Source of the DNA: Vulcanimicrobiia bacterium | GTDB lineage: Bacteria > Vulcanimicrobiota > Vulcanimicrobiia > Eremiobacterales > Eremiobacteraceae | Assembly: GCA_025450855.1 (NCBI GenBank) | Contig: JANWLL010000156.1 | Location: forward strand, 1-54,686 | Length of the DNA stretch: 54,686 bases | Reading direction: 5' to 3' | Shown here: positions 1-54,686 of the stretch, piece by piece | How the letters are laid out: every line of letters begins with the position of its first letter | How positions within the stretch are numbered: position 1 is the first letter of the stretch | The notes under the pieces: model-generated | Databases searched by the model: none | Told to the model about the DNA's origin: nothing | The model's input: only the letters and a program-made list of their open reading frames with translations | Translations under genes and position numbers: made by a program

Positions 1-36
1 GCACTTTAGTCAAGTATGTCATTCCGGGCTAGATGA

Positions 37-777
37 CTACTTGTCTTTGAAAAGGTCCTCTGGACGGTCGATTTTTGAGACGCGACGCTGCCACTGGCGC
101 ATCTTGCGTCGTTGCTGCCAGCGTTCGAAGCGCTCCTTCATCGACGGCCCGGGCGGTCGCCCGCTGCCGATGCTCGGTAGCGACACCCGGCGCGTCGCGA
201 AGAGATACGCATACACGCAGACGACCGACACGGCCATGACCGCCTGGATCGGGCCGCCGTAGCGCGAGTAGTTCCCGAAAAGGTCGAATGCGACGATGAC
301 GAGGGCCATCACTCGAGCCTGCATCGGGATGAACCAGAACATGATCGGCGCGTACGGGTTCATCGCTGCGAAGGCGACGCAGAGACCGACGAAACTGCCG
401 GCCATGCCCGTGAAGAACGGCACGCTCGGCGTCGCGAGAGTCTGCGGGATGAGCACGATTCCCGCGAGTATTCCGGACGAGAAGAAGAAGAACAGGAACT
501 TAGCGGACCCCCACGCGCGTTCGAGCGATCCGCCGAACCAATACAGACAAATACCATCGAAGAGCAGTCCGATGACGCTCGTATGCGCGAACGGGAATGT
601 GAACGCTTGCCAGTAGAGGCCGCCCTTCAACCACTCGACCGAAGGCGGCCACCCGAGCACGAGCGCGAGGCGGAACTGGCTGAAGAAGTCGACGACGAAG
701 ATGACGGCCATGAGCGCGAGCAGCGCGTATGTAGCCGGCGTGTCGTAGCGTCGCGCGTAATAGCGCATCTTCCACAT
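37..777 (-). CDS. Rhomboid-fold membrane protein, predicted inactive
   Basis: A 246-residue protein with about six membrane segments and the layout of a rhomboid intramembrane protease. The segment around residues 58-90 (FTFPFAHTS, then LYWFGGSLERAWG) matches the conserved first part of the fold, including its structural His. The active-site loop, normally G-x-S-G, reads GMAG at 124-127, so the catalytic Ser is Ala. The usual HxxGG of the last catalytic helix reads YGGPI, so the His is missing too. It is therefore more likely a pseudo-protease (iRhom/Derlin-like) than an enzyme. The C-terminal 45 residues are a basic, Arg/Gln-rich cytoplasmic tail. The ATG at 777 overlaps the stop of the M20 peptidase gene (ATGA), so the two are translationally coupled; a longer upstream frame is antisense-like and was rejected. 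Confidence 0.8.
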   Translation of the reverse strand: MWKMRYYARRYDTPATYALLALMAVIFVVDFFSQFRLALVLGWPPSVEWLKGGLYWQAFTFPFAHTSVIGLLFDGICLYWFGGSLERAWGSAKFLFFFFSSGILAGIVLIPQTLATPSVPFFTGMAGSFVGLCVAFAAMNPYAPIMFWFIPMQARVMALVIVAFDLFGNYSRYGGPIQAVMAVSVVCVYAYLFATRRVSLPSIGSGRPPGPSMKERFERWQQRRKMRQWQRRVSKIDRPEDLFKDK

Positions 778-1937
778 CAGACGGCGCTCCGCCTCACGCA
801 CTCGAGCACGATGCTGGCGCTCGCGTAGAAATCGTCGAGGTGGAGCCACTCGTTGACCGTGTGGATGTCGCGCATCCCGGTGCCGAGCACGGCGCTCTCG
901 ATGCCGCGACGGTTGTAGACGTTCGCGTCGCTGCCGCCGCCGATCGTCGCCGTCGCGACGCTCCGGTTGACGGCTATCGCCGCTTGCAGCACGAGTTGGA
1001 CGGTCGGCGACGCGTCGTCGAGCGCCATGCTCTCGTATTCCCGTTCGGTCCGTTCTTCGATCCAAGCGCGATGGACCCGGCCGGCAGCCGTCGCGGTCGC
1101 TCGCGAGGCCGAGTCTTGGAAACAGGCGCGGATCGCGGCCGTCGTCGCGTCGAGCGTCGCATCGTCGAGCGAACGGGCCTCGCCGCGCACGACGCAGCGA
1201 TTCGGCACGACGTTCGTCGGGCCGTTACCGTCGACGATGACGACGTTCGACGTCGTCCGCTGATCGATCCGGCCGAGCGGCATCGCCGCGATCGCCTCTG
1301 CAGCGACGCGCACGGCCGAGATCCCGGTCTCCGGCGCCATCCCCGCATGCGCTTCGAGGCCATGGACGACGAATTCGAAATGATCGGCCGACGGCGCTCT
1401 CGTGAAAAGCTTCGACGCGTCCGTCGCGTCGAGGACGATCGCGCGCCGCGACTTGATGCTCGTCGCGTCGAAGTGCTTGGCGCCCAATAGGCCGATCTCT
1501 TCACAAATAGAGAAAACGACGTCGATATCGCCGTACGGCAGCGACGAGTCGCGCAACGTGCGGACGATCTCGAGCGCGATCGCGCAGCCGCTCTTGTCGT
1601 CGCCGCCGAGTATGGTCGTGCCGTCGGTCCGGATGCGATCCGCCTCGCGAACCGGCTTGACCCCTTTTCCCGGCGTCACCGTGTCCATGTGCGCCGACAG
1701 CAGCAGAGGCGGTGCGCCGGCCTTCGTCCCCGGAAGCCGTGCGATGACGTTGCCGGTGTTGCCGCCGACCTTCTCGCCCGCGTCGTCGACTCGGACCTCG
1801 CAGCCCGCCTCCCGGAGCGCGCGCCCGAGGTAGTCCGCGACCTGTTTTTCTTCTTTGCTGTGGCTGTCGATGCGGACGAGGTCGAGCACGGTCTCGGTCA
1901 TACGTTCGCGGTTGATCATATAGCGCGGGCTTTTCAC
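777..1937 (-). CDS. M20 family metallopeptidase (PepT-like)
   Basis: A 386-residue cytosolic dinuclear zinc aminopeptidase or deacylase of the M20 family, closest in style to tripeptidase T/YqjE. The metal and catalytic motifs are present: SAHMDTV around 81-87 (His and Asp), GGDDKSG around 111-117 (bridging Asp), and the CEEIGLLGA Glu pair around 145-153. A lid domain follows (HAGMAPETG region). The C-terminal metal His is probably in the DIHTVNE segment. The start is GTG at 1937; an in-frame ATG at 1919 is an alternative. It is the first gene of a two-gene unit with the rhomboid-like gene. The substrate cannot be read from sequence; peptide or N-acyl amino acid hydrolysis is the family expectation. 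Confidence 0.88.
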   Translation of the reverse strand: MKSPRYMINRERMTETVLDLVRIDSHSKEEKQVADYLGRALREAGCEVRVDDAGEKVGGNTGNVIARLPGTKAGAPPLLLSAHMDTVTPGKGVKPVREADRIRTDGTTILGGDDKSGCAIALEIVRTLRDSSLPYGDIDVVFSICEEIGLLGAKHFDATSIKSRRAIVLDATDASKLFTRAPSADHFEFVVHGLEAHAGMAPETGISAVRVAAEAIAAMPLGRIDQRTTSNVVIVDGNGPTNVVPNRCVVRGEARSLDDATLDATTAAIRACFQDSASRATATAAGRVHRAWIEERTEREYESMALDDASPTVQLVLQAAIAVNRSVATATIGGGSDANVYNRRGIESAVLGTGMRDIHTVNEWLHLDDFYASASIVLECVRRSAV

Positions 1938-2089
1938 GGCCTCAGGCGTGTTCCTCCGGGTCGCGGTACCACGGCGTTTGTGCCGGCAATCACACCGTTT
2001 TCTGGGCCAAAGGCCCCGTCACAGACCGACCCGATACTATTACTAATATGTAGGCCACGACATCTATTCCGGACGACTTGAGGAACGAC

Positions 2090-2491
2090 ATGCGGGGAGA
2101 TCTTGTGAGAGGATCGGGCGTTCAAACACCGCGCGCTTCATTATTGCAAGCGGCAGCGGTCCAATTCTTCGCGGTCGCGATCTGCGGCACGCTCTTGACG
2201 GCGGTCATCGGACTATTCGCATACGCGAATGCGCCGAACCCCGACTCGCACGATTCCCTCTTCTTCGCGATCCTGACCGCGGGCGTATGCTTGAGCGTCA
2301 TCGCCGGCGTACTGGTCGCACGGCGCGCGATCCGAAGTGAGTCGATGTCGGCGACCGCCAGCGGCGCCGCGTATTCGATGCTCAAGAAATACCGTCGCGC
2401 CGATACCCGTCCGGGCGCCGACGGGCAAGCCGGTCAGTACAAGATCGGCGAGCGCTACCTGCGCGAGCTCCTCGGTCGTCGCGGATCTTGA
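2090..2491 (+). CDS. Small two-helix membrane protein (copy 1)
   Basis: A 133-residue protein of unknown function. It has two hydrophobic segments (about residues 20-45 and 58-80) joined by a short polar loop with a D-S-H-D-x-x-F-F-A signature, then a basic cytoplasmic tail. ATG at 2090 is preferred over TTG at 2078 because GAGG at 2080-2083 sits at ideal spacing. It is followed within 4 bp by a second protein with the same topology and loop signature, so the pair looks like an old tandem duplication. I do not recognise a named family. Confidence 0.65.
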   Translation: MRGDLVRGSGVQTPRASLLQAAAVQFFAVAICGTLLTAVIGLFAYANAPNPDSHDSLFFAILTAGVCLSVIAGVLVARRAIRSESMSATASGAAYSMLKKYRRADTRPGADGQAGQYKIGERYLRELLGRRGS

Positions 2492-2495
2492 CGAA

Positions 2496-2906
2496 GTGAT
2501 CGACCTGAAACCTGTTCCGCGTCCGCGCCCCCATCGACCGCGTCCCGTCCACGTTCGGCCGGAGGTCTTGACCGCACGGCTCGAGCGCTTCTACGTCGCG
2601 TGCGTCGCATTCGTCATCGGCGCGGCGGGCACGGCGGTCGGATTCACGTTCGGCGTCGTGCCGTACTACGGCGCCACCGATGCGTCGACGCACGACCGGT
2701 TCTTCGCGATGTGCGTCGGCGTGGGAACGCTCATCGGATTCCTCATCGGCCTCGCGAACGGTGTGAAGCTCTCGCGCGCGAGCCGCGCGTCAGCGACGAC
2801 GCAAAACCGCCTGCTCTCTTACATCCGACGGCGCAGCGACAGCCGTATCCCGCAGCGGACGCTCCACCGCATCAACGTCCAGCCCCTCGGTCAGCGTCAG
2901 GTCTAG
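2496..2906 (+). CDS. Small two-helix membrane protein (copy 2)
   Basis: A 136-residue protein starting at GTG 2496, four bases after the stop of its neighbour. The N-terminus is Pro/Arg-rich (PRPRPHRPRP). Two hydrophobic helices follow, with a loop containing S-T-H-D-R-F-F-A-M, aligning with S-H-D-S-L-F-F-A-I of the preceding gene. The tails also align (S-x-x-R-A-S-A-T-x with L-L-S-Y-I-R-R versus M-L-K-K-Y-R-R). The start is uncertain because no strong Shine-Dalgarno is visible and the frame is open further upstream. Function unknown; co-translation suggests a hetero-oligomeric pair. Confidence 0.6.
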   Translation: MIDLKPVPRPRPHRPRPVHVRPEVLTARLERFYVACVAFVIGAAGTAVGFTFGVVPYYGATDASTHDRFFAMCVGVGTLIGFLIGLANGVKLSRASRASATTQNRLLSYIRRRSDSRIPQRTLHRINVQPLGQRQV

Positions 2907-2946
2907 TCCCACAAGGGTCAGCCTTCGGCGCGTCTAATCGGCGCGG

Positions 2947-3948
2947 ATGGCTAACGGAAAAGGACGCGTGGCCGTTTTGAACCACGCGTCGGATGTATTG
3001 CACGGCAACGCGCTCGGCGATCCACACGAGCGCGAGGTCTGGTGCTACCTCCCGCCCGGCTACGACGGCGGCGACGCGCGCTATCCGGTCATCTACTTCC
3101 TGTCGGGTTTCACCGGTACGGGTCGCATGCACGTCAACTTCGATCCGTGGGTCGAGAGCATCGATCGCCGGCTCGACCGGCTCATCAACGCCGGAACGAT
3201 GCCGCCCGTCGTGTGTATCCTGCCCGACTGCTTCACGTCGCTCGGCGGCAGCCAATTCATCAACTCGACGGCGACCGGCCGCTACGAGGACTACCTCATC
3301 GGCGAAGTCGTGCCGCTCGTCGATTCGCGGCTCCGGACGCAAGCCTCGCGCGATCATCGCGGCGTCACGGGCAAGTCGAGCGGCGGCTACGGCGCGATGG
3401 TGCTCGCGATGCGGCACGCGGATGTCTTCGGCGCGATGGGATCGCACGCCGGCGACGCGTATTTCGCGTATAGCTACTTGCCGGACTTCCCGAAGTTCGT
3501 CCTCGGCATCACGAAACACGGCGGCGTCGAGAAGTTCTTCGAACATTTCAAGTCGCTGCCGAAGAAGACGAAGGAATCCCTCGAGGTCCTCAACATCCTC
3601 GCTATGTCGGCCTGTTACTCGCCGAATCCGGAAGCGACGATGGGCATCGATCTTCCGATGGTCCTGCCGTCAGGCGAGATCCGCGGTGAAGTGTGGAATC
3701 GGTGGGTCCAAAACGACCCCGTTCACATGGCGAAGGCGCATGCCGATGCGCTGCGTTCGCTCAAATGCATCTATCTCGACGCTGGGCTGCGCGACGAATG
3801 GAACCTGCAGATCGGCGCCCGGATCTTCTGTTCGCGGCTCGACTCGCTCGGCGTGAACTACATCTATGAAGAGTTCGACGACAGCCATCTCGGCATCAAC
3901 TACCGCTACGACCGCTCGCTGACCGAACTCGCCCGCGCCCTGGCTTGA
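2947..3948 (+). CDS. Esterase D/antigen 85-like alpha/beta hydrolase
   Basis: A 333-residue serine hydrolase of the putative esterase family (S-formylglutathione hydrolase, tributyrin esterase, antigen 85). It begins with a conserved REVWCYLPPGYDGG strand-turn and YPVIYFLSGFTG oxyanion region. The nucleophile elbow is GKSSGGYGA around 140-148. The acid residue is probably in DAGLRDEW and the His in DDSHLGINY near the C-terminus, so the triad is complete. There is no signal peptide, so it is probably cytoplasmic. It stands alone and ends 3 bp from a convergent gene. The natural ester substrate is not evident. Confidence 0.88.
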   Translation: MANGKGRVAVLNHASDVLHGNALGDPHEREVWCYLPPGYDGGDARYPVIYFLSGFTGTGRMHVNFDPWVESIDRRLDRLINAGTMPPVVCILPDCFTSLGGSQFINSTATGRYEDYLIGEVVPLVDSRLRTQASRDHRGVTGKSSGGYGAMVLAMRHADVFGAMGSHAGDAYFAYSYLPDFPKFVLGITKHGGVEKFFEHFKSLPKKTKESLEVLNILAMSACYSPNPEATMGIDLPMVLPSGEIRGEVWNRWVQNDPVHMAKAHADALRSLKCIYLDAGLRDEWNLQIGARIFCSRLDSLGVNYIYEEFDDSHLGINYRYDRSLTELARALA

Positions 3949-3950
3949 AC

Positions 3951-4514
3951 TTAGCGAGGCGCGCCTAGCGCGCTCTCGAACACCCTTCCCAACGCGGCAG
4001 CGTCGAACTCGAATGGCCCGAGCGGTTCGGTACCTTCAATCGCGCGGAAGCGTTGTACAAGCACATCATGCTCGTCGATATCAGTGTATAGCTCGCCGAA
4101 ATCTCGCCAGATGACCGAGTCCGCAGTTCGTTCGACTTTGACGACGACTGCGCCGCACCAGATGTCGCCACACTCGGGGCACACGTAAATTGTGCACCGT
4201 CCGTCGGAGGCGTCCGGTTCGCTCGAGCAAAGGAGCCTTGAAGCCGCTTCTCGCTCACCCTGACGGCTCGGGGACCACCCTAAACAGGAGATGACCGGCG
4301 CCCCAAAGGATGCCAAGGTGCGCAACCGGTTCGCCACGTCGAGCGACGTAGCGTCGTACGCAAGCGACTCGTAGCGCGACGTGAAGTACGATCCGAGTAT
4401 CTCGTAGAGTGATTTGCCTTCGATGACGAAATCGAGAAAGCGTCGCGCGCTAGAGTTGCCGATTCCGCCGTCGCGGCGATCGGTGGAGACGAGTTCGAGC
4501 ACAGACTTAGCCAC
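3951..4514 (-). CDS. Hypothetical protein with a CxxC-C cluster
   Basis: A 187-residue cytoplasmic protein starting at GTG 4514. Residues 110-126 read YVCPECGDIWCGAVVVK, a Cys cluster (C112, C115, C120) suggesting a structural zinc knuckle. The following segment is V-x-W-x-D-F-G. Similar proteins with a CPECGDxxCGA motif occur in actinobacteria as uncharacterised proteins, sometimes labelled oxidoreductase without support. Two further Cys (C77, C96) could complete a site. It is convergent with the esterase and downstream of the cytochrome gene, separated from it by 48 bp. Function unknown. Confidence 0.65.
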   Translation of the reverse strand: MAKSVLELVSTDRRDGGIGNSSARRFLDFVIEGKSLYEILGSYFTSRYESLAYDATSLDVANRLRTLASFGAPVISCLGWSPSRQGEREAASRLLCSSEPDASDGRCTIYVCPECGDIWCGAVVVKVERTADSVIWRDFGELYTDIDEHDVLVQRFRAIEGTEPLGPFEFDAAALGRVFESALGAPR

Positions 4515-4562
4515 ACACGCAGACCATCACCGAAGTGAGTACCGTCCGGTACGGTTCGCTTT

Positions 4563-5729
4563 CTAGTGTGCTGTGTCTTTTTCGAAGGGCAGCGCGAAGA
4601 GCAGCTGCGCTTGCGTCGCTTGCGGGGCGGCGCCGAAGCCGATCGGCTTCGTGTGCTCGAGCACGAGGCGCGCGTGGATCGTTGGCGCCCACACGGCGTA
4701 GAAGTCGTAATCGCGTTGCGGGAACGGATTGGCGGCCGCATCGTAGCGGATGCCGACGTACGTGTTGTGCGTCGGACGATACTTGAACGTCACGAACCCG
4801 CCGCTCGACGCTAGCGGCGTGCCGAAGCCATCGGAATCATCATCGCGACCCCACAGCTGCTGGCCGGTCACTTCGAAACGGCGCGACGGCGACGTCCACA
4901 TCCCTTGGATGCCGTCACGATAGTACACATCCGAGTAGCTGAGCCCGGTTGCGCGCGAGGTGAAGTCGCGCTTGCCGTTGAGCCCGAGGATGCCGAACGT
5001 GAGATCGGGATTGACGGAGACGTTCGCGGTGGCGAACAGCTCGGGCCGAGCGAACGACTGCGCGAGATCCGACGGCGGCGCCGGCGCGCCGTATGCGGCG
5101 CCGTGATACTCGTCGAACGCCGCGACGAACTCGAGATCGACCGTATCGGTGCGCTTGCCGAAATCGACACCAAGCCGTGGTGTCGTGAAATTCGCAGCGC
5201 TGTGGCCGACCGTGTACGTGTATGCCGGCTGCGACGTGATCGTGTCGAGCCGCTGCGTCGCATTCGCGATCGTCTGGAGCGGCAGCAAGCCGACCCGCTC
5301 GAAGTCACCATTGCTCGGCGTCACGTGTTGGAGAAAGCCGTAGTAGAGGCTGCCGGCCGCGCCTTGGCTGCCGAACAGGTAGCGGGCGAAATACGAGTTC
5401 GTGTCATCCGGGCCGAAATTCGCGGTCGAGATCGCGACCGCCAGCGCGTTGAAGCGCCGGTTCTGCGACGGCAGCAGATCCTTCGTCCACCCTTCCTGTA
5501 AGCGCAGCGCGATCGGCACGACGTGGTTTTGCGGCACGTTTTGGAGCCGGTAGCCCGCGCGGCGGAAATGCTCGCCGAACGCGTTCAGCTCCGGGACTGC
5601 GGTGTGGCACTGCGTGCACTTGAACCCGTAGCGCTCGGCGAATATCGGCACGGCGGACGCACGTGACGGAAGCGCGAGTGCCAGCGCCATCGATCCGACG
5701 ACCGCGAAAAGCGCGAGACGTGCGTTCAT
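4563..5729 (-). CDS. One-heme cytochrome c with a predicted outer-membrane barrel
   Basis: A 388-residue exported protein. A Sec signal (residues 1-26, ending SRASA) is followed at once by one c-type heme motif, CTQCH at 38-42, in the FAERYGFKCTQCHTAVPELN context typical of outer-membrane cytochrome-porin proteins. The remaining 330 residues are rich in alternating hydrophobic and aromatic strands (LYYGFLQHV, YVGIRYDA, DFYAVWAP) and are predicted to form a beta-barrel. Its start overlaps the stop of the upstream cupredoxin lipoprotein gene (ATGA at 5726-5729), so the two should be made together. Likely role: electron transfer at or across the outer membrane; the partner redox chain is not in this window. 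Confidence 0.82.
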   Translation of the reverse strand: MNARLALFAVVGSMALALALPSRASAVPIFAERYGFKCTQCHTAVPELNAFGEHFRRAGYRLQNVPQNHVVPIALRLQEGWTKDLLPSQNRRFNALAVAISTANFGPDDTNSYFARYLFGSQGAAGSLYYGFLQHVTPSNGDFERVGLLPLQTIANATQRLDTITSQPAYTYTVGHSAANFTTPRLGVDFGKRTDTVDLEFVAAFDEYHGAAYGAPAPPSDLAQSFARPELFATANVSVNPDLTFGILGLNGKRDFTSRATGLSYSDVYYRDGIQGMWTSPSRRFEVTGQQLWGRDDDSDGFGTPLASSGGFVTFKYRPTHNTYVGIRYDAAANPFPQRDYDFYAVWAPTIHARLVLEHTKPIGFGAAPQATQAQLLFALPFEKDTAH

Positions 5730-6199
5730 TGGACGGTGATCACCCCGCGCATCGGCGTGTTATAGTGGAAGAAGCAGCCGTAGAAGTACGTGCCGGGCGC
5801 CGTCGCGTGGATCGGTTGAGAGTACGCGTCAGGCTGCAGATCGCCGCTCGACCATTCCATTTGCGAGAGATCGCTGCCGGATTGCGAGCGCGCCTTGTCG
5901 GTGAGCGGTGAACCCGAAGGGAACCCCGTCGTGCCGACGGACGACGCGGTGTGCGTGAAGCTATCCTGATTGTGGAATTGGATGACGGCTCCGACGTGGA
6001 CGGTGAGGTTCGCGTTGTCGTAGCCGGCGACTTTGCCGAACTGCGTCTGTTGCGGCTGATATTTGATGAGGCTCACCTGAATCACGACGGCGCCCGGCAC
6101 GAGCGCCTGCGAACCGCCGGGCGGCGGCGGCGCACCCGGCGTGCATGCGACGAGCATCGACACTAGGCACGCGAGAACGAGACCCCGTGGATTCCTCAT
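5726..6199 (-). CDS. Cupredoxin (plastocyanin-like) lipoprotein
   Basis: A 157-residue lipoprotein. The lipobox LVAC places the lipidated Cys at 19, followed by a Pro/Gly linker. The cupredoxin fold carries a full type-1 copper set: His83 in FTHTASS, then Cys142, His145 and Met150 in GCFFHYNTPMRG. The start is set at ATG 6199; ATG 6208 is also possible, and the frame further upstream was rejected. It is translationally coupled to the one-heme barrel cytochrome, which is consistent with copper-to-heme electron transfer on the periplasmic face of the outer membrane. The copper role is well supported; the direction of electron flow is inference. Confidence 0.87.
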   Translation of the reverse strand: MRNPRGLVLACLVSMLVACTPGAPPPPGGSQALVPGAVVIQVSLIKYQPQQTQFGKVAGYDNANLTVHVGAVIQFHNQDSFTHTASSVGTTGFPSGSPLTDKARSQSGSDLSQMEWSSGDLQPDAYSQPIHATAPGTYFYGCFFHYNTPMRGVITVQ

Positions 6200-6239
6200 G
6201 CGGCGCATCGTATCGGACGACCCTGAAACGCCTATGAAA

Positions 6240-8006
6240 TTAGGGCTGTGCCGGACGGTGCTCATGCATGAGCGTCGTTACAGCGCGCGGTTCGACCGAA
6301 CCCATCGCGAGCAGTCGCGCGTTGAACCCGGCGACGCTGAACCGGTTCCCGAGCGAGCGCATCTCCGCGTTTTTCTCCTGCGTGATCGCATCGAGCCCGA
6401 CGAAATACGACGACAGCTGATCGTGCGACACCTCGAGCCGATGCCACTTGTTCACCGCTTGCGCGCTGTCTTGGAACGCTTCGTGCTCGAGGAAGCCTTC
6501 GCACTGCGACTCCGTGAGATCGCCCGTGTGATACTCCGCGTCGATGATGGCGTTCGAGTACTCGCGCAATCGCCACTTGAGCTGGAACAGCTTCAAACGC
6601 GGGTCGTGACCGCCGTAGCCCGCCTCCATCATCATGCCTTCCGTGTAGACCGCCCAGCCTTCGACAAACGAGCCGTTCGCGAAGATGCGGCGGACGAGGG
6701 ACGGCACTTGCGAATTGTAGCGGAACTGGACGTAGTGTCCGGGGACGGCTTCGTGCAGCGACAGTATCTGCATCTCGTAATCGTTGTAGTCGCGCAAATA
6801 CGAGACGACGTGGTCTTGCGTCCACGACGGCGGGATGCGATCGATATAGTAGAACGACGATGCGAGCGGCGTGAAGGGACCGGCCGGATCGAGGCCTGCG
6901 CCGGCGACCCCGGCTTTGAACGCGGGCGTCGGCACGACGTGCAGCGTGTCCGGTGAGGGCAGCACGACGACGGGATCTTTGCGCAGGAAATCCATAAGAC
7001 CGGCGACGTCGGCTTTCGCGGTCGAGAAGACGTGGTCGCGCGTCGGATGATCGTCCGCGAGCTTATCCAGGACTTCGCCGACGACGGCGTCGATGAGCGC
7101 GTCGCCTTTCTCGGTGTGCGCTCGTCCGGGGAAGAGCTGCGCGTCGAGCGGCTGCGCGAGCTCGAACATCTGAGCCCGAGTCTGCGCGAATGCCGCCTTC
7201 GCACGCGCGACGAGGACGCTGCGCGGTGTGTCGGTGCCGTCGACGAGCTTGAGGTCGCGGTCGAAGACCGCCGCGCCGACGCGTGGGTCGCCGTCGGAGC
7301 GCTTGAGCAGCGGACCCGAGAGGAAAGCTTGGAGGTCTTTGAGGCTCGCGATCGTCGACGGCATCGCGGCGAGAACGGCCGCGTGCGTCGCGGACGACGC
7401 GGACGCGCTCATCTGCGCCACGTCGTTCTGATAGAAGTCGATGTTGCCGGCGTTCTGGTCGATCGCGAGCTGCGTGAACACGAGCGCTGGCCGTTTCAGG
7501 TTCGCTTCCGCGGCCGTGACAAGTGCGGGGATGAGACGCATCCGGGCGGCGACGTGTTTCATGCGCTCGTCGAGCGGCGCGTACTCTCGGCTCGTCAGTT
7601 GGTATGCGGCGTCGCCGATCGCGCCGACGTAGAGCGTCGGGTCGGTCTGTTCCGGGTGAAGCGTGCCTTCCTCGAAATTTTGCGAATCGATCCCGTCGAG
7701 CAGCGTACGACGGTCCGCCGAATCGTCCGGTGCAAGAGCCGACGGGTCGTATGCGGCAAACCGATCGCGCCACGCAGCGCTCCATTTCGCATACGCGGCG
7801 ATCCCCGCGGCGGAGTAGTCGGGGAGCGCGTCGTCGTGCGTGTGGATGCCGATCGAGTCGGCGAACAGCGGGTCACGCGCTTCGTACTCACCGAGATATG
7901 CGCGAACGTCGGTGCCGAACGACGTCGCGCGCTGATCGGACGCGGCCGATCCTGGCGCGGCGAATCCGATGAACGTGACGATGAGCGCGAGCGCGAGTCT
8001 ACGCAT
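6240..8006 (-). CDS. DUF885 family secreted protein (putative metallopeptidase)
   Basis: A 588-residue exported protein with a signal peptide (cleavage near GSAAS) and a DUF885 body. The signature HEAVPGHYVQF contains an HExxxGH arrangement, and EGWAVYTEGMM further on supplies a conserved Glu, as in zinc-dependent carboxypeptidase-like folds. DUF885 proteins are often annotated as lipoproteins or peptidases without biochemical proof. The ATG at 8006 is chosen because a perfect AGGAGG lies just upstream and the signal peptide begins there; the 99-codon upstream extension overlaps the divergent HhH-GPD gene and was rejected. It probably acts on peptides in the periplasm. Confidence 0.87.
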   Translation of the reverse strand: MRRLALALIVTFIGFAAPGSAASDQRATSFGTDVRAYLGEYEARDPLFADSIGIHTHDDALPDYSAAGIAAYAKWSAAWRDRFAAYDPSALAPDDSADRRTLLDGIDSQNFEEGTLHPEQTDPTLYVGAIGDAAYQLTSREYAPLDERMKHVAARMRLIPALVTAAEANLKRPALVFTQLAIDQNAGNIDFYQNDVAQMSASASSATHAAVLAAMPSTIASLKDLQAFLSGPLLKRSDGDPRVGAAVFDRDLKLVDGTDTPRSVLVARAKAAFAQTRAQMFELAQPLDAQLFPGRAHTEKGDALIDAVVGEVLDKLADDHPTRDHVFSTAKADVAGLMDFLRKDPVVVLPSPDTLHVVPTPAFKAGVAGAGLDPAGPFTPLASSFYYIDRIPPSWTQDHVVSYLRDYNDYEMQILSLHEAVPGHYVQFRYNSQVPSLVRRIFANGSFVEGWAVYTEGMMMEAGYGGHDPRLKLFQLKWRLREYSNAIIDAEYHTGDLTESQCEGFLEHEAFQDSAQAVNKWHRLEVSHDQLSSYFVGLDAITQEKNAEMRSLGNRFSVAGFNARLLAMGSVEPRAVTTLMHEHRPAQP

Positions 8007-8069
8007 GCGGACGTCCTCCTGCGCGGTGATTTGAAGGTGACGCCGCGCGGGCCTGCGCAATCCAGGCCC

Positions 8070-8579
8070 ATGCCGAAAGCCGCCTATCCGTTCACGCCGG
8101 ACCAGGACGCGAACGAGCTGCTCGCGTCGAGCGGCACTGCGCTCCTCATCGGTCTTTGTTTGGAACAGCAAGTGCGATCGGCGAAGGCGATGTCGGGGCC
8201 GCTCGCTCTCAAGCAGCGTCTCGGCCACCTCGACGCGGCCAAGATCGCGAAGATACCTGACGCGAAGATCCAAGCGGTGTTCCGCAAGCCGCCTGCCATC
8301 CACCGGTTTCCGGGGATGATGGCGAAGCGCGTCAAGGCGCTATGCGCGCGGATCGCCGACGACTATGGAAACGACGGCACACGGGTATGGGCGCGCCTAA
8401 AGTCGTCGGAAGAGGTGTACAGGCGTTTGCGAGACCTGCCCGGGTTCGGCGACGGCAAAGCGGCTTCCGGCGTTCGCATCCTCGCGAAGTTCGGCGGGCG
8501 TCTGCTCGACGGTTGGCGACGCTACTCGAGCGACGAAGATCTGCCTTGGCTGTATAGGGAGGGCGAACGTGTCGAATAG
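8070..8579 (+). CDS. HhH-GPD base-excision-repair-like protein
   Basis: A 169-residue protein matching the short HhH-GPD family of uncharacterised DNA glycosylase-like proteins. It has a helical N-terminus (LLIGLCLEQQVRSAKAM, the Q-V/S segment typical of the family) and a C-terminal helix-hairpin-helix, LPGFGDGKAASGVRILAKFG region at about 126-145. The family is related to EndoIII/AlkA-type glycosylases but lacks the FeS cluster; the catalytic Asp/Lys are not obvious. The start at ATG 8070 agrees with the family length. Its last 11 bases overlap the next gene. A role in repairing damaged bases is inferred from the fold. Confidence 0.82.
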   Translation: MPKAAYPFTPDQDANELLASSGTALLIGLCLEQQVRSAKAMSGPLALKQRLGHLDAAKIAKIPDAKIQAVFRKPPAIHRFPGMMAKRVKALCARIADDYGNDGTRVWARLKSSEEVYRRLRDLPGFGDGKAASGVRILAKFGGRLLDGWRRYSSDEDLPWLYREGERVE

Positions 8580-9471
8580 GCTTGGCCTGGCTTTTGCGCT
8601 CACGATGGTGTTGGCGAACGTATCTTCCGGAGCCGCGCCGTCCAGCGCGGCGAGCCAAGTGCTCCCGGCGTCGGCGTTTTCGTACGATGCCGGCGCTCCG
8701 CTCGCCGTGAAGGTCGCGCGAACGTGGAACGAAGGCTCGCTGACGTTCAAAGATCTCACGTTCGCGTCCGCCGGCAGGCGCGTTCACGCCGAGGTCGTCG
8801 TCCCCAAAGTGTCGTCGCCTCATCCCGGCGTGCTTTTCGTCCACTGGCTCGGCGATCCGAAGACGACTAATCTGACCGAGTTCGTACCCGACGCGCGTTC
8901 GCTTGCGGCGAGCGGCATCACGTCGGTTCTCATCGACGCGATGTGGGCGCAGCCCTCCTGGTTCGACAAGCGACGTTCGACCGACACGGACTACGTCGCA
9001 TCGATCGCCCAAATCGTCGACCTGCGGCGCGCTCTCGACCTGCTCGAAGCGCAGTCGAACGTCGACCCGTCGGCGATCGGGTACGTCGGACACGATTTCG
9101 GTGCGATGTACGGTGCGATACTGAGCGCTATCGATCCCAGGCCAAGATGTTACGTCCTGATGGCTGGGGTGCCGACGCTGAGCGAATGGTATCTCCTCGG
9201 CGCACCGCCGAAGGACAAGGTGCGATACGTCGGCCAGATGAGCGTCCTCGATCCGATCAAGTACCTCACCCGCTCGTCCGCGCGTAGCTTCCTCTTCCAG
9301 TTCGCGCTCAAGGACGAGTACGTGCCGCTCTCCGAGGCCGAACGCTTCGCGTCGTCGGCACCGGGCGAGCGAGCAGCATTCTTCTACGCCTCGGATCACA
9401 AATTAGGCCAACCGGAGATCGCGGCCGATCGCCTTGCCTGGTTGACCGCGAGGCTCCGCTCGCTCCCCTGA
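8569..9471 (+). CDS. Secreted alpha/beta hydrolase with Asp nucleophile motif
   Basis: A 300-residue protein with a signal peptide (residues 1-28) and a dienelactone-hydrolase-like fold (GVLFVHWLGDP oxyanion strand, then the nucleophile elbow). The elbow reads GHDFG at 174-178 instead of GxSxG, so Asp176 takes the nucleophile position, as in epoxide hydrolases and haloalkane dehalogenases (GHDWG). Possible triad partners are the acid in FALKDEYVP and the His in ASDHKLG. GGGAGGG at 8557-8563 sits 5 bp before the GTG start, fixing the start firmly. It overlaps the HhH-GPD gene by 11 bp. The substrate is unknown; an inactive hydrolase is the alternative. Confidence 0.85.
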   Translation: MSNRLGLAFALTMVLANVSSGAAPSSAASQVLPASAFSYDAGAPLAVKVARTWNEGSLTFKDLTFASAGRRVHAEVVVPKVSSPHPGVLFVHWLGDPKTTNLTEFVPDARSLAASGITSVLIDAMWAQPSWFDKRRSTDTDYVASIAQIVDLRRALDLLEAQSNVDPSAIGYVGHDFGAMYGAILSAIDPRPRCYVLMAGVPTLSEWYLLGAPPKDKVRYVGQMSVLDPIKYLTRSSARSFLFQFALKDEYVPLSEAERFASSAPGERAAFFYASDHKLGQPEIAADRLAWLTARLRSLP

Positions 9472-9473
9472 GG

Positions 9474-10262
9474 TTATGCTATCGCTTCGGCCAGCCTGCG
9501 GATCGCTGCGGTCACTTCGTCCGGCGCTTCGACAGGCGACAGATGGCCGGCGCCTGCGATCGGCACGAATGTCGAACCCTTGATCGCGCTCGCCATCGCC
9601 TGACCCTCCGTTAACGCGACCACCGGGTCGTCGGTGCCGTGGATCACGGCGACGGGAACGCGAATCGTACCGAGGACGGCACGGGAATCTTTTCTGCTCG
9701 CCATCGCGCGCTGCGCGACCATGATGCCGGCTGCGGTCGCGTCGTTCATCATCGATTTGATGAAGGCTACCGCTTCCGGCCGCTGCGATGCCGTTTCTGC
9801 GCTGACCGGCGGCGACGTCTGTTGGAGAAAACCGGCACCCTCGTGACGAGCTCGCTCGACCATCTCGTAACGGGCGCGCTTGCCGTCCTGCGAGTCGGCT
9901 GTGGCACGCGTGTCGACGAGAGCGAAGCCGCCGGCGAACGCGGGGTGTAGCCGGGCGATCGCGAGCGCGATGTAGCCGCCCATCGAGCAACCGGCGACGA
10001 GAGGGCGTTCGACGCCTCCCGACTTGCAGTAGGTCACGATCGCGTTGGCGAGGTCGTCGATCGAGGGGGTCCCATCGGGCAACTGCGCGGAGCCGAAACC
10101 AGGCATGTCCGGGACGATGACGCGGTGATCGACCGCGAACGCTGCCGCTTGGGAGTTCCACATCCTACCGTCGAGAGGAAAGGCATGTAGTAGAAGCGTC
10201 GCCGGCCCGGTACCTGAGTCCGAGTAACGGATGCCGAGCGTGCCCTGAGTGACGTCCCTCAC
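9474..10262 (-). CDS. Alpha/beta hydrolase
   Basis: A 262-residue cytosolic alpha/beta hydrolase of the 3-oxoadipate enol-lactonase/BioH type. Visible features are LLLHAFPLDGRMW (oxyanion), the nucleophile elbow GCSMGG at about 91-96, HGTDDPVV for the acid residue, and GAGHLSPVEAP for the His; the triad is complete. The GTG start at 10262 overlaps the stop of the small zinc-ribbon gene by one base (TAGTG), so translation is coupled. It converges on the secreted Asp-type hydrolase, the two stops being 2 bp apart. The substrate is not predictable. Confidence 0.87.
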   Translation of the reverse strand: MRDVTQGTLGIRYSDSGTGPATLLLHAFPLDGRMWNSQAAAFAVDHRVIVPDMPGFGSAQLPDGTPSIDDLANAIVTYCKSGGVERPLVAGCSMGGYIALAIARLHPAFAGGFALVDTRATADSQDGKRARYEMVERARHEGAGFLQQTSPPVSAETASQRPEAVAFIKSMMNDATAAGIMVAQRAMASRKDSRAVLGTIRVPVAVIHGTDDPVVALTEGQAMASAIKGSTFVPIAGAGHLSPVEAPDEVTAAIRRLAEAIA

Positions 10263-10411
10263 TAGTCGACGCGCCTAAAGGTGGTTCCGCCGCACGGGCA
10301 GGGCTCGACCTCGAAAGAAAGCGCGTACTCCTTGGCCTCGCGGCCGCAGGCCTGGCACTGGTACGTCCCAGGCCCGGCGAGCTGGCCTACGACAAACGTG
10401 ACGTCGTCCAT
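10262..10411 (-). CDS. 49-residue zinc-ribbon protein
   Basis: A very short gene on the minus strand: ATG at 10411, TAG at 10262-10264. The protein has a CxxC pair (C19, C22, in YQCQACG) and a second pair, CPC (C38, C40, in EPCPCGG), with the strand pattern of a rubredoxin-like or zinc-ribbon knuckle. It ends TTFRRVD, as many such mini-ribbons do. Its stop overlaps the start of the alpha/beta hydrolase by one base, which strongly supports it being translated. No clear Shine-Dalgarno is visible. A regulatory or chaperone-like role for the neighbouring hydrolase is possible but unproven. Confidence 0.72.
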   Translation of the reverse strand: MDDVTFVVGQLAGPGTYQCQACGREAKEYALSFEVEPCPCGGTTFRRVD

Positions 10412-10461
10412 CTGCCATTTTTTTCGGGGCGCTGGCACAAAACCGCTTCAAACTCCATCGT

Positions 10462-10821
10462 ATGTGCATGGACGCCGTAGACCGCCTGCTCGATAACCTC
10501 CTCCAAGGGCAATCCCAGCCCTCGCCTGACGCGTGGAACCGCTTCGGCGAGCATGGCGAGTCGACGCTGCGCTGCCCCCTGTTCAAGACCGAGACGATGT
10601 GCTCCGCGTGCTGCGAACACTTCACACGCGATCTCGTCGAGAAGCCGAGAGTCCAAGCCGCATTCGACGACGCGTACACGCGCTTCCGCCTGACGGCGCG
10701 CCGCGAAGTGAGTCGCGAAGTCTTCCGCCACCTGGCCGCATACGCGTGCCGGCGCTGCCCGAACAACCCGATGCGCGGCGTGCACGCGACGGAAAAGAAA
10801 AACGAAAACGGTCGACCGTAA
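10462..10821 (+). CDS. Small Cys-rich hypothetical protein
   Basis: A 119-residue cytosolic protein with Cys in three groups: LRCPL, MCSACCEHF and ACRRCPNN. Together with a nearby His these could bind zinc or an FeS cluster. It starts at ATG 10462 (or 10468) and runs divergently from the 49-residue zinc ribbon with about 50 bp between them. The stop codon lies in the loop of a bidirectional terminator hairpin. I do not recognise the family; the C-terminus (EKKNENGRP) is unstructured. Confidence 0.6.
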   Translation: MCMDAVDRLLDNLLQGQSQPSPDAWNRFGEHGESTLRCPLFKTETMCSACCEHFTRDLVEKPRVQAAFDDAYTRFRLTARREVSREVFRHLAAYACRRCPNNPMRGVHATEKKNENGRP

Positions 10822-10831
10822 AGGTCGACCG
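10809..10831. terminator. Bidirectional terminator overlapping a stop codon
   Basis: CGGTCGACC, loop GTAAA, GGTCGACCG, a perfect 9-bp stem. T-rich tracts lie on both sides (CCATTTTT on plus; GTTTTCGTTTTTC reading minus). The TAA of the Cys-rich gene is at 10819-10821 inside the loop and the convergent DYGG gene ends at 10852. The stem sequence is a relative of the dispersed GCGGTCGAG palindrome. Confidence 0.75.
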
Positions 10832-10851
10832 CTCCATTTTTCGTCTTCCCC

Positions 10852-11169
10852 CTAGTGGCCTGTGTCGGACTGTTCGGCCTGCAGCAGCTCTTGACGAGCC
10901 TGATTGAGCAGGTCGAGCGCCTTCAGGCGGTGGCCCGCGTAATCGTGCTGGTCGTGTTGTAGCTCGTCGATGACGTGTTCGAGATGCTTGCGGATCTCGT
11001 GGATGTTATGATTGCTGGCCGCGCCGTTGCGGCGATGCGTGCGAGGCTGCATCGTCGCGGCAGGCGTGGGTGTCGGTACCACCGGGACCGGTGCGCCAAG
11101 CGCAGCCGATACCGCCGCGATCGACGCGCCGAGACCGGCAGCCGTCGCGAGAAATGCCTTGCGTTCCAT
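10852..11169 (-). CDS. Secreted protein with one DYGG-type helical repeat
   Basis: A 105-residue exported protein: signal or anchor (residues 2-27), Pro-rich linker, then one roughly 49-residue helical unit at 51-99. The unit has the pattern S-N-x-x-I-x-x-I-R-x-H-L-E-x-x-I-D-x-L then DYAGHR (76-81) and K-A-L-x-L-L-N-Q-A-R-Q-E-L. The same unit occurs four times in the protein encoded at 40794-41837. GAGGAG upstream of the ATG supports the start. It lies 28 bp downstream of the DUF1501 gene and is probably the third gene of the DUF1800-DUF1501 operon. Function unknown; two short helices joined by a DYGG turn are predicted. Confidence 0.75.
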   Translation of the reverse strand: MERKAFLATAAGLGASIAAVSAALGAPVPVVPTPTPAATMQPRTHRRNGAASNHNIHEIRKHLEHVIDELQHDQHDYAGHRLKALDLLNQARQELLQAEQSDTGH

Positions 11170-11197
11170 CAGTGAAGTATTCTCCTCTCCCCAGACG

Positions 11198-12421
11198 CTA
11201 GATGAAGTTCAACGACGTGAACGAGTCGCCGAGCACCATGCTCGCAGGCACATCGAGCCAGCCTTCGAGCACGGTGGCATAGACCGACCGGAAGTCGGTG
11301 TGCCACTTGAGGTTGCCGTAGTCAAGGTCGGTGAGGCTCGGGTGGTCGCCGTACACCCCGCCTTTCACTCCTCCCCCGACGACGAACATGGGGGCCGCCG
11401 TTCCGTGGTCGGTGCCCCGGTTCGCGTTTTCCTCGACGCGCCGTCCGAACTCGGAGAACGTCATCGTCAGAACGCGGTCGTCAGCGTTGTGCGCCGCTAG
11501 ATCGTCGTAGAACGCTTTCAGACCGTCTCCGAACTGCTCGAGCAAAGCGTCCTGTCGCGGGCGCTGCGCCGCGTGTGTGTCGAACGATCCGATGCTGACG
11601 TAGAAGACTTTCGTGCCGAGATCCGAGTTGATGATCGCGGACACGAGGTTGAGACCCTGGGCGAATGGCGTTTTCGGATAGGCGACGGCCGGCTTGTAAC
11701 CGGCGACCAAGTGCGGCAGTTTCGACGACGCGGCCCGCGCGTCGCGTTCGACCTCTTGGACGAGCTGCAGATACGGGCTGTCGAACGGATAGCGATCGCC
11801 GTCGCCCATGAGGATGCGATCGGCCTGCGCCTGTTCGTCGGCGCGCCCGTTGAAGCGGAAGCCTCGCAGGTCACCGATCGCCGGCACGTCGGTCTTGTCC
11901 GCGACGAGCATCTTCGGCAGCAGCGGTCCGATCGCCACGCCCTTGAACAAGTTGTCCGCCGGCAAGCCGGCCTTGTCGAGGTAGCGGCCTGCCCAGCCGG
12001 TCGTATCGTACGACTCGGGCGCTGCGGTCTGCCAGATCTCGGTGCCGCGGAAATGCGACAACACGTAATTCGGGTAGTGGACGCCCTGCAGAACCGCGAC
12101 GCGCTGGCGGTCGTAGAGCGCCTTGAGCGACGCGAGCTTCGGGTTCATACCGATGGACGAGTCGATCGCGAGCACGTCCGACTGCGCGACGTTGATCGTC
12201 GGCCGGACATTGTAGTACGCGGGATCGCCGTGCGGCACGATCGTGTTGAGGCCGTCGTTGCCGCCCTGAAGGTTGACGACGACCAAGCAGCGGTTTGCCA
12301 CCGCTCCCGCTTTCGTCACTTGCGACGCGGCGCGCGCGGCACGCGCGAAGATCGAATCGACCGCAAGCGCGCCGCCGAACGCCCCGATGCCCTGGACGAT
12401 GAACTGTCTTCTGCTGCTCAT
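11198..12421 (-). CDS. DUF1501 family exported protein
   Basis: A 407-residue protein starting at ATG 12421 with a twin-arginine-like signal (SSRRQF at 2-7, then a hydrophobic segment ending ARAA). The DUF1501 body shows VVVNLQGGNDGLNTIVP, LSHFRGTEIWQTA, YVSIGSFDTHA, MTFSEFGRRVEEN and RGTDHGTAAPMFVVGG, the metal-ligand-like segments of this alkaline-phosphatase-fold family. It is 13 bp downstream of a DUF1800 gene, the usual partner. The pair is common in Planctomycetes, Acidobacteria and related phyla, and its biochemical role is unknown. Tat export implies cytoplasmic folding, possibly with a metal cofactor. Confidence 0.88.
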   Translation of the reverse strand: MSSRRQFIVQGIGAFGGALAVDSIFARAARAASQVTKAGAVANRCLVVVNLQGGNDGLNTIVPHGDPAYYNVRPTINVAQSDVLAIDSSIGMNPKLASLKALYDRQRVAVLQGVHYPNYVLSHFRGTEIWQTAAPESYDTTGWAGRYLDKAGLPADNLFKGVAIGPLLPKMLVADKTDVPAIGDLRGFRFNGRADEQAQADRILMGDGDRYPFDSPYLQLVQEVERDARAASSKLPHLVAGYKPAVAYPKTPFAQGLNLVSAIINSDLGTKVFYVSIGSFDTHAAQRPRQDALLEQFGDGLKAFYDDLAAHNADDRVLTMTFSEFGRRVEENANRGTDHGTAAPMFVVGGGVKGGVYGDHPSLTDLDYGNLKWHTDFRSVYATVLEGWLDVPASMVLGDSFTSLNFI

Positions 12422-12434
12422 ACCATCGTGCCGT

Positions 12435-13880
12435 TCATTCCAGTTGATATGCCGGAAGCGCCATCGCAAGGCTCATCGCTCCCCGCACCTTCTCATCGAT
12501 GTTCTCGCCATTGAGCTCGACCGGGTTGCCGACGCCGTCCGTCGTGAGGAAGCCGACTATCGATTGACGCTGCTCGTCCGTGACGTCGCTTTGCACGGTC
12601 AGATCGAGCACGCGAGCGGCGACCGCCGAAGCATCGGTCTGCGAGACGCCGGCTATCCACGCGAGCGGACCTGCCATCCCGGGCATCGCCTGCATCTGCG
12701 TGACCGGAGACGCCGCGCGGAACGAGACCAGCTGGTTGAGGAAATTGAGCCGCGCAAGGATCGTGCCTTGATTGAGCCATTGCGATCCGCCTGGCCAACC
12801 CGCCACGTTCGGGGGCCGCATGAGCACCTGGTCCATCCCATTCATCGCGCCGATGACGCGCGGCGTCGACGTCGTCACGCCGATGGTGCGGAGCGCGCCG
12901 ACGACGAGGTCGACCGGGCTCTTGACGATGCTCCGGTACGCGCGGTCGGAATAGAAGACGTTCGAGCGGAGCAGCGTGTCGAGCAGCGCAGCGACATCGT
13001 ACTTCGCGTCAGCAAAGCGCCCGGCGGTCGCATCGACGAGCTCCTGCTCGGGATCGTCGTAGACGAAGTTGCGCAAGAACTTGCGCGCCATGAACTGCGC
13101 CGTCGCCGGCTGACCCATGATGACGTCGATGACGTCGTCGCCCGCGAACGCGCCGGTGTGCCCGAGGAACGTCTTCGAACCGGCGTCGTGGAAGCGAGCG
13201 ACGAAGCTCGAGCTCGCGCCGTCGCGCGGCACGATCCAGCCGGTGAAGGCCCGCGCGCTCTCGCGGACGTCTTGCTCGGTGTAGTTGCCGACACCCATGG
13301 AGAACAGCTCCATGAGCTCGCGCGCGAAGTTCTCGTTCGGATGCTGGCTGCGGTTCTGGTTGCCGTTGAGGTAGAGGAGCATGGCAGGATCGCGCGCGAC
13401 TTGATGCGTCAGGTATGCGTAGTTCCCGAGCGCGTTGGCGCGGAACAGCCGGTTCTGCACGACCATCATCGCCGGCGTGATGCCGCCCTGCACCCCGCTC
13501 GTGAAGTGGTTGTGCCAGAAGTAGGTCATCCGCTCGATGAGCGGATTCGGTGTCTGGAGCATACGATCGAGCCACCAAGACACCGCGCGGAGATATGCGT
13601 CGCGCCGCTGCTCGGGCGGCGCCATCGGAAGATACGTGAGATCGCCTTGGGGTGAGGACGGCAGCGTGTCGGGCCGCGGGTCGAGGAGACCGTCGACTGC
13701 AGCGTTCATGCCGGCGCTTGCGGCAGCGCCGATCTCGGCCGGCGAGCCCCCGAATCCCGCGCGTCTGAGGAGGTGAGCGGCGAGTCGGGGACTCCACGGC
13801 CCGCGATACGGCAGCAGCGCGCTCGATGCGTCGACGCTGCCCCTTGGTCTGAATTGGTCGTTCTGCGGCTGATCAATCAT
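12435..13880 (-). CDS. DUF1800 family protein
   Basis: A 481-residue protein with full DUF1800 signatures: AAHLLRRAGFGGSP near the N-terminus, ERMTYFWHNHFTSG, LYLNGNQNRSQHPNENFARELMELFSMG and YTEQDVRESARAFTGW. No classical signal peptide is visible at the ATG (13880). It is transcribed first, before DUF1501, and is probably co-exported or associated with that protein. The family occurs with DUF1501 in many genomes; proposed links to surface polysaccharide or sulfatase-rich metabolism are not tested. Confidence 0.9.
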   Translation of the reverse strand: MIDQPQNDQFRPRGSVDASSALLPYRGPWSPRLAAHLLRRAGFGGSPAEIGAAASAGMNAAVDGLLDPRPDTLPSSPQGDLTYLPMAPPEQRRDAYLRAVSWWLDRMLQTPNPLIERMTYFWHNHFTSGVQGGITPAMMVVQNRLFRANALGNYAYLTHQVARDPAMLLYLNGNQNRSQHPNENFARELMELFSMGVGNYTEQDVRESARAFTGWIVPRDGASSSFVARFHDAGSKTFLGHTGAFAGDDVIDVIMGQPATAQFMARKFLRNFVYDDPEQELVDATAGRFADAKYDVAALLDTLLRSNVFYSDRAYRSIVKSPVDLVVGALRTIGVTTSTPRVIGAMNGMDQVLMRPPNVAGWPGGSQWLNQGTILARLNFLNQLVSFRAASPVTQMQAMPGMAGPLAWIAGVSQTDASAVAARVLDLTVQSDVTDEQRQSIVGFLTTDGVGNPVELNGENIDEKVRGAMSLAMALPAYQLE

Positions 13881-13975
13881 CGGTAGTCGCGTTGATTGTA
13901 CTGCGGTTGCCGTGAGGGTGACTTGAACCAGGCGTTAGATTTCGGTGAGAAGGGCCCAGCCGGCGTTATCCCGCC

Positions 13976-14004
13976 AAAAGGATGAGCGCCGTCACGGTCC
14001 TTTT
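13976..14004. other. Inverted repeat upstream of FAD oxidoreductase operon
   Basis: AAAAGGA at 13976-13982 and TCCTTTT at 13998-14004, flanking a 15-base GC-rich spacer, in the divergent region between DUF1800 (start 13880) and the FAD oxidoreductase (start 14085). It could be an operator or a leader hairpin. No clear promoter was identified. Confidence 0.3.
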
Positions 14005-14084
14005 TCCCAATCTCTTCGGTTGAAATGAGCGCTGCGCGCGCGAAGCGAATCGTCGCACGTTGCGCAATTCTTTGTGAGGGCGTT

Positions 14085-15668
14085 ATGGCTGCACGATACG
14101 ACGCGATCGTCATCGGCGGGGGGCACAACGGTCTCGTGACCGCTTGCTATCTCGCGCGCGCGAAGTGGAAAGTGCTCGTGCTCGAGCGGCGGTACATCGT
14201 CGGCGGCGCGTGCGTGACCGAAGAAGGGACGTTCCCGGGATTCAAAGTCTCGACAGCCGCTTACGTCAATAGCCTCTTCCGGCCGGAGATCATCCGCGAT
14301 CTGCGCCTACACGATTACGGTTTTGACGTCGTCGAGCGCAACCCGTCGTCGTTCTCGCCATTCGCTGACGGCCGTCACTTGTTTCTGGGACCCGACGCAG
14401 CGATGAACTTGCGCGAGATCGGCAAGTTCAGCGCGCGCGATGCAGACAATTATCCGAGCTACGAGCGGATGCTCGAACGGGTCGCTTCCGTCGTCGAGCC
14501 GACGCTCACGATGACTCCGCCCGACATCATGCACCCGTCGCTCGGCGATCTTTTCAAGCTGGCGCCGATGGGCAAGGCGATGCGCAAACTCGGCCCCGCG
14601 ATGGGCGAGGCGATCGAGGTGCTCACGGGTCCGGCGCGTCCGATCCTCGACCGCTGGTTCGAATCGGAAGAGCTCAAGGCGACGCTTGCGACCGATGCGA
14701 TCATCGGCGCGTTCGCATCGCCGTCGATGCCGGGAACGGCCTACGTCCTTTTCCACCACGTCATGGGCGAGACGAACGGCAAGCGCGGCGTGTGGAGCTA
14801 CGTGCGCGGCGGTATGGGTGGTCTGACGCAAGCGCTCGCACGCGCGGCGAAGGATCTCGGGGTCGAGATCCGCACGGAAGCCGAAGTCGCGAAGATCAAG
14901 ACGCGCGACGGCTGCGTCACCGGCGTCGCGCTGACCAATGGCGACGAGTTCGACGCGCCGCGGGTCGCGAGCAACGTCGATTGCCGCTTGACGTTCACGA
15001 AGATGCTCGATCCGAAGACGTTGCCGGACGACTTCGCGGCGGCGGTCGACCGCATCGACTACTCGAGCGCGTCGGCGAAGATCAATGTCGCGCTGTCGGC
15101 GCTGCCGAACTTCACGGCGTGCCCCGGTTCGACGCCCGGACCGCAGCACCGCGGCACGATCCACCTCTGCCCGGATCAGGACTTCATCGAGCGCGCGTAC
15201 GACGAGGCGAAGTACGGCGCGATGTCGACCAAGCCCATCGTCGAGTGCACGATCCCGTCGGCCGTCGACCCGAGCGTCGCACCCGAAGGCAAGCATCTCA
15301 TGTCGATGTTCTGCCAGTACGCGCCGTACGATCTCAAAGGCGGATGGAACGACGCGAGCCGCGGCGAGTTCGCAGACCGCTGCTTCGCGATCGTCGAGGA
15401 ACATGCGCCGGGCTTCACGGCATCGGTCATCGACCGGCAGATACTGTCGCCCGTCGACATCGAATCGACGTTCAATCTCACCGGCGGCAACATATTCCAG
15501 GGCTCGATGGGACTGCATCAGCTCTTCGCATTCCGGCCGGTGCCCGGATTCGCGGGCTATCGCATGCCGCTGAAGGGTCTCTACCTCTGCGGCGCTGCGG
15601 CTCATCCCGGCGGCGGCGTCATGGGTGCATCCGGATGGAATGCGGCGCGCGAGATGCTCAAGCGGTGA
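14085..15668 (+). CDS. Phytoene-dehydrogenase-related FAD oxidoreductase (copy 1)
   Basis: A 527-residue flavoprotein of the COG1233/PYROXD2-like group. The N-terminal Rossmann motif is AIVIGGGHNGLVTACYLARA followed by VLVLERR. The C-terminal FAD-contacting segment is GLYLCGAAAHPGGGVMGASGWNAA. The body is closer to PYROXD2-like proteins than to carotenoid desaturases. GAGG at 14076-14079 with 5-6 bp spacing fixes the ATG at 14085 over the longer frame. It overlaps a second member by 4 bp, indicating a heteromeric or sequential pair. The substrate is unknown; there is no crtB-type gene nearby, so a carotenoid role is not supported. Confidence 0.88.
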   Translation: MAARYDAIVIGGGHNGLVTACYLARAKWKVLVLERRYIVGGACVTEEGTFPGFKVSTAAYVNSLFRPEIIRDLRLHDYGFDVVERNPSSFSPFADGRHLFLGPDAAMNLREIGKFSARDADNYPSYERMLERVASVVEPTLTMTPPDIMHPSLGDLFKLAPMGKAMRKLGPAMGEAIEVLTGPARPILDRWFESEELKATLATDAIIGAFASPSMPGTAYVLFHHVMGETNGKRGVWSYVRGGMGGLTQALARAAKDLGVEIRTEAEVAKIKTRDGCVTGVALTNGDEFDAPRVASNVDCRLTFTKMLDPKTLPDDFAAAVDRIDYSSASAKINVALSALPNFTACPGSTPGPQHRGTIHLCPDQDFIERAYDEAKYGAMSTKPIVECTIPSAVDPSVAPEGKHLMSMFCQYAPYDLKGGWNDASRGEFADRCFAIVEEHAPGFTASVIDRQILSPVDIESTFNLTGGNIFQGSMGLHQLFAFRPVPGFAGYRMPLKGLYLCGAAAHPGGGVMGASGWNAAREMLKR

Positions 15669-17191
15669 ACCGCGCGCAGCCGTACGACGCGATCGTCGTC
15701 GGCGCCGGGCACAACGGCCTCGTCGCGGCGGCGTATCTCGCGCGCGCGGGTCTGCAGGTGTGCGTCGTCGAGCGGAGCGAGGTCATCGGCGGCGCGACGA
15801 TCAGCGAAGCCGTGTGGCCGGGTTGGACCGTATCGGCCGCATCCTACGTCTGCAGTCTGCTCGCCCCGCGCATCGTCGACGAGCTCGACTTGCCCGCGCA
15901 CGGCTACTCGGTGTATCGGAAGTCGGCCGCGTCGTTCACTCCCCTGCCAGAAGGGCGATCGTTGCTCCTGACGCGCGACGAGAGCGAAAACGCACGCGAG
16001 ATCGCGAAGTTCTCGAAACCCGACGTCGATGGGCACGCGCGCTTCGCCGAAGAGGTCGCGCGGCTCGGCGCCGCATTGAACGCCACCTTCGACGCTGCCG
16101 CGCCGACGCTCGATGCCTTCGATGCGCGGGCGCGCGCGACGTTCGACGGCTCGGCCGCCGAGTTCGTCGAGCGCTACGTCGAAACGCCCGTCCTCCAAGC
16201 CGAGATGGTGAACGACGGCCTCATCGGCACGTATGCCGGTCCGCGGACGCCAGGAACGGGCTACGTCCTCGTCCACCATAACGCGGGCCAAGCGCTCGGC
16301 ATCCAAGGCGCGTGGGGCTTCGTCCGCGGCGGCATGGGCGCGGTCGCGCGAGCGATCGCCGGCGCGGCTCGCGCGGCCGGCGCGTCTATCATGACGGCAT
16401 CGCCGGTCGCGCAGATCTTGTGCGAAGATGGTCGCGCGTGCGGGGTCGTCCTCGCTGACGGCACCGAGATCCGTTCGCGCGTGGTGTTATCGAACGCAGA
16501 TCCGAAAACGACGTTCCTGCGGCTCGTTCCGGACGCCGAGCTCGACGATCCGTTCGTCCGGCGCGTCCGCGACTGGCGCTGCATCGGCGTTTCGCTCAAG
16601 GTGAACTTCGCGCTCGGCGAGCTGCCGGACTACACCGCGCGGCCGGGGACCAACGCACAGCCGCATCACGGCGCGACGATCCACGTCGCGCCCGACGTCG
16701 AGTACCTGCAGACCGCGTACGAGGACGCGGTCGCGGGCACGGTCTCGCGACGCCCGCTCATCGAATGCTACATGCAATCGCCGAGCGATCCGACGATAGC
16801 TCCGCCGGGCAAGCACCTGCTCTCCGTCTTCGCGCAGTACTTCCCGTACGACCGCCCCGACGGTCCGTGGACCGATGCGATGCGCGAAGCCGCGGCTGAC
16901 ACGATCGTCGCAGAGCTTGCGAAGGTCGCGCCGAACTTGCGAAGTGCGATCGAGGCTCGTCAGATCCTCGCACCGCCGGATCTCGAGCGCCGCTTCGGTC
17001 TGAGCGGCGGGCACATCTTCCACGGCGAGCTGCTGCCGGGTCAGATCTTCGAGGATCGTTTCGCGACGCGGACTCCCCTGCGCGGTTTGTACTTGTGCGG
17101 CTCGGGCGCGCATCCGGGCGGCTGCGTCACCGGCGTCCCGGGCCTGCGTGCGGCAAGAGCTGTTCTTACCGAGCTGGCGGCCGCCCGCTGA
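15665..17191 (+). CDS. Phytoene-dehydrogenase-related FAD oxidoreductase (copy 2)
   Basis: A 508-residue paralogue of the preceding gene: Rossmann motif AIVVGAGHNGLVAAAYLARAG, ERSEVIGGATISEAVWPG, and C-terminal LYLCGSGAHPGGCVTGVPG. Its GTG start at 15665 overlaps the previous stop (GTGA), so it is translationally coupled. A longer open frame extends leftward through the first gene in another phase and is a composition artefact. The two share the same domain order but differ throughout, so the duplication is old. Joint action on one substrate is plausible. Confidence 0.88.
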   Translation: MNRAQPYDAIVVGAGHNGLVAAAYLARAGLQVCVVERSEVIGGATISEAVWPGWTVSAASYVCSLLAPRIVDELDLPAHGYSVYRKSAASFTPLPEGRSLLLTRDESENAREIAKFSKPDVDGHARFAEEVARLGAALNATFDAAAPTLDAFDARARATFDGSAAEFVERYVETPVLQAEMVNDGLIGTYAGPRTPGTGYVLVHHNAGQALGIQGAWGFVRGGMGAVARAIAGAARAAGASIMTASPVAQILCEDGRACGVVLADGTEIRSRVVLSNADPKTTFLRLVPDAELDDPFVRRVRDWRCIGVSLKVNFALGELPDYTARPGTNAQPHHGATIHVAPDVEYLQTAYEDAVAGTVSRRPLIECYMQSPSDPTIAPPGKHLLSVFAQYFPYDRPDGPWTDAMREAAADTIVAELAKVAPNLRSAIEARQILAPPDLERRFGLSGGHIFHGELLPGQIFEDRFATRTPLRGLYLCGSGAHPGGCVTGVPGLRAARAVLTELAAAR

Positions 17192-17227
17192 AACAAAGTG
17201 CGTCGGCTAAGCGTAACTAGAGACGAC

Positions 17228-17557
17228 ATGAACCCATTGCTCTTGTTCGAGAAATCGAAGCTGCTGTTCTCGCTGCCGAACTACGGGCGCCTCATCATGC
17301 GCTTGTACCGCGACGGCCGCGTCCCCGTTTGGCTGAAGATGGCGGGCATCGCCGCGGCGGTGCTCGTCGTGTCGCCGCTCGATCCGTTCGCGGACATCCC
17401 GTTTCTCAACGTGCTCGACGATGCGGCGCTGCTCATGCTCGCGGCGAAGCTCTTCGTCAATTTCGCGCCCGCTGCGGTCGTCGCCGAACATCGCATCGCG
17501 CTCGGCATCGTGGGCGCCGTCGCGGGGATGAAGAACGTCACGCCCGGCAAGACGTGA
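17228..17557 (+). CDS. YkvA-like DUF1232 membrane protein
   Basis: A 109-residue protein with the DUF1232 core: VPVWLKMAGIAAAVLVVSPLDPFADIPFLNVLDDAALLMLA, matching the family pattern of a hydrophobic helix followed by P-x-D-x-I-P and a DD pair. It starts at ATG 17228; GTG 17198 is possible but less likely. The role of DUF1232 proteins is unknown. It lies 36 bp after the FAD oxidoreductase pair and is followed by a terminator hairpin. Confidence 0.8.
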   Translation: MNPLLLFEKSKLLFSLPNYGRLIMRLYRDGRVPVWLKMAGIAAAVLVVSPLDPFADIPFLNVLDDAALLMLAAKLFVNFAPAAVVAEHRIALGIVGAVAGMKNVTPGKT

Positions 17558-17577
17558 CGCGAACGCTTTTCGCTCAT

Positions 17578-17598
17578 GGCCGGCAGATCGAGCCGGCC
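17578..17598 (+). terminator. Terminator after the DUF1232 gene
   Basis: GGCCGGC, loop AGATCGA, GCCGGCC, followed by TTCTTCATTT. It lies between the convergent stops at 17557 and 17615 and probably ends the plus-strand unit. Confidence 0.65.
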
Positions 17599-17614
17599 TT
17601 CTTCATTTGCCGCC

Positions 17615-18220
17615 CTAAGCGCGCTCGAAGACGAAGACGCGTCGATGCTGATCAGGCGTGCGATACGACTCGACGAACCGGAACCCGTTGTCTTGGGCGA
17701 GGTTGAGCGCTGCCTCGACTTTGGCGGCATTGCTCGAGAGCATTTCGAGCGCCATATAGCGCGGATCTGTCGTCGGCTCGCTGTTGACCCCAGCCGTGGC
17801 GCGCTCGGCGAGGCGGGCTATACACGCCAATAGGGCCGACGCGATCGGCTCGCCGGCGATAAAAAGCTTGCATCCGACGCGTTCGATCGGCAACCGGCCC
17901 GCCGACGGATCGACGAGATAGAGGCTGCGGCGATCCTTCGGCCGCACGATCGAAAACTTGTGGCCGCGATAGAGGACATCGATCGTCTGGCTTCCATCCG
18001 GAAGCGCGAGCCGGTCCTTTTCGTGCACCTGCGCATCGTTCGGCAGTCCGGCATTGAGCTCGTACAGCTCTTCCGCCAGCACGTTCTGCACGATGCGCCA
18101 CGCGCTGTCCGTGCGTTCGACCTCGGACCCCGTCGCTTCGTCGGAATATTCGCGAAGACGATCGCGGATATCCGAACGCAGTCGATCGATGATCGGTGCA
18201 GGCCGAAACTCTTGTAGCAC
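17615..18220 (-). CDS. Hypothetical protein
   Basis: A 201-residue soluble protein with no recognised domain. The N-terminal half is helical and charged (RLRSDIRDRLREYSDE, AWRIVQNVLAEELYELN). The middle has beta-type segments (IDVLYRGHKFSIVRP, RSLYLVDPSAGRLPIERVGCKLFIAG). The C-terminus is helical. The GTG start at 18220 is supported by GGAGG at 9-base spacing. No membrane segment, Cys motif or catalytic signature is evident. Monocistronic, with a convergent plus-strand neighbour. Confidence 0.6.
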   Translation of the reverse strand: MLQEFRPAPIIDRLRSDIRDRLREYSDEATGSEVERTDSAWRIVQNVLAEELYELNAGLPNDAQVHEKDRLALPDGSQTIDVLYRGHKFSIVRPKDRRSLYLVDPSAGRLPIERVGCKLFIAGEPIASALLACIARLAERATAGVNSEPTTDPRYMALEMLSSNAAKVEAALNLAQDNGFRFVESYRTPDQHRRVFVFERA

Positions 18221-18369
18221 GATGTCGGACCTCCGGATGCCGGAGAAGTGAAGCGACGTCGCGGCATGTACGATGCCGGCGAGAGTGGCGCGTGTTCTTC
18301 TGTCGCGCGACGATTCTCCTGGTCGCGGCGAAACGAAAGATTTTTTCCATCACCGGGGAATGACGAGCG

Positions 18370-18723
18370 ATGCCCGTCGGTCTTTCACCTGCGAGCGTCG
18401 CGCGTTTCGCAGCCGGGATACTTGCCGCTCTCTGGGCGATGGCGGCGCTCGCGACTGAATATGTAACGCTCGCCGCCGTCGGACCCTCGACGATGCTCGT
18501 CATCGCGATCGCGATGAACGTCTTCCTCATCGCCGGCGCTTCGCTCGCGTTCCTTCATGCGGGCGGGTGGCGGACCGTTCTGCTCGTCGCGCTCGGCGCG
18601 GCGACGATCGACCGCATCGTGAATGCAGCCGTCGCGGGAACGCCGCTCCAAATCGCGAGCGCGCTCATCGGCTTCGCGGCGATCACCGCCGTGGCGCTCA
18701 TCGGCACGCGCCGCAAATCGTAG
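18370..18723 (+). CDS. Small four-helix membrane protein
   Basis: A 117-residue, almost wholly hydrophobic protein with four predicted membrane helices (about 10-30, 38-60, 66-85, 92-112) and a short basic C-terminus (GTRRKS). No conserved polar motif stands out and I do not recognise the family. The ATG at 18370 starts just before the first helix. It is followed by a GCGGTCGAG palindrome and the convergent DUF255 gene. Confidence 0.6.
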   Translation: MPVGLSPASVARFAAGILAALWAMAALATEYVTLAAVGPSTMLVIAIAMNVFLIAGASLAFLHAGGWRTVLLVALGAATIDRIVNAAVAGTPLQIASALIGFAAITAVALIGTRRKS

Positions 18724-18745
18724 GCGCTCTTACGAGAGATAAGGG

Positions 18746-18771
18746 AGCGGTCGAGATTCATCTCGACCGCT
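18746..18771. repeat. GCGGTCGAG palindrome (copy A)
   Basis: AGCGGTCGAGA, loop TTCA, TCTCGACCGCT, a perfect 11-bp stem. It lies between convergent genes; its last base is the first base of the stop triplet of the minus-strand DUF255 gene (18771-18773). It may also act as a terminator hairpin. Confidence 0.85.
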
Positions 18772-20549
18772 TACGAGCGGTGGGACAGAACGGCCTCGAG
18801 TTCCGACGCGTCGCTCGTCTTCGCGAAGCAAGAGCGTTCATCGCACAGGTACGCCGTGGCCGCGCGGCCGTTCGAGTGCCCGAGCGCTCGCAAGCGCGGC
18901 GCGTCTGCATCCGGATCAACGACTTCTATAGTAACCGCGGTTGGCGCGACTCGCCGGGCGCTCTCGCGCAACGCGACGGTCGCAGAGTCGGACGCCGCGC
19001 CGACGATCCGCACATCGACGGGCGGCGTGAACCAGTCCAACGCCGCTGATCCGTACTCCGAAGCGAACATGCCGTAACCGCGGTACGAATCTGCGTTCGC
19101 CTCGAGGAGCAAGCGAGCGCGTTCGCGCTTCGTATCATCGCCGGTCAATACCGCGAGCTTGACGAGCACTCGCGCCATGAGCGAATTGTCATCGATTGGG
19201 AACGTTTGTTCCGCCATGCGGCCGCGCTCGCGGTCCGAAAGCAGCCGGTCCGCGTAAGAGCCCGCGCCGGCGTCGAAGAGTGGCTCGCATGCCGCGACGA
19301 TCGTCGACGCGTGCTCGAGCCACTTCGGGTCACTAGTGCCTTCGTACGCGCCAAGCGACGCCCACGCAGTCCAAGCCTGGTCGCCCAGCAAGCCGCGGAT
19401 ATGGTGCTCGCCATCGAAGTACCGGCAGACAAGCCCATCGTCGAGCAGCATGTCCCATAGCGAGCCGAGCACGGCCGTTCCGCGCGCGGTCCATTCCGCC
19501 GCGTTGGCGCCGAAGCGTTCGAGCAACGGGCCGGCGATCACAAGCGCACGCGCGGTCTCGGCGTTCCAGGATGCGTAGATCGTCGGGTCGACATACGGCT
19601 GCTCGAGCCCAGCCCTACCGGCCGCATCGAGCGCGAAATACGACTCGTCCGCGTCTTGACTGCCCCCGTACGCTCCGAACTTCGCGTTCCAAAGCCGCTC
19701 GTCCAGATACGAACGCACCTCTAAAGCGACGCGCGCAAGTTCCGCGTCGCCGAACATCGCGGCCGAACGCGCGCATGCGAGCAGCAGGCCGCCAAGGTCC
19801 TCAAGCATCTTCTCGAAATGCGGTACGCTGAAGTCGCGCGTCGTCGAGTAACGATAGAAGCCGCCGTGGACACGGTCGTACATGCCCCCGCCCGACATCG
19901 CGTGAAGCGAGCGCACGACGATCTCGCGCGAGCGGTCGTCGCGGACGCGCTGCCAGCGGTCGAGCAGGAAATGGAGGGCACCGGTCATCGGGAACTTCTG
20001 GTCGGACCCGAAACCGCCGTAACGCTCGTCGAAGTTCGAATCCAGGAACGAGAACACGCGGTCAGAGATGTCGGGCTTGAGCGCATCCGACGATTGCGGC
20101 CTCGCCTCATCGCGGCGCAATTTGAGCTCGGTCATCCGGCGGGCGATCGCTAAGCGGTTCTCCGGCTCGGAGAAGAACGACCCGACCTGCGAGAGCAGGT
20201 TGAACATCTGGTCGGGCGGGACATAGGTCGCGCCCTTGAGTATCTCGCCGTCCGGCGTGAGGATCGCCGTCGTCGGCCACCCGCCCTGGTTGTAGCGGGC
20301 ATTGATGTCCGGGCGCTGGTCGTTGTCGACGCGGACCGGAACGTACCGCCGGTTGATGAGCTCGATGACGTCGTCCGACGAATACGTCGTCTCGTCCATG
20401 ACGTGGCACCAGTGGCACCAGACGGCCGAGATCGCGAGGAGTATCGGTTTATTCTCCTCGCGCGCTTGATCGAACGCAGCATCTCCCCACTCGCGCCAGC
20501 GGATGTCCGACGCCCGGTTCGTGCGCGGTGAGAAGTGAAAGCCGCTCAT
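18771..20549 (-). CDS. DUF255 thioredoxin-domain/glycosidase-fold protein (YyaL-like)
   Basis: A 592-residue protein of the YyaL/SSP411 family. The N-terminal thioredoxin-like domain has ISAVWCHWCHVMDETTY with the CxxC at 45 and 48, followed by NINARYNQGGWPTT-type loops (NQGGWPTTAILTPDG). The C-terminal two thirds form an (alpha/alpha)6-barrel-like domain (GGMYDRVHGGFYRYSTTRDFSVPHFEKMLEDL). The start at ATG 20549 fits the family N-terminus; a longer frame overlaps pxpB. The family's reaction is not established; human SPATA20 is a homologue. Divergent from pxpB by 54 bp. Confidence 0.9.
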   Translation of the reverse strand: MSGFHFSPRTNRASDIRWREWGDAAFDQAREENKPILLAISAVWCHWCHVMDETTYSSDDVIELINRRYVPVRVDNDQRPDINARYNQGGWPTTAILTPDGEILKGATYVPPDQMFNLLSQVGSFFSEPENRLAIARRMTELKLRRDEARPQSSDALKPDISDRVFSFLDSNFDERYGGFGSDQKFPMTGALHFLLDRWQRVRDDRSREIVVRSLHAMSGGGMYDRVHGGFYRYSTTRDFSVPHFEKMLEDLGGLLLACARSAAMFGDAELARVALEVRSYLDERLWNAKFGAYGGSQDADESYFALDAAGRAGLEQPYVDPTIYASWNAETARALVIAGPLLERFGANAAEWTARGTAVLGSLWDMLLDDGLVCRYFDGEHHIRGLLGDQAWTAWASLGAYEGTSDPKWLEHASTIVAACEPLFDAGAGSYADRLLSDRERGRMAEQTFPIDDNSLMARVLVKLAVLTGDDTKRERARLLLEANADSYRGYGMFASEYGSAALDWFTPPVDVRIVGAASDSATVALRESARRVAPTAVTIEVVDPDADAPRLRALGHSNGRAATAYLCDERSCFAKTSDASELEAVLSHRS

Positions 20550-20603
20550 GAGCCGCAGTTCTACCGGGGCCGCGGCTTGGCCCCCGCGAAGCCGCGACGC
20601 CAC

Positions 20604-21302
20604 ATGCTCGAAGTCGACATCAAGCCGGTGGGCGATGCGGCGCTCCACGTCGTCGTCGGCGACCGCATCGATCGCGAGGTCGTCTCCCGCGTCTGGTCGC
20701 TCGCTCGCGCGATCGAGCGAGCGGGAGGCGGAGCGTTTTCCGACATCGTTCCGGCGTACGCGTCGGTGCTCGTCCGCTACGACCCGTTGCGGGTAGACCA
20801 AGCGATCGCGATGGCGCTCGTGCGAGGTGCGGCCGAGAACGCGTCCGAGTCGTCGAACGCGAATGCTCGAAAGGTCACGATCGTCGTTCGATTCGGCGGC
20901 GAATGGGGCGTCGACTTTGAGACGGCTGCCCACGAACTGGGCATGCGCGAGGCGCGCTTCCGCGACGCATTCTGCAAGCCGGACTACCGCGTAGCCTTTC
21001 TCGGCTTCCTCGCGGGCTTTCCATATCTGCTCGGCTTGCCGCCGGCCCTGGCCCTGCCGCGACTCGCGACGCCCCGGCCCCGCGTGCCCGCCGGCAGTGT
21101 CGGCGTCGCGGCGCTACAATGCGGGATCTATCCACGTCAGTCGCCGGGAGGATGGCGTCTGCTCGGCCGGACCCTCGCGCCGCTCTTCGATGCGTCGCTT
21201 CCGGCGCCCGCGCTGCTCGCGCCGGGCGACGTCGTGCGGTTCGAGCCGGCATCGAGCATCGAAGAGACGGCCCGCGTCGAAATCACGGACGGCGCCGCGT
21301 GA
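20604..21302 (+). CDS. pxpB: 5-oxoprolinase subunit PxpB
   Basis: A 232-residue protein of the KipI/PxpB family (allophanate-hydrolase-subunit-1 fold). With PxpC and PxpA it makes the ATP-dependent prokaryotic 5-oxoprolinase that opens pyroglutamate to glutamate. Family signatures visible are PVGDAALHVVVGD at the N-terminus, VRFGGEWGVD, FLGFLAGFPYLLGLP, PRLATPRPRVPAGSVGVA and GIYPRQSPGGWRLLGRT. The start is ATG 20604. Its TGA overlaps the pxpC GTG (GTGA), as usual for this operon. Confidence 0.93.
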   Translation: MLEVDIKPVGDAALHVVVGDRIDREVVSRVWSLARAIERAGGGAFSDIVPAYASVLVRYDPLRVDQAIAMALVRGAAENASESSNANARKVTIVVRFGGEWGVDFETAAHELGMREARFRDAFCKPDYRVAFLGFLAGFPYLLGLPPALALPRLATPRPRVPAGSVGVAALQCGIYPRQSPGGWRLLGRTLAPLFDASLPAPALLAPGDVVRFEPASSIEETARVEITDGAA

Positions 21303-22303
21303 ACGGGCCGCGTCGACTCTTGGTCCGCGATGCCGGTCTTCTCTCGAGCGTCCAGGATCTCGGACGGCTCGGCCTCGGTGCGCTCGGCGTCTCGCCGTCC
21401 GGGGCGGCCGACTGGTTCTCGGCTCGCGCTGCGAACCGGCTCGTCGGCAACGCTGACGGTTGCGCGCTCATCGAGACGACGATGAACGGCGCGACGTTCG
21501 AGGCGGCGGATCCAATGACGATCGCGGTGACGGGAGCGGACGCACCGCTATGGATCGGCGGGAAACGGAAGCATTCGTGGCGGTCACTGTCTGTCGAAGC
21601 GGGCGACCGGATCGCGATCGGACCGCCCGCAAGCGGCTTGCGGTCGTACCTCGCGGTCGCCGGAGGGATCGACATCTCCGAGGTTCTCGGGAGCGCAGCC
21701 ACCGACGTCGGCGGAGGATTCGGCGGACGTAGACTCGCCGCGGGCGACTCGCTTTTCGTGAGAGCCGCCTCGTCCGAGGCCTTCAGCGAATCCGAGTACG
21801 AGCCGGGAGCGATCCTAGCACTTCGTCCGCCAGTGCGGCTTCGCGCTCTCACCGGACCCGATGCGTCGCGGATCGGGTCCACCGTCATCGACGAGCTCTT
21901 CGCGACCGCATTCCGTGGAAGTGCGCGCTCGAGCAGGCAGGGGCTGCGCCTCGAGGGCTCGGCGGTCACCGGCGGCGCGAGCGACTCGATCTCAGCCGGA
22001 GTGTGCGCGGGCTGCGTGCAATTGCCGGGCGACGGTTCGCCGATCGTGCTGCTCGCGGAGCATCAGACGACCGGCGGCTATCCGATCGCTCTGTGCGTCA
22101 TCACGGCGGATATCCCGCTCGCGGCGCAAGTGCGACCCGGAGATGAAGTCCGGTTCGAGCGCGCCGACCGTACGGGCGCACGAGATGCGCTTAACGCCGC
22201 GGCATCGCGTCTGCGCGCCGTCCGTGCGGTCGCGAGCGCCGTGACGTACGACCCCGATGCCGCGCGCCTCGGACGCGGTTTCGCCGAAGGAGCATCGTCG
22301 TGA
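21299..22303 (+). CDS. pxpC: 5-oxoprolinase subunit PxpC
   Basis: A 334-residue KipA/PxpC-family protein, partner of PxpB in the kinase-like half of 5-oxoprolinase. Signatures are GLLSSVQDLGRLG, GVSPSGAADWFSARAANRLVGN, ALIETTMNGATFE, SYLAVAGGID, TTGGYPIALCVITADIP and RPGDEVRFERA. The start is GTG 21299, overlapping pxpB by 4 bp; the stop overlaps the pxpA start in the same way. A longer frame leftward is a shadow. Confidence 0.93.
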   Translation: MNGPRRLLVRDAGLLSSVQDLGRLGLGALGVSPSGAADWFSARAANRLVGNADGCALIETTMNGATFEAADPMTIAVTGADAPLWIGGKRKHSWRSLSVEAGDRIAIGPPASGLRSYLAVAGGIDISEVLGSAATDVGGGFGGRRLAAGDSLFVRAASSEAFSESEYEPGAILALRPPVRLRALTGPDASRIGSTVIDELFATAFRGSARSSRQGLRLEGSAVTGGASDSISAGVCAGCVQLPGDGSPIVLLAEHQTTGGYPIALCVITADIPLAAQVRPGDEVRFERADRTGARDALNAAASRLRAVRAVASAVTYDPDAARLGRGFAEGASS

Positions 22304-23070
22304 GCGCCGCGCTTCGCATCGATCTCAACTGCGACGCGGGTGAGTCGTTCGGCGTGTGGACGCTCGGCGACGACGACGCGATGTTCGAGGTCGTCACGTC
22401 GGCGAACATCGCGTGCGGCTTTCACGCCGGCGATCCGTCGACGATGGAGTCGACCGTCCGCTCGGCGGTGCGCCATTGCGTCGCGATCGGTGCGCATCCA
22501 TCGTATCCGGACCTTCAAGGTTTCGGGCGCCGCACGATGCGCATCTCGCCCGCTGAGGCCGAGGCGTTCGTGCTTTACCAGATCGGAGCGCTCCAGGCGG
22601 TCGCCCAAGCGAACGGTGCGCGCCTGAAGCACGTGAAGCCGCACGGCGCGCTGTACAACGATGCCGCTCGCGACAGGTCTCTCGCCGATGCGATTGCGGC
22701 TGCCGCGCGTCGCTCCGGCGATCTGGGGCTCGTCGGCCTGGCGGGTTCGGCGTTCGCCGAAGCGGCGAAGTCCGCCGGCGTGCGTTTCATCGCCGAAGGC
22801 TTTTGCGATCGGGCGTACGGCGATGATGGGCATCTCGTGTCGCGTTCGGTCGCCGGTTCGCTCATCACCGATCCGAAGACCGCGGCGAACCAGGCCGTCG
22901 ACATCGCCGTTCGCGGCCTCGTGCGCAGCTCAGCGGGCACCGAAGTCGCCGTTGCCGCCCAAACGCTTTGCATCCATGGCGACACGCCCGGCGCGATCGA
23001 CATCGCGCGAGCGGTTCGCGCTGCGCTCGAAGCAGCCGGCGTTCGAATCGCGTCGCCAGGCGCGGCCTGA
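22300..23070 (+). CDS. pxpA: 5-oxoprolinase subunit PxpA (LamB/YcsF)
   Basis: A 256-residue LamB/YcsF-family protein, the hydrolytic subunit of 5-oxoprolinase. Visible motifs are IDLNCDAGESFGVW, ANIACGFHAGDP, GAHPSYPDLQGFGRR, HVKPHGALYN, EGFCDRAY and CIHGDTPGA. It starts at GTG 22300 (GTGA overlap). It completes a pxpB-pxpC-pxpA operon; this order has pxpA last. rimP follows after 3 bp, so rimP is probably read from the same transcript. Confidence 0.94.
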   Translation: MSAALRIDLNCDAGESFGVWTLGDDDAMFEVVTSANIACGFHAGDPSTMESTVRSAVRHCVAIGAHPSYPDLQGFGRRTMRISPAEAEAFVLYQIGALQAVAQANGARLKHVKPHGALYNDAARDRSLADAIAAAARRSGDLGLVGLAGSAFAEAAKSAGVRFIAEGFCDRAYGDDGHLVSRSVAGSLITDPKTAANQAVDIAVRGLVRSSAGTEVAVAAQTLCIHGDTPGAIDIARAVRAALEAAGVRIASPGAA

Positions 23071-23073
23071 TCG

Positions 23074-23550
23074 ATGCGCGCGCAGCTCGAGGAGATCGCG
23101 GCCTCCGTTCCCGGCGCGTTCGGTGGCGTCGAGGTCTTGCGCACGCTGCTGCGCCGCGAAGGGCGTACGCAAGTCATGAGCCTCACCGTCGACCGGGAAG
23201 GCGGCATGGACACCGATGCGTGCGGCCGTATCAGCCGCTACGTCATCAACCGGATCGAGGCGCTCGACCCGCCGATCGAAGACTATCGCGTCGAGGTGGC
23301 GTCAGCCGGACTCGAACGCCCCTTGCTCACCGCCGAGCACTATCGCCGCTTCCGCGGCCGGCCGGCGAAAGTCGTCACATCGCTTCACATAGGGAATCGC
23401 GTCGAGTTCAACGGTCCGATCGACGTCGTGACCGACGAGGCCGTGACCATCCGCGATCCGCACGCGGGTCCGACGCCGATCCCGTTCGCCGCGATCAAAC
23501 GCGCGCATCTTATCTACGATCCTTCGACCGATCTGAAGAAGAAGCGCTGA
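23074..23550 (+). CDS. rimP: Ribosome maturation factor RimP
   Basis: A 158-residue RimP (YlxS/YhbC) protein needed for 30S subunit maturation. Signatures are VDREGGMDTDACGRISRYV (family VD-x-x-G-x-x-x-x-x-C-x-x-x-S), DYRVEVASAGLERPL (SPGL-ERPL motif written as SAGLERPL), RRFRGRPAKV, and a C-terminal SH3-like domain with P-F-A-A-I-K-R-A-H-L. In most bacteria rimP is followed directly by nusA; here nusA begins 7.3 kb downstream and rimP follows pxpA by 3 bp instead. It is followed by the 51-bp tandem palindromes. Confidence 0.9.
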   Translation: MRAQLEEIAASVPGAFGGVEVLRTLLRREGRTQVMSLTVDREGGMDTDACGRISRYVINRIEALDPPIEDYRVEVASAGLERPLLTAEHYRRFRGRPAKVVTSLHIGNRVEFNGPIDVVTDEAVTIRDPHAGPTPIPFAAIKRAHLIYDPSTDLKKKR

Positions 23551-23564
23551 CAATTCTCTGAATG

Positions 23565-23701
23565 GGGAGCGGTCGAGATTCATCTCGACCGCCGCGGTCT
23601 CGCCCGAGTGAGAAAGGGAGCGGTCGAGATTCATCTCGACCGCCGCGGTCTCGCCTGAGTGAGAAAGGGAGCGGTCGAGATTCATCTCGACCGCCGCGGT
23701 C
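23565..23701. repeat. Tandem GCGGTCGAG palindromes, 51-bp period (copies B1-B3)
   Basis: Three copies of GGGAGCGGTCGAGA-TTCA-TCTCGACCGCCGCGGTCT, starting near 23566, 23617 and 23668, spaced exactly 51 bp apart by TCGCCYGAGTGAGAAA. They lie between the convergent rimP and threonine dehydratase-like genes. The period is a multiple of three, which creates a false repetitive ORF. Each unit can form a 10-bp stem with a TTCA loop. Confidence 0.92.
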
Positions 23702-24673
23702 TTACACGGCGCCGATCAGTTCTGCGAACTTGGCGAGATCGATGTTCCCGCCCGACACGACCGCCACGATGGGGCCGGTGCCCGCCTTGCCGGAAAGCGC
23801 TGCGGCGACCGGAAGCGCGCCCGCTCCTTCGGCTACGACGCGCGAGCGCTCCGCGAGCATCCGCATCGCTCGCTTCACTTCGTCGAGCGTCACGACGATC
23901 GATCCGTCGACGACGTCCTTCATCCGATCCCACATCCGCGGGAAGATGCTCTTTCCGCCCGCGCCGTCGACGAAGGTCGCTTGCCAGCGGCCGAACTTCA
24001 TGGGCGCTTTCGCCGCGAACGATGCGGCGCCGGGCGCAGCGGTCTCGGGTTCGGCGCCGAGCACGCGGACGCGTTTCGAACGAGCTTTGATGCCCGAGGC
24101 GATGCCGGAGATGAGCCCGCCGCCGCCGATCGCGGCGACGACCGCGGAGACGTCGGGAAGGTCTTCAACGATCTCCAAGCCGATCGTCGCGTTGCCCGCG
24201 ACGAAGTCGTCGTCGTCGAACGGATGGATGAACTCACCGCGGACGCCCGGGAATTCGCGCTTCTCCATCGCTTCCCAACACGAGTCGAACGACGCTTTGA
24301 CGAGCCGGGCGCCGAGCGCTTGCATGCGCTCGACTTTCGTGTCGGGTGCGGTGTCGATCGTGACGACGGTGCACGGCACGCGCGCCTGACGCGCCGCGTA
24401 GGCGACGCCCTGGCCGGCGTTGCCGGCGCTGATCGTCCAAACGCCTTCCGCGCGACGATCGGCGGGAAGCATCGCGACTGCGTTCGCAGCTCCGCGAAGC
24501 TTGAACGAATTCGTCGGCTGGAGATTTTCGAGCTTCAAATAGATCTCGGGCTTGGGAACGCCGTGGTCGAGCCGGATGAGCGGCGTGCGGATGACCGTGC
24601 CCTTGATACGCTCGCGGGCCGCTTCGATCGCCTCGATAGATATAGGACGTATTTCAGGAAGCACTTGTTGCAT
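23702..24673 (-). CDS. Threonine/serine dehydratase-like PLP enzyme
   Basis: A 323-residue fold-type-II PLP enzyme of the threonine dehydratase/serine racemase group. The Schiff-base Lys is K58 in TNSFKLRGA. The phosphate-binding Gly loop is AIGGGGLISGIASG near residue 180. The C-terminal SGGNID segment is present. It is short and lacks the regulatory ACT domain of biosynthetic IlvA, so it resembles catabolic threonine/serine dehydratases or serine racemases, and the reaction (ammonia-lyase or racemase) remains open. The start is ATG 24673 with the family N-terminus; the upstream extension overlaps the thioredoxin-like gene. Its stop abuts the palindromic repeats. Confidence 0.88.
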   Translation of the reverse strand: MQQVLPEIRPISIEAIEAARERIKGTVIRTPLIRLDHGVPKPEIYLKLENLQPTNSFKLRGAANAVAMLPADRRAEGVWTISAGNAGQGVAYAARQARVPCTVVTIDTAPDTKVERMQALGARLVKASFDSCWEAMEKREFPGVRGEFIHPFDDDDFVAGNATIGLEIVEDLPDVSAVVAAIGGGGLISGIASGIKARSKRVRVLGAEPETAAPGAASFAAKAPMKFGRWQATFVDGAGGKSIFPRMWDRMKDVVDGSIVVTLDEVKRAMRMLAERSRVVAEGAGALPVAAALSGKAGTGPIVAVVSGGNIDLAKFAELIGAV

Positions 24674-24684
24674 AACGGCGCCTA

Positions 24685-25149
24685 CTACGCTCCGGGAGAA
24701 GATGATGCCTTGACGGCGAGGCGGTCGAGCAGCATGCCGACGCTCGCGAGACCATCGTTGCCGATCTGTCGATGGCGGAGCTTTCCGTCGCGGTCGAAGA
24801 CGAAGTAGCCCGGCGAGTAGGGGCATTCGAATATCGCGCGCAGCTCACCGCGCGGGTCGATTGCGCAGGGGTAATGGATCCGCATCAGCTCGCGAGCGTC
24901 GTGTCGCACGGCCTCGACATCGAGCGATGTCGACTCAGGTCGCGGCGCGAACACCGCGATCATGACGAGTGCCTCGTCGCCGTGCTTCGATCGCCACTCG
25001 TTGACTAGCTCAGCGCCGTCGTGGCATAGTGGGCAGTCATGCGACCAGAAGTGAACGAGCATTGGTCGACCGGCACGCGGTTCGATCCTATAGCCATCAA
25101 GCCACTCTACCCCATCGTCGAACGCGGGCAGCTTATCGCCGAGCGTCAT
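24685..25149 (-). CDS. TlpA/AhpC-like thioredoxin-fold protein
   Basis: A 154-residue redoxin starting at ATG 25149. The active site is WSHDCPLCHDGAE, a CxxC variant CPLC preceded by HFWSHD. SPGYFVFDRDGKLRHRQIG follows, the TlpA-type strand, with cis-Pro position S-P-G. There is no signal peptide, so it is predicted cytoplasmic despite the TlpA-like pattern. It sits 2 bp downstream of the small hypothetical gene and 11 bp upstream of the threonine dehydratase-like gene, so all three may be one operon. Likely a disulfide reductase or peroxiredoxin-like protein. Confidence 0.82.
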   Translation of the reverse strand: MTLGDKLPAFDDGVEWLDGYRIEPRAGRPMLVHFWSHDCPLCHDGAELVNEWRSKHGDEALVMIAVFAPRPESTSLDVEAVRHDARELMRIHYPCAIDPRGELRAIFECPYSPGYFVFDRDGKLRHRQIGNDGLASVGMLLDRLAVKASSSPGA

Positions 25150-25151
25150 GA

Positions 25152-25544
25152 CTAAGCGACGGGTCCTCCGGGCGGCAAGCGCATGCCCATGTAAGTCTCC
25201 CACTCTGCCCGAGACCGCGGCAGCATGTAGGGGACCAGTGTCGAGAACTGAGGATCGTCTGGATGGACCATGTTCAGAAATGAGATGACGAACGGCGTGT
25301 TGAGCTGTTCGCTTGGGGAGGCGACGCCCCGTTCGACGTAGGCGAACAAGCGTCGAAGGAAATCGTCAGCGCCATTTCCCTCTTCCTCGATCATCGCGAC
25401 GGCAAACCCGTAGAGTTCGCAGAGCAAGATATCAAACAAAAGCTGCCCGTTAAACCGGACGTGTTCGTCGTAGACGGCGCGGAATTCCGGAACCGCGATC
25501 AACAGCTCGCTTGTGAGTTCGTCCCAATCGGCTATCGGCTTCAT
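25152..25544 (-). CDS. Hypothetical acidic protein
   Basis: A 130-residue acidic, mostly helical protein. The pattern AVPEFRAVYDEHVRFNGQLL, then a mid-protein FLRRLFAYVERG and FVISFLNMVHPD, resembles small uncharacterised proteins often found near immunity or SMI1-like genes (DUF7674-type). That resemblance is from memory and weak. No catalytic or metal motif is visible. It is 2 bp upstream of the redoxin gene and probably co-transcribed. Confidence 0.55.
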   Translation of the reverse strand: MKPIADWDELTSELLIAVPEFRAVYDEHVRFNGQLLFDILLCELYGFAVAMIEEEGNGADDFLRRLFAYVERGVASPSEQLNTPFVISFLNMVHPDDPQFSTLVPYMLPRSRAEWETYMGMRLPPGGPVA

Positions 25545-25569
25545 CGAATCGCGCGAAAGAAATGCGAAA

Positions 25570-25589
25570 CGGCCGTCCGGAGACGGCCG
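25570..25589 (-). terminator. Terminator after the zinc-ribbon gene
   Basis: CGGCCGTC, loop of four (CGGA on plus), GACGGCCG, a perfect 8-bp stem. Reading the minus strand it is followed by TTTCGCATTTCTTTC. It separates the zinc-ribbon gene (stop 25620) from the downstream hypothetical gene. Confidence 0.7.
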
Positions 25590-25619
25590 CTCACTATCAT
25601 CGACGCCCCAGCGGAGAGG

Positions 25620-25967
25620 CTAGTACGAGGATCGGTGACTTTGGAAGCAGTCGCGGCAATAGACGGGCTTGTCGCCCCTCGGTTGGAACGGCACTTCTGC
25701 CGTGCCGCCGCAGCTGCTGCAGGTCGTGCGGAACATCTCCCGCTGACCCCCGCCGCCGCCGCCGCCGCCGCCGTTAAAGCGAGGTCCGCCGCCGCCGCCG
25801 CCCTTTTGCGCTTTACGCGCAGCCCGGCAATCCGGGCAACGGCTCGGCTTGTTCTGAAAACCCTTTTGGGCATAGAACTCTTGCTCGCCGGCGGTGAAAG
25901 TGAACTGCTGTCCACAATCCACGCACGTGATGAGTTGATCTGTATACACCTTGGTTGAAACTCCCAT
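25620..25967 (-). CDS. Double zinc-ribbon protein with Gly-rich linker
   Basis: A 115-residue protein with two zinc ribbons. The first is the zf-trcl type (LITCVDCGQQFTFTAGEQEFYAQKGFQNKPSRCPDCR, Cys pairs near 15/18 and 44/47). The second is a CSSCG...YCRDCF ribbon (around 83-107). A Gly-rich linker (about 58-74) joins them. This arrangement occurs in Chloroflexota, Eremiobacterota and related genomes. Nucleic-acid binding is likely but untested. The upstream region is the longest gene-free stretch in the window. Confidence 0.82.
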   Translation of the reverse strand: MGVSTKVYTDQLITCVDCGQQFTFTAGEQEFYAQKGFQNKPSRCPDCRAARKAQKGGGGGGPRFNGGGGGGGGGQREMFRTTCSSCGGTAEVPFQPRGDKPVYCRDCFQSHRSSY

Positions 25968-26429
25968 TGCGCACCGTTTTACGCAACAGCGCGCTGCACA
26001 GTGATTCGTTTCGGACGAGCGACGTTTTGAATGGGAGACCCTGGGGCTTCCGCTGTTCGGCGTCTTTGGGGCGCGAGCGCCTTGCCTCTACCAAAACCTT
26101 CCAGATAGTAACATTAATCTTCCTGAGAGGCAAGCGTAATGGGCCGCACTTGGCCGTCGTCCCGACAAGTGGCCCGCACATAAGTCGCTTCTCGAGCGAC
26201 CGCCGAGCCCTCGCTCGGCCTACTACATCTATCGTACATATAGAGTGCAGCAACCGCGCGCGAACAACTTTGAGGCGGCGGTCCTAGTGCGCGCGGCCCG
26301 AACTCGGCAAGATGCCGCGCTACGATGGTGAACCGTGACGATCACACGCGGTGCGCCCATTTCGTTCGAGCGGCTTGGGCGGACTCGACCGCGCCTTTTC
26401 TTCGCGATTCTTGAGGAGGATCCGCACCG
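25968..26429. other. Gene-free region with a cluster of inverted repeats
   Basis: Divergent intergenic region of 462 bp between the zinc-ribbon gene and the sedolisin-like gene. Open frames crossing it (25955-26287 plus, 25813-26253 minus) show no protein features. From 26078 to 26245 there are five successive inverted repeats (see the separate entry) with a local AT-rich island. AGGAGG near 26413 is the ribosome binding site of the downstream gene. I could not assign a promoter with confidence. Confidence 0.6.
26078..26245. ncRNA. Candidate structured RNA or regulatory leader
   Basis: Successive inverted repeats: CTTGCCTCT/AGAGGCAAG (26081-26089 with 26126-26134, enclosing AGAT/ATCT); GGGCC-GC-ACTTG/CAAGTGGCCC (about 26141-26175); GTCGCT/AGCGAC (26184-26200); GCCGAGC/GCTCGGC with a CCTC loop (26202-26219); TCTAT/ATAGA (26228-26244). 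The strand and transcription are unknown. It could be a 5' leader for either divergent gene. Single palindromes of this size arise by chance in GC-rich DNA; the cluster is the notable part. Confidence 0.35.
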
Positions 26430-27665
26430 ATGAAGTTTTTCTTCAGGCCTTTCTTCGCGTTAGCGCTCGGTACGGCGCTCGCGGCCTGCAGCCACTCGAA
26501 CGACGCGGTTTCGCCGATCTCCGGCGCGCAAGCCGGCTCGTCGATCGCGCACGTCCAATATTTCGGCCAGTCCTTCGGCAACGCAGCGCAAGTGTGCGGA
26601 CCCGTGAAGGCCGGCTATGCGCGCTGCAACGCGTGGGTCCGAACGGACCTTCATAGCGGCATCGGCGCGTCGCCGAACACGGTGTTCGGATATCACCCGG
26701 CCGATCTGGTGGCGGCATATAACTTGCCGACCGGCGGCTCGGAGGGCACCGGTCAGACCGTTGCGGTCGTCGACGCATTCGACGATCCGAACGCTGAAGC
26801 CGATCTCCAGGTCTATCGCGCGGAGTTCGGCCTGCCGACGTGCACGACGGCGAACGGGTGCTTCAAAAAAGTCAATCAGTTCGGACAGCCGAGCCCACTG
26901 CCCGCGCCGGATACGACGGGTTGGTCGGTCGAGGAATCGCTCGACATCGACATGGTCTCGGCCATCTGTCCGAATTGCCACATCATCCTCGTCGAGTCGA
27001 ACTCCAATTTCGACTTCCCGCTCGGCCTCGGCGTCGATTCGGCGGTGGTCAAGCTCGGCGCAGACGTCGTGTCGAACAGCTACGGCGGCGGCGAGACGGG
27101 AACGCAGCGCCTCGAGCATTACTACCAACACCGGCACGCCATCATCACGGCGAGCACCGGTGATGGCGGCTACGGCGTCCAATTCCCCGCGGCTTCGATG
27201 TTCGTCGTCGCGGTCGGCGGCACGCACCTGATTCGAGGCGGCGGCTCGCGCGGCTGGACCGAAACCGCGTGGCGCGGCGCCGGCAGCGGCTGCAGCACGA
27301 TCTACGCGAAACCGACCTGGCAGACGGATCCGCTCTGCCCGAACCGGACGATCGGCGACACATCGGCCGTCGCAGATCCTAGTACGGGCGTCGCGGTCTA
27401 CGACACGTACGTGTTCGCGCACGGATGGATCGTCGAAGGCGGCACGAGCGTGTCGTCGCCGCTCATCGCCGGCGTTTATGCGCTCAAGGGCAACGGTCAG
27501 ACACTCGACTACGGGCACTCGATCTATCAGGCGAAGCCGAGCCGCCTCAACGACATCACGTCGGGCAGCAACGGCAACTGCGGCGGAACGTATTTGTGCA
27601 CGGCAGGCCCCGGATACGATGGGCCGACGGGCATGGGTACCCCGAACGGCGACTTCGCTTACTAA
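26430..27665 (+). CDS. Sedolisin-like (S53) lipoprotein peptidase without propeptide
   Basis: A 411-residue lipoprotein (lipobox LAAC, Cys20). The catalytic domain is S53: Glu168 and Asp172 in EESLDIDM, Asp245 in STGDGGYG (oxyanion), and Ser340 in GGTSVSSP. The domain begins at YHPADLVAAYNLP near 88, as in kumamolisin, but only about 65 residues precede it, so the large inhibitory propeptide usual for the family is absent. Extra Cys pairs are present (for example CTTANGCF). The signal and AGGAGG place the ATG at 26430. Likely an acid-active surface peptidase, or a repurposed one. Confidence 0.85.
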   Translation: MKFFFRPFFALALGTALAACSHSNDAVSPISGAQAGSSIAHVQYFGQSFGNAAQVCGPVKAGYARCNAWVRTDLHSGIGASPNTVFGYHPADLVAAYNLPTGGSEGTGQTVAVVDAFDDPNAEADLQVYRAEFGLPTCTTANGCFKKVNQFGQPSPLPAPDTTGWSVEESLDIDMVSAICPNCHIILVESNSNFDFPLGLGVDSAVVKLGADVVSNSYGGGETGTQRLEHYYQHRHAIITASTGDGGYGVQFPAASMFVVAVGGTHLIRGGGSRGWTETAWRGAGSGCSTIYAKPTWQTDPLCPNRTIGDTSAVADPSTGVAVYDTYVFAHGWIVEGGTSVSSPLIAGVYALKGNGQTLDYGHSIYQAKPSRLNDITSGSNGNCGGTYLCTAGPGYDGPTGMGTPNGDFAY

Positions 27666-27684
27666 CGCTCGACCGTCGGCGAGC

Positions 27685-27716
27685 GGAAGAGGCGGCTGCT
27701 CGAAGCCGCCTCTTCC
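27685..27716 (+). terminator. Terminator after the S53 gene
   Basis: GGAAGAGGCGGCT, loop GCTCGA, AGCCGCCTCTTCC, a perfect 13-bp stem followed by TTTATAT. It lies between convergent stops at 27665 and 27746 and can act in both directions. Confidence 0.85.
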
Positions 27717-27745
27717 TTTATATCCCGGATACGGTATGGAGCGCT

Positions 27746-29470
27746 CTATAGGTCGGCGATGAGCGATCGCGCTCTGACTCGCGCCTGATCCGCGTCGAGC
27801 GTGCCTTCGGCGAGCTGACGCACGAGCTGGCCGAACTCGCGGGCACGCAAACCTTCGAGCGCCGAAGAGACGCGCGCCGCGAGCGAGCGGATGGCGCTTC
27901 GCTCGTCCGGATCGTACGGCTCTTCCGAGCGCCGATCGCCGCAGACAAGTGCTCCCATGAGACGCCCGTGGGCGGCGAGCGGAAAGAGGCAGCCCGAGCG
28001 GCCGAGGACGCTTTCGACATCCGCGAGATCGATATCGCGAAGGTACGTCCGCAAACGTACGAACGCCGGATCGTCGACGGGAATGTTCGCGGAAAAATCG
28101 GCGCCCGATCGAGCGGAACGCCGGTACGATCCGTCGGCATCGGCGAGGTAGATGGCGGATCCGCACGCGCCGAGCTCCGAGCGGACGATCTTGACGGCGC
28201 GATCGAGCAAGATCTCCGCGCGCGTCACGAACGGCGCTTCGTCCGCGGCTTTAGCGAGTTCCGCCTGTGCCCGATGCTTGCGCCGGAAGAAGATGCGATC
28301 GATCGCGGTTTCGACGCGTTTCTGTAGCGCGTTGAACGACAGCGCGAGCGCGAGCGCGACGGCCACCTGCAGCACGAGGCCCGCCCCCGGGCCGACCGCA
28401 GCCCGCTCGATGACGCCCGAGAGCAACGCGAAGACGATGACGACGAGCGTCGTGATGGCGGTGAACACGATCGCGCGGTTGATCGCGAAGCCGACGTCGA
28501 TGACGCGATGCCGCAAGATCGCATACGAGTACCCGATCGGGATAGCGACCATCGTGACGTTCATGATCGGATACGACGGGATCGGACGCCCGACGATCAG
28601 CGCGCCGAGGTAGATGAGGACGCCTGAGAACCCGACGAGCGTGGAGGCGAAGATCCATTTGACGCGCTGACGCGCCGCACCCGACGACGCGACATACGCC
28701 GCCGTCAAGACGACTAGCGTCGCGACGAGAACGAGCATGAACGGGATCGTCACGGTCGCGGCCAGCGCGGACGACGCGCAGACGCCGGCCGCGACGTCGC
28801 GCACGTAGACGATTGTGCTCACCGCATCGGCGGCAAGCCCACCGACGACTACCGTCCGCGCGACCGCAAGCCACCCGCGCGAGAGCGCTTGACCGGATAA
28901 CCGCTCGACCATGATGTAGAGAAAGAGCGCTGCTACGTCCGCCGACATCCGGGCGACGATCGTATACCAGACCTGCATGCCCGGCTCGAGCCACGAGCTC
29001 GGTTCGGGGTGCACGGCGACGGCGATCGCGAGGCTCGAGATGCCGAAGAAGAAAGCGGCGAGGTCGCGACCGCGCCACAAGACGAGCGCGCCGACGCCGT
29101 AGACGATCAGCTTCGACAGGATCGCGAAGAACCAGAAGAACCATGGCGGCTGCGGCGACGTCTCGACCTGAACCACCGTGCTCTGCCCGTCGCGCGCGAT
29201 AGGCAAAGCGATCGGTCCGCCCGCGCGCACGCTGCCGCTCGCGAGAAAGATCCGGGCTGCGCTCGGCAGCGCCCTCTGATCGACGGCATCGCCCGCTCGG
29301 ATGGCGACAACGCCTGAGCCGGAAACGATCTCCCCGAGCGTGAGCGAACACGCACCGCGCGGCGCGAACGAAGGCAGCACGCCGCTGTCGACGGTCATCG
29401 ACGCGAACTGAATACCCAGCAATACCAACGAGACAGCCGTGATTGCAGTCGCAGCTATTGTCCGTACCAT
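27746..29470 (-). CDS. Membrane sensor with GAF domain, no output domain
   Basis: A 574-residue protein. It has an N-terminal membrane anchor, an extracytoplasmic segment of about 100 residues (35-110), then seven or eight helices, including the segment PIGYSYAILRHRVIDVGFAINRAIVF seen in sensor kinases of this type. After a coiled stretch (RVETAIDRIFFRRKHRAQAEL) a GAF domain (about residues 400-545) follows, with GCLFPLAAHGRLMGALVCG. The sequence then ends with a short helical tail; no HisKA, HATPase, GGDEF or effector domain is present. It lies downstream of the diguanylate cyclase on the same strand. It may signal through a partner. Confidence 0.78.
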   Translation of the reverse strand: MVRTIAATAITAVSLVLLGIQFASMTVDSGVLPSFAPRGACSLTLGEIVSGSGVVAIRAGDAVDQRALPSAARIFLASGSVRAGGPIALPIARDGQSTVVQVETSPQPPWFFWFFAILSKLIVYGVGALVLWRGRDLAAFFFGISSLAIAVAVHPEPSSWLEPGMQVWYTIVARMSADVAALFLYIMVERLSGQALSRGWLAVARTVVVGGLAADAVSTIVYVRDVAAGVCASSALAATVTIPFMLVLVATLVVLTAAYVASSGAARQRVKWIFASTLVGFSGVLIYLGALIVGRPIPSYPIMNVTMVAIPIGYSYAILRHRVIDVGFAINRAIVFTAITTLVVIVFALLSGVIERAAVGPGAGLVLQVAVALALALSFNALQKRVETAIDRIFFRRKHRAQAELAKAADEAPFVTRAEILLDRAVKIVRSELGACGSAIYLADADGSYRRSARSGADFSANIPVDDPAFVRLRTYLRDIDLADVESVLGRSGCLFPLAAHGRLMGALVCGDRRSEEPYDPDERSAIRSLAARVSSALEGLRAREFGQLVRQLAEGTLDADQARVRARSLIADL

Positions 29471-29488
29471 CTCGCCGAAGATTCGCTC

Positions 29489-29641
29489 GCGTAGCGGCTA
29501 CGCCTTGAGGGTCGGTTCCGCGAGGGGATGTCGCTCTAGGCGGGTGTTCTGAGGCGATGAAATCGCCGAAGACAGCGGCGGTAGGCACGTATGCCCCGAT
29601 TCGCCGCGTGCCCGCGAGAGCGACATCCCTCGCGGACCGAC
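29489..29641. ncRNA. Long imperfect inverted repeat enclosing two hairpins
   Basis: Outer arms: GTCGGTTCCGCGAGGG at 29511-29526 continuing GATGTCGCTCT to 29537, pairing with 29617-29641; about 25 bp with two single-base bulges. Inside are a GCGGG/CCCGC extension (29540-29544 with 29611-29615), a hairpin GGCGAT-GAA-ATCGCC (29553-29567), and GCGGCG/CGCCGC (29575-29580 with 29602-29607) enclosing GGCA-CGTA-TGCC. A further hairpin, GCGTAG-CGG-CTACGC, lies at 29489-29503. It could be a multibranch RNA or a miniature element with terminal inverted repeats. Confidence 0.45.
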
Positions 29642-29656
29642 GGCGGGGTGGCCGCG

Positions 29657-29680
29657 GCGGTCGAGCTGAAGCTCGACCGC
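29657..29680. repeat. GCGGTCGAG palindrome (copy C)
   Basis: GCGGTCGAGC, loop TGAA, GCTCGACCGC, a perfect 10-bp stem preceded by GGCCGCG. Its last base is the first base of the plus-strand triplet that reads as the TAG stop of the minus-strand diguanylate cyclase gene (29680-29682). Confidence 0.85.
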
Positions 29681-30717
29681 TACATAGTAACTCTATTGCG
29701 GCCGCCTTGTTTGGCGGCATAAAGCTGTTCGTCCGCACGATCGATGAGCGACGATCGCCGGATCGCGTGGTCGCGCGCGACCGCGATGCCGACGCTCGCG
29801 GTGAGGCGGACGGGCGGCATGTCGCGCCGGTGGCGGAAGAGCGTCGTCTCGATCGCGACGCGGACGCGATCGGCGACGACCGCGGCGGTTTCGGCGTCGG
29901 TCTTCGGAAGCACGAGCGTGAATTCGTCGCCGCCGGAACGGGCGAGCAGGTCGCCTTGGCGGATCGCGCCTTCGATCGCGCGGACCGCTTGGATCAGGAT
30001 GTTGTCGCCGGCGGGATGGCCGAACGTATCGTTGACGCCTTTGAAGCCGTCGAGATCGATGACGGCGAGCGCGATCGGAAACGCGCGCTGTTTGTAGAGA
30101 TCGTCGAGCCGGAAATCGGCATAATCTCGCGTGAACGCACCGGTGAGGTCGTCGCGCAAGCTCGCGCGGCGGTCGCGGTACGCGACGGCCGTCCAGAACG
30201 TGAGGCCGGCGCCGATCGCGACGGCGTAGACGGCGTCGTACCAATGGGCAAGCCCGGAGCAAGCTAGGATGACGAGCGCGTAGGCCGCCGCGACCGGTAC
30301 CGCGAGCCGCGGCGGATTGCGGAGCACGGCGGACGCCAAACCGAAGAACGCGAGCGAAATGAAGATGCTTTGCGATCCGCCGCTCGATACGATCCATGCC
30401 GAGATGAAGACGAGATCGAGAGCGGTCGAAGCCCACGGCCAGCGTGAGACGATGTCGGACGGTCCATAGACGAGCACGAGATCGAGAATCGCGACAACCG
30501 ATGCGACGATGAGCACGACGTTCGCGGCGAGCGCGAAGGATGACGGCGGATGGACCGAGGTCATCCAAGCGATCGCCGTCGCCGCGATGACGAATATGCG
30601 GATGGGCGAGACGGTGCGCTCCATGCGCAGCTGCGCGCGCCATCGCCATGTCGCTTCGCCCGGGAAACGCCGTAGCGGTTTCGCCGCGAACGTCGTCCGC
30701 TTCGTCTTCTTGCGCAC
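29680..30717 (-). CDS. Membrane diguanylate cyclase (GGDEF)
   Basis: A 345-residue protein: six membrane helices (about residues 37-170), then a GGDEF domain that condenses two GTP to cyclic di-GMP. The active site is SGGDEF, preceded by RQGD in IRQGDLLARSGGDEF, so the inhibitory I-site is intact. DLTGAFTRDYADFRL and DLDGFKGVNDTFGHPAGD are the expected upstream motifs. The GTG at 30717 is chosen for a GAGGA Shine-Dalgarno at 7-base spacing; the longer frame would overlap the nusA promoter. Divergent from nusA. Its neighbour downstream is the GAF sensor. Confidence 0.88.
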   Translation of the reverse strand: MRKKTKRTTFAAKPLRRFPGEATWRWRAQLRMERTVSPIRIFVIAATAIAWMTSVHPPSSFALAANVVLIVASVVAILDLVLVYGPSDIVSRWPWASTALDLVFISAWIVSSGGSQSIFISLAFFGLASAVLRNPPRLAVPVAAAYALVILACSGLAHWYDAVYAVAIGAGLTFWTAVAYRDRRASLRDDLTGAFTRDYADFRLDDLYKQRAFPIALAVIDLDGFKGVNDTFGHPAGDNILIQAVRAIEGAIRQGDLLARSGGDEFTLVLPKTDAETAAVVADRVRVAIETTLFRHRRDMPPVRLTASVGIAVARDHAIRRSSLIDRADEQLYAAKQGGRNRVTM

Positions 30718-30764
30718 TGAAATTCCTCGCCGTCCGTAGCGGGTTATCGGCCGCTCTTCGGGGG

Positions 30765-30793
30765 TTGTAAACCACCACCATTCGTGGTACAAT
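30765..30793 (+). promoter_or_regulatory. Sigma-70 type promoter of the nusA operon
   Basis: TTGTAA at 30765-30770 and TACAAT at 30788-30793 with a 17-bp spacer, close to the -35 and -10 consensus. The spacer contains ACCAC-CATTC-GTGGT (30774-30788), a short inverted repeat that could be an operator. Confidence 0.75.
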
Positions 30794-30807
30794 ACGCCTG
30801 GTTAACC

Positions 30808-30837
30808 AAGAGGAGTGGGTTTGAACCCGCTCCTTTG
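30808..30837 (+). promoter_or_regulatory. Leader hairpin before nusA
   Basis: AGGAGTGGGT, loop TTGA, ACCCGCTCCT (30811-30834), extended by A-U and G-U pairs and followed by TTTGCT. It lies between promoter and start codon, so it is transcribed. Similar GAGTGGG/CCCACTC hairpins precede rimP in many Gram-positive genomes (recalled, not checked). An attenuator or RNA stabiliser role is possible. Confidence 0.6.
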
Positions 30838-30860
30838 CTAATCTAAGGCTTCAGGATCCG

Positions 30861-32222
30861 ATGAGTCCACGCAAGACAGCGAAGAAGGCCGCGACCGGCA
30901 CGCAAACAGCGGCCGTCACCGGACCGACCACGCCCAACCAAGAGCTCATCAACGCGCTGCGCGAGCTCGAGCGCGATCGCGGGCTCTCGTTCGAAGTGCT
31001 CATCGAAGCGCTCGAAGCGGCACTGGTCTCGGCGTACAAACGAAATTTCGTCAAAGAGGCTGAAGCCGCGGGCAATCCCGTCGTCGTCGTCGACCGGGAA
31101 GACGGTTCGTACCGCGTGTTCGCGCGGCGCACCGTCGTCGAGGAAGTCACCGATCCTGTCATGGAGATCTCGAAGGCCGACGCTGGCGACAAATACGCGA
31201 TCGGTTCGAACTTCGATATCGAAGTGACGCCGAAAGAGTTCGGGCGCATCGCCGCTCAGACGGCGAAGCAGGTCATCGTCCAGCGCATCCGCGAGGCCGA
31301 GCGCGACATGGTGTTCGACGAGTTCAACGACAAAGTCGACACGCTGACGAACGGCAACGTGCTGCGCTACGAACAGCGCAACATGCTCATCGACCTCGAT
31401 AAAAAAGCCGAAGCGATACTGCCGCTGTCAGAGCAGGTGCCTCGCGAGTCGTTCCGCATCGGCGCTCGCGTCCGCGTCTACGTCATGGAAGTGCGCAAGA
31501 CGAACCGCGGTCCGCAGATAATCGTGTCGCGCAGCCACGCGCAGCTCGTCGCGGAGCTTTTCAAACAAGAGGTGCCCGAGGTCAACCAAGGCCTCGTCCA
31601 GATCAAGGGCGTCGCGCGCGAGGCAGGATCGCGCTCGAAGGTCGCCGTGTACACCGAAGCCGACGACATCGACGCCGTCGGTTCGTGCTTGGGTCCGCGC
31701 AGCTCGCGCGTCAACAACATCAGCGACGAACTCCATGGCGAAAAGATCGACGTCATCCAATGGTCCGCCGACCCGAATGCGTACGTCGCGAACGCGCTGC
31801 AGCCGGCGAAAGTCATAGAAGTGCACCTCGACGAGCGCGAACATCTCGCCGAAGTCGTCGTGCCGGACTACCAGCTCTCGCTCGCGATCGGCAAAGAAGG
31901 CCAGAACGTCCGGCTCGCCGCGCGCCTCACGGGATGGAAGATCGACATCCACAACGAGGAGCAGTGGGCCGAGGTCGTGGCGCAGCGCGCTGAAGAAGAC
32001 CAAGAGCGCGAAGAGCTTGCCGCGATGGCCGAAGTCGCGGCCGAGCAGACCGGCGTCGAGCTGACGCCTGAGATGCTCGCACAAGATGAAGAGCTCATCC
32101 GCAAGCTCCAAGAGCTGCAGCGCATGACGCTCGGCGGCGATGAAGAGACTGCACCCGAAGAGACCGCAACCGAGGAGACCGTGGCCGAAGAGACGCCGGA
32201 AGGTGCGGGTGAACGCAGCTAG
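30861..32222 (+). CDS. nusA: Transcription termination/antitermination factor NusA
   Basis: A 453-residue NusA that binds RNA polymerase and nascent RNA to control pausing and termination. It has a Lys/Ala/Thr-rich extension (1-27), N-terminal polymerase-binding domain (28-160), S1 domain (about 165-225), KH1 (about 235-305) and KH2 (about 310-370). KH2 has the canonical IGKEGQNVRLAARLTGWKIDI. KH1 reads GSCLGPRSSRVNN, so its GxxG loop is GPRS. The acidic Glu/Thr-rich tail replaces the AR repeats of enterobacterial NusA. First gene of the operon, with its own promoter and leader hairpin. Confidence 0.95.
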   Translation: MSPRKTAKKAATGTQTAAVTGPTTPNQELINALRELERDRGLSFEVLIEALEAALVSAYKRNFVKEAEAAGNPVVVVDREDGSYRVFARRTVVEEVTDPVMEISKADAGDKYAIGSNFDIEVTPKEFGRIAAQTAKQVIVQRIREAERDMVFDEFNDKVDTLTNGNVLRYEQRNMLIDLDKKAEAILPLSEQVPRESFRIGARVRVYVMEVRKTNRGPQIIVSRSHAQLVAELFKQEVPEVNQGLVQIKGVAREAGSRSKVAVYTEADDIDAVGSCLGPRSSRVNNISDELHGEKIDVIQWSADPNAYVANALQPAKVIEVHLDEREHLAEVVVPDYQLSLAIGKEGQNVRLAARLTGWKIDIHNEEQWAEVVAQRAEEDQEREELAAMAEVAAEQTGVELTPEMLAQDEELIRKLQELQRMTLGGDEETAPEETATEETVAEETPEGAGERS

Positions 32223-32928
32223 GCTAGGCGCCGCTGCGGCCGTCTTCTGCGTCCTCGCGCTCGCGCCGGCGGCGTCGCGCGCGACGACCACGGTGCCCGA
32301 CATCAAGGAGCTCGTTCGCCGTTACGGTCTCGCGATGCACTACGACAAAATCGCGAACCTGCGATCGGTGACGCGCATCTCGAGCGGCTTCATCGGAAAT
32401 CGCATCGTGACGTACACGACGATGGCGAAAGCTCCCGACAAGATGCTCGAGATCATAACTGTCGGCGGGACGGACGAGCGGACATCGATCGGTTTCGACG
32501 GGACGACCGCGTGGGTGCAAGGGCCGAGCGGTGCGGTCGCGGTCTTGGACGGCGCGGCGAGCCGATTTATCGAAGGCATGGCGTTCGGCCTCGTCGGCGA
32601 TCCACGAACCACAAAGGCGACAGCCGGCGAGACGACGATGAACGGCGTCGACTACTTCGTCATCAGCATCCGCGACGCCTCAGGGTTCGGGCGCGATATC
32701 ATGGTCGACGAGAAGACCTACCTGCCGATATATTGGCGCGTCGCCGTAGGCAACTGGTCACATCTCTTCGAGGTCGGGCCGCTCGACACCGGACCGCTCG
32801 GTGAATATTATCCGCGCATCGTACAGACGATCAATTCGGACGGGTCGATCGGCACCCCGTCGTCGGTGACGTCGGTCGACGACAACGTCTCGCTGCCGGA
32901 TTCCATGTTCGCACCGCCGGGGCAGTAG
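32209..32928 (+). CDS. Exported LolA-like protein within the nusA operon
   Basis: A 239-residue protein with a signal peptide (residues 1-25, ending SRATT). The beta-rich body (TRISSGFIGNRIVTYTT, KMLEIITVGGTDERTSIGFDGTTAWVQGP, YLPIYWRVAVGNWSHLFEVG) resembles the LolA/outer-membrane-lipoprotein-sorting fold. This is a pattern judgement without invariant residues. The GTG at 32209 overlaps nusA by 14 bp, so it is probably coupled to nusA translation. It lies exactly between nusA and ylxR, normally adjacent, so it looks like an insertion. Confidence 0.65.
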   Translation: MNAARLGAAAAVFCVLALAPAASRATTTVPDIKELVRRYGLAMHYDKIANLRSVTRISSGFIGNRIVTYTTMAKAPDKMLEIITVGGTDERTSIGFDGTTAWVQGPSGAVAVLDGAASRFIEGMAFGLVGDPRTTKATAGETTMNGVDYFVISIRDASGFGRDIMVDEKTYLPIYWRVAVGNWSHLFEVGPLDTGPLGEYYPRIVQTINSDGSIGTPSSVTSVDDNVSLPDSMFAPPGQ

Positions 32929-32936
32929 GGCAAGAC

Positions 32937-33224
32937 ATCACGGACGCGACCGCGAATAACTCGGAGACACTTGAGACCGCCGGACACACCGGCGTCCACG
33001 TCCCGATCCGGCAGTGCGTCGGCTGCCGGACGCGCGCGGCGAAGAGAATCCTTATGCGCTTCGTCCGCATCCCCGATTCGGGCTGGCGGGCTGACCCCGC
33101 TGGTCAGGCGGCGGGGCGTGGCGCCTATCTGTGCTCGAAAGCGTGCAAGGAAAAACTGGGGAAGAACAAGAGATACCGAGGTTTGGTTGAAGTTGGCTGG
33201 CCGGAGGAACCGTTAGGCCGCTAA
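32937..33224 (+). CDS. ylxR: YlxR-family RNA-binding protein, no canonical start
   Basis: A roughly 95-residue YlxR (DUF448) protein: VPIRQCVGCRTRAAK, LMRFVRI, AGRGAYLCSKACKEK and a basic C-terminus. YlxR proteins bind RNA (in some species RNase P RNA) and usually sit between nusA and infB, as here. The frame contains no ATG, GTG or TTG between its upstream stop and the conserved Cys region. The best candidate is ATC at 32937, followed by ACGGACGCGACC; the next ATG (33054) would delete the Cys pair. Either a non-standard start, a sequencing error (ATG read as ATC) or a recent defect. Family assignment is firm; the start is not. Confidence 0.75.
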   Translation: MTDATANNSETLETAGHTGVHVPIRQCVGCRTRAAKRILMRFVRIPDSGWRADPAGQAAGRGAYLCSKACKEKLGKNKRYRGLVEVGWPEEPLGR

Positions 33225-33241
33225 GAGTCGCGGCCGAAATC

Positions 33242-35752
<2,511 letters not shown>

Positions 35753-35765
35753 CGCAGCGATGTAG

Positions 35766-35787
35766 CGGTCGAGCTTTAGCTCGACCG
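35766..35787. repeat. GCGGTCGAG palindrome (copy D)
   Basis: CGGTCGAGC, loop TTTA, GCTCGACCG, a perfect 9-bp stem. It lies inside the operon, between infB (stop 35752) and the TPR-like gene (start 35801). It could attenuate or stabilise the transcript here. Confidence 0.82.
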
Positions 35788-35800
35788 GAGACCGATAACC

Positions 35801-36352
35801 ATGGACAGAGACGCGGTCGAACAGGCCCACGAGATCTACTTCAACGTCATCGTCGCGCACGGAAGCGACGAGCAGCCGTGGACGACGACGCAGCGCGACG
35901 AGCTGCGCCGCGCGCTCGCGCTCCTCGAACCGCTCGATGCTTCGGGCGACCTCGGGCCGGACGGCGTCCAGCTGATGGCATCGCTCTGCCTCGAGCTCGG
36001 AAACGACGAGCGGGAAGAGCACATCCTGCATACCGGCCTCGAGCAGTATCCGACCGCGGCGGGCCTCCATGCGGACATCGGCGCCGCATACGCGAATATC
36101 GAGAAGTGGCCGGCGGCGATCGCGCATCTCGCGGCCGCGGTGCTCATCAACGTCGACGAACCCGACGAGCACTGGGCGATGGCCGCATCGCAGCTCGTCG
36201 ATGCCCTGCTCGAATGCGGCGACGAAGAACGCGCGAACGTCGTGCGCCGTTGGGCGCTCGAGCGCTGCGCGGACGACAAATCGAAATCGTGGCTCGCCGA
36301 CAGCGAGCCGGACGATGCGGCGCACGACGATGCGGCCGCGTCCGACCACTAG
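35801..36352 (+). CDS. TPR-like helical protein in the infB operon
   Basis: A 183-residue acidic, all-helical protein. Segments such as LASLCLELGNDEREEHILHTGLEQYP and GAAYANIEKWPAAIAHLAAAVLIN fit tetratricopeptide repeats (about residues 60-130). Start ATG 35801. The C-terminus is Asp/Ala-rich and disordered. It lies between infB and rbfA and is probably a genus- or phylum-specific component. A ribosome-assembly or translation role is suggested only by position. Confidence 0.65.
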   Translation: MDRDAVEQAHEIYFNVIVAHGSDEQPWTTTQRDELRRALALLEPLDASGDLGPDGVQLMASLCLELGNDEREEHILHTGLEQYPTAAGLHADIGAAYANIEKWPAAIAHLAAAVLINVDEPDEHWAMAASQLVDALLECGDEERANVVRRWALERCADDKSKSWLADSEPDDAAHDDAAASDH

Positions 36353-36381
36353 ACATCGAACGCCTGTACGGGGATATTAGG

Positions 36382-36771
36382 GTGCAAGACCACCCGGACG
36401 GAAAAAATACGCGCCTCGCGCGCGTCGAGCACGAGATCGTCCGCGAGCTGAGCGAACTGATCCACGAAGATCTCAAGGATCCGCGCATCGGCTTCGTCAC
36501 GCTTATCGGGTGCGACGTGAGCCCCGATCTGCGCAGCGCTCGCATCTACGCGAGCCCGCTCGGTGACGGCCGCGCGCAGAGCGCGACGATGCGCGGCTTG
36601 CAGTCGGCGTCCGGCTTCCTCAGCGTCGAGCTGGGCAAGCGGATGCGGATGCGCCGCACGCCGACGCTCACGTTCGTACGCGACGACTCGATCGCGCGCG
36701 GCGTCCGCATGTCGACGATCCTCGACGAGGTGCACAAACTCGATGAGTCAAGAAAACACGGCGCCGACTAA
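36382..36771 (+). CDS. rbfA: Ribosome-binding factor A
   Basis: A 129-residue RbfA, a KH-fold factor for late 30S assembly. Signatures are ARVEHEIVRELSELIHEDLKDPRIGFVTLIGCDVSPDLRSARIYAS, GFLSVELGKRMRMRRTPTLTFVRDDSIARG and the C-terminal LDEVHKL. GTG 36382 is the likeliest start (the family N-terminus is a few residues before the first basic helix); the long upstream frame is a shadow of the TPR-like gene. It overlaps nrnA by 29 bp. Confidence 0.92.
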   Translation: MQDHPDGKNTRLARVEHEIVRELSELIHEDLKDPRIGFVTLIGCDVSPDLRSARIYASPLGDGRAQSATMRGLQSASGFLSVELGKRMRMRRTPTLTFVRDDSIARGVRMSTILDEVHKLDESRKHGAD

Positions 36772-37762
36772 CGGCAAGGCGAACGCGCTCGCCGACGCCG
36801 CTGAGGTGGCGGCGTGTTTGCGCGCCCATCGCCAATTCGTCATGTGCGCGCACGAGAAGCCCGATGGCGACGTCCTCGGCAGCGGCTACGCGCTCGGCCT
36901 AGCGCTCAAGAGCATCGGCAAAAGCGTCACGTACTTCCTGGACGACGAAGTGCCGCGCAACCTGCGCTTCATGCCCGAGTGGCAGTCGACGCAGCGCTCG
37001 TTCGAAGGCGTCGCCGACGACGCGATCTTCGTGTTCTTCGACATGAGCGACCAGGCGCGCGCGGGCAAAGCCCTCCAGTGGGTGCCGCGCGAGCGCATCG
37101 TCAACATCGACCATCATCTCGGCAACAAGCGCTTCGGGCGTTGGAACTACGTCAACGAGGGCGAGGCGGCGACCGGCTCGCTCGTCCTCGGTCTCGTCTT
37201 CTCGCTCGGCGTCAAGGTCACGCCGGACATCGCGACGTGCCTGCTCGGCACGCTCATCTCCGATACCGGCTGCTTCCAATACAGCAACGCCTCGCCGCAC
37301 ACGATGCGTCTCGGCGCGGCGCTCATCGAAGCGGGCGCGGACAAAGACCTCATCACCGAGCAGCTCTACTACACGCGCACGTTCGCCGGCCAGAAAGTCC
37401 TCGGCCGCGCGCTTGAAAACGCACAGCTCACGGACGACGGCATCTGCTACTCGATCGTCACGCAGGCGATGCTCGAGGAGTACGGTGCGACGCATGAGGA
37501 CCTCGAAGACGTCGTCGGCGCCCTGCGCGTCGTCGACCGCTGCGAAGTCGCCGCTTTGTTCAAGGAGAGCGCAGACGGTGCGTACCGGCTGAGCCTGCGC
37601 TCACGCGGACGCTTCAACGTCATGGAGATGGCGCGTGCGCTCGGCGGCGGGGGGCACTTCCGAGCGGCCGGAGCGACCGTCGCGGGACCGCGCGAGTCCG
37701 CCATCGAGCGCGTGCTCGCCGCGATCCGATCCACCATGGACGAGAAGAGCCGGACGCACTAA
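36743..37762 (+). CDS. nrnA: DHH/DHHA1 nanoRNase/pAp phosphatase NrnA-like
   Basis: A 339-residue DHH-family phosphoesterase. Motif I is CAHEKPDGDVLGSG (usual HxxPDGDxxGS); motif II includes FFDMSD; the DHH motif is IDHHLGNKRFG; the DHHA1 RNA-binding domain ends with ALGGGGHFRAAG. It is probably a bifunctional oligoribonuclease and 3'-phosphoadenosine-5'-phosphate phosphatase. ATG 36743 overlaps rbfA by 29 bp. Typical operon position between rbfA and truB. Confidence 0.9.
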   Translation: MSQENTAPTNGKANALADAAEVAACLRAHRQFVMCAHEKPDGDVLGSGYALGLALKSIGKSVTYFLDDEVPRNLRFMPEWQSTQRSFEGVADDAIFVFFDMSDQARAGKALQWVPRERIVNIDHHLGNKRFGRWNYVNEGEAATGSLVLGLVFSLGVKVTPDIATCLLGTLISDTGCFQYSNASPHTMRLGAALIEAGADKDLITEQLYYTRTFAGQKVLGRALENAQLTDDGICYSIVTQAMLEEYGATHEDLEDVVGALRVVDRCEVAALFKESADGAYRLSLRSRGRFNVMEMARALGGGGHFRAAGATVAGPRESAIERVLAAIRSTMDEKSRTH

Positions 37763-37765
37763 CGC

Positions 37766-38668
37766 GTGGTCCGCGCCGTCGTTCCGTTCGGCTTCGTCAA
37801 CGCGTTCAAGCCGCCGGGCATCTCTTCGACTGCGTTCGGTGTCTGGGTCCGTAAACGGCTTGGGGCTTCATCGCTCGGCCACTGGGGTACGCTCGATCCG
37901 TCGGCATGCGGCGTCCTCGTGCTTGCTATCGGTCAGGCAACGCGGCTCATCCCTTATCTGCCGTCTGATGACAAGTCGTACTTCTTCGAGATGTGCGTCG
38001 GAACCGCGACCGATACCGGCGATGCGGAGGGACGCGTCGTGCGTTCCGCATCCGTGCCGTCGGATTGGTCACAGCGCCTCGATTCGGTGACGGCGTCGCT
38101 CGTCGGCGATCTCGAGCAGGTGCCGCCGATGTTCTCGGCCGTCAAAGTCGACGGCCGTCCGCTGTACAAGGCGGCTCGAGCCGGGCGCGAGGTCGAGCGA
38201 CGCTCGCGAACGGTTCGGCTCTCGGCGTTGCGGCCGATCGCCGTCGACGGCGATCGCGCGCGCCTGGCGGTCGACTGCTCAGCCGGCACGTACGTCCGAA
38301 CGCTGTGCGAGCAGATCGGCGAGCGGCTCGGACTGCCGGCGCACCTCGCATTCTTGATCCGGACCCGGGCGGGCCCGTTCTCGCTCGCGGATGCTCGCAC
38401 GCCAGCGCAGATCGCGCGCGACGGGCATGCGTGCACGATCGATCCGCTCGACGTGCTCGAGCTGCCGCGCGCGTCGCTCGATGACGAAGCGTTCGGCAGG
38501 TTCTCGCACGGCAACGACGTCGCATCGACGCTGACGGCGCAACCATCGGGATCCGCTAAAGGGCTCGTCCTCGCGACGCATCGCGGCGAACTCGTCGGCA
38601 TCGCGCGCGTCGTAGGTGCGCGCCTCGAGCCGGTGCGGGTCATCGCCGCCGCCCGCGAGAACCGGTGA
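37766..38668 (+). CDS. truB: tRNA pseudouridine(55) synthase
   Basis: A 300-residue TruB, which makes pseudouridine 55 in the T-loop of tRNAs. NAFKPPGISS, then the catalytic loop GHWGTLDPSACGVLVLAIG (Asp in TLDP). PPMFSAVKVDGRPLYKAAR and CSAGTYVRTLCEQIGERLG are also conserved. A C-terminal extension (last 75 residues) may be a PUA-like domain. The GTG start is 3 bp after nrnA; the stop overlaps ribF (GTGA). Confidence 0.95.
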   Translation: MVRAVVPFGFVNAFKPPGISSTAFGVWVRKRLGASSLGHWGTLDPSACGVLVLAIGQATRLIPYLPSDDKSYFFEMCVGTATDTGDAEGRVVRSASVPSDWSQRLDSVTASLVGDLEQVPPMFSAVKVDGRPLYKAARAGREVERRSRTVRLSALRPIAVDGDRARLAVDCSAGTYVRTLCEQIGERLGLPAHLAFLIRTRAGPFSLADARTPAQIARDGHACTIDPLDVLELPRASLDDEAFGRFSHGNDVASTLTAQPSGSAKGLVLATHRGELVGIARVVGARLEPVRVIAAARENR

Positions 38669-39585
38669 CGCCGATGCAGATCATCCGCAGCATCGACTAC
38701 TACGAGCGCTCCGACGATCTGTTGCTTTCGATCGGCGTTTTCGACGGCGTGCACGACGGGCATCGAGCCGTGCTGAGCAGCCTCGTCGCTCGGCGACGGC
38801 CGGGCGAGCTCGCGGCCGCGCTCACCTTCGAGCATCATCCGCAGGCGTTCTTGCATCCGGAAGGCGCGCCCAAGCAGATCACGACCGCCGACGAGAAGGT
38901 GAACCTGCTCGCGGGCTGCGGTCTCGATCTCCTGTTCATGCTGCAATTCGACGATCGTATCGCGCAGATCGAAGCCGAGACGTTCTTGGTCGACATCCTC
39001 GTCGCTCGGCTGCATGTGAAGCAGCTCGTCGTGGGCGACAATTGGCGCTTCGGCAAGGGCCGTGCCGGCGACGTCGTGCTCGCAAAGCGCGTGCTGGAGC
39101 CGCTCGGGTGCCGCTTCGAGTGCGCGGTGCTCGCGCAAGGCGACGGCGAGGCGATCTCGAGCTCGCGCATCCGATCGCTCATCGAAGCGCGGCGTTTCGA
39201 CGAGGCCGATCGTCTGTTGGGCTCGCCGTATACGGTACGAGGCGTCGTCGAAGCCGGCGACGGTCGCGGGCACGTGCTCGGATTTCCGACCGCGAACCTT
39301 CGGGTCTCCGACGAGAAGCTCGTGCCGCCGGACGGCATCTATTCGGCCGTCGCGCATCACGACGGCGTCGACCGCGTCGCGGTCGTCAGCATCGGCACGA
39401 AGCCCACGTTCGGCGGAACGCAGCGAGCGGTCGAGGCGTACCTGCTCGATTTTGACGGTAGCATATATGGAGAACAGCTGGCGTTGCGCACTTGGCATCA
39501 CGTAAGGGATCAGGTCCGTTACGACCGGCCCGAGGCGCTCGTCCGCCAGATGAAGCTCGACGTCGAGTCGGTTCGCAAAGGTTGA
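38665..39585 (+). CDS. ribF: Bifunctional riboflavin kinase/FAD synthetase RibF
   Basis: A 306-residue RibF, which converts riboflavin to FMN and then FAD. The FAD synthetase half has GVFDGVHDGHRAVL, VVGDNWRFGKGR and the ISSSRIRSLI loop. The kinase half has GHVLGFPTANL and FDGSIYGEQLALRT. Start GTG 38665 overlaps truB by 4 bp; an ATG three codons in is an alternative. Usual operon neighbour of truB. Confidence 0.94.
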   Translation: MTPMQIIRSIDYYERSDDLLLSIGVFDGVHDGHRAVLSSLVARRRPGELAAALTFEHHPQAFLHPEGAPKQITTADEKVNLLAGCGLDLLFMLQFDDRIAQIEAETFLVDILVARLHVKQLVVGDNWRFGKGRAGDVVLAKRVLEPLGCRFECAVLAQGDGEAISSSRIRSLIEARRFDEADRLLGSPYTVRGVVEAGDGRGHVLGFPTANLRVSDEKLVPPDGIYSAVAHHDGVDRVAVVSIGTKPTFGGTQRAVEAYLLDFDGSIYGEQLALRTWHHVRDQVRYDRPEALVRQMKLDVESVRKG

Positions 39586-39592
39586 AACGGTC

Positions 39593-40504
39593 GTGACGCA
39601 GCTGCATCCACGCGTTTACGAGCGGGTCGAGCATCTGCCGCAGGGCTTCTCCATCGCGGCGCTCGAGCCGATGCGTGCGCCGGCGGGCGCCGTGCTTTGT
39701 CCGCCGGATCGATTCGATGTCATCGACGTGAAGAACCCGTTCATGGCCGGCAACGCGGGGCACGTCGACAAAGAGCTGGCGCGACAAGAATGGGGCGCTC
39801 TGCGCGATGCGTTCTCGAAAGCCGGCGCGCGAGTCGAACTGCTGAAGCCCTTGGACTCGTGCGAGGACATGGTGTTCTGCGCGAACACGGCGCTGCTCGG
39901 GATCGACGCGGAAGGCCGCAAGACGTGTCTGCCCGGTCGCATGACGTTCGATTCGCGCCGCCCCGAAGTCGATGTCATCGTGGCGTGGGCGCGCGCGAAC
40001 GGCTATCGGATCGTCGACGACTTCGCGGATCCCGGCCTTCGCTTTGAAGGTTCGGGCGACGCGATCTGGCATCCGGGGCGCAGGCTGCTCTGGGGCGGCT
40101 ACGGCTGGCGCACCGATCCGCAGGTGTATCGCGGTGTCGCCGAAGCGTTCGGGGTGCCGGTCATCGCGCTTGCGCTGACCGATTCGACGTTCTACCATCT
40201 CGACACGTGCTTCGTCGCGCTCGACGAACGGACGGTCCTCGTCCACGCCGCGGCGATCTCGTCGGACGGCGTCGAGATAGTGCGGCGGGTCTTCGAGCGG
40301 GTCGTCGAAGTCGACGCGGACGAGGCACGGCGTTTCGCGTGCAACGCAACGCTTCTGGGGCCCGGGGTCGTCGCCATCGACCGTCGCGCAAGCGCCACGG
40401 GAAGCCGTCTGCGCGAGCTCGGCTACGATGTCGTCTCGCTCGATACCGGCGAGTTCCTCAAATCGGGCGGCAGCGCGTACTGCATGAAGAACGCCTTCTT
40501 CTAA
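39593..40504 (+). CDS. Dimethylargininase/amidinotransferase-family protein
   Basis: A 303-residue protein of the guanidino-group modifying superfamily (DDAH, arginine deiminase, amidinotransferases). Catalytic Cys is C297 in GGSAYCMKN, His is H202 in FYHLDTCFVAL, and acidic residues are in EGSGDAIWHP (E152, D156). FCANTALL near 95 is the usual substrate loop. It may hydrolyse dimethylarginine or a related guanidine, or transfer an amidino group; the sequence does not separate these. It is 7 bp after ribF and thus likely part of the translation operon, an unusual companion. Confidence 0.85.
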   Translation: MTQLHPRVYERVEHLPQGFSIAALEPMRAPAGAVLCPPDRFDVIDVKNPFMAGNAGHVDKELARQEWGALRDAFSKAGARVELLKPLDSCEDMVFCANTALLGIDAEGRKTCLPGRMTFDSRRPEVDVIVAWARANGYRIVDDFADPGLRFEGSGDAIWHPGRRLLWGGYGWRTDPQVYRGVAEAFGVPVIALALTDSTFYHLDTCFVALDERTVLVHAAAISSDGVEIVRRVFERVVEVDADEARRFACNATLLGPGVVAIDRRASATGSRLRELGYDVVSLDTGEFLKSGGSAYCMKNAFF

Positions 40505-40515
40505 TATGAAGGGGA

Positions 40516-40539
40516 GCGGTCGAGATGAATCTCGACCGC
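40516..40539. repeat. GCGGTCGAG palindrome (copy E)
   Basis: GCGGTCGAGA, loop TGAA, TCTCGACCGC, a perfect 10-bp stem, 12 bp after the DDAH-like gene stop. Preceded by GGGGA. Confidence 0.85.
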
Positions 40540-40640
40540 AGACGACCTTCTGCTCGATAGATGGCGCGGTCTACATTTACGGTCGCCCGCCCCGGTCTCA
40601 CCGTATCTATGACCTGCGCCGCCGCGTAGGCAAGGCCGCG

Positions 40641-40713
40641 GCGATCGAGCTGAAGCTCGACCGCTCCCAGCTTTTAGGCAAGGCCGCGGCGGTCGACATG
40701 AATCTCGACCGCT
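40641..40713. repeat. GCGGTCGAG palindromes in tandem, 49-bp period (copies F and G)
   Basis: Two units sharing AGGCAAGGCCGCGGCG before the stem, 49 bp apart. F: GCGATCGAGC-TGAA-GCTCGACCGC (40641-40664; one A-C mismatch). G: GCGGTCGACA-TGAA-TCTCGACCGC (40690-40713; one mismatch). Both decayed relative to other copies. The rest of the gene-free stretch 40505-40793 shows no protein feature. Confidence 0.82.
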
Positions 40714-40733
40714 CCATCCTCCATCAAAGAAAG

Positions 40734-40762
40734 AGCGGCCGACCATCATGGTCGGCCGCTCG
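40734..40762 (-). terminator. Terminator after the DYGG four-repeat gene
   Basis: GAGCGGCCGACCA, loop TCA, TGGTCGGCCGCTC, a perfect 13-bp stem. Reading minus it is followed by TTTCTTTGATGG, and the minus-strand gene stops at 40794. Its sequence differs from the GCGGTCGAG palindromes. Confidence 0.75.
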
Positions 40763-40793
40763 TCGGGTTATGTCGTCGTGGTATTGGTCTACG

Positions 40794-41837
40794 TTAGCGC
40801 TGGAACTGGAGCGCTTGGTCGATCTGGGTGCGTGCCGACTGCATCGCCTCCATCGCCTTGACCCGGAAGCCGCCGTAGTCGTGAGCGTCTCTGCTCAGCG
40901 AGTCGATCGCCTGCTCGAGGTTCTGGCGCGCGTTCACGAGACTCTGGTTGCTCTGATGCTGGCCTGCATGGCCCGTCGACGTGTTGCCCATCGTCACCGG
41001 CGAGACCGGCGCGACCGGCGCCGTGTTCTGGACTCGCGCCGTACCCGGGTGCGCCTTGTCGAAGGCGAGCGCCTGGGCGATGTCGCTGTTCGCGGTCTGC
41101 AGGTCGTTGATCGCGGTGACGCGGTGTCCGCCGTAGTCGTTGTTGTCGCTCTGCAGGTTCGAGATCGCGGTGTTGACGTGCTCGTTGACGAAACGCAGGT
41201 TGGAGTTGCTCACACCCTCGCCCGTGCCGCCGTTGCGGACGCCGGGATTGTGGATGAAGTCGACCGCCGCGTCAAGCTCCTGGCGAGCCTGTTGCAGCTT
41301 CTCCATCGCGCGCGCTTTGTAGCCGCCGTAGTCGGTGCGATCCTGGTTGAGCGCATCGATCGCCGCTTCGACGTGGCTGCGGATGTTCATGATGTTCTGG
41401 GTACTGCCACGCTGGTTGCGGTTGTCGTTGTTGTCGCCGTTGCCGTTGCCGCCGTTCGACGGGACCACAGGCACCGGGTTGACGGCGGTGTTGGTCAGCG
41501 TCACCGGAACCGGGCTGCCGTTGCCGCCGCCGTTGCGACCACCGCGAGCGCCAAGCGCCTGATCGAGGAACTGCCGCGCGACACCGAGGTCATCGCGAGC
41601 CGATTCCTTGTGGCCGCCGTAGTCGCTGGCATCGTGCTGCAGGCCGTCGATCGCTATCTCGATGTGCCGGCGCGCGAGGCGGATGCTCTCGTTGCTCTGC
41701 TGCTGATTCCGTTTTTGGACTTGCGGGGGCGGCGAGGCGACCGGTCGCGGCGCGACTGGCATCGCCATCGCGGTCCCGGCGCTCACGACGACCGCTGCGA
41801 GCGTCGCCGCTGTCACCATCATCTTCATTTGATACAT
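40794..41837 (-). CDS. Secreted protein with four DYGG-type helical repeats
   Basis: A 347-residue exported protein: signal peptide (residues 1-26), Pro/Gln linker, then four repeats of about 48 residues (about 48-95, 145-192, 210-257, 296-343). Each has R-x-x-[IV]-x-x-A-I-x-x-L-x-x-D-x-x-DYGG-[HYF]-[KR]-x-x-A-x-x-x-L-x-x-A-x-x-x-[IL]. The DYGG turns are at 72-75, 169-172, 234-237 and 320-323. Linkers are Gly/Asn-rich (especially 99-145) or Pro-rich. AGGGAGAG just upstream of ATG 41837 sets the start. Paralogue of the one-repeat gene at 10852-11169. Two short helices per repeat are predicted; the role is unknown, possibly a periplasmic or surface scaffold. Confidence 0.78.
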   Translation of the reverse strand: MYQMKMMVTAATLAAVVVSAGTAMAMPVAPRPVASPPPQVQKRNQQQSNESIRLARRHIEIAIDGLQHDASDYGGHKESARDDLGVARQFLDQALGARGGRNGGGNGSPVPVTLTNTAVNPVPVVPSNGGNGNGDNNDNRNQRGSTQNIMNIRSHVEAAIDALNQDRTDYGGYKARAMEKLQQARQELDAAVDFIHNPGVRNGGTGEGVSNSNLRFVNEHVNTAISNLQSDNNDYGGHRVTAINDLQTANSDIAQALAFDKAHPGTARVQNTAPVAPVSPVTMGNTSTGHAGQHQSNQSLVNARQNLEQAIDSLSRDAHDYGGFRVKAMEAMQSARTQIDQALQFQR

Positions 41838-42014
41838 TCTCTCCCTGGCAATTCTGCCGATGATTGCGGGGAGTGGTCTCACAGACGGACTCACTGCCCT
41901 TCGTGGGTTTCAACGACGCCACGGCCGCAAAGGTGATGGTGCCCGATGAGAGACGGGTTAATTCCATACGCGATACTACGTCCCGCTAGGGTATACCGCC
42001 CGGAAAGCGGCGGC
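41838..42014. other. Intergenic region between DYGG gene and S9 peptidase
   Basis: A 177-bp gap on the minus strand. It contains a small hairpin, GAGTGGTCT-CAC-AGACGGACTC (41871-41892), and must hold the promoter of the DYGG gene, but no confident -35/-10 pair was seen. Confidence 0.4.
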
Positions 42015-43958
42015 CTACGCCAAATGCCGCCGGAACCAGTCGACGATGGCTTCGAGCCGTGCGACGCGCAACCGGGGTGGGCCGACCCGCGAGAGTCCGT
42101 GATCCGCACCGGAAAAGCGCAACAGCTCGACGTCGGCTCCGCGCCGTTTCAGCGCGGTGAACAACTGCTCCGATTGTTCGATCGGACAGCGATAGTCGTT
42201 TTCGGAATGGATGAGCAAGATCGGGATCGAGATCTTGTCGGCGTACGTGATCGGCGAGCAACGCTTGTAGACGTCTTCGATCTCCGAGGGCTTGCCGCCG
42301 AGCTCGCTCTCGAGCATCCGTCCGACTTCTGAAGTGCCCCAAAGCGTGAGGAGATTCGTCGCCGGACGCATCGCGATCGCGGCCTTGAACCGGTCGCTGT
42401 GGCTCGCCGTCCACGCGGTGAGATAGCCGCCGTAGCTGCCGCCCGCGACCCCGAGCCTTTTCGCGTCGACGCCGCCCCGTGCGATCGCCGCATCGAGCGC
42501 GTCCATGCAGTCGTCGAAGGCGGGAGCCGCCCAATCGCCTCTGACCGCACTACCGAACGCGTCGCCGTAGCTCTGACTCCCGCGCGGGTTGCAGAAAACG
42601 ACGTCGATGCCGGCGGCGGCGAGAAGGTGGAACTCGAAGAAGAACGCGTCGCCGTACGCGGCGTGCGGTCCGCCGTGTATCTGGAGGACGAGCGGTCTCG
42701 GCGCATCGCCCGAACCGCGAAGGTGCCAGCCCTCGATCGGCCCGGATCGCGCCGGGGCGGTGAAGCGCGCGGCTGTTCCTAAGCGCTTTCCCTTTCGCCA
42801 CGCGTCCGTTTCGCGCGTGATGCGACGCCAACCGGAACCGTCGAGCGACGCCTCATAGATCTCGTTCGGCGTCGAGGTGTCCGATGCGGTCGCGGCAAGC
42901 GTGCCGGGACCGACCGAGAACTCGGCGATCGTATGCGACCGCGGCGTGATCCGCCCGGCGGCGCCGTCGGTACCGACGCTATAGACGCCGGCGCTCCCGT
43001 GACTTGTGCCGAGCACGAGCGCGCTGCCGTCGTCGAAGACGACGGGCGCCGACGCTGCGGCGCTCGCATCGAAATCGTTGAGCACGTGATTGCCGCAGAT
43101 CCAATCCGATCCCGCGGTGAGACATCGGGCGCCGCTTCCGTCAGCGCCGACCGAGAACAAACGGAGCGGTGCGACGGCATACCCGGCGGGATCTTCGAAG
43201 CCGACGAAATAGATGCGCGAACCGTCGGGATGCCACGCGGGCGCCTCGATCGCTCCGCCGAGGTCCAGGATCTTGCGAGCCGTCGAATCCGGCGAAGCGC
43301 CGACGATCCACAACTCGGTGCGCCAGAGGCTGTCGGCTTCCCGGCGATGCTCCGCGACGTAGGCGATCGACGCGCTATCGGGCGACCACGCCGGACTGCC
43401 GATCCATCCGCTTCCGTCCGTCACGAGTCTCGCCGCGCCGGCGGTAAGGTCGATGAGCCACAACTGTGGCAGAGTGTCAAGGAAACCGGCGCCGTCGGCG
43501 CGATAGCGCAAGCGATCGATGCGGCGCCATCCTCGTCGCGCGACCTCACGCCGCCCCGCGTCGGGCGTCGCGATCGCCGCGATCATCCGGCCGTCGGGCG
43601 AGTACGATGCGGACTGGACTGCCCCGTCGATCGCCGGCGCGGGATACGGCTCGCCGCCGCCGGCCTCCATCAGCCAGATCTGACGCGTATCGCCGCGATC
43701 GCTGATGAAGAGCAGACGATTGCCGTCCGGTGACCACCGCGGTTGAAGATCGCGGGCTATTCCACGCGTGTAGATGCGCGAGCCGCCTTCGTCACGAAGC
43801 GCAGCGACGCGGATGCTTCCGATGTAACCGTCGTCCTCGCGGTTCATCGTCGTGACGACGTACGCAGCCGATTTGCCGCTCGGGTGAACGGAAACTCCGG
43901 TCACGACGGGTAGAGAATATAACTCCTCAGGGCTGATGCTCGAAAGCTGCTCGGCCAA
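42015..43958 (-). CDS. S9 family peptidase (acylaminoacyl-peptidase-like)
   Basis: A 647-residue prolyl-oligopeptidase-family serine peptidase. The N-terminal beta-propeller has repeated WSPDG-type strands (PRWSPDGNRLLFISDRG, YSPDGRMIAA, WSPDSASIAY, WHPDGSRIYF). The C-terminal alpha/beta hydrolase domain has QIHGGPH, the nucleophile GGSYGGY (Ser near 508), HSENDYRCP (Asp near 587) and GADHGLSR (His near 618). No signal peptide, so cytosolic. The start is TTG 43958, with GGAG at 7-base spacing; the frame upstream runs through a palindromic repeat and was rejected. Confidence 0.9.
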   Translation of the reverse strand: MAEQLSSISPEELYSLPVVTGVSVHPSGKSAAYVVTTMNREDDGYIGSIRVAALRDEGGSRIYTRGIARDLQPRWSPDGNRLLFISDRGDTRQIWLMEAGGGEPYPAPAIDGAVQSASYSPDGRMIAAIATPDAGRREVARRGWRRIDRLRYRADGAGFLDTLPQLWLIDLTAGAARLVTDGSGWIGSPAWSPDSASIAYVAEHRREADSLWRTELWIVGASPDSTARKILDLGGAIEAPAWHPDGSRIYFVGFEDPAGYAVAPLRLFSVGADGSGARCLTAGSDWICGNHVLNDFDASAAASAPVVFDDGSALVLGTSHGSAGVYSVGTDGAAGRITPRSHTIAEFSVGPGTLAATASDTSTPNEIYEASLDGSGWRRITRETDAWRKGKRLGTAARFTAPARSGPIEGWHLRGSGDAPRPLVLQIHGGPHAAYGDAFFFEFHLLAAAGIDVVFCNPRGSQSYGDAFGSAVRGDWAAPAFDDCMDALDAAIARGGVDAKRLGVAGGSYGGYLTAWTASHSDRFKAAIAMRPATNLLTLWGTSEVGRMLESELGGKPSEIEDVYKRCSPITYADKISIPILLIHSENDYRCPIEQSEQLFTALKRRGADVELLRFSGADHGLSRVGPPRLRVARLEAIVDWFRRHLA

Positions 43959-44040
43959 AACAAAACTCCGTCCTCGATCGACGACCCGGAGCCGCGCCGC
44001 TTCGCCCGGCACCGACCGCCCGCCCTTCAGCGAGGCCGCG

Positions 44041-44064
44041 GCGGTCGAGATAAATCTCGACCGC
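44041..44064. repeat. GCGGTCGAG palindrome (copy H)
   Basis: GCGGTCGAGA, loop TAAA, TCTCGACCGC, a perfect 10-bp stem preceded by GGCCGCG. It lies between divergent genes (S9 peptidase start 43958 and GNAT start 44117), unlike the copies found after genes. Confidence 0.85.
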
Positions 44065-44116
44065 TCCCCACAAGCATCGGGAAGGGCGCGCGTTTCGGTG
44101 ATGGAAGCGGGGCGGC

Positions 44117-44575
44117 GTGACATTCGAAAGACGGCGCGACGGGTTCACGATCACGACCGATCAACAGGCGTTCGACATCGATGCGATCCACGAGTTCCTA
44201 AGCGAAGAGGCCTACTGGTGCCTGGGCGTCCCCCGGCCGGTCTTAGAAAAGGCGATCGAGCGGTCGCTGTGCTTCGGATTGCTCGAGGGACGCCGGCAGA
44301 TCGGTTTCGCGCGCATGGTGACCGACCGCGCGACGTTCGCATGGCTATGCGACGTCTACGTGATCGAAAGCCACCGCGGGCGCGGGCTGGGCGATTGGCT
44401 CATCGCGTCGGTCCTCGAGCATCCGGATCTGCAAGCTCTGCGCCGCATCGTGCTCGCGACGCGCGATGCGCACGGGCTCTACCGCCGCAACGGCTTCGAG
44501 GCGCTGCCGATGCCCGAGCGCTGGATGGCGATCGCGAGGCCAGCCATCTACGCGGGGAGCGCGACCGGATCGTGA
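44117..44575 (+). CDS. GNAT family N-acetyltransferase
   Basis: A 152-residue acetyltransferase. The acetyl-CoA binding segment is LCDVYVIESHRGRGLGDWLI (R/Q-x-x-G-x-G/A motif as RGRGLG) and the late strand LATRDAHGLYRRNGFEAL is typical of motif B. It starts at GTG 44117. The substrate is not predictable. Overlaps the DUF1648 gene by 4 bp. Confidence 0.88.
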   Translation: MTFERRRDGFTITTDQQAFDIDAIHEFLSEEAYWCLGVPRPVLEKAIERSLCFGLLEGRRQIGFARMVTDRATFAWLCDVYVIESHRGRGLGDWLIASVLEHPDLQALRRIVLATRDAHGLYRRNGFEALPMPERWMAIARPAIYAGSATGS

Positions 44576-45036
44576 CGTCCGACAAGCTCTGGTCGTTCGC
44601 GATCGCTCTCGCAGCGGTCGCCGGCGCGATCGCGATCCTCGCGGTCTTCGCGCACGATTACCCATTGACGCCTGCGACCGTGCCGACGCATTTCGGCGTG
44701 ACCGGCGCCCCCGATTCGTACGGGCCGCGCTCGACCTTCATCTTGTTCCCCGCGCTCGGCGGCATCCTCGCCGCGATGGCCGTCGCCTTCTGGGCGTTCG
44801 GGACGCCGTCGCCGAACGACGCGCGTCGCTTGCCGCCGATCTTGCCGGCGATCGTCGTCCTCATATTCGCTGAGACGACGTGGATGATGTTCTTCGTCGA
44901 AACGGGGAGCTTCGCAGTCGCGCTCGGACGCGCGACCGGCCTCGGGTCGGGCGTGTTCGTCGGCGTCGCCATCGTTCTGGCGACGTCGTTCGTCCTGCTC
45001 GGCGTCACGCTGCTGGCCGTGCGCCGTCCGAACTGA
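44572..45036 (+). CDS. DUF1648 membrane protein
   Basis: A 154-residue protein with four membrane helices. The DUF1648 signature is PTHFGVTGAPDSYG (about residues 40-53), as in SdpI-family immunity proteins and related membrane proteins. The GTG start at 44572 overlaps the GNAT stop; a longer leftward frame is a shadow. Function unknown. Confidence 0.82.
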   Translation: MTSDKLWSFAIALAAVAGAIAILAVFAHDYPLTPATVPTHFGVTGAPDSYGPRSTFILFPALGGILAAMAVAFWAFGTPSPNDARRLPPILPAIVVLIFAETTWMMFFVETGSFAVALGRATGLGSGVFVGVAIVLATSFVLLGVTLLAVRRPN

Positions 45037-45054
45037 AAGGATACGACTTCCGAA

Positions 45055-45507
45055 ATGACCATATTGATATTCTTCCACGTGCTTGCGATGTTCATCGCCT
45101 TCGCGCTGACGACGGGCACCGGGATATTCATGGCGCAGACGCTCGAAACGGAAGACGTCAACGTCGTCCGCACCGCGACGCGCGTCAATCGCCGCCTCGG
45201 CATGATCGGCGGCATCTCGTTGCTCATCGGGCTCATCTTGGGCTTCGCGATCGCGGGCGAGGCCGGGTTCTCGATGACGTCGACGTGGCTTATCGTCACC
45301 TACGTCTGCGTCGTGATCCTCTTGGTGCTCGCGTTCGGCGTCCTCATGCCGTACATCGCTCGCTTGTCGGCCGCGGCGGAGGCGTCGGGCCAGCAGGCAT
45401 CACCCGAGCTCAGGGCGCTGCTCGCGAATCCGATTCCGCGGACCGCGGGGCCGCTCGCCGGACTCATGTGGATCACGATCATCGCGATGATGGTGCTGAA
45501 GCCGTAG
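45055..45507 (+). CDS. DUF2269-like membrane protein
   Basis: A 150-residue protein with four membrane helices, a conserved His in the first (IFFHVLAMFIAFALTTGTGIF) and a G-x-x-L-L-I-G-L-x-L-G pattern in the second. It resembles the DUF2269 predicted integral membrane family. Third gene of the GNAT-DUF1648 unit, 18 bp after its neighbour. Its last 29 bases overlap the convergent MFS-acyltransferase gene. Confidence 0.75.
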   Translation: MTILIFFHVLAMFIAFALTTGTGIFMAQTLETEDVNVVRTATRVNRRLGMIGGISLLIGLILGFAIAGEAGFSMTSTWLIVTYVCVVILLVLAFGVLMPYIARLSAAAEASGQQASPELRALLANPIPRTAGPLAGLMWITIIAMMVLKP

Positions 45508-47848
45508 CGGCGATCGTCTCGGCGTAGAAGTTCGCCTGATGCGTCACGATGTCGGGTACGAGCGGAAAGCGAGGGTCGTGGAGCGTCGCGCCAAGGCGAT
45601 ACGAGCCGCCGCCGCTCGCCAGTAGACCGCGTTTGACCATCGCGGCCAGTGCATCGTCCAATTTCTCGGGAAGCCGCGGGCGCAGCTCTGGATCGATGAA
45701 CGCAGTCGGAGGAACGCGATCGAGGCCCGAGCGAACGCCGTCGATGGCGGCGTCGCGCGTGAACGCGCCATCGCTATCGCGTGCCATCAGCCACGACGCG
45801 AGCAGCTGGCTGAGCGTGACCGGACGAGCCGAAGCGAGCGATGCGCGAAAGTCGTCAGGATTTTCGGGCTTCAAAACGCGATAGAGCAGCGATAGACGCC
45901 CGCCTGCAAAGACATCGTAGCTGAGCGCGAGCAGGTAGTTCTCGCCGAGGTTGACGACTCGGGAAAACGCCGTGCGGAAACGATTGAGCTTGCCGTCTCT
46001 CGTGTACATACCTTCGGCCGTCAGGTAGAGCGTGCCGCCGGCGCGGAGAACGCCCTCGATGCGTGCGAGATCGCTCTCGGTTTGCAGCCGGGTGTGCGCG
46101 AGCAGTTCCGTGCGATACGGCTCGTTGATCGTCGCTGCGGAGACGTATTCTTCTTGCGCGAGGAGCGGCCGTCCGATGAGCGACTTGAGCGTTTTCGCAT
46201 CGCCGAGCGCAGGCCGGGCGCGCGATGAGAAGACCGTGTCGACGGGCAGGTCGCCGTGCATCGTGTAGATGGCATACGCGAAACTCGCGACGGCGCGACG
46301 GCGCAGCTCGTTCTCGATCGGCAGAACGCCGAGCCTACCGTACATCCACGCCCAATCGACGAGCTCGACCAACCAGCGGACGGGCGCGAAGCGCACTTCC
46401 ATGAAGCCGGGCTCGAACATGCGCCGCGAGGCGACCGAGTAGATCGGGCGCATCCACGGCCCTTGGACCGAGAGCCGCATGATGAGCGCGGTCGTGTCGA
46501 GGTCGTGCTGATGATTGCTGACGAGCAGCGTCGCGCGGCGACGCCTGGGCAAACGGCCCCAACCGCGGATGCGATACGCGGTCATGTAGTACGGCGTTAT
46601 GAGCATCATCGCAAACGCTTGGAGCGGTCCGGCGGAAGGCGGCAGACGCAAAACGGGATGGGCGGCCGCGGCGCCGGATCGCCGGCCGGTGAGAAGCACG
46701 ATCGCGGAGCCCAATAAGAAGGAAGCGCCGGCGGCGACGAACAGCGTCCGATAGCCGAGCGCGAGCTGCGGGCCGAAGCCACCGATGATCCACTTCCCGA
46801 CTTGCGGCGCGATGATCGCGGGCAGGTTCGCCGCGATGCCCCACACCCCGAGGTCGCGCGCGACGTTGCCGAGCGCCGGCACCGAATCGATAGCGAGCGC
46901 CCACCCCGTCGACACGATCGCGCCATACCCGAAACCGAAGAGCACGGCGAAGACGAGGATGTAGCGCAGGTTCGGTTCGGCCGCAAAACCGATCGCGGCG
47001 AGCGCCATCGGAATCCCCGCGACCGCGACGACGACCTTGCGCGGGATGCGATCCGAGAGATAGCCGGTAGCGATGCTCGAGACGATCGCGCCGACGAGCG
47101 TCATGATGCCGGCGAGCGATGTGCCTGTAGACGCGTCCTTCACCTTGAGGACGTCGCTGAAGAAGAAGAGGACGAACGTGCCGAGGAGTGCGAGCCCGAA
47201 GTTCGTCCAAAAGCGCGACGTGAAGACGAGCGAGAAGTTGCGCCAGTCGGAGACGTGGGCGTGTTCTGCCTCGACGTACGGACCTTCGGGCACCCACACG
47301 ACCGTGAGCGAGCCCGCGACGACGACCGCAGCCGCGACGTAGAGGACCGTATCGGTCCCGCTCGCTCCGGCGATCGCGGCGACAGCGAGACCGGCGATCG
47401 ATCCGGCGAGCACGCCGACTCCCTGGTAACCGCTCGCGGCTCCCCACAGCTCGCGAGGCACGACTTCGGGTATGAGCGCCGAGTACGCGGCTTGGCTCGC
47501 GTTTTGCCCGATCGTCGCGACGACGACCGCTGCCGTGAATACGGCGGCGTCCGGCGCGAAGACCATCCACACCAACCCGGCCGCGTTGACGAGCGCGCCG
47601 AGAATGATGACCGGTCGCCGCGGGCTGCCGCTGCGGTGGAGCCGGTCGGAGATCTCGCCGGCGATCGGCGGCACGACCATCGAGATGAACGCGACGAGGC
47701 TCGCGAGCATCGCGTACGTCCGGAGATGGTCGACGCCGCGGAGATGGAGCAGCATCGCGGGGATCGCGATCGTCAGAAGCGCCGCGTTCTGGAAATTGAG
47801 AGGGATCCAATACGCGTTGAGAAGCGCCTGCTCGCCGGGCTTACGCAT
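45479..47848 (-). CDS. MFS transporter fused to a PlsC-type acyltransferase
   Basis: A 789-residue two-domain protein. Residues 1-395 are a 12-helix MFS transporter with G-x-x-[SA]-D-R-[IL]-P-R-[KR] signatures (SDRLHRSGSPRRP and SDRIPRK). Residues 430-660 are a glycerolipid acyltransferase: NHQHDLD at 445-451 (HX4D block) and AEGMYTRDGKL at 611-621 (block like PEGTRS). The gap between them is about 160 residues, roughly twice the usual. A winged-helix-like tail follows. It resembles lysophospholipid flippase-acyltransferase systems (LplT with Aas). Its ATG overlaps the RND gene by 8 bp. Confidence 0.85.
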   Translation of the reverse strand: MRKPGEQALLNAYWIPLNFQNAALLTIAIPAMLLHLRGVDHLRTYAMLASLVAFISMVVPPIAGEISDRLHRSGSPRRPVIILGALVNAAGLVWMVFAPDAAVFTAAVVVATIGQNASQAAYSALIPEVVPRELWGAASGYQGVGVLAGSIAGLAVAAIAGASGTDTVLYVAAAVVVAGSLTVVWVPEGPYVEAEHAHVSDWRNFSLVFTSRFWTNFGLALLGTFVLFFFSDVLKVKDASTGTSLAGIMTLVGAIVSSIATGYLSDRIPRKVVVAVAGIPMALAAIGFAAEPNLRYILVFAVLFGFGYGAIVSTGWALAIDSVPALGNVARDLGVWGIAANLPAIIAPQVGKWIIGGFGPQLALGYRTLFVAAGASFLLGSAIVLLTGRRSGAAAAHPVLRLPPSAGPLQAFAMMLITPYYMTAYRIRGWGRLPRRRRATLLVSNHQHDLDTTALIMRLSVQGPWMRPIYSVASRRMFEPGFMEVRFAPVRWLVELVDWAWMYGRLGVLPIENELRRRAVASFAYAIYTMHGDLPVDTVFSSRARPALGDAKTLKSLIGRPLLAQEEYVSAATINEPYRTELLAHTRLQTESDLARIEGVLRAGGTLYLTAEGMYTRDGKLNRFRTAFSRVVNLGENYLLALSYDVFAGGRLSLLYRVLKPENPDDFRASLASARPVTLSQLLASWLMARDSDGAFTRDAAIDGVRSGLDRVPPTAFIDPELRPRLPEKLDDALAAMVKRGLLASGGGSYRLGATLHDPRFPLVPDIVTHQANFYAETIAATASAPSSR

Positions 47849-50800
47849 GCCGGTCGCGCGTGAGCCGGACGTAGATGACGGGGACGAGGAGCAGCGTCAG
47901 CAACAGCGAGCTGAGCAAGCCGCCGATGACGACGATGCCGAGCGATTTGCGGGCGGCGACCGCCGGGTCGAGTCCGAGTGCGAGCGGCAGCATGCCGAAG
48001 ATCATCGCGGCGGTCGTCATGATGATCGGCCGGAAGCGGACGCGCGCGCTCTCCTTGATCGCGCCCAGCGCGCCGGCGCCGGCGGCGTGCGCCCGGTTGG
48101 CGAAGTCGACGAGCAGGATGCCGTTCTTCGTGACGAGGCCGACGAGCAAGACCGTGCCGATGAGCGAAAAAGCGTTGAGCGTCTCGTGCGTCAGCGCGAG
48201 TGCGCCGACCGCGCCGACGGCGGCGAGCGGCACCGAGAACATGATGATGAACGGCGAGACGAACGAGTCGTAGAGCGCCGCCATCAAGAGGAACACGAGG
48301 ACAAGGCCGAGGCCGATCGCGGTCGCCATGCCGCGCTTCGTGTCGGACAGGAAAGCCTGATCGCCCTGCGAGTTCGGCACGACGGTGACGCCAGGATGCA
48401 GATGCAGAGCAGCGACGCGCCGGTCAAAATCCGACTGGACGTTCGAGAGCGCAGCGCCCGGCGCGAGGTTCGCGGTGAGGTGGACGACGGTGCGCCGGTC
48501 GACGCGGTCGATCGCGCGCGGAGCGAGGACCGGTATCAGCTTTGCGAAGTCGCCGACCTTGACAGTTCCGCCGGTCGCCGACCGGACGGCGATCGCCTTG
48601 AGGCCGGCCGAGCTGCGCTGCTCCGACGGCGGATACCCGACGTCGATTTCTTTGAGCCCGTCGGGCGTCTCGAATTGCAGCGCCCGGAAACCGCCGAACG
48701 CGGAGCGGATGGCGTCGGCCGCAGCGTTGACGTCGACGCCGAGCCGGCGTGCTTTGTCGCGATCGAACGAGACTTCGATCTGCGGTGCGAGACTGCCGGC
48801 CGAGTCGTATGGATTCGTGACGCCCGGCGTCGCTGAGAGCGCGCGAAAGATCAGTATCGCATCTTTCGCCGGATCGCCGCGCGAGTCGGACACGACGTAG
48901 TCGATCGGCTGCGACGTGCCGCCCTGGACGTTCGTCGACGGGATGACGACCGCGTTGCCGGCAGGCGCGAGACGCCGCGCGAGTTCGCCTATCCACGTCA
49001 CCCAGTAGTCGGTGTCGTGGACGCGGTCTGTTTTGAGGTGGATGTCGACTTGGCCGACGGCGCCGTCGACGAGGTAAGCGCCTTCGGGCGATTGGCTTGC
49101 GCCCGCGATCGCATACTCCGAGCGGACGTCCGGGATCGTGTCGACCTCGCGCTCGATCGCGCGGACGGCGTCCTCGGTGACGCGCAGCGGCGTTCCGCCG
49201 GGAAAGTCGAGCCGGACGAATATCTCGCCGCGGTCTTGCGCGGGGACGAAGTCGAAGCCGACGACGCCGAGCGGCCAGATGAGCGCGATCGAGCCGCCAA
49301 GCGTCGCGAGCGACACGACGCCCACGATCCAGGGATGATCGAGCGCCCAGACGAGCGCGCGCTGCTCGTACCACTCGCGCACCCGGTCGAAGCCGCGGGC
49401 GAACGCCTCGGCGAACGACATGCCCCGCTTGCTCGACTTCAGCGACCAGTTGCCCGCGAGCGCAGGCGTGATCGTGAACGAGACGAGCAGCGACGCGAGC
49501 GTCGACGCGACCACGACGAGCGCGAACTCGATGAGGAAGCGTCCGACGATCCCGGGCAGGTACGCGATGGGCGCGAAGACGACGACGTCGACGAGCGTGA
49601 TGACGATCGCCGCGAGACCGATCTCGAGCCGGCCGAGGATCGCGGCCTGGACGGGTTCCTCGCCCGCTTCGCGATGGCGCTCGGAGTTCTCGAGCACGAC
49701 GATCGAGTCGTCGACGAGGATGCCGGTGATGAGCGTCATCGAGAGCAGCGAAACCGTATCGATGGAAAAGCCGAGCACCGACATCGCGACGAGTGCGACG
49801 CAGAGCGACGTCGGGATCGCGATGAGCACCGCCGCGGCGTTGCGCCACGACCGAAGGAACAGAAGCATGACGATGGCCACGAGCGCGATCGCTTCGGCGA
49901 GCGTTCGGAGCACGCCGTCAAGCTGATCGGCCGTGTACTGCGAGGTGTCGTCGAGGACGTCGAACGTGACGCCGGGGAACTGCTGGCGAAGGCCGGGCAG
50001 ATCGGTGATGACCGCTTTCGCGGCGTCGACCTCACTCGCTTGCGTCGCCTTTTGCACGTGGAGCACGTAGCCGGGATCGCCGCCGACGTACGAAGCGATG
50101 CGGACGGGCGCGCCGGCATCGCGGACGGTCGCGACGTCGGACACGCGGATGATCGACTGCCCGCCGACGATGATCGGTAACCGTGCGACTTCGGAGCGGG
50201 CGCTCAAGCCGGCGCGGATGTCGATCCCCGTCTCGCTCTTCGTGCCGCCGATGATACCGCCCGCGCCCGCGACGCTGCCGCCGGCGATCGCCGCACCGAC
50301 GTCGTCGATGGTGAGGTTATTGTCCGAGAGCTTCTTCGGATCGACCGCGACCTCGATCGCGGGCGTGACGAGCCCACGCACTTGGACGTATCCGATGCCG
50401 GTCAGCTGCTCGATGGCGGGAACGATGCCGTCGGTGATGTCCGCGCTCAGCCGTGCGGGCGACAGCGTCTTCGACGAGACGTCGATCTGCACGACGTCGG
50501 CGGTGCCGGGATCGAAATCTTCGACCGACGGCGGCGGCAGGTCGGACGGCAGCTGCGCTTGCGCGGCTTGCACGCGGCGCTGGACCTCGAGGATGTCGTC
50601 GGCGCTGCTCGACTTGAGGTCGAAAACCGCTTGGATCGTCGCGAAGCCTTGCTGGATCGTGCTTTGGAGATGCTCGAGGTGCGGAGCGCCGGCGATCTGG
50701 TCTTCGATAGGACGAACGATGCCGTCGCGCATCTCTGCGGGCGATGCCGCGGGGTAGAAGATGATGACGTTCGCGAGCGGCGGCACGATATCGGGCAGCT

Positions 50801-50903
50801 CTTGGACGCGCATCGAGTATGCGGCGAGGCCGCCGCCGATCGCCGCGAGGGCGACGAGGACGGCGGCCAGCGTCGGCCGCGTGACGAAGAGTTTTGTGAT
50901 CAA
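47841..50903 (-). CDS. RND family efflux transporter (AcrB/HAE1-like)
   Basis: A 1020-residue inner-membrane RND transporter: first helix, large periplasmic loop (about 30-335), helix block with the proton-relay pair D398-D399 in GILVDDSIVVLEN, second large periplasmic loop, and C-terminal helices. Length is normal for an HAE1 pump. It starts at TTG 50903, three bases after the TonB receptor stop, so the genes are tightly coupled. The periplasmic adaptor (HlyD-type) and outer-membrane TolC genes, usually adjacent, are not in the window; the cargo is unknown. Confidence 0.93.
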   Translation of the reverse strand: MITKLFVTRPTLAAVLVALAAIGGGLAAYSMRVQELPDIVPPLANVIIFYPAASPAEMRDGIVRPIEDQIAGAPHLEHLQSTIQQGFATIQAVFDLKSSSADDILEVQRRVQAAQAQLPSDLPPPSVEDFDPGTADVVQIDVSSKTLSPARLSADITDGIVPAIEQLTGIGYVQVRGLVTPAIEVAVDPKKLSDNNLTIDDVGAAIAGGSVAGAGGIIGGTKSETGIDIRAGLSARSEVARLPIIVGGQSIIRVSDVATVRDAGAPVRIASYVGGDPGYVLHVQKATQASEVDAAKAVITDLPGLRQQFPGVTFDVLDDTSQYTADQLDGVLRTLAEAIALVAIVMLLFLRSWRNAAAVLIAIPTSLCVALVAMSVLGFSIDTVSLLSMTLITGILVDDSIVVLENSERHREAGEEPVQAAILGRLEIGLAAIVITLVDVVVFAPIAYLPGIVGRFLIEFALVVVASTLASLLVSFTITPALAGNWSLKSSKRGMSFAEAFARGFDRVREWYEQRALVWALDHPWIVGVVSLATLGGSIALIWPLGVVGFDFVPAQDRGEIFVRLDFPGGTPLRVTEDAVRAIEREVDTIPDVRSEYAIAGASQSPEGAYLVDGAVGQVDIHLKTDRVHDTDYWVTWIGELARRLAPAGNAVVIPSTNVQGGTSQPIDYVVSDSRGDPAKDAILIFRALSATPGVTNPYDSAGSLAPQIEVSFDRDKARRLGVDVNAAADAIRSAFGGFRALQFETPDGLKEIDVGYPPSEQRSSAGLKAIAVRSATGGTVKVGDFAKLIPVLAPRAIDRVDRRTVVHLTANLAPGAALSNVQSDFDRRVAALHLHPGVTVVPNSQGDQAFLSDTKRGMATAIGLGLVLVFLLMAALYDSFVSPFIIMFSVPLAAVGAVGALALTHETLNAFSLIGTVLLVGLVTKNGILLVDFANRAHAAGAGALGAIKESARVRFRPIIMTTAAMIFGMLPLALGLDPAVAARKSLGIVVIGGLLSSLLLTLLLVPVIYVRLTRDRHA

Positions 50904-50906
50904 AGG

Positions 50907-53900
50907 TCAGAGCTTGACCTCGACGTCGAAGTAGAGGTTCGCCGGCGACGGCTGCGCCTGTTGCTCGATGCCGTACGGGAATTGGACGACCCGTTGGATC
51001 GTATCGCCGGGGTTGTAGATGTTGCCGACCGGCGGTATGTGGCCGGGCAGGACGTCGTAGCCGCACAGGTGGCTGTTCGTCACCGTCCACGGCTCGCTGT
51101 CGCCGCCGAAGCACCTGAGGATCGCGTTGACCGCCGTCAGCCGCAGCGTCGTCTGCGGCGTCGCGCGATACGAGACTTGGAAGTTGACGGTGAGCTGCGA
51201 CGGCTGGCGGAAAGCGCCCGGTGAGTCGAAGTTGCCCGTCACTTGATCGGGGATGAAGATCGTGTTCGAGCACGTCGTCGCATCGTACGGTAGGCCGCTA
51301 CCGCCGAACGGGTAGCGCTTGTCGCCCGATACGGTTCCGCTCGGCAGTGATTGGCAACTCGCCGGGTCGATACCGATCTGCTGTTCCGGACCGCCGTACC
51401 GTGGCCCGGCTAGCAGCTCGACGAGCGGCGTGAACGACCACTTTTCGTGACGGTACGTCGCGGCGAAAGACGTGTAGTCGGGGACGCCGTAGCTCGCGAC
51501 CGTCAGCTGGAGACCTGTCGGGATGACGTCGAAGGTCGGATACGATCCGAACGGATCGAGCAGCGGACGGACCGGCGCGTTGAAGTACGGGTTGGCGACG
51601 CCAGTACATCCCGACGGCATACAAGGCTCGGTCGGAACAGCGTTTGTACTACCGAACACGCCGCAGAGGCTGTTCGGGTTCGTCGACGGCGACGCGCCCG
51701 CGCACGCAGACGTGTACGAGTTGTACTGTTGGATCGCGGCGTTGACCCCCGAGAGCAATGTCGAGCCGTTCGGCAGCGCGGCATACTCGATGCGGCTATG
51801 CGTGTACGTGTACGCGAGCTGCCATGACAAGCCGTTGGCGTCCGGCGAGCCCTTTGTCAACATGAACTCGGCGCCGAAGCTCGTCTGGCGGCCGGCGTTG
51901 ATGTCGGTCGTCGTGCCGAACGTCGGATCGATGAAGAACGATTGCACCTGATCGCGCGTGCGCCGGTAGAACGGAGTGAGCTTGAACGCGACGTCGCTGC
52001 CCTTGAAGCGATGCTCCCAGGAGAAATCGGCGTTATACGAGACCGGCGGCCGCAGGTCGCGCACCGGTGTCGTCTGGCCGAGCGCGAAGAAGTGCGGTCC
52101 GATGAAGTCCGGCAAGTCCTGCTGGAGCGCGTCGTTCTCGATCGCGCGCGTCGCCGGCGCTTGAGCGTACACGCCCCATGACGCGCGGAACACATCATCG
52201 TCGCCTGCGTCGAACGTCGCGCCGAGCCGCGGCTGGAAGGCGCTGTGGCTCGTCGATGCGCCCGCGGCGGATGCGTTCGTCAGGTGCGCCTGTACCCAAC
52301 CCGGCCCCAGTACGCGATTGAGCTGACTGCACGGCGTTCCCGCCGGCAGACCAAGGAGCGTCTCGTCGACGGGGTTCCCGCCGTTGAAGCCCTTGTTCGC
52401 GCACATGACCGCGTTCCATGAGTTGAACCAGAACGCGCGCGCCGCACCGCCCGCTGTCGACGGGATGTCGAACGCGAAGTGATCGAAGCGGATACCGGCG
52501 TTGACGTTGAGGCGGTCGGTCGGCCGGTATTGATCTTCGATCGAGAACGACGTGAAGCGCGGCGTGACGGAATTGCTCGGGCCGTTCGCACCGTTCTCGA
52601 CCGCGAGCCACTCGAAGCCTGGAGGCGCCGGCGCGAATGGTAGGCCGTACGATAGGAAGCACGCACCGGGCGAGCCCGGGTTGAAGCCATTGCACAGCGG
52701 GTTGCCGCCGTTGAGTACGAAGGCGGTGGTCGGTTCGCACGAGACCGGCTGGAGCGTCGAGTTATAACAGATACCGCTCGTCGGCGCGCTTTGGCTGACG
52801 AGCGGGGCGAAGTACGACTGCGGGCTCAGCGGGTTCGCGTTCGCCATCTGGCCGTTGTTGAAGAAGACGTTGTTCGACGACGAGTACGAGACTTGGACGT
52901 CGAACAGGTGGTACGCGTTCATCTGATCGACGTAGTTCGCCGAGTAGCCGTGCGTGTGCGTCCACAGCTCGAAGTCGGGTGACGTCGAGATGAAGAACTG
53001 GTCGTTGCCGTTCGGGCTATGGATGAACTCATTCGAGTAGTAGTCGTAGCCGTACACGCGCGCGTACGCATTGGTGCCGAACGTGTGCTTATACTCGACC
53101 TTGACGATGCTCTGCCCATTTTCGGTCACGTCACGTTGGTTCGCGGGGACGAAGCCGTCGATGCCCGCCTGATCCTCGCTCGGGAAAAGATACGGCACGA
53201 CGCCGTCGATCGCGCCGCCGGGCGTTCCTGATACGCTGCCGAGCAGCGGACCGTCGTATTGGAAGCCGCTTGCGAAGAGCGGATATCCGGCGCCCGGTAT
53301 AAGCGAGTGGAAGCCGCCGGCCGCGCCGTCGATGCCGTTCCAGAACGGTGCGCCGCCCCAATCGCTGTACGACGAGTACGTGTACGTGGTGATCTGCGAG
53401 GTGTCATAGAGCAGCTGGACGTCGTCGTGATCGCTGCTGTTGCGCCGCGGCACGAGGAAGTGGAAGTTGACGACGTTCTCGCGATCGCCGAGCGAGGCGT
53501 TCTTGCCCATGTTGTACGGCCCAAGAACGAAGCCGCCGGGGCCGGCCGGGAAGGCTTGGAAGAACGCGTGATTCGCATAGCAACCCGCGAAGTTCGACGG
53601 GTTTGACGACGTGAAGCAATTGGGGCCGCCGCCGATGTCGAAGGGCATTCCGAATTCACCCGATATGCCCGCGCCGTTGTTCTGATCGAAATAGCGGAAG
53701 GACTGATTGTAGCCGCCGAACGCCGCGTAATAGGAGAAGCGTTTATCGGGCGTCGCGCCGCCGGCTTCGAGATTCAGCTTGTTGAAGTACGCAGGGGCGC
53801 CGATGCCCGCGTCGAGGTCCGCGAATCCGGGATACGTGCCTTGTTTGACGACCTGATTGATGTAACCCGATAGGCCTTGCGATTCCGCGTTCGCGGGCGC

Positions 53901-54602
53901 ACCGCCGGTGTAGACGTCCAGTGCGGCGACTCCCATGTCCGACAGATTCATCGTCGGTATATGGTCGAATGCGCGGTTGATCGGCACGCCGTCGAATTCG
54001 TAGCCGATCTCGGTGAAGTCGCCGCCACGGACGAAAACCGGCTGGTTCCAGCCGCTCTGGCCGCTCGGCACGAACGTGCCGGGGAGCGACGCGATCGCCG
54101 AATATGCGCTCTCGAGATCACCGCCGCCGCCGAGTGAGTTGAATACCTGTTGGTCGCTCCCACGGATGTTGTAGACGTCTTGAACGGTGCTCGGCCGCAG
54201 GAGACTCGGCTTCGCGAAGACCTGGACGCCGGCAAGCAGTTTAGGCTGGGTCGTTGTGACGAGGCGGACGCTGACGGCGTTGTCTGCGACGACGGTGACT
54301 CCGGCTTGTTCGACCGTCAGGTATCCGTCTTTCGACGCTATGAGGGCGTACGTGTCCGGCGGGAGGTCGACGAACGCGAATGCGCCTTGCGCGTCCGTGG
54401 TCGTCGACTCCGATGTCGTCGGCGACGTGGCGGTCACTTTCGCACCGCTGAGCGGCGTGTCGGTGCCTACCAACACGTAGCCGGAAATCGTGCCGGTTGT
54501 TCCCGCAAGCGCGGGCCGTGCGAGCACGAACGCGGCGATCGTGAGGATCGCGACGGCGATGGAAGCGATGACGCTGCGGTAGATCGATGGGGAAGACGGC
54601 AT
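50907..54602 (-). CDS. TonB-dependent receptor with carboxypeptidase-like domain
   Basis: A 1231-residue outer-membrane receptor. Signal peptide (residues 1-33); carboxypeptidase-regulatory-like beta-sandwich (about 35-120, GTISGYVLVGTDTPLSGAKVT and AFVDLPPDTYALIASKDGY); plug (about 130-260, IRGSDQQVFNSLGG, VFVRGGDF, GYEFDGVPINRAF, YTGGAPANAESQGLSGYINQVVKQG); and a long barrel. No TonB box can be stated with confidence. Few Ton genes are near, so the substrate is unknown. First gene of the operon with RND and MFS-PlsC. GAGAGGG lies upstream of the ATG. Confidence 0.9.
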   Translation of the reverse strand: MPSSPSIYRSVIASIAVAILTIAAFVLARPALAGTTGTISGYVLVGTDTPLSGAKVTATSPTTSESTTTDAQGAFAFVDLPPDTYALIASKDGYLTVEQAGVTVVADNAVSVRLVTTTQPKLLAGVQVFAKPSLLRPSTVQDVYNIRGSDQQVFNSLGGGGDLESAYSAIASLPGTFVPSGQSGWNQPVFVRGGDFTEIGYEFDGVPINRAFDHIPTMNLSDMGVAALDVYTGGAPANAESQGLSGYINQVVKQGTYPGFADLDAGIGAPAYFNKLNLEAGGATPDKRFSYYAAFGGYNQSFRYFDQNNGAGISGEFGMPFDIGGGPNCFTSSNPSNFAGCYANHAFFQAFPAGPGGFVLGPYNMGKNASLGDRENVVNFHFLVPRRNSSDHDDVQLLYDTSQITTYTYSSYSDWGGAPFWNGIDGAAGGFHSLIPGAGYPLFASGFQYDGPLLGSVSGTPGGAIDGVVPYLFPSEDQAGIDGFVPANQRDVTENGQSIVKVEYKHTFGTNAYARVYGYDYYSNEFIHSPNGNDQFFISTSPDFELWTHTHGYSANYVDQMNAYHLFDVQVSYSSSNNVFFNNGQMANANPLSPQSYFAPLVSQSAPTSGICYNSTLQPVSCEPTTAFVLNGGNPLCNGFNPGSPGACFLSYGLPFAPAPPGFEWLAVENGANGPSNSVTPRFTSFSIEDQYRPTDRLNVNAGIRFDHFAFDIPSTAGGAARAFWFNSWNAVMCANKGFNGGNPVDETLLGLPAGTPCSQLNRVLGPGWVQAHLTNASAAGASTSHSAFQPRLGATFDAGDDDVFRASWGVYAQAPATRAIENDALQQDLPDFIGPHFFALGQTTPVRDLRPPVSYNADFSWEHRFKGSDVAFKLTPFYRRTRDQVQSFFIDPTFGTTTDINAGRQTSFGAEFMLTKGSPDANGLSWQLAYTYTHSRIEYAALPNGSTLLSGVNAAIQQYNSYTSACAGASPSTNPNSLCGVFGSTNAVPTEPCMPSGCTGVANPYFNAPVRPLLDPFGSYPTFDVIPTGLQLTVASYGVPDYTSFAATYRHEKWSFTPLVELLAGPRYGGPEQQIGIDPASCQSLPSGTVSGDKRYPFGGSGLPYDATTCSNTIFIPDQVTGNFDSPGAFRQPSQLTVNFQVSYRATPQTTLRLTAVNAILRCFGGDSEPWTVTNSHLCGYDVLPGHIPPVGNIYNPGDTIQRVVQFPYGIEQQAQPSPANLYFDVEVKL

Positions 54603-54686
54603 AGTTGAAATCGCCCTCTCGGTATCGGCTGCCCACGCGCAAGACCGCTCCGGCGAGCAGGAGAGGCTCGTCGGACGACCACCATA

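Follow-up and report, generated by a model that had tools for sequence, protein, structure and literature searches.

Short palindromic repeats of bacteria are usually simple hairpins, and strong covariation is normally taken as proof that an RNA is functional. REPs and REPINs, which are associated with RAYT genes, are dispersed extragenic palindromes whose inverted pairs form large hairpins. They occupy convergent and same-direction gaps, adjoin the 3' ends of genes and have intragenic copies, also in DNA repair genes (PMC3116915, PMC3733652). A REP is a hairpin of 20-40 bp with a GTAG or CGTC foot, and the cognate RAYT gene is flanked by the same repeat. Composites have been described in Pseudomonas, where some repeats next to RAYT genes consist of degenerate REPs joined to unrelated stem-loops (PMC3116915, PMC3733652). 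In the literature, the mobilisation of REPINs by RAYT has the status of a hypothesis. Rickettsia palindromic elements (RPEs) are palindromes of about 100-150 bp, found in intergenic and coding DNA and read in frame inside proteins (reviewed in PMC10969869). MITEs such as Correia/NEMIS and ERIC/RU are short non-autonomous repeats with terminal inverted repeats and RNA-like folding (PMC10969869, PMC2759123). Inversion was reported for Correia and in-frame fusion for ERIC/RU and RPEs (PMC10969869, PMC2759123); in-frame use of elements is known for RPEs, REPs and ERIC/RU (PMC10969869, PMC3733652, PMC2759123).

The palindromic module described here shares features of genomic placement, size or folding with these systems, but differs from each of them. 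Unlike a REP it is 110-140 nt long and branched; the adjacent hairpin at 29650-29683, with its GTAG foot, has the REP form. REPs are a frequent frame of the module, not its sequence. A RAYT gene flanked by the same repeat was found for the REPs, but no RAYT gene adjoins a module, and the presence of modules does not follow that of RAYT across genomes. RPEs are set apart by description: they are from an unrelated organism, whereas most module copies are extragenic and show a three-way junction with strong covariation, back-to-back pairs and a REP frame. A miniature inverted-repeat element was one of the identities offered by the original prediction. This is largely supported: the module is non-autonomous, has terminal inverted repeats and is present in many copies, intergenic and coding. 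In contrast to MITEs, no clear target-site duplication was found at three presence/absence sites, and no parental transposon ends in a search that covered RAYT genes. In addition, its outer arms vary between copies yet stay paired, with no fixed terminal sequence.

Structure of the element

The window, a stretch of 54,686 nt, is contig C156 of an assembly of 2.34 Mb that is 81% complete. According to folding and a covariance model, the whole module with its three-way junction extends over 29511..29641 of the + strand; the core covered by the model is 29523-29631. It was assigned to the + strand because the GNRA loop and the tandem G-A pairs are conserved there across copies. The outer stem P1 consists of a 5' arm (GTCGGTTCCGCGAGGGGATGTCGCTCT, 29511..29537) and a 3' arm (AGAGCGACATCCCTCGCGGACCGAC, 29617..29641), both on the + strand, in which the pairing is kept and the sequence varies between copies. 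In the window copy these arms (29511-29537 with 29617-29641) form 25 bp with two one-base bulges, exactly as the original prediction had described. The stem is continued inwards by P2 with the arms GCGGGT (29540..29545, +) and GCCCGC (29610..29615, +), which contain the predicted extension GCGGG (29540-29544) and CCCGC (29611-29615). The two enclosed hairpins were found as well. P3 (29548..29572, +) has a tandem G-A internal loop, 29551-29552 against 29568-29569; its loop is GNRA in most copies, and in the window copy it is one base shorter than in the orthologue. P4 (29575..29607, +) carries a conserved unpaired CCCGAT region. A third hairpin, said to lie just outside the stem, exists at 29656-29681, but it is not a part of the element. 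It lies within a GTAG-type REP (GTAGCGGTCGAGCTTCAGCTCGACCGCCGCGGCC, 29650..29683, - strand), a separate dispersed repeat of a type that also flanks the RAYT gene on contig C45.

Both neighbouring genes are on the - strand. The gene of a GAF-domain protein (27746..29470) has its predicted start 41 nt from the element, and the 3' end of a GGDEF diguanylate cyclase gene (29680..30792) overlaps the REP. Hence, the structure-bearing + strand of the module is antisense to both. The 196-nt region folds at -119.9 kcal/mol, compared with -83.9 ± 4.9 kcal/mol for shuffled sequences (z -7.3), and none of 200 shuffles was as good. For the opposite strand a z of -8.5 was obtained. Both strands are thus far more stable than shuffles.

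Copies and distribution

In a BLAST search of the own genome with 29400-29700 the region split into two different repeats. For the module (about 29518-29635) six further BLAST-level copies were obtained, and 12 copies were counted with the covariance model. The REP of the outside hairpin (29650-29683) is present in dozens of copies. Among 14 genomes of the family, nine contain the module. A search of the phylum with a model built from all 72 copies gave 87 modules in nine of 149 genomes; a single family of Candidatus Eremiobacterota, with four of its nine genera, accounts for all of them. The search of 117 genomes of the class agrees with this result. The second copies proposed as a check on the interval thus exist; they are patchy, with four of 70 genera occupied and copy numbers of 2 to 25. 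When the P3 sequence was sought in named GTDB contigs, matches occurred only in Candidatus Eremiobacterota. The GAF protein, used as a query against named genomes, yielded no match. A phage origin was rejected, as the P3 pattern is absent from viral contigs.

The unit of about 110-140 nt occurs singly or, in many cases, as back-to-back pairs a few tens of nucleotides apart. In genome G003 a main module is combined with a degenerate second one in most copies. This second type (CACGGCATGCCCCGCGAGG...CCTCGCTTGGGCATGCCGTG), seen at loci such as L079, L081 and L082 as the other half of most pairs, is well conserved between copies. We also considered modules as the ends of a larger autonomous transposon. 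This was rejected: the only pair with wide spacing, L128 at 2.1 kb, has a hydrolase-like gene between its modules and, judged by eye, no recognisable transposase.

Conserved fold and covariation

A first consensus from 14 full-length copies of the window genome and one other species of its genus comprised 33 base pairs, with two-sided changes at 17. In the alignment of 72 copies two-sided changes were present at 31 of the 33 pairs, with contributions from all five helices. The compensatory changes named as a check in the original prediction were therefore found. Paired cells made up 92%, compared with 71% after shuffling, and the covariation score was 0.491, compared with 0.127 for shuffled and 0.025-0.05 for slid alignments. 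All fold measures on the 72 copies exceeded every one of 500 shuffles and the slid controls. These figures lean towards structure, since the alignment was fitted to the covariance model; for covariation, the slid controls scored no more than one tenth of what was observed. Of 63 readable copies, 54 have a GNRA loop in P3, and in most the tandem G-A internal loop flanks it; both motifs are confined to the module's + strand. Outer P1 differs between copies at almost every site with the pairing retained, and the arms of P2 and P4 are conserved in sequence. Known Rfam families were ruled out, as no match to the module was obtained at the gathering score and a relaxed threshold gave matches at chance level only.

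Position relative to genes

Using genes from a simple codon-usage caller, the gaps holding modules were classed as convergent (26), tandem (24) and divergent (3); the corresponding numbers for other gaps in the same loci were 8, 53 and 41. Convergent gaps are enriched (p = 1e-8) and divergent gaps are avoided (p = 2e-6). In same-direction gaps orientation was unbiased, with 12 copies sense and 15 antisense. Position and orientation agree better with a DNA insertion tolerated at these places than with an RNA acting in cis. No shared neighbour gene was seen among the loci read, and the element is not tied to GAF or GGDEF genes. The constant gene association and sense orientation that characterise a cis-regulatory RNA were thus not found for the copies. 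The original prediction had also considered an RNA structure within the 5' region of the GAF sensor gene. This is not supported, as the element is a dispersed repeat, is antisense to both neighbours and shows no preferred orientation. A GAF riboswitch was rejected because of orientation, position and copy distribution, and a riboswitch for this gene is not supported.

Genera g3 and g4 have some copies that are read in frame; these are a minority, and the window copy is not among them. The Mfd protein of G013 has about 33 extra residues at the module, which are missing in the homologue of G010. In genus g4 (L132, L133, L130) the module sits where murF meets the gene that follows and fuses both in frame by a repeat-encoded linker; the two genes are separate in all eight other genera and overlap by ATGA in G005. 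A similar read-through in G013 joins an O-antigen-ligase-like gene to the following lipoprotein gene (names by eye). The ImuB-like genes of G003 and G012 each carry a module copy, as seen with module-containing homologues only. Coding copies occur in either orientation. A palindrome in frame in protein genes, a feature of RPEs, is thus found in Mfd, in the murF fusion of g4 and in ImuB.

Orthologous sites

Sister species share the window copy and several others at orthologous sites. Mobility in those lineages is therefore slow or past. At other orthologous sites one of the species has no module, a truncated one or one overrun by REPs. Inversion in place between sister species was detected for a 267-bp pair (L099 vs L115) and for a 130-bp single module (L104 vs L107), each with the flanking genes in register. 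At three presence/absence comparisons no clear exact target-site duplication was found, nor an exact boundary.

Between close orthologous pairs 20 of 396 paired and 33 of 265 unpaired sites were changed (p = 7e-4). The changes comprised 51 double compensated, 8 single pair-preserving and 25 pair-breaking ones; these totals are rough, because the inversion of L099/L115 made non-corresponding modules be compared. At the orthologous loci L102 and L111 both outer stems are well paired and quite different in sequence, which suggests copying from arm to arm or conversion from another copy.

REPs and RAYT genes

A REP within 95 nt 3' of the module was present for 4 of 12 copies in G000, 7 of 16 in G001 and 14 of 21 in G003, compared with 8%, 2% and 0% of background intergenic stretches in these genomes. 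In G003 module and REP are separated by a nearly constant distance, in most cases 22-27 nt, and single modules are part of complete REP-module-REP units. Inverted REPs around the module form composites at L080, L085, L088, L089 and L095 (G003) and at L108 (G001); the REP of the window copy is one-sided. At one orthologous site a bare inverted REP pair in G000 (L176) corresponds to the same pair enclosing a module in G001 (L108). The copies of G010 and G012 are without these REPs. Thus, the module is not simply a component of these REPs. Further REPs were observed in the window, namely three of GGAG type with 98% matches in a 51-bp tandem array at 23565-23702, and others at about 18749, 35767, 40518-40715 and 44034-44067.

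Two RAYT genes (Pfam Y1_Tnp) were identified, each with its own inverted REP type, one GGAG and one GTAG. Contigs C39 (L031) and C45 (L032) of G000 hold two complete REPtrons in Eremiobacterota. No module lies beside the RAYT genes at the 15 RAYT loci. Modules are present together with no detected RAYT in G004, G011 and G013, one of which is only 72% complete, and RAYT is present without modules in G002, G007, G008 and G009. RAYT as the only agent was rejected, as its presence does not track that of the modules and no module adjoins its genes.

Discussion

In our view the interval is one copy of a non-autonomous, dispersed palindromic DNA repeat family, confined to one family of Candidatus Eremiobacterota; we put the probability of this at roughly 0.7. 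Its behaviour is that of a small mobile DNA element from an undescribed family rather than that of a switch controlling the nearby sensor gene. It is well supported that the module family is new in form, with a branched, covarying fold, and ordinary in kind, with palindromic, probably mobile repeats at gene ends. As single-stranded DNA or RNA the module would fold into the long P1, its continuation P2 and a three-way junction with P3 and P4. We infer that copies spread by transposition of this folded strand, in which the fold would be what the enzyme recognises. The modules, often framed by inverted REPs to a REPIN-like composite, may be carried by the RAYT (Y1/HUH) transposase along with their REPIN; solo copies without REPs could spread by the same or another enzyme. 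Modules accumulate at gene 3' ends, where insertion would be least harmful. Any effect on mRNA, such as protection or processing of the 3' end, would be secondary.

Compatible with this, the covariation may come mainly from DNA template switching in palindromes, by which arms are homogenised and spacers inverted, and the fold would need no function. Template switching is described as making and maintaining hairpins and compensatory changes (PMC8794818), and as homogenising the arms of inverted repeats and inverting the spacer (PMC8604942). The variable but paired outer P1, the excess of double compensated over single pair-preserving changes and the two inversions in place agree with it. It accounts for the perfection of the stem, but not for the identity of the element, and leaves the dispersal, the conserved unpaired bases, the strand-specific GNRA loops and the conserved P2 and P4 arms unexplained. 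As the main source it is possible, though rather unlikely; a part of the P1 covariation may have arisen from template switching during replication.

More tentatively, the modules could be a new class of mobile element, in which a branched three-way junction serves as single-strand substrate and is recognised by an enzyme through its shape, not its terminal sequence. Such an element could travel alone, as back-to-back pairs or as REPIN cargo and could fuse adjacent operon genes in frame. We consider this doubtful.

It is improbable that selection keeps the modules at gene ends as a structured RNA with a function, be it a 3'-UTR element, a processing signal or a multicopy sRNA. The covarying junction, the conserved unpaired bases, the GNRA loop and the tandem G-A pairs would suit such an RNA, as would the copies downstream of genes; selection on it also fits the fewer changes at paired than at unpaired sites since the sister species split. 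However, neither a sense preference nor, among the loci read, a common neighbour gene nor an Rfam family was found, the distribution is patchy, copies in coding genes take either orientation, and inversion in place occurred between sister species. A simple bidirectional intergenic terminator, suggested by the strong stem and its frequent place between convergent genes, is very improbable, as the flanks read by eye have no T run after the stem, termination needs no branched conserved core, many copies lie in same-direction gaps and in-frame coding copies exist.

The modules are also a warning case: strong covariation is found in a dispersed DNA repeat, and template switching could produce part of it. 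The fusion of murF with its neighbour shows a gene fusion made by an element in a poorly studied phylum. A branched covarying family nested in REPINs would widen the possible cargo of RAYT-type systems or of other enzymes.

Follow-up and report, generated by a model that had tools for sequence, protein, structure and literature searches.

DYGG proteins of the window

The window analysed here, 54,686 nucleotides of a Vulcanimicrobiia genome (contig JANWLL010000156.1), contains two genes whose products carry a unit of ~50 residues with the turn DYGG or DYAG (Table 1). One product has four such units and the other has one, at the coordinates that a sequence-only reading of this DNA had given, and we read the turns in both open reading frames as it had described them, DYGG in four units and DYAG in the fifth. 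The number of units thus stands, while its unit length of about 48 residues gives way to ~50. The open reading frame of the four-unit protein spans 40794-41894 on the minus strand, with a likely ATG at 41837; its linkers measure 46, 14 and 35 residues, and the residue after G-G is H, Y, H and F in successive units. A hydrophobic signal-like stretch, recognized by eye, opens both proteins, and from the look of these N-termini both are probably exported, as had been proposed.

The four-unit gene has an orthologue with identical neighbours in genome G001, and the two products are identical at 172 of 204 positions in the units and 93 of 114 in the linkers (8 gapped columns). A perfect 14-bp inverted repeat just past the gene is its probable terminator. 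The single-unit gene starts 28 bp past the stop codon of the DUF1501 gene and has a ribosome-binding-like GAGAGGAGA upstream.

Table 1. Genes, units and other features of the window
Feature	Position	Strand	Remark
Gene of four-unit exported DYGG protein	40794..41837	-	347 aa from ATG at 41837
Signal-like N-terminus of four-unit protein	41763..41837	-	Sec type, by eye from sequence
Unit 1	41544..41696	-	Four-unit protein; turn DYGGHK
Unit 2	41256..41405	-	Four-unit protein; turn DYGGYK
Unit 3	41058..41210	-	Four-unit protein; turn DYGGHR
Unit 4	40800..40952	-	Four-unit protein; turn DYGGFR
Perfect 14-bp inverted repeat	40733..40761	.	Just past four-unit gene
Gene of single-unit protein	10852..11169	-	Third in DUF1800-DUF1501 cluster
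N-terminal signal of single-unit protein	11092..11169	-	MERKAFL...; Tat-like, R-K not R-R
Single unit	10864..11016	-	Single-unit protein; turn DYAGHR
DUF1501 protein (PF07394)	11198..12469	-	SRRQF Tat-type signal
DUF1800 protein (PF08811)	12435..13880	-	

An unnamed module spread through the phylum

Used as the query of a plain protein search across the genome, the four-unit protein recovered the single-unit gene (E 3.5e-15) and a third DYGG gene on contig C115 (E 4e-30). Since this search found the other two genes independently of any profile, the likeness of the units goes beyond chance. The third gene adds four units, and the genome therefore holds nine. A profile built from these nine (A1) detected units at E <= 1e-3 in 40 of 101 genomes (the window's own and 100 relatives), and at E <= 1e-4 in 44 of the 149 genomes of the phylum Candidatus Eremiobacterota. 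Together with the DKGGHR relatives in other phyla described below, this shows that the repeats are not confined to one genome.

No named domain had been recognized in these proteins, and we found none. Neither whole window protein matched a Pfam or NCBIfam model above threshold; the nine units searched against Pfam, and 118 units against Pfam and NCBIfam, gave sub-threshold matches only; and PDB sequence searches with protein and with profiles were empty or returned nothing significant. A tblastn search with a DY unit gave zero matches among plasmids and phages, and in the open-access literature the motif strings DYGGHR and KGGHR led to no description of the family. The DYGG unit is a real, unnamed, small exported two-helix module, part of a protein family that neither Pfam nor NCBIfam models in the versions searched and that has members in at least six phylum-level groups.

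A branch of a wider hairpin family

The weakest A1 matches in Eremiobacterota carry the turn DKGGHR. We aligned such DK-branch units separately (A2) and compared the two alignments with hhalign, which matched them over the whole hairpin (46 columns, probability 96.7%, E 3.5e-10); in reciprocal hmmsearch, A1 and A2 also retrieve each other's members. By these comparisons the DYGG units share ancestry with the small exported proteins of a broader DKGGHR family, also unnamed. The A2 scan of the genome collection gave 29 loci, in Eremiobacterota, Mycobacterium, Mycolicibacterium, Acidobacteria, a cyanobacterium, a planctomycete (Anammoxibacter), Alphaproteobacteria (Rhizobium, Sphingomonas, Rhodovastum and others) and a record titled only Proteobacteria. 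In phylum samples the wider family is patchy; counting the seed genome each time, it occurs in 1 of 299 genomes for the phylum to which the alphaproteobacterial genome belongs, 9 of 199 for the acidobacterial, 2 of 246 for the actinobacterial, 5 of 244 for the cyanobacterial and 2 of 246 for the planctomycete phylum. The nearest annotated plasmid members, in Vitreoscilla and Methylocystis, are each labelled 'hypothetical protein', with no DUF1501 annotated next to either.

DKGGHR proteins share with the DYGG units the hairpin length, the G-G-H-R that opens helix 2 and the Ala heptads, as well as the architecture of a signal peptide plus one unit. They differ in having K in place of Y and A in place of D35, and they almost always have one unit; proteins with two occur in some Acidobacteria and in a single genome from the actinobacterial phylum. 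Conversely, K39 occurs in 0 of 84 DY-branch units, which have Y/F instead. By their sequences, then, the DY units are a sister branch of DKGGHR, outside the DK branch proper, and what had been taken for a stand-alone repeat family is one branch of a wider, mostly single-hairpin family. Some of the proteins counted in the phylum samples have the turns VFGGHR, NFGGHK or DFGGHR, so that the residue before G-G may be Y, F or K. This third variant, [VND]FGGH[RK], occurs on the same hairpin at four loci of the cyanobacterial and planctomycete phyla (L158, L159, L160 and L163).

Anatomy and predicted fold of the unit

We collected 124 units; L049, L046 and the single unit of the window were at first left out, the latter was restored in a longer form as row one, and L088, L048, L034 and L044 were removed by hand, giving an alignment of 118 rows (A4). 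Residue numbers follow A4, in which the unit begins at 14. Among the 84 DY-branch units, D35 is found in 82, D38 in 82, Y39 in 83, G41 in 84 and Ala46 in 83; residue 42 is His in 64, Tyr in 13 and Phe in 7, and residue 43 is Arg in 76 and Lys in 8. Among the 34 DK-branch units, A35 is found in 30, D or N38 in 34 (N in 14), K39 in 34, H42 in 33 and R43 in 34. Over family-level distances the turn signature is kept while the remaining sequence drifts.

With the 118-row alignment AlphaFold predicts a two-helix hairpin (mean pLDDT 85.6, core blocks 96-98), the helical structure that the sequence-only reading had proposed checking for. The predicted helices cover 7-33 and 39-65, which places D38-Y39-G-G-H-R at the beginning of helix 2. 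On a helical wheel, Y39, Ala46, 50 and 57 point at the hydrophobic core, and residue 42 lines up with Ala46, Ala53 and Ala60 in a stripe of small residues along its side. In this model we infer that the turn residues would serve in packing and capping. A Foldseek search with the unit model returned no structure at E <= 0.001, and in Foldseek and VIA-align comparisons only common hairpins appeared, with no known fold standing out.

D64 is present in 37 of 64 His units versus 1 of 20 others (Fisher test, p 1.9e-5). Allowing for relatedness left 3 independent pairs on supported branches, which showed no trend, and we rejected the idea that residue 42 and the acidic residue 64 are functionally coupled.

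Unit number and alternation

The DYGG profile found 70 ORFs, of which 51 carry a single unit, 11 carry two and 8 carry four; none has three. The 8 four-unit proteins represent 6 genomes and about 4 independent lineages. In all of them the residue that follows the G-G or x-G of the turn is His, Tyr/Phe, His and Tyr/Phe in successive units, and the linkers run long-short-long (26-49, 5-17 and 22-35 residues). This alternation, together with the linker pattern, suggests that the units work in pairs. The eleven two-unit proteins are His-His in 11 of 11, and therefore two units can co-occur without alternation. We rejected a solenoid, since the linkers vary and reach 49 residues; the units are beads on linkers.

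In a tree of 74 units (DY units scoring below 55 were excluded), 1 change splits odd from even units. Without the His/Tyr column 2 changes are required, the odd/even split no longer corresponds to a supported single clade, and the first units of the window's four-unit protein and its orthologue group with even ones. Within G007, unit 1 and unit 3 are mutually nearest, as are unit 2 and unit 4 (support 98/84 and 98/86), the kinship expected if whole pairs had been copied. The AlphaFold model of the four-unit protein is poor (pLDDT 53.6), and for this reason no packing between units was seen.

One chromosomal place in family f2 holds both one-unit (L119, L121, L122) and two-unit forms (L118, L120, L123, L125). 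Throughout L118-L126 the DYGG gene is fixed there between a PPDK-like gene and genes for HD-domain, DnaG and sigma-70 proteins.

The DUF1800-DUF1501 cluster and export signals

In the window genome, whose DUF1501 gene abuts or overlaps DUF1800, and in G001, G003-G008, G010, G011 and G012, genes for DUF1800, DUF1501 and then the DYGG protein follow one another on a single strand. All 11 clusters examined have the DYGG gene on the same strand, 26-154 bp from DUF1501, and in all 11 the third product begins with MER[KRQ]xF[LF]. DUF1501 was found in 13 of the 14 genomes of the window genome's family, and the third gene in 12 of these 13, with G002 as the twelfth. The G002 gene (L190, 1164-1592 of G002:C96) encodes a protein that starts with MERKHFL and keeps the hairpin pattern, and has lost the DYGG turn. 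In G009 DUF1800-DUF1501 is present and the 3 kb past DUF1501 contain no DYGG gene, and outside family f1 DYGG genes were not near DUF1501. A widespread pair thereby gains a candidate third partner in one bacterial family. DUF1800/DUF1501 pairs are known to be co-operonic. PMC5122149 reports that DUF1501 and DUF1800 are linked in operons with chitin synthase, proposes a connection of the pairs with the chitin synthases of bacteria and describes a twin-arginine motif in DUF1501 proteins; its available text does not mention a DYGG third gene.

Where the RRxF[LI] signal has its two arginines, the single-unit cluster proteins have RR in 2 of 11, RK in 8 and RQ in 1. The Tat motif is absent from the four-unit protein of the window, and TatC is encoded in the window genome. 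By eye, canonical RR signals are present in five DK-branch proteins; the count covered 104 proteins, and L028, L076 and L079 were dropped because their RR precedes the probable start.

G007 also encodes an exported phosphoesterase (PF04185) fused through a Pro/Ser-rich linker to a DYGG-like unit at the C-terminus, probably accompanied by another, degenerate unit (L048, 3-1136 of G007:C166). Relatives of this enzyme in 61 genomes did not cover the fused part, and the fusion was seen in 1 genome only. DUF1501 and PF04185 belong, we presume, to one alkaline-phosphatase-like clan; a PDB search with DUF1501 found nothing.

A hairpin that may pair

The reading that we favour, at a probability of about 0.5, joins two proposals: the unit would be a self-pairing exported hairpin, and also a partner of DUF1501-type proteins. 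Each unit would fold independently, as helix 1, a five-residue turn and helix 2 starting from the Tyr of DYGG, and two hairpins would lie side by side in a four-helix bundle. Single-unit proteins would pair as homodimers; two-unit proteins would have one pair built in and four-unit proteins two, the members of each pair being specialized in the latter as a His unit and a Tyr/Phe unit. The D-x-x-D-Y-x-G-[HYF]-[RK] turn would serve mainly to cap one end of the bundle and to pack it. We hold less firmly that larger exported proteins have the bundle as a small partner; the cluster protein might then serve DUF1501 as a subunit or escort, possibly Tat-exported alongside it, and the free four-unit proteins would be multivalent versions. 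The family would be a simple natural example of how a hairpin can evolve, first single, then paired and then as a doubled pair. Tentatively, we also put forward a broader claim, possible at best, of a phylum-spanning hairpin superfamily of obligate pairs that in Eremiobacterota was doubled into four-unit proteins and became a Tat-exported third component of DUF1800-DUF1501; if true, the four-unit proteins there hold asymmetric His/aromatic pairs.

Rop and designed hairpin dimers (1nkd, 1rpo, 6dma, 5j10) are two-helix hairpins of equal size, and form four-helix dimers. They align with the unit model at a TMq of about 0.65-0.79 in the better rows (Rop entries in Foldseek, TM 0.65-0.76 with E >= 1.7). 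With E > 1 and low identity, this is a common shape that does not imply kinship, and Rop is cytoplasmic and RNA-binding.

The acidic and aromatic turn had previously been proposed as a binding site. In a rival reading of this kind D35, D38, Y39, H42 and R43 would form a site for a metal or anion, and proteins with several units would be multivalent periplasmic ligand binders, much as SmbP binds metals. The near-invariance of these residues in the DY branch (R or K43 in 84 of 84, besides the counts above) speaks for such a site, the Tat signals of some members would suit a cofactor, and the best-repeated Pfam match, though weak, is SMBP, the small metal-binding protein family (6 of 118 units, best E 0.004). 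However, the DK branch has A35, K39 and often N38, His42 gives way to Tyr/Phe in every second unit of the four-unit proteins, and the G002 cluster member lacks the motif. Because key residues vary between branches and one member has lost the motif altogether, a ligand site is unsupported; the case for it is weak, and we consider it unlikely.

The periplasmic protein SmbP (PF16785, PDB 3u8v) does resemble the DYGG proteins in being small, exported and helical, with G-H near the presumed turn, Ala heptads and, by sequence, two similar halves per protein. It differs in being His-rich and metal-binding (PMC7137794), whereas a DYGG unit has one conserved His that is replaced in half of the units of four-unit proteins. 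The sequence relation is not significant. The best SMBP match, from a DK-branch unit, scored 17.8 bits against a curated cut-off of 29, and membership was rejected; the Pfam search listed SMBP for neither window protein, and hhalign to SmbP gave a probability of 2.9% or less. Against 60 column-shuffled controls each, A4 scored 16.8 (best control 14.2) and A2 scored 11.2 (best control 14.5).

The units might instead be passive spacers or cell-envelope beads, kept for their fold and partnerless, with the DUF1501 neighbourhood a relic of an old shared transcription unit. The housekeeping surroundings of the family f2 gene, linkers rich in Pro/Asn/Gly and the about equal conservation of units and linkers between the four-unit orthologues all suit spacers. 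Yet spacers would hardly be expected to show pair-specific His/aromatic alternation, to hold the turn signature at family-level distances while the rest drifts, or to retain the cluster arrangement and signal motif in 12 genomes, and we doubt this explanation. A peptide-binding hairpin of the TPR or MIT type seems very unlikely: weak PDB profile matches to the MIT domains of spastin and Vps4 (E 0.15-0.96) and matches of 4 of 118 units to Pfam MIT hint at it, but every match is non-significant (among the 118 units, MIT best E 0.029 and TPR_11 0.023, short of the cut-off, with none listed for the window proteins) and no solenoid is predicted. An MIT domain is built of three helices, and the repeats of a TPR array stack with no long linkers between them.

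The window also has an interspersed palindromic repeat, GCGGTCGAGATGAATCTCGACCGC with variants (9 matches versus 0.19 expected), at 18745, 23565-23717, 40512-40539, 40641-40715 and 44050, with tandem spacings of 51 bp and 48 bp. These palindromes look REP- or terminator-like.
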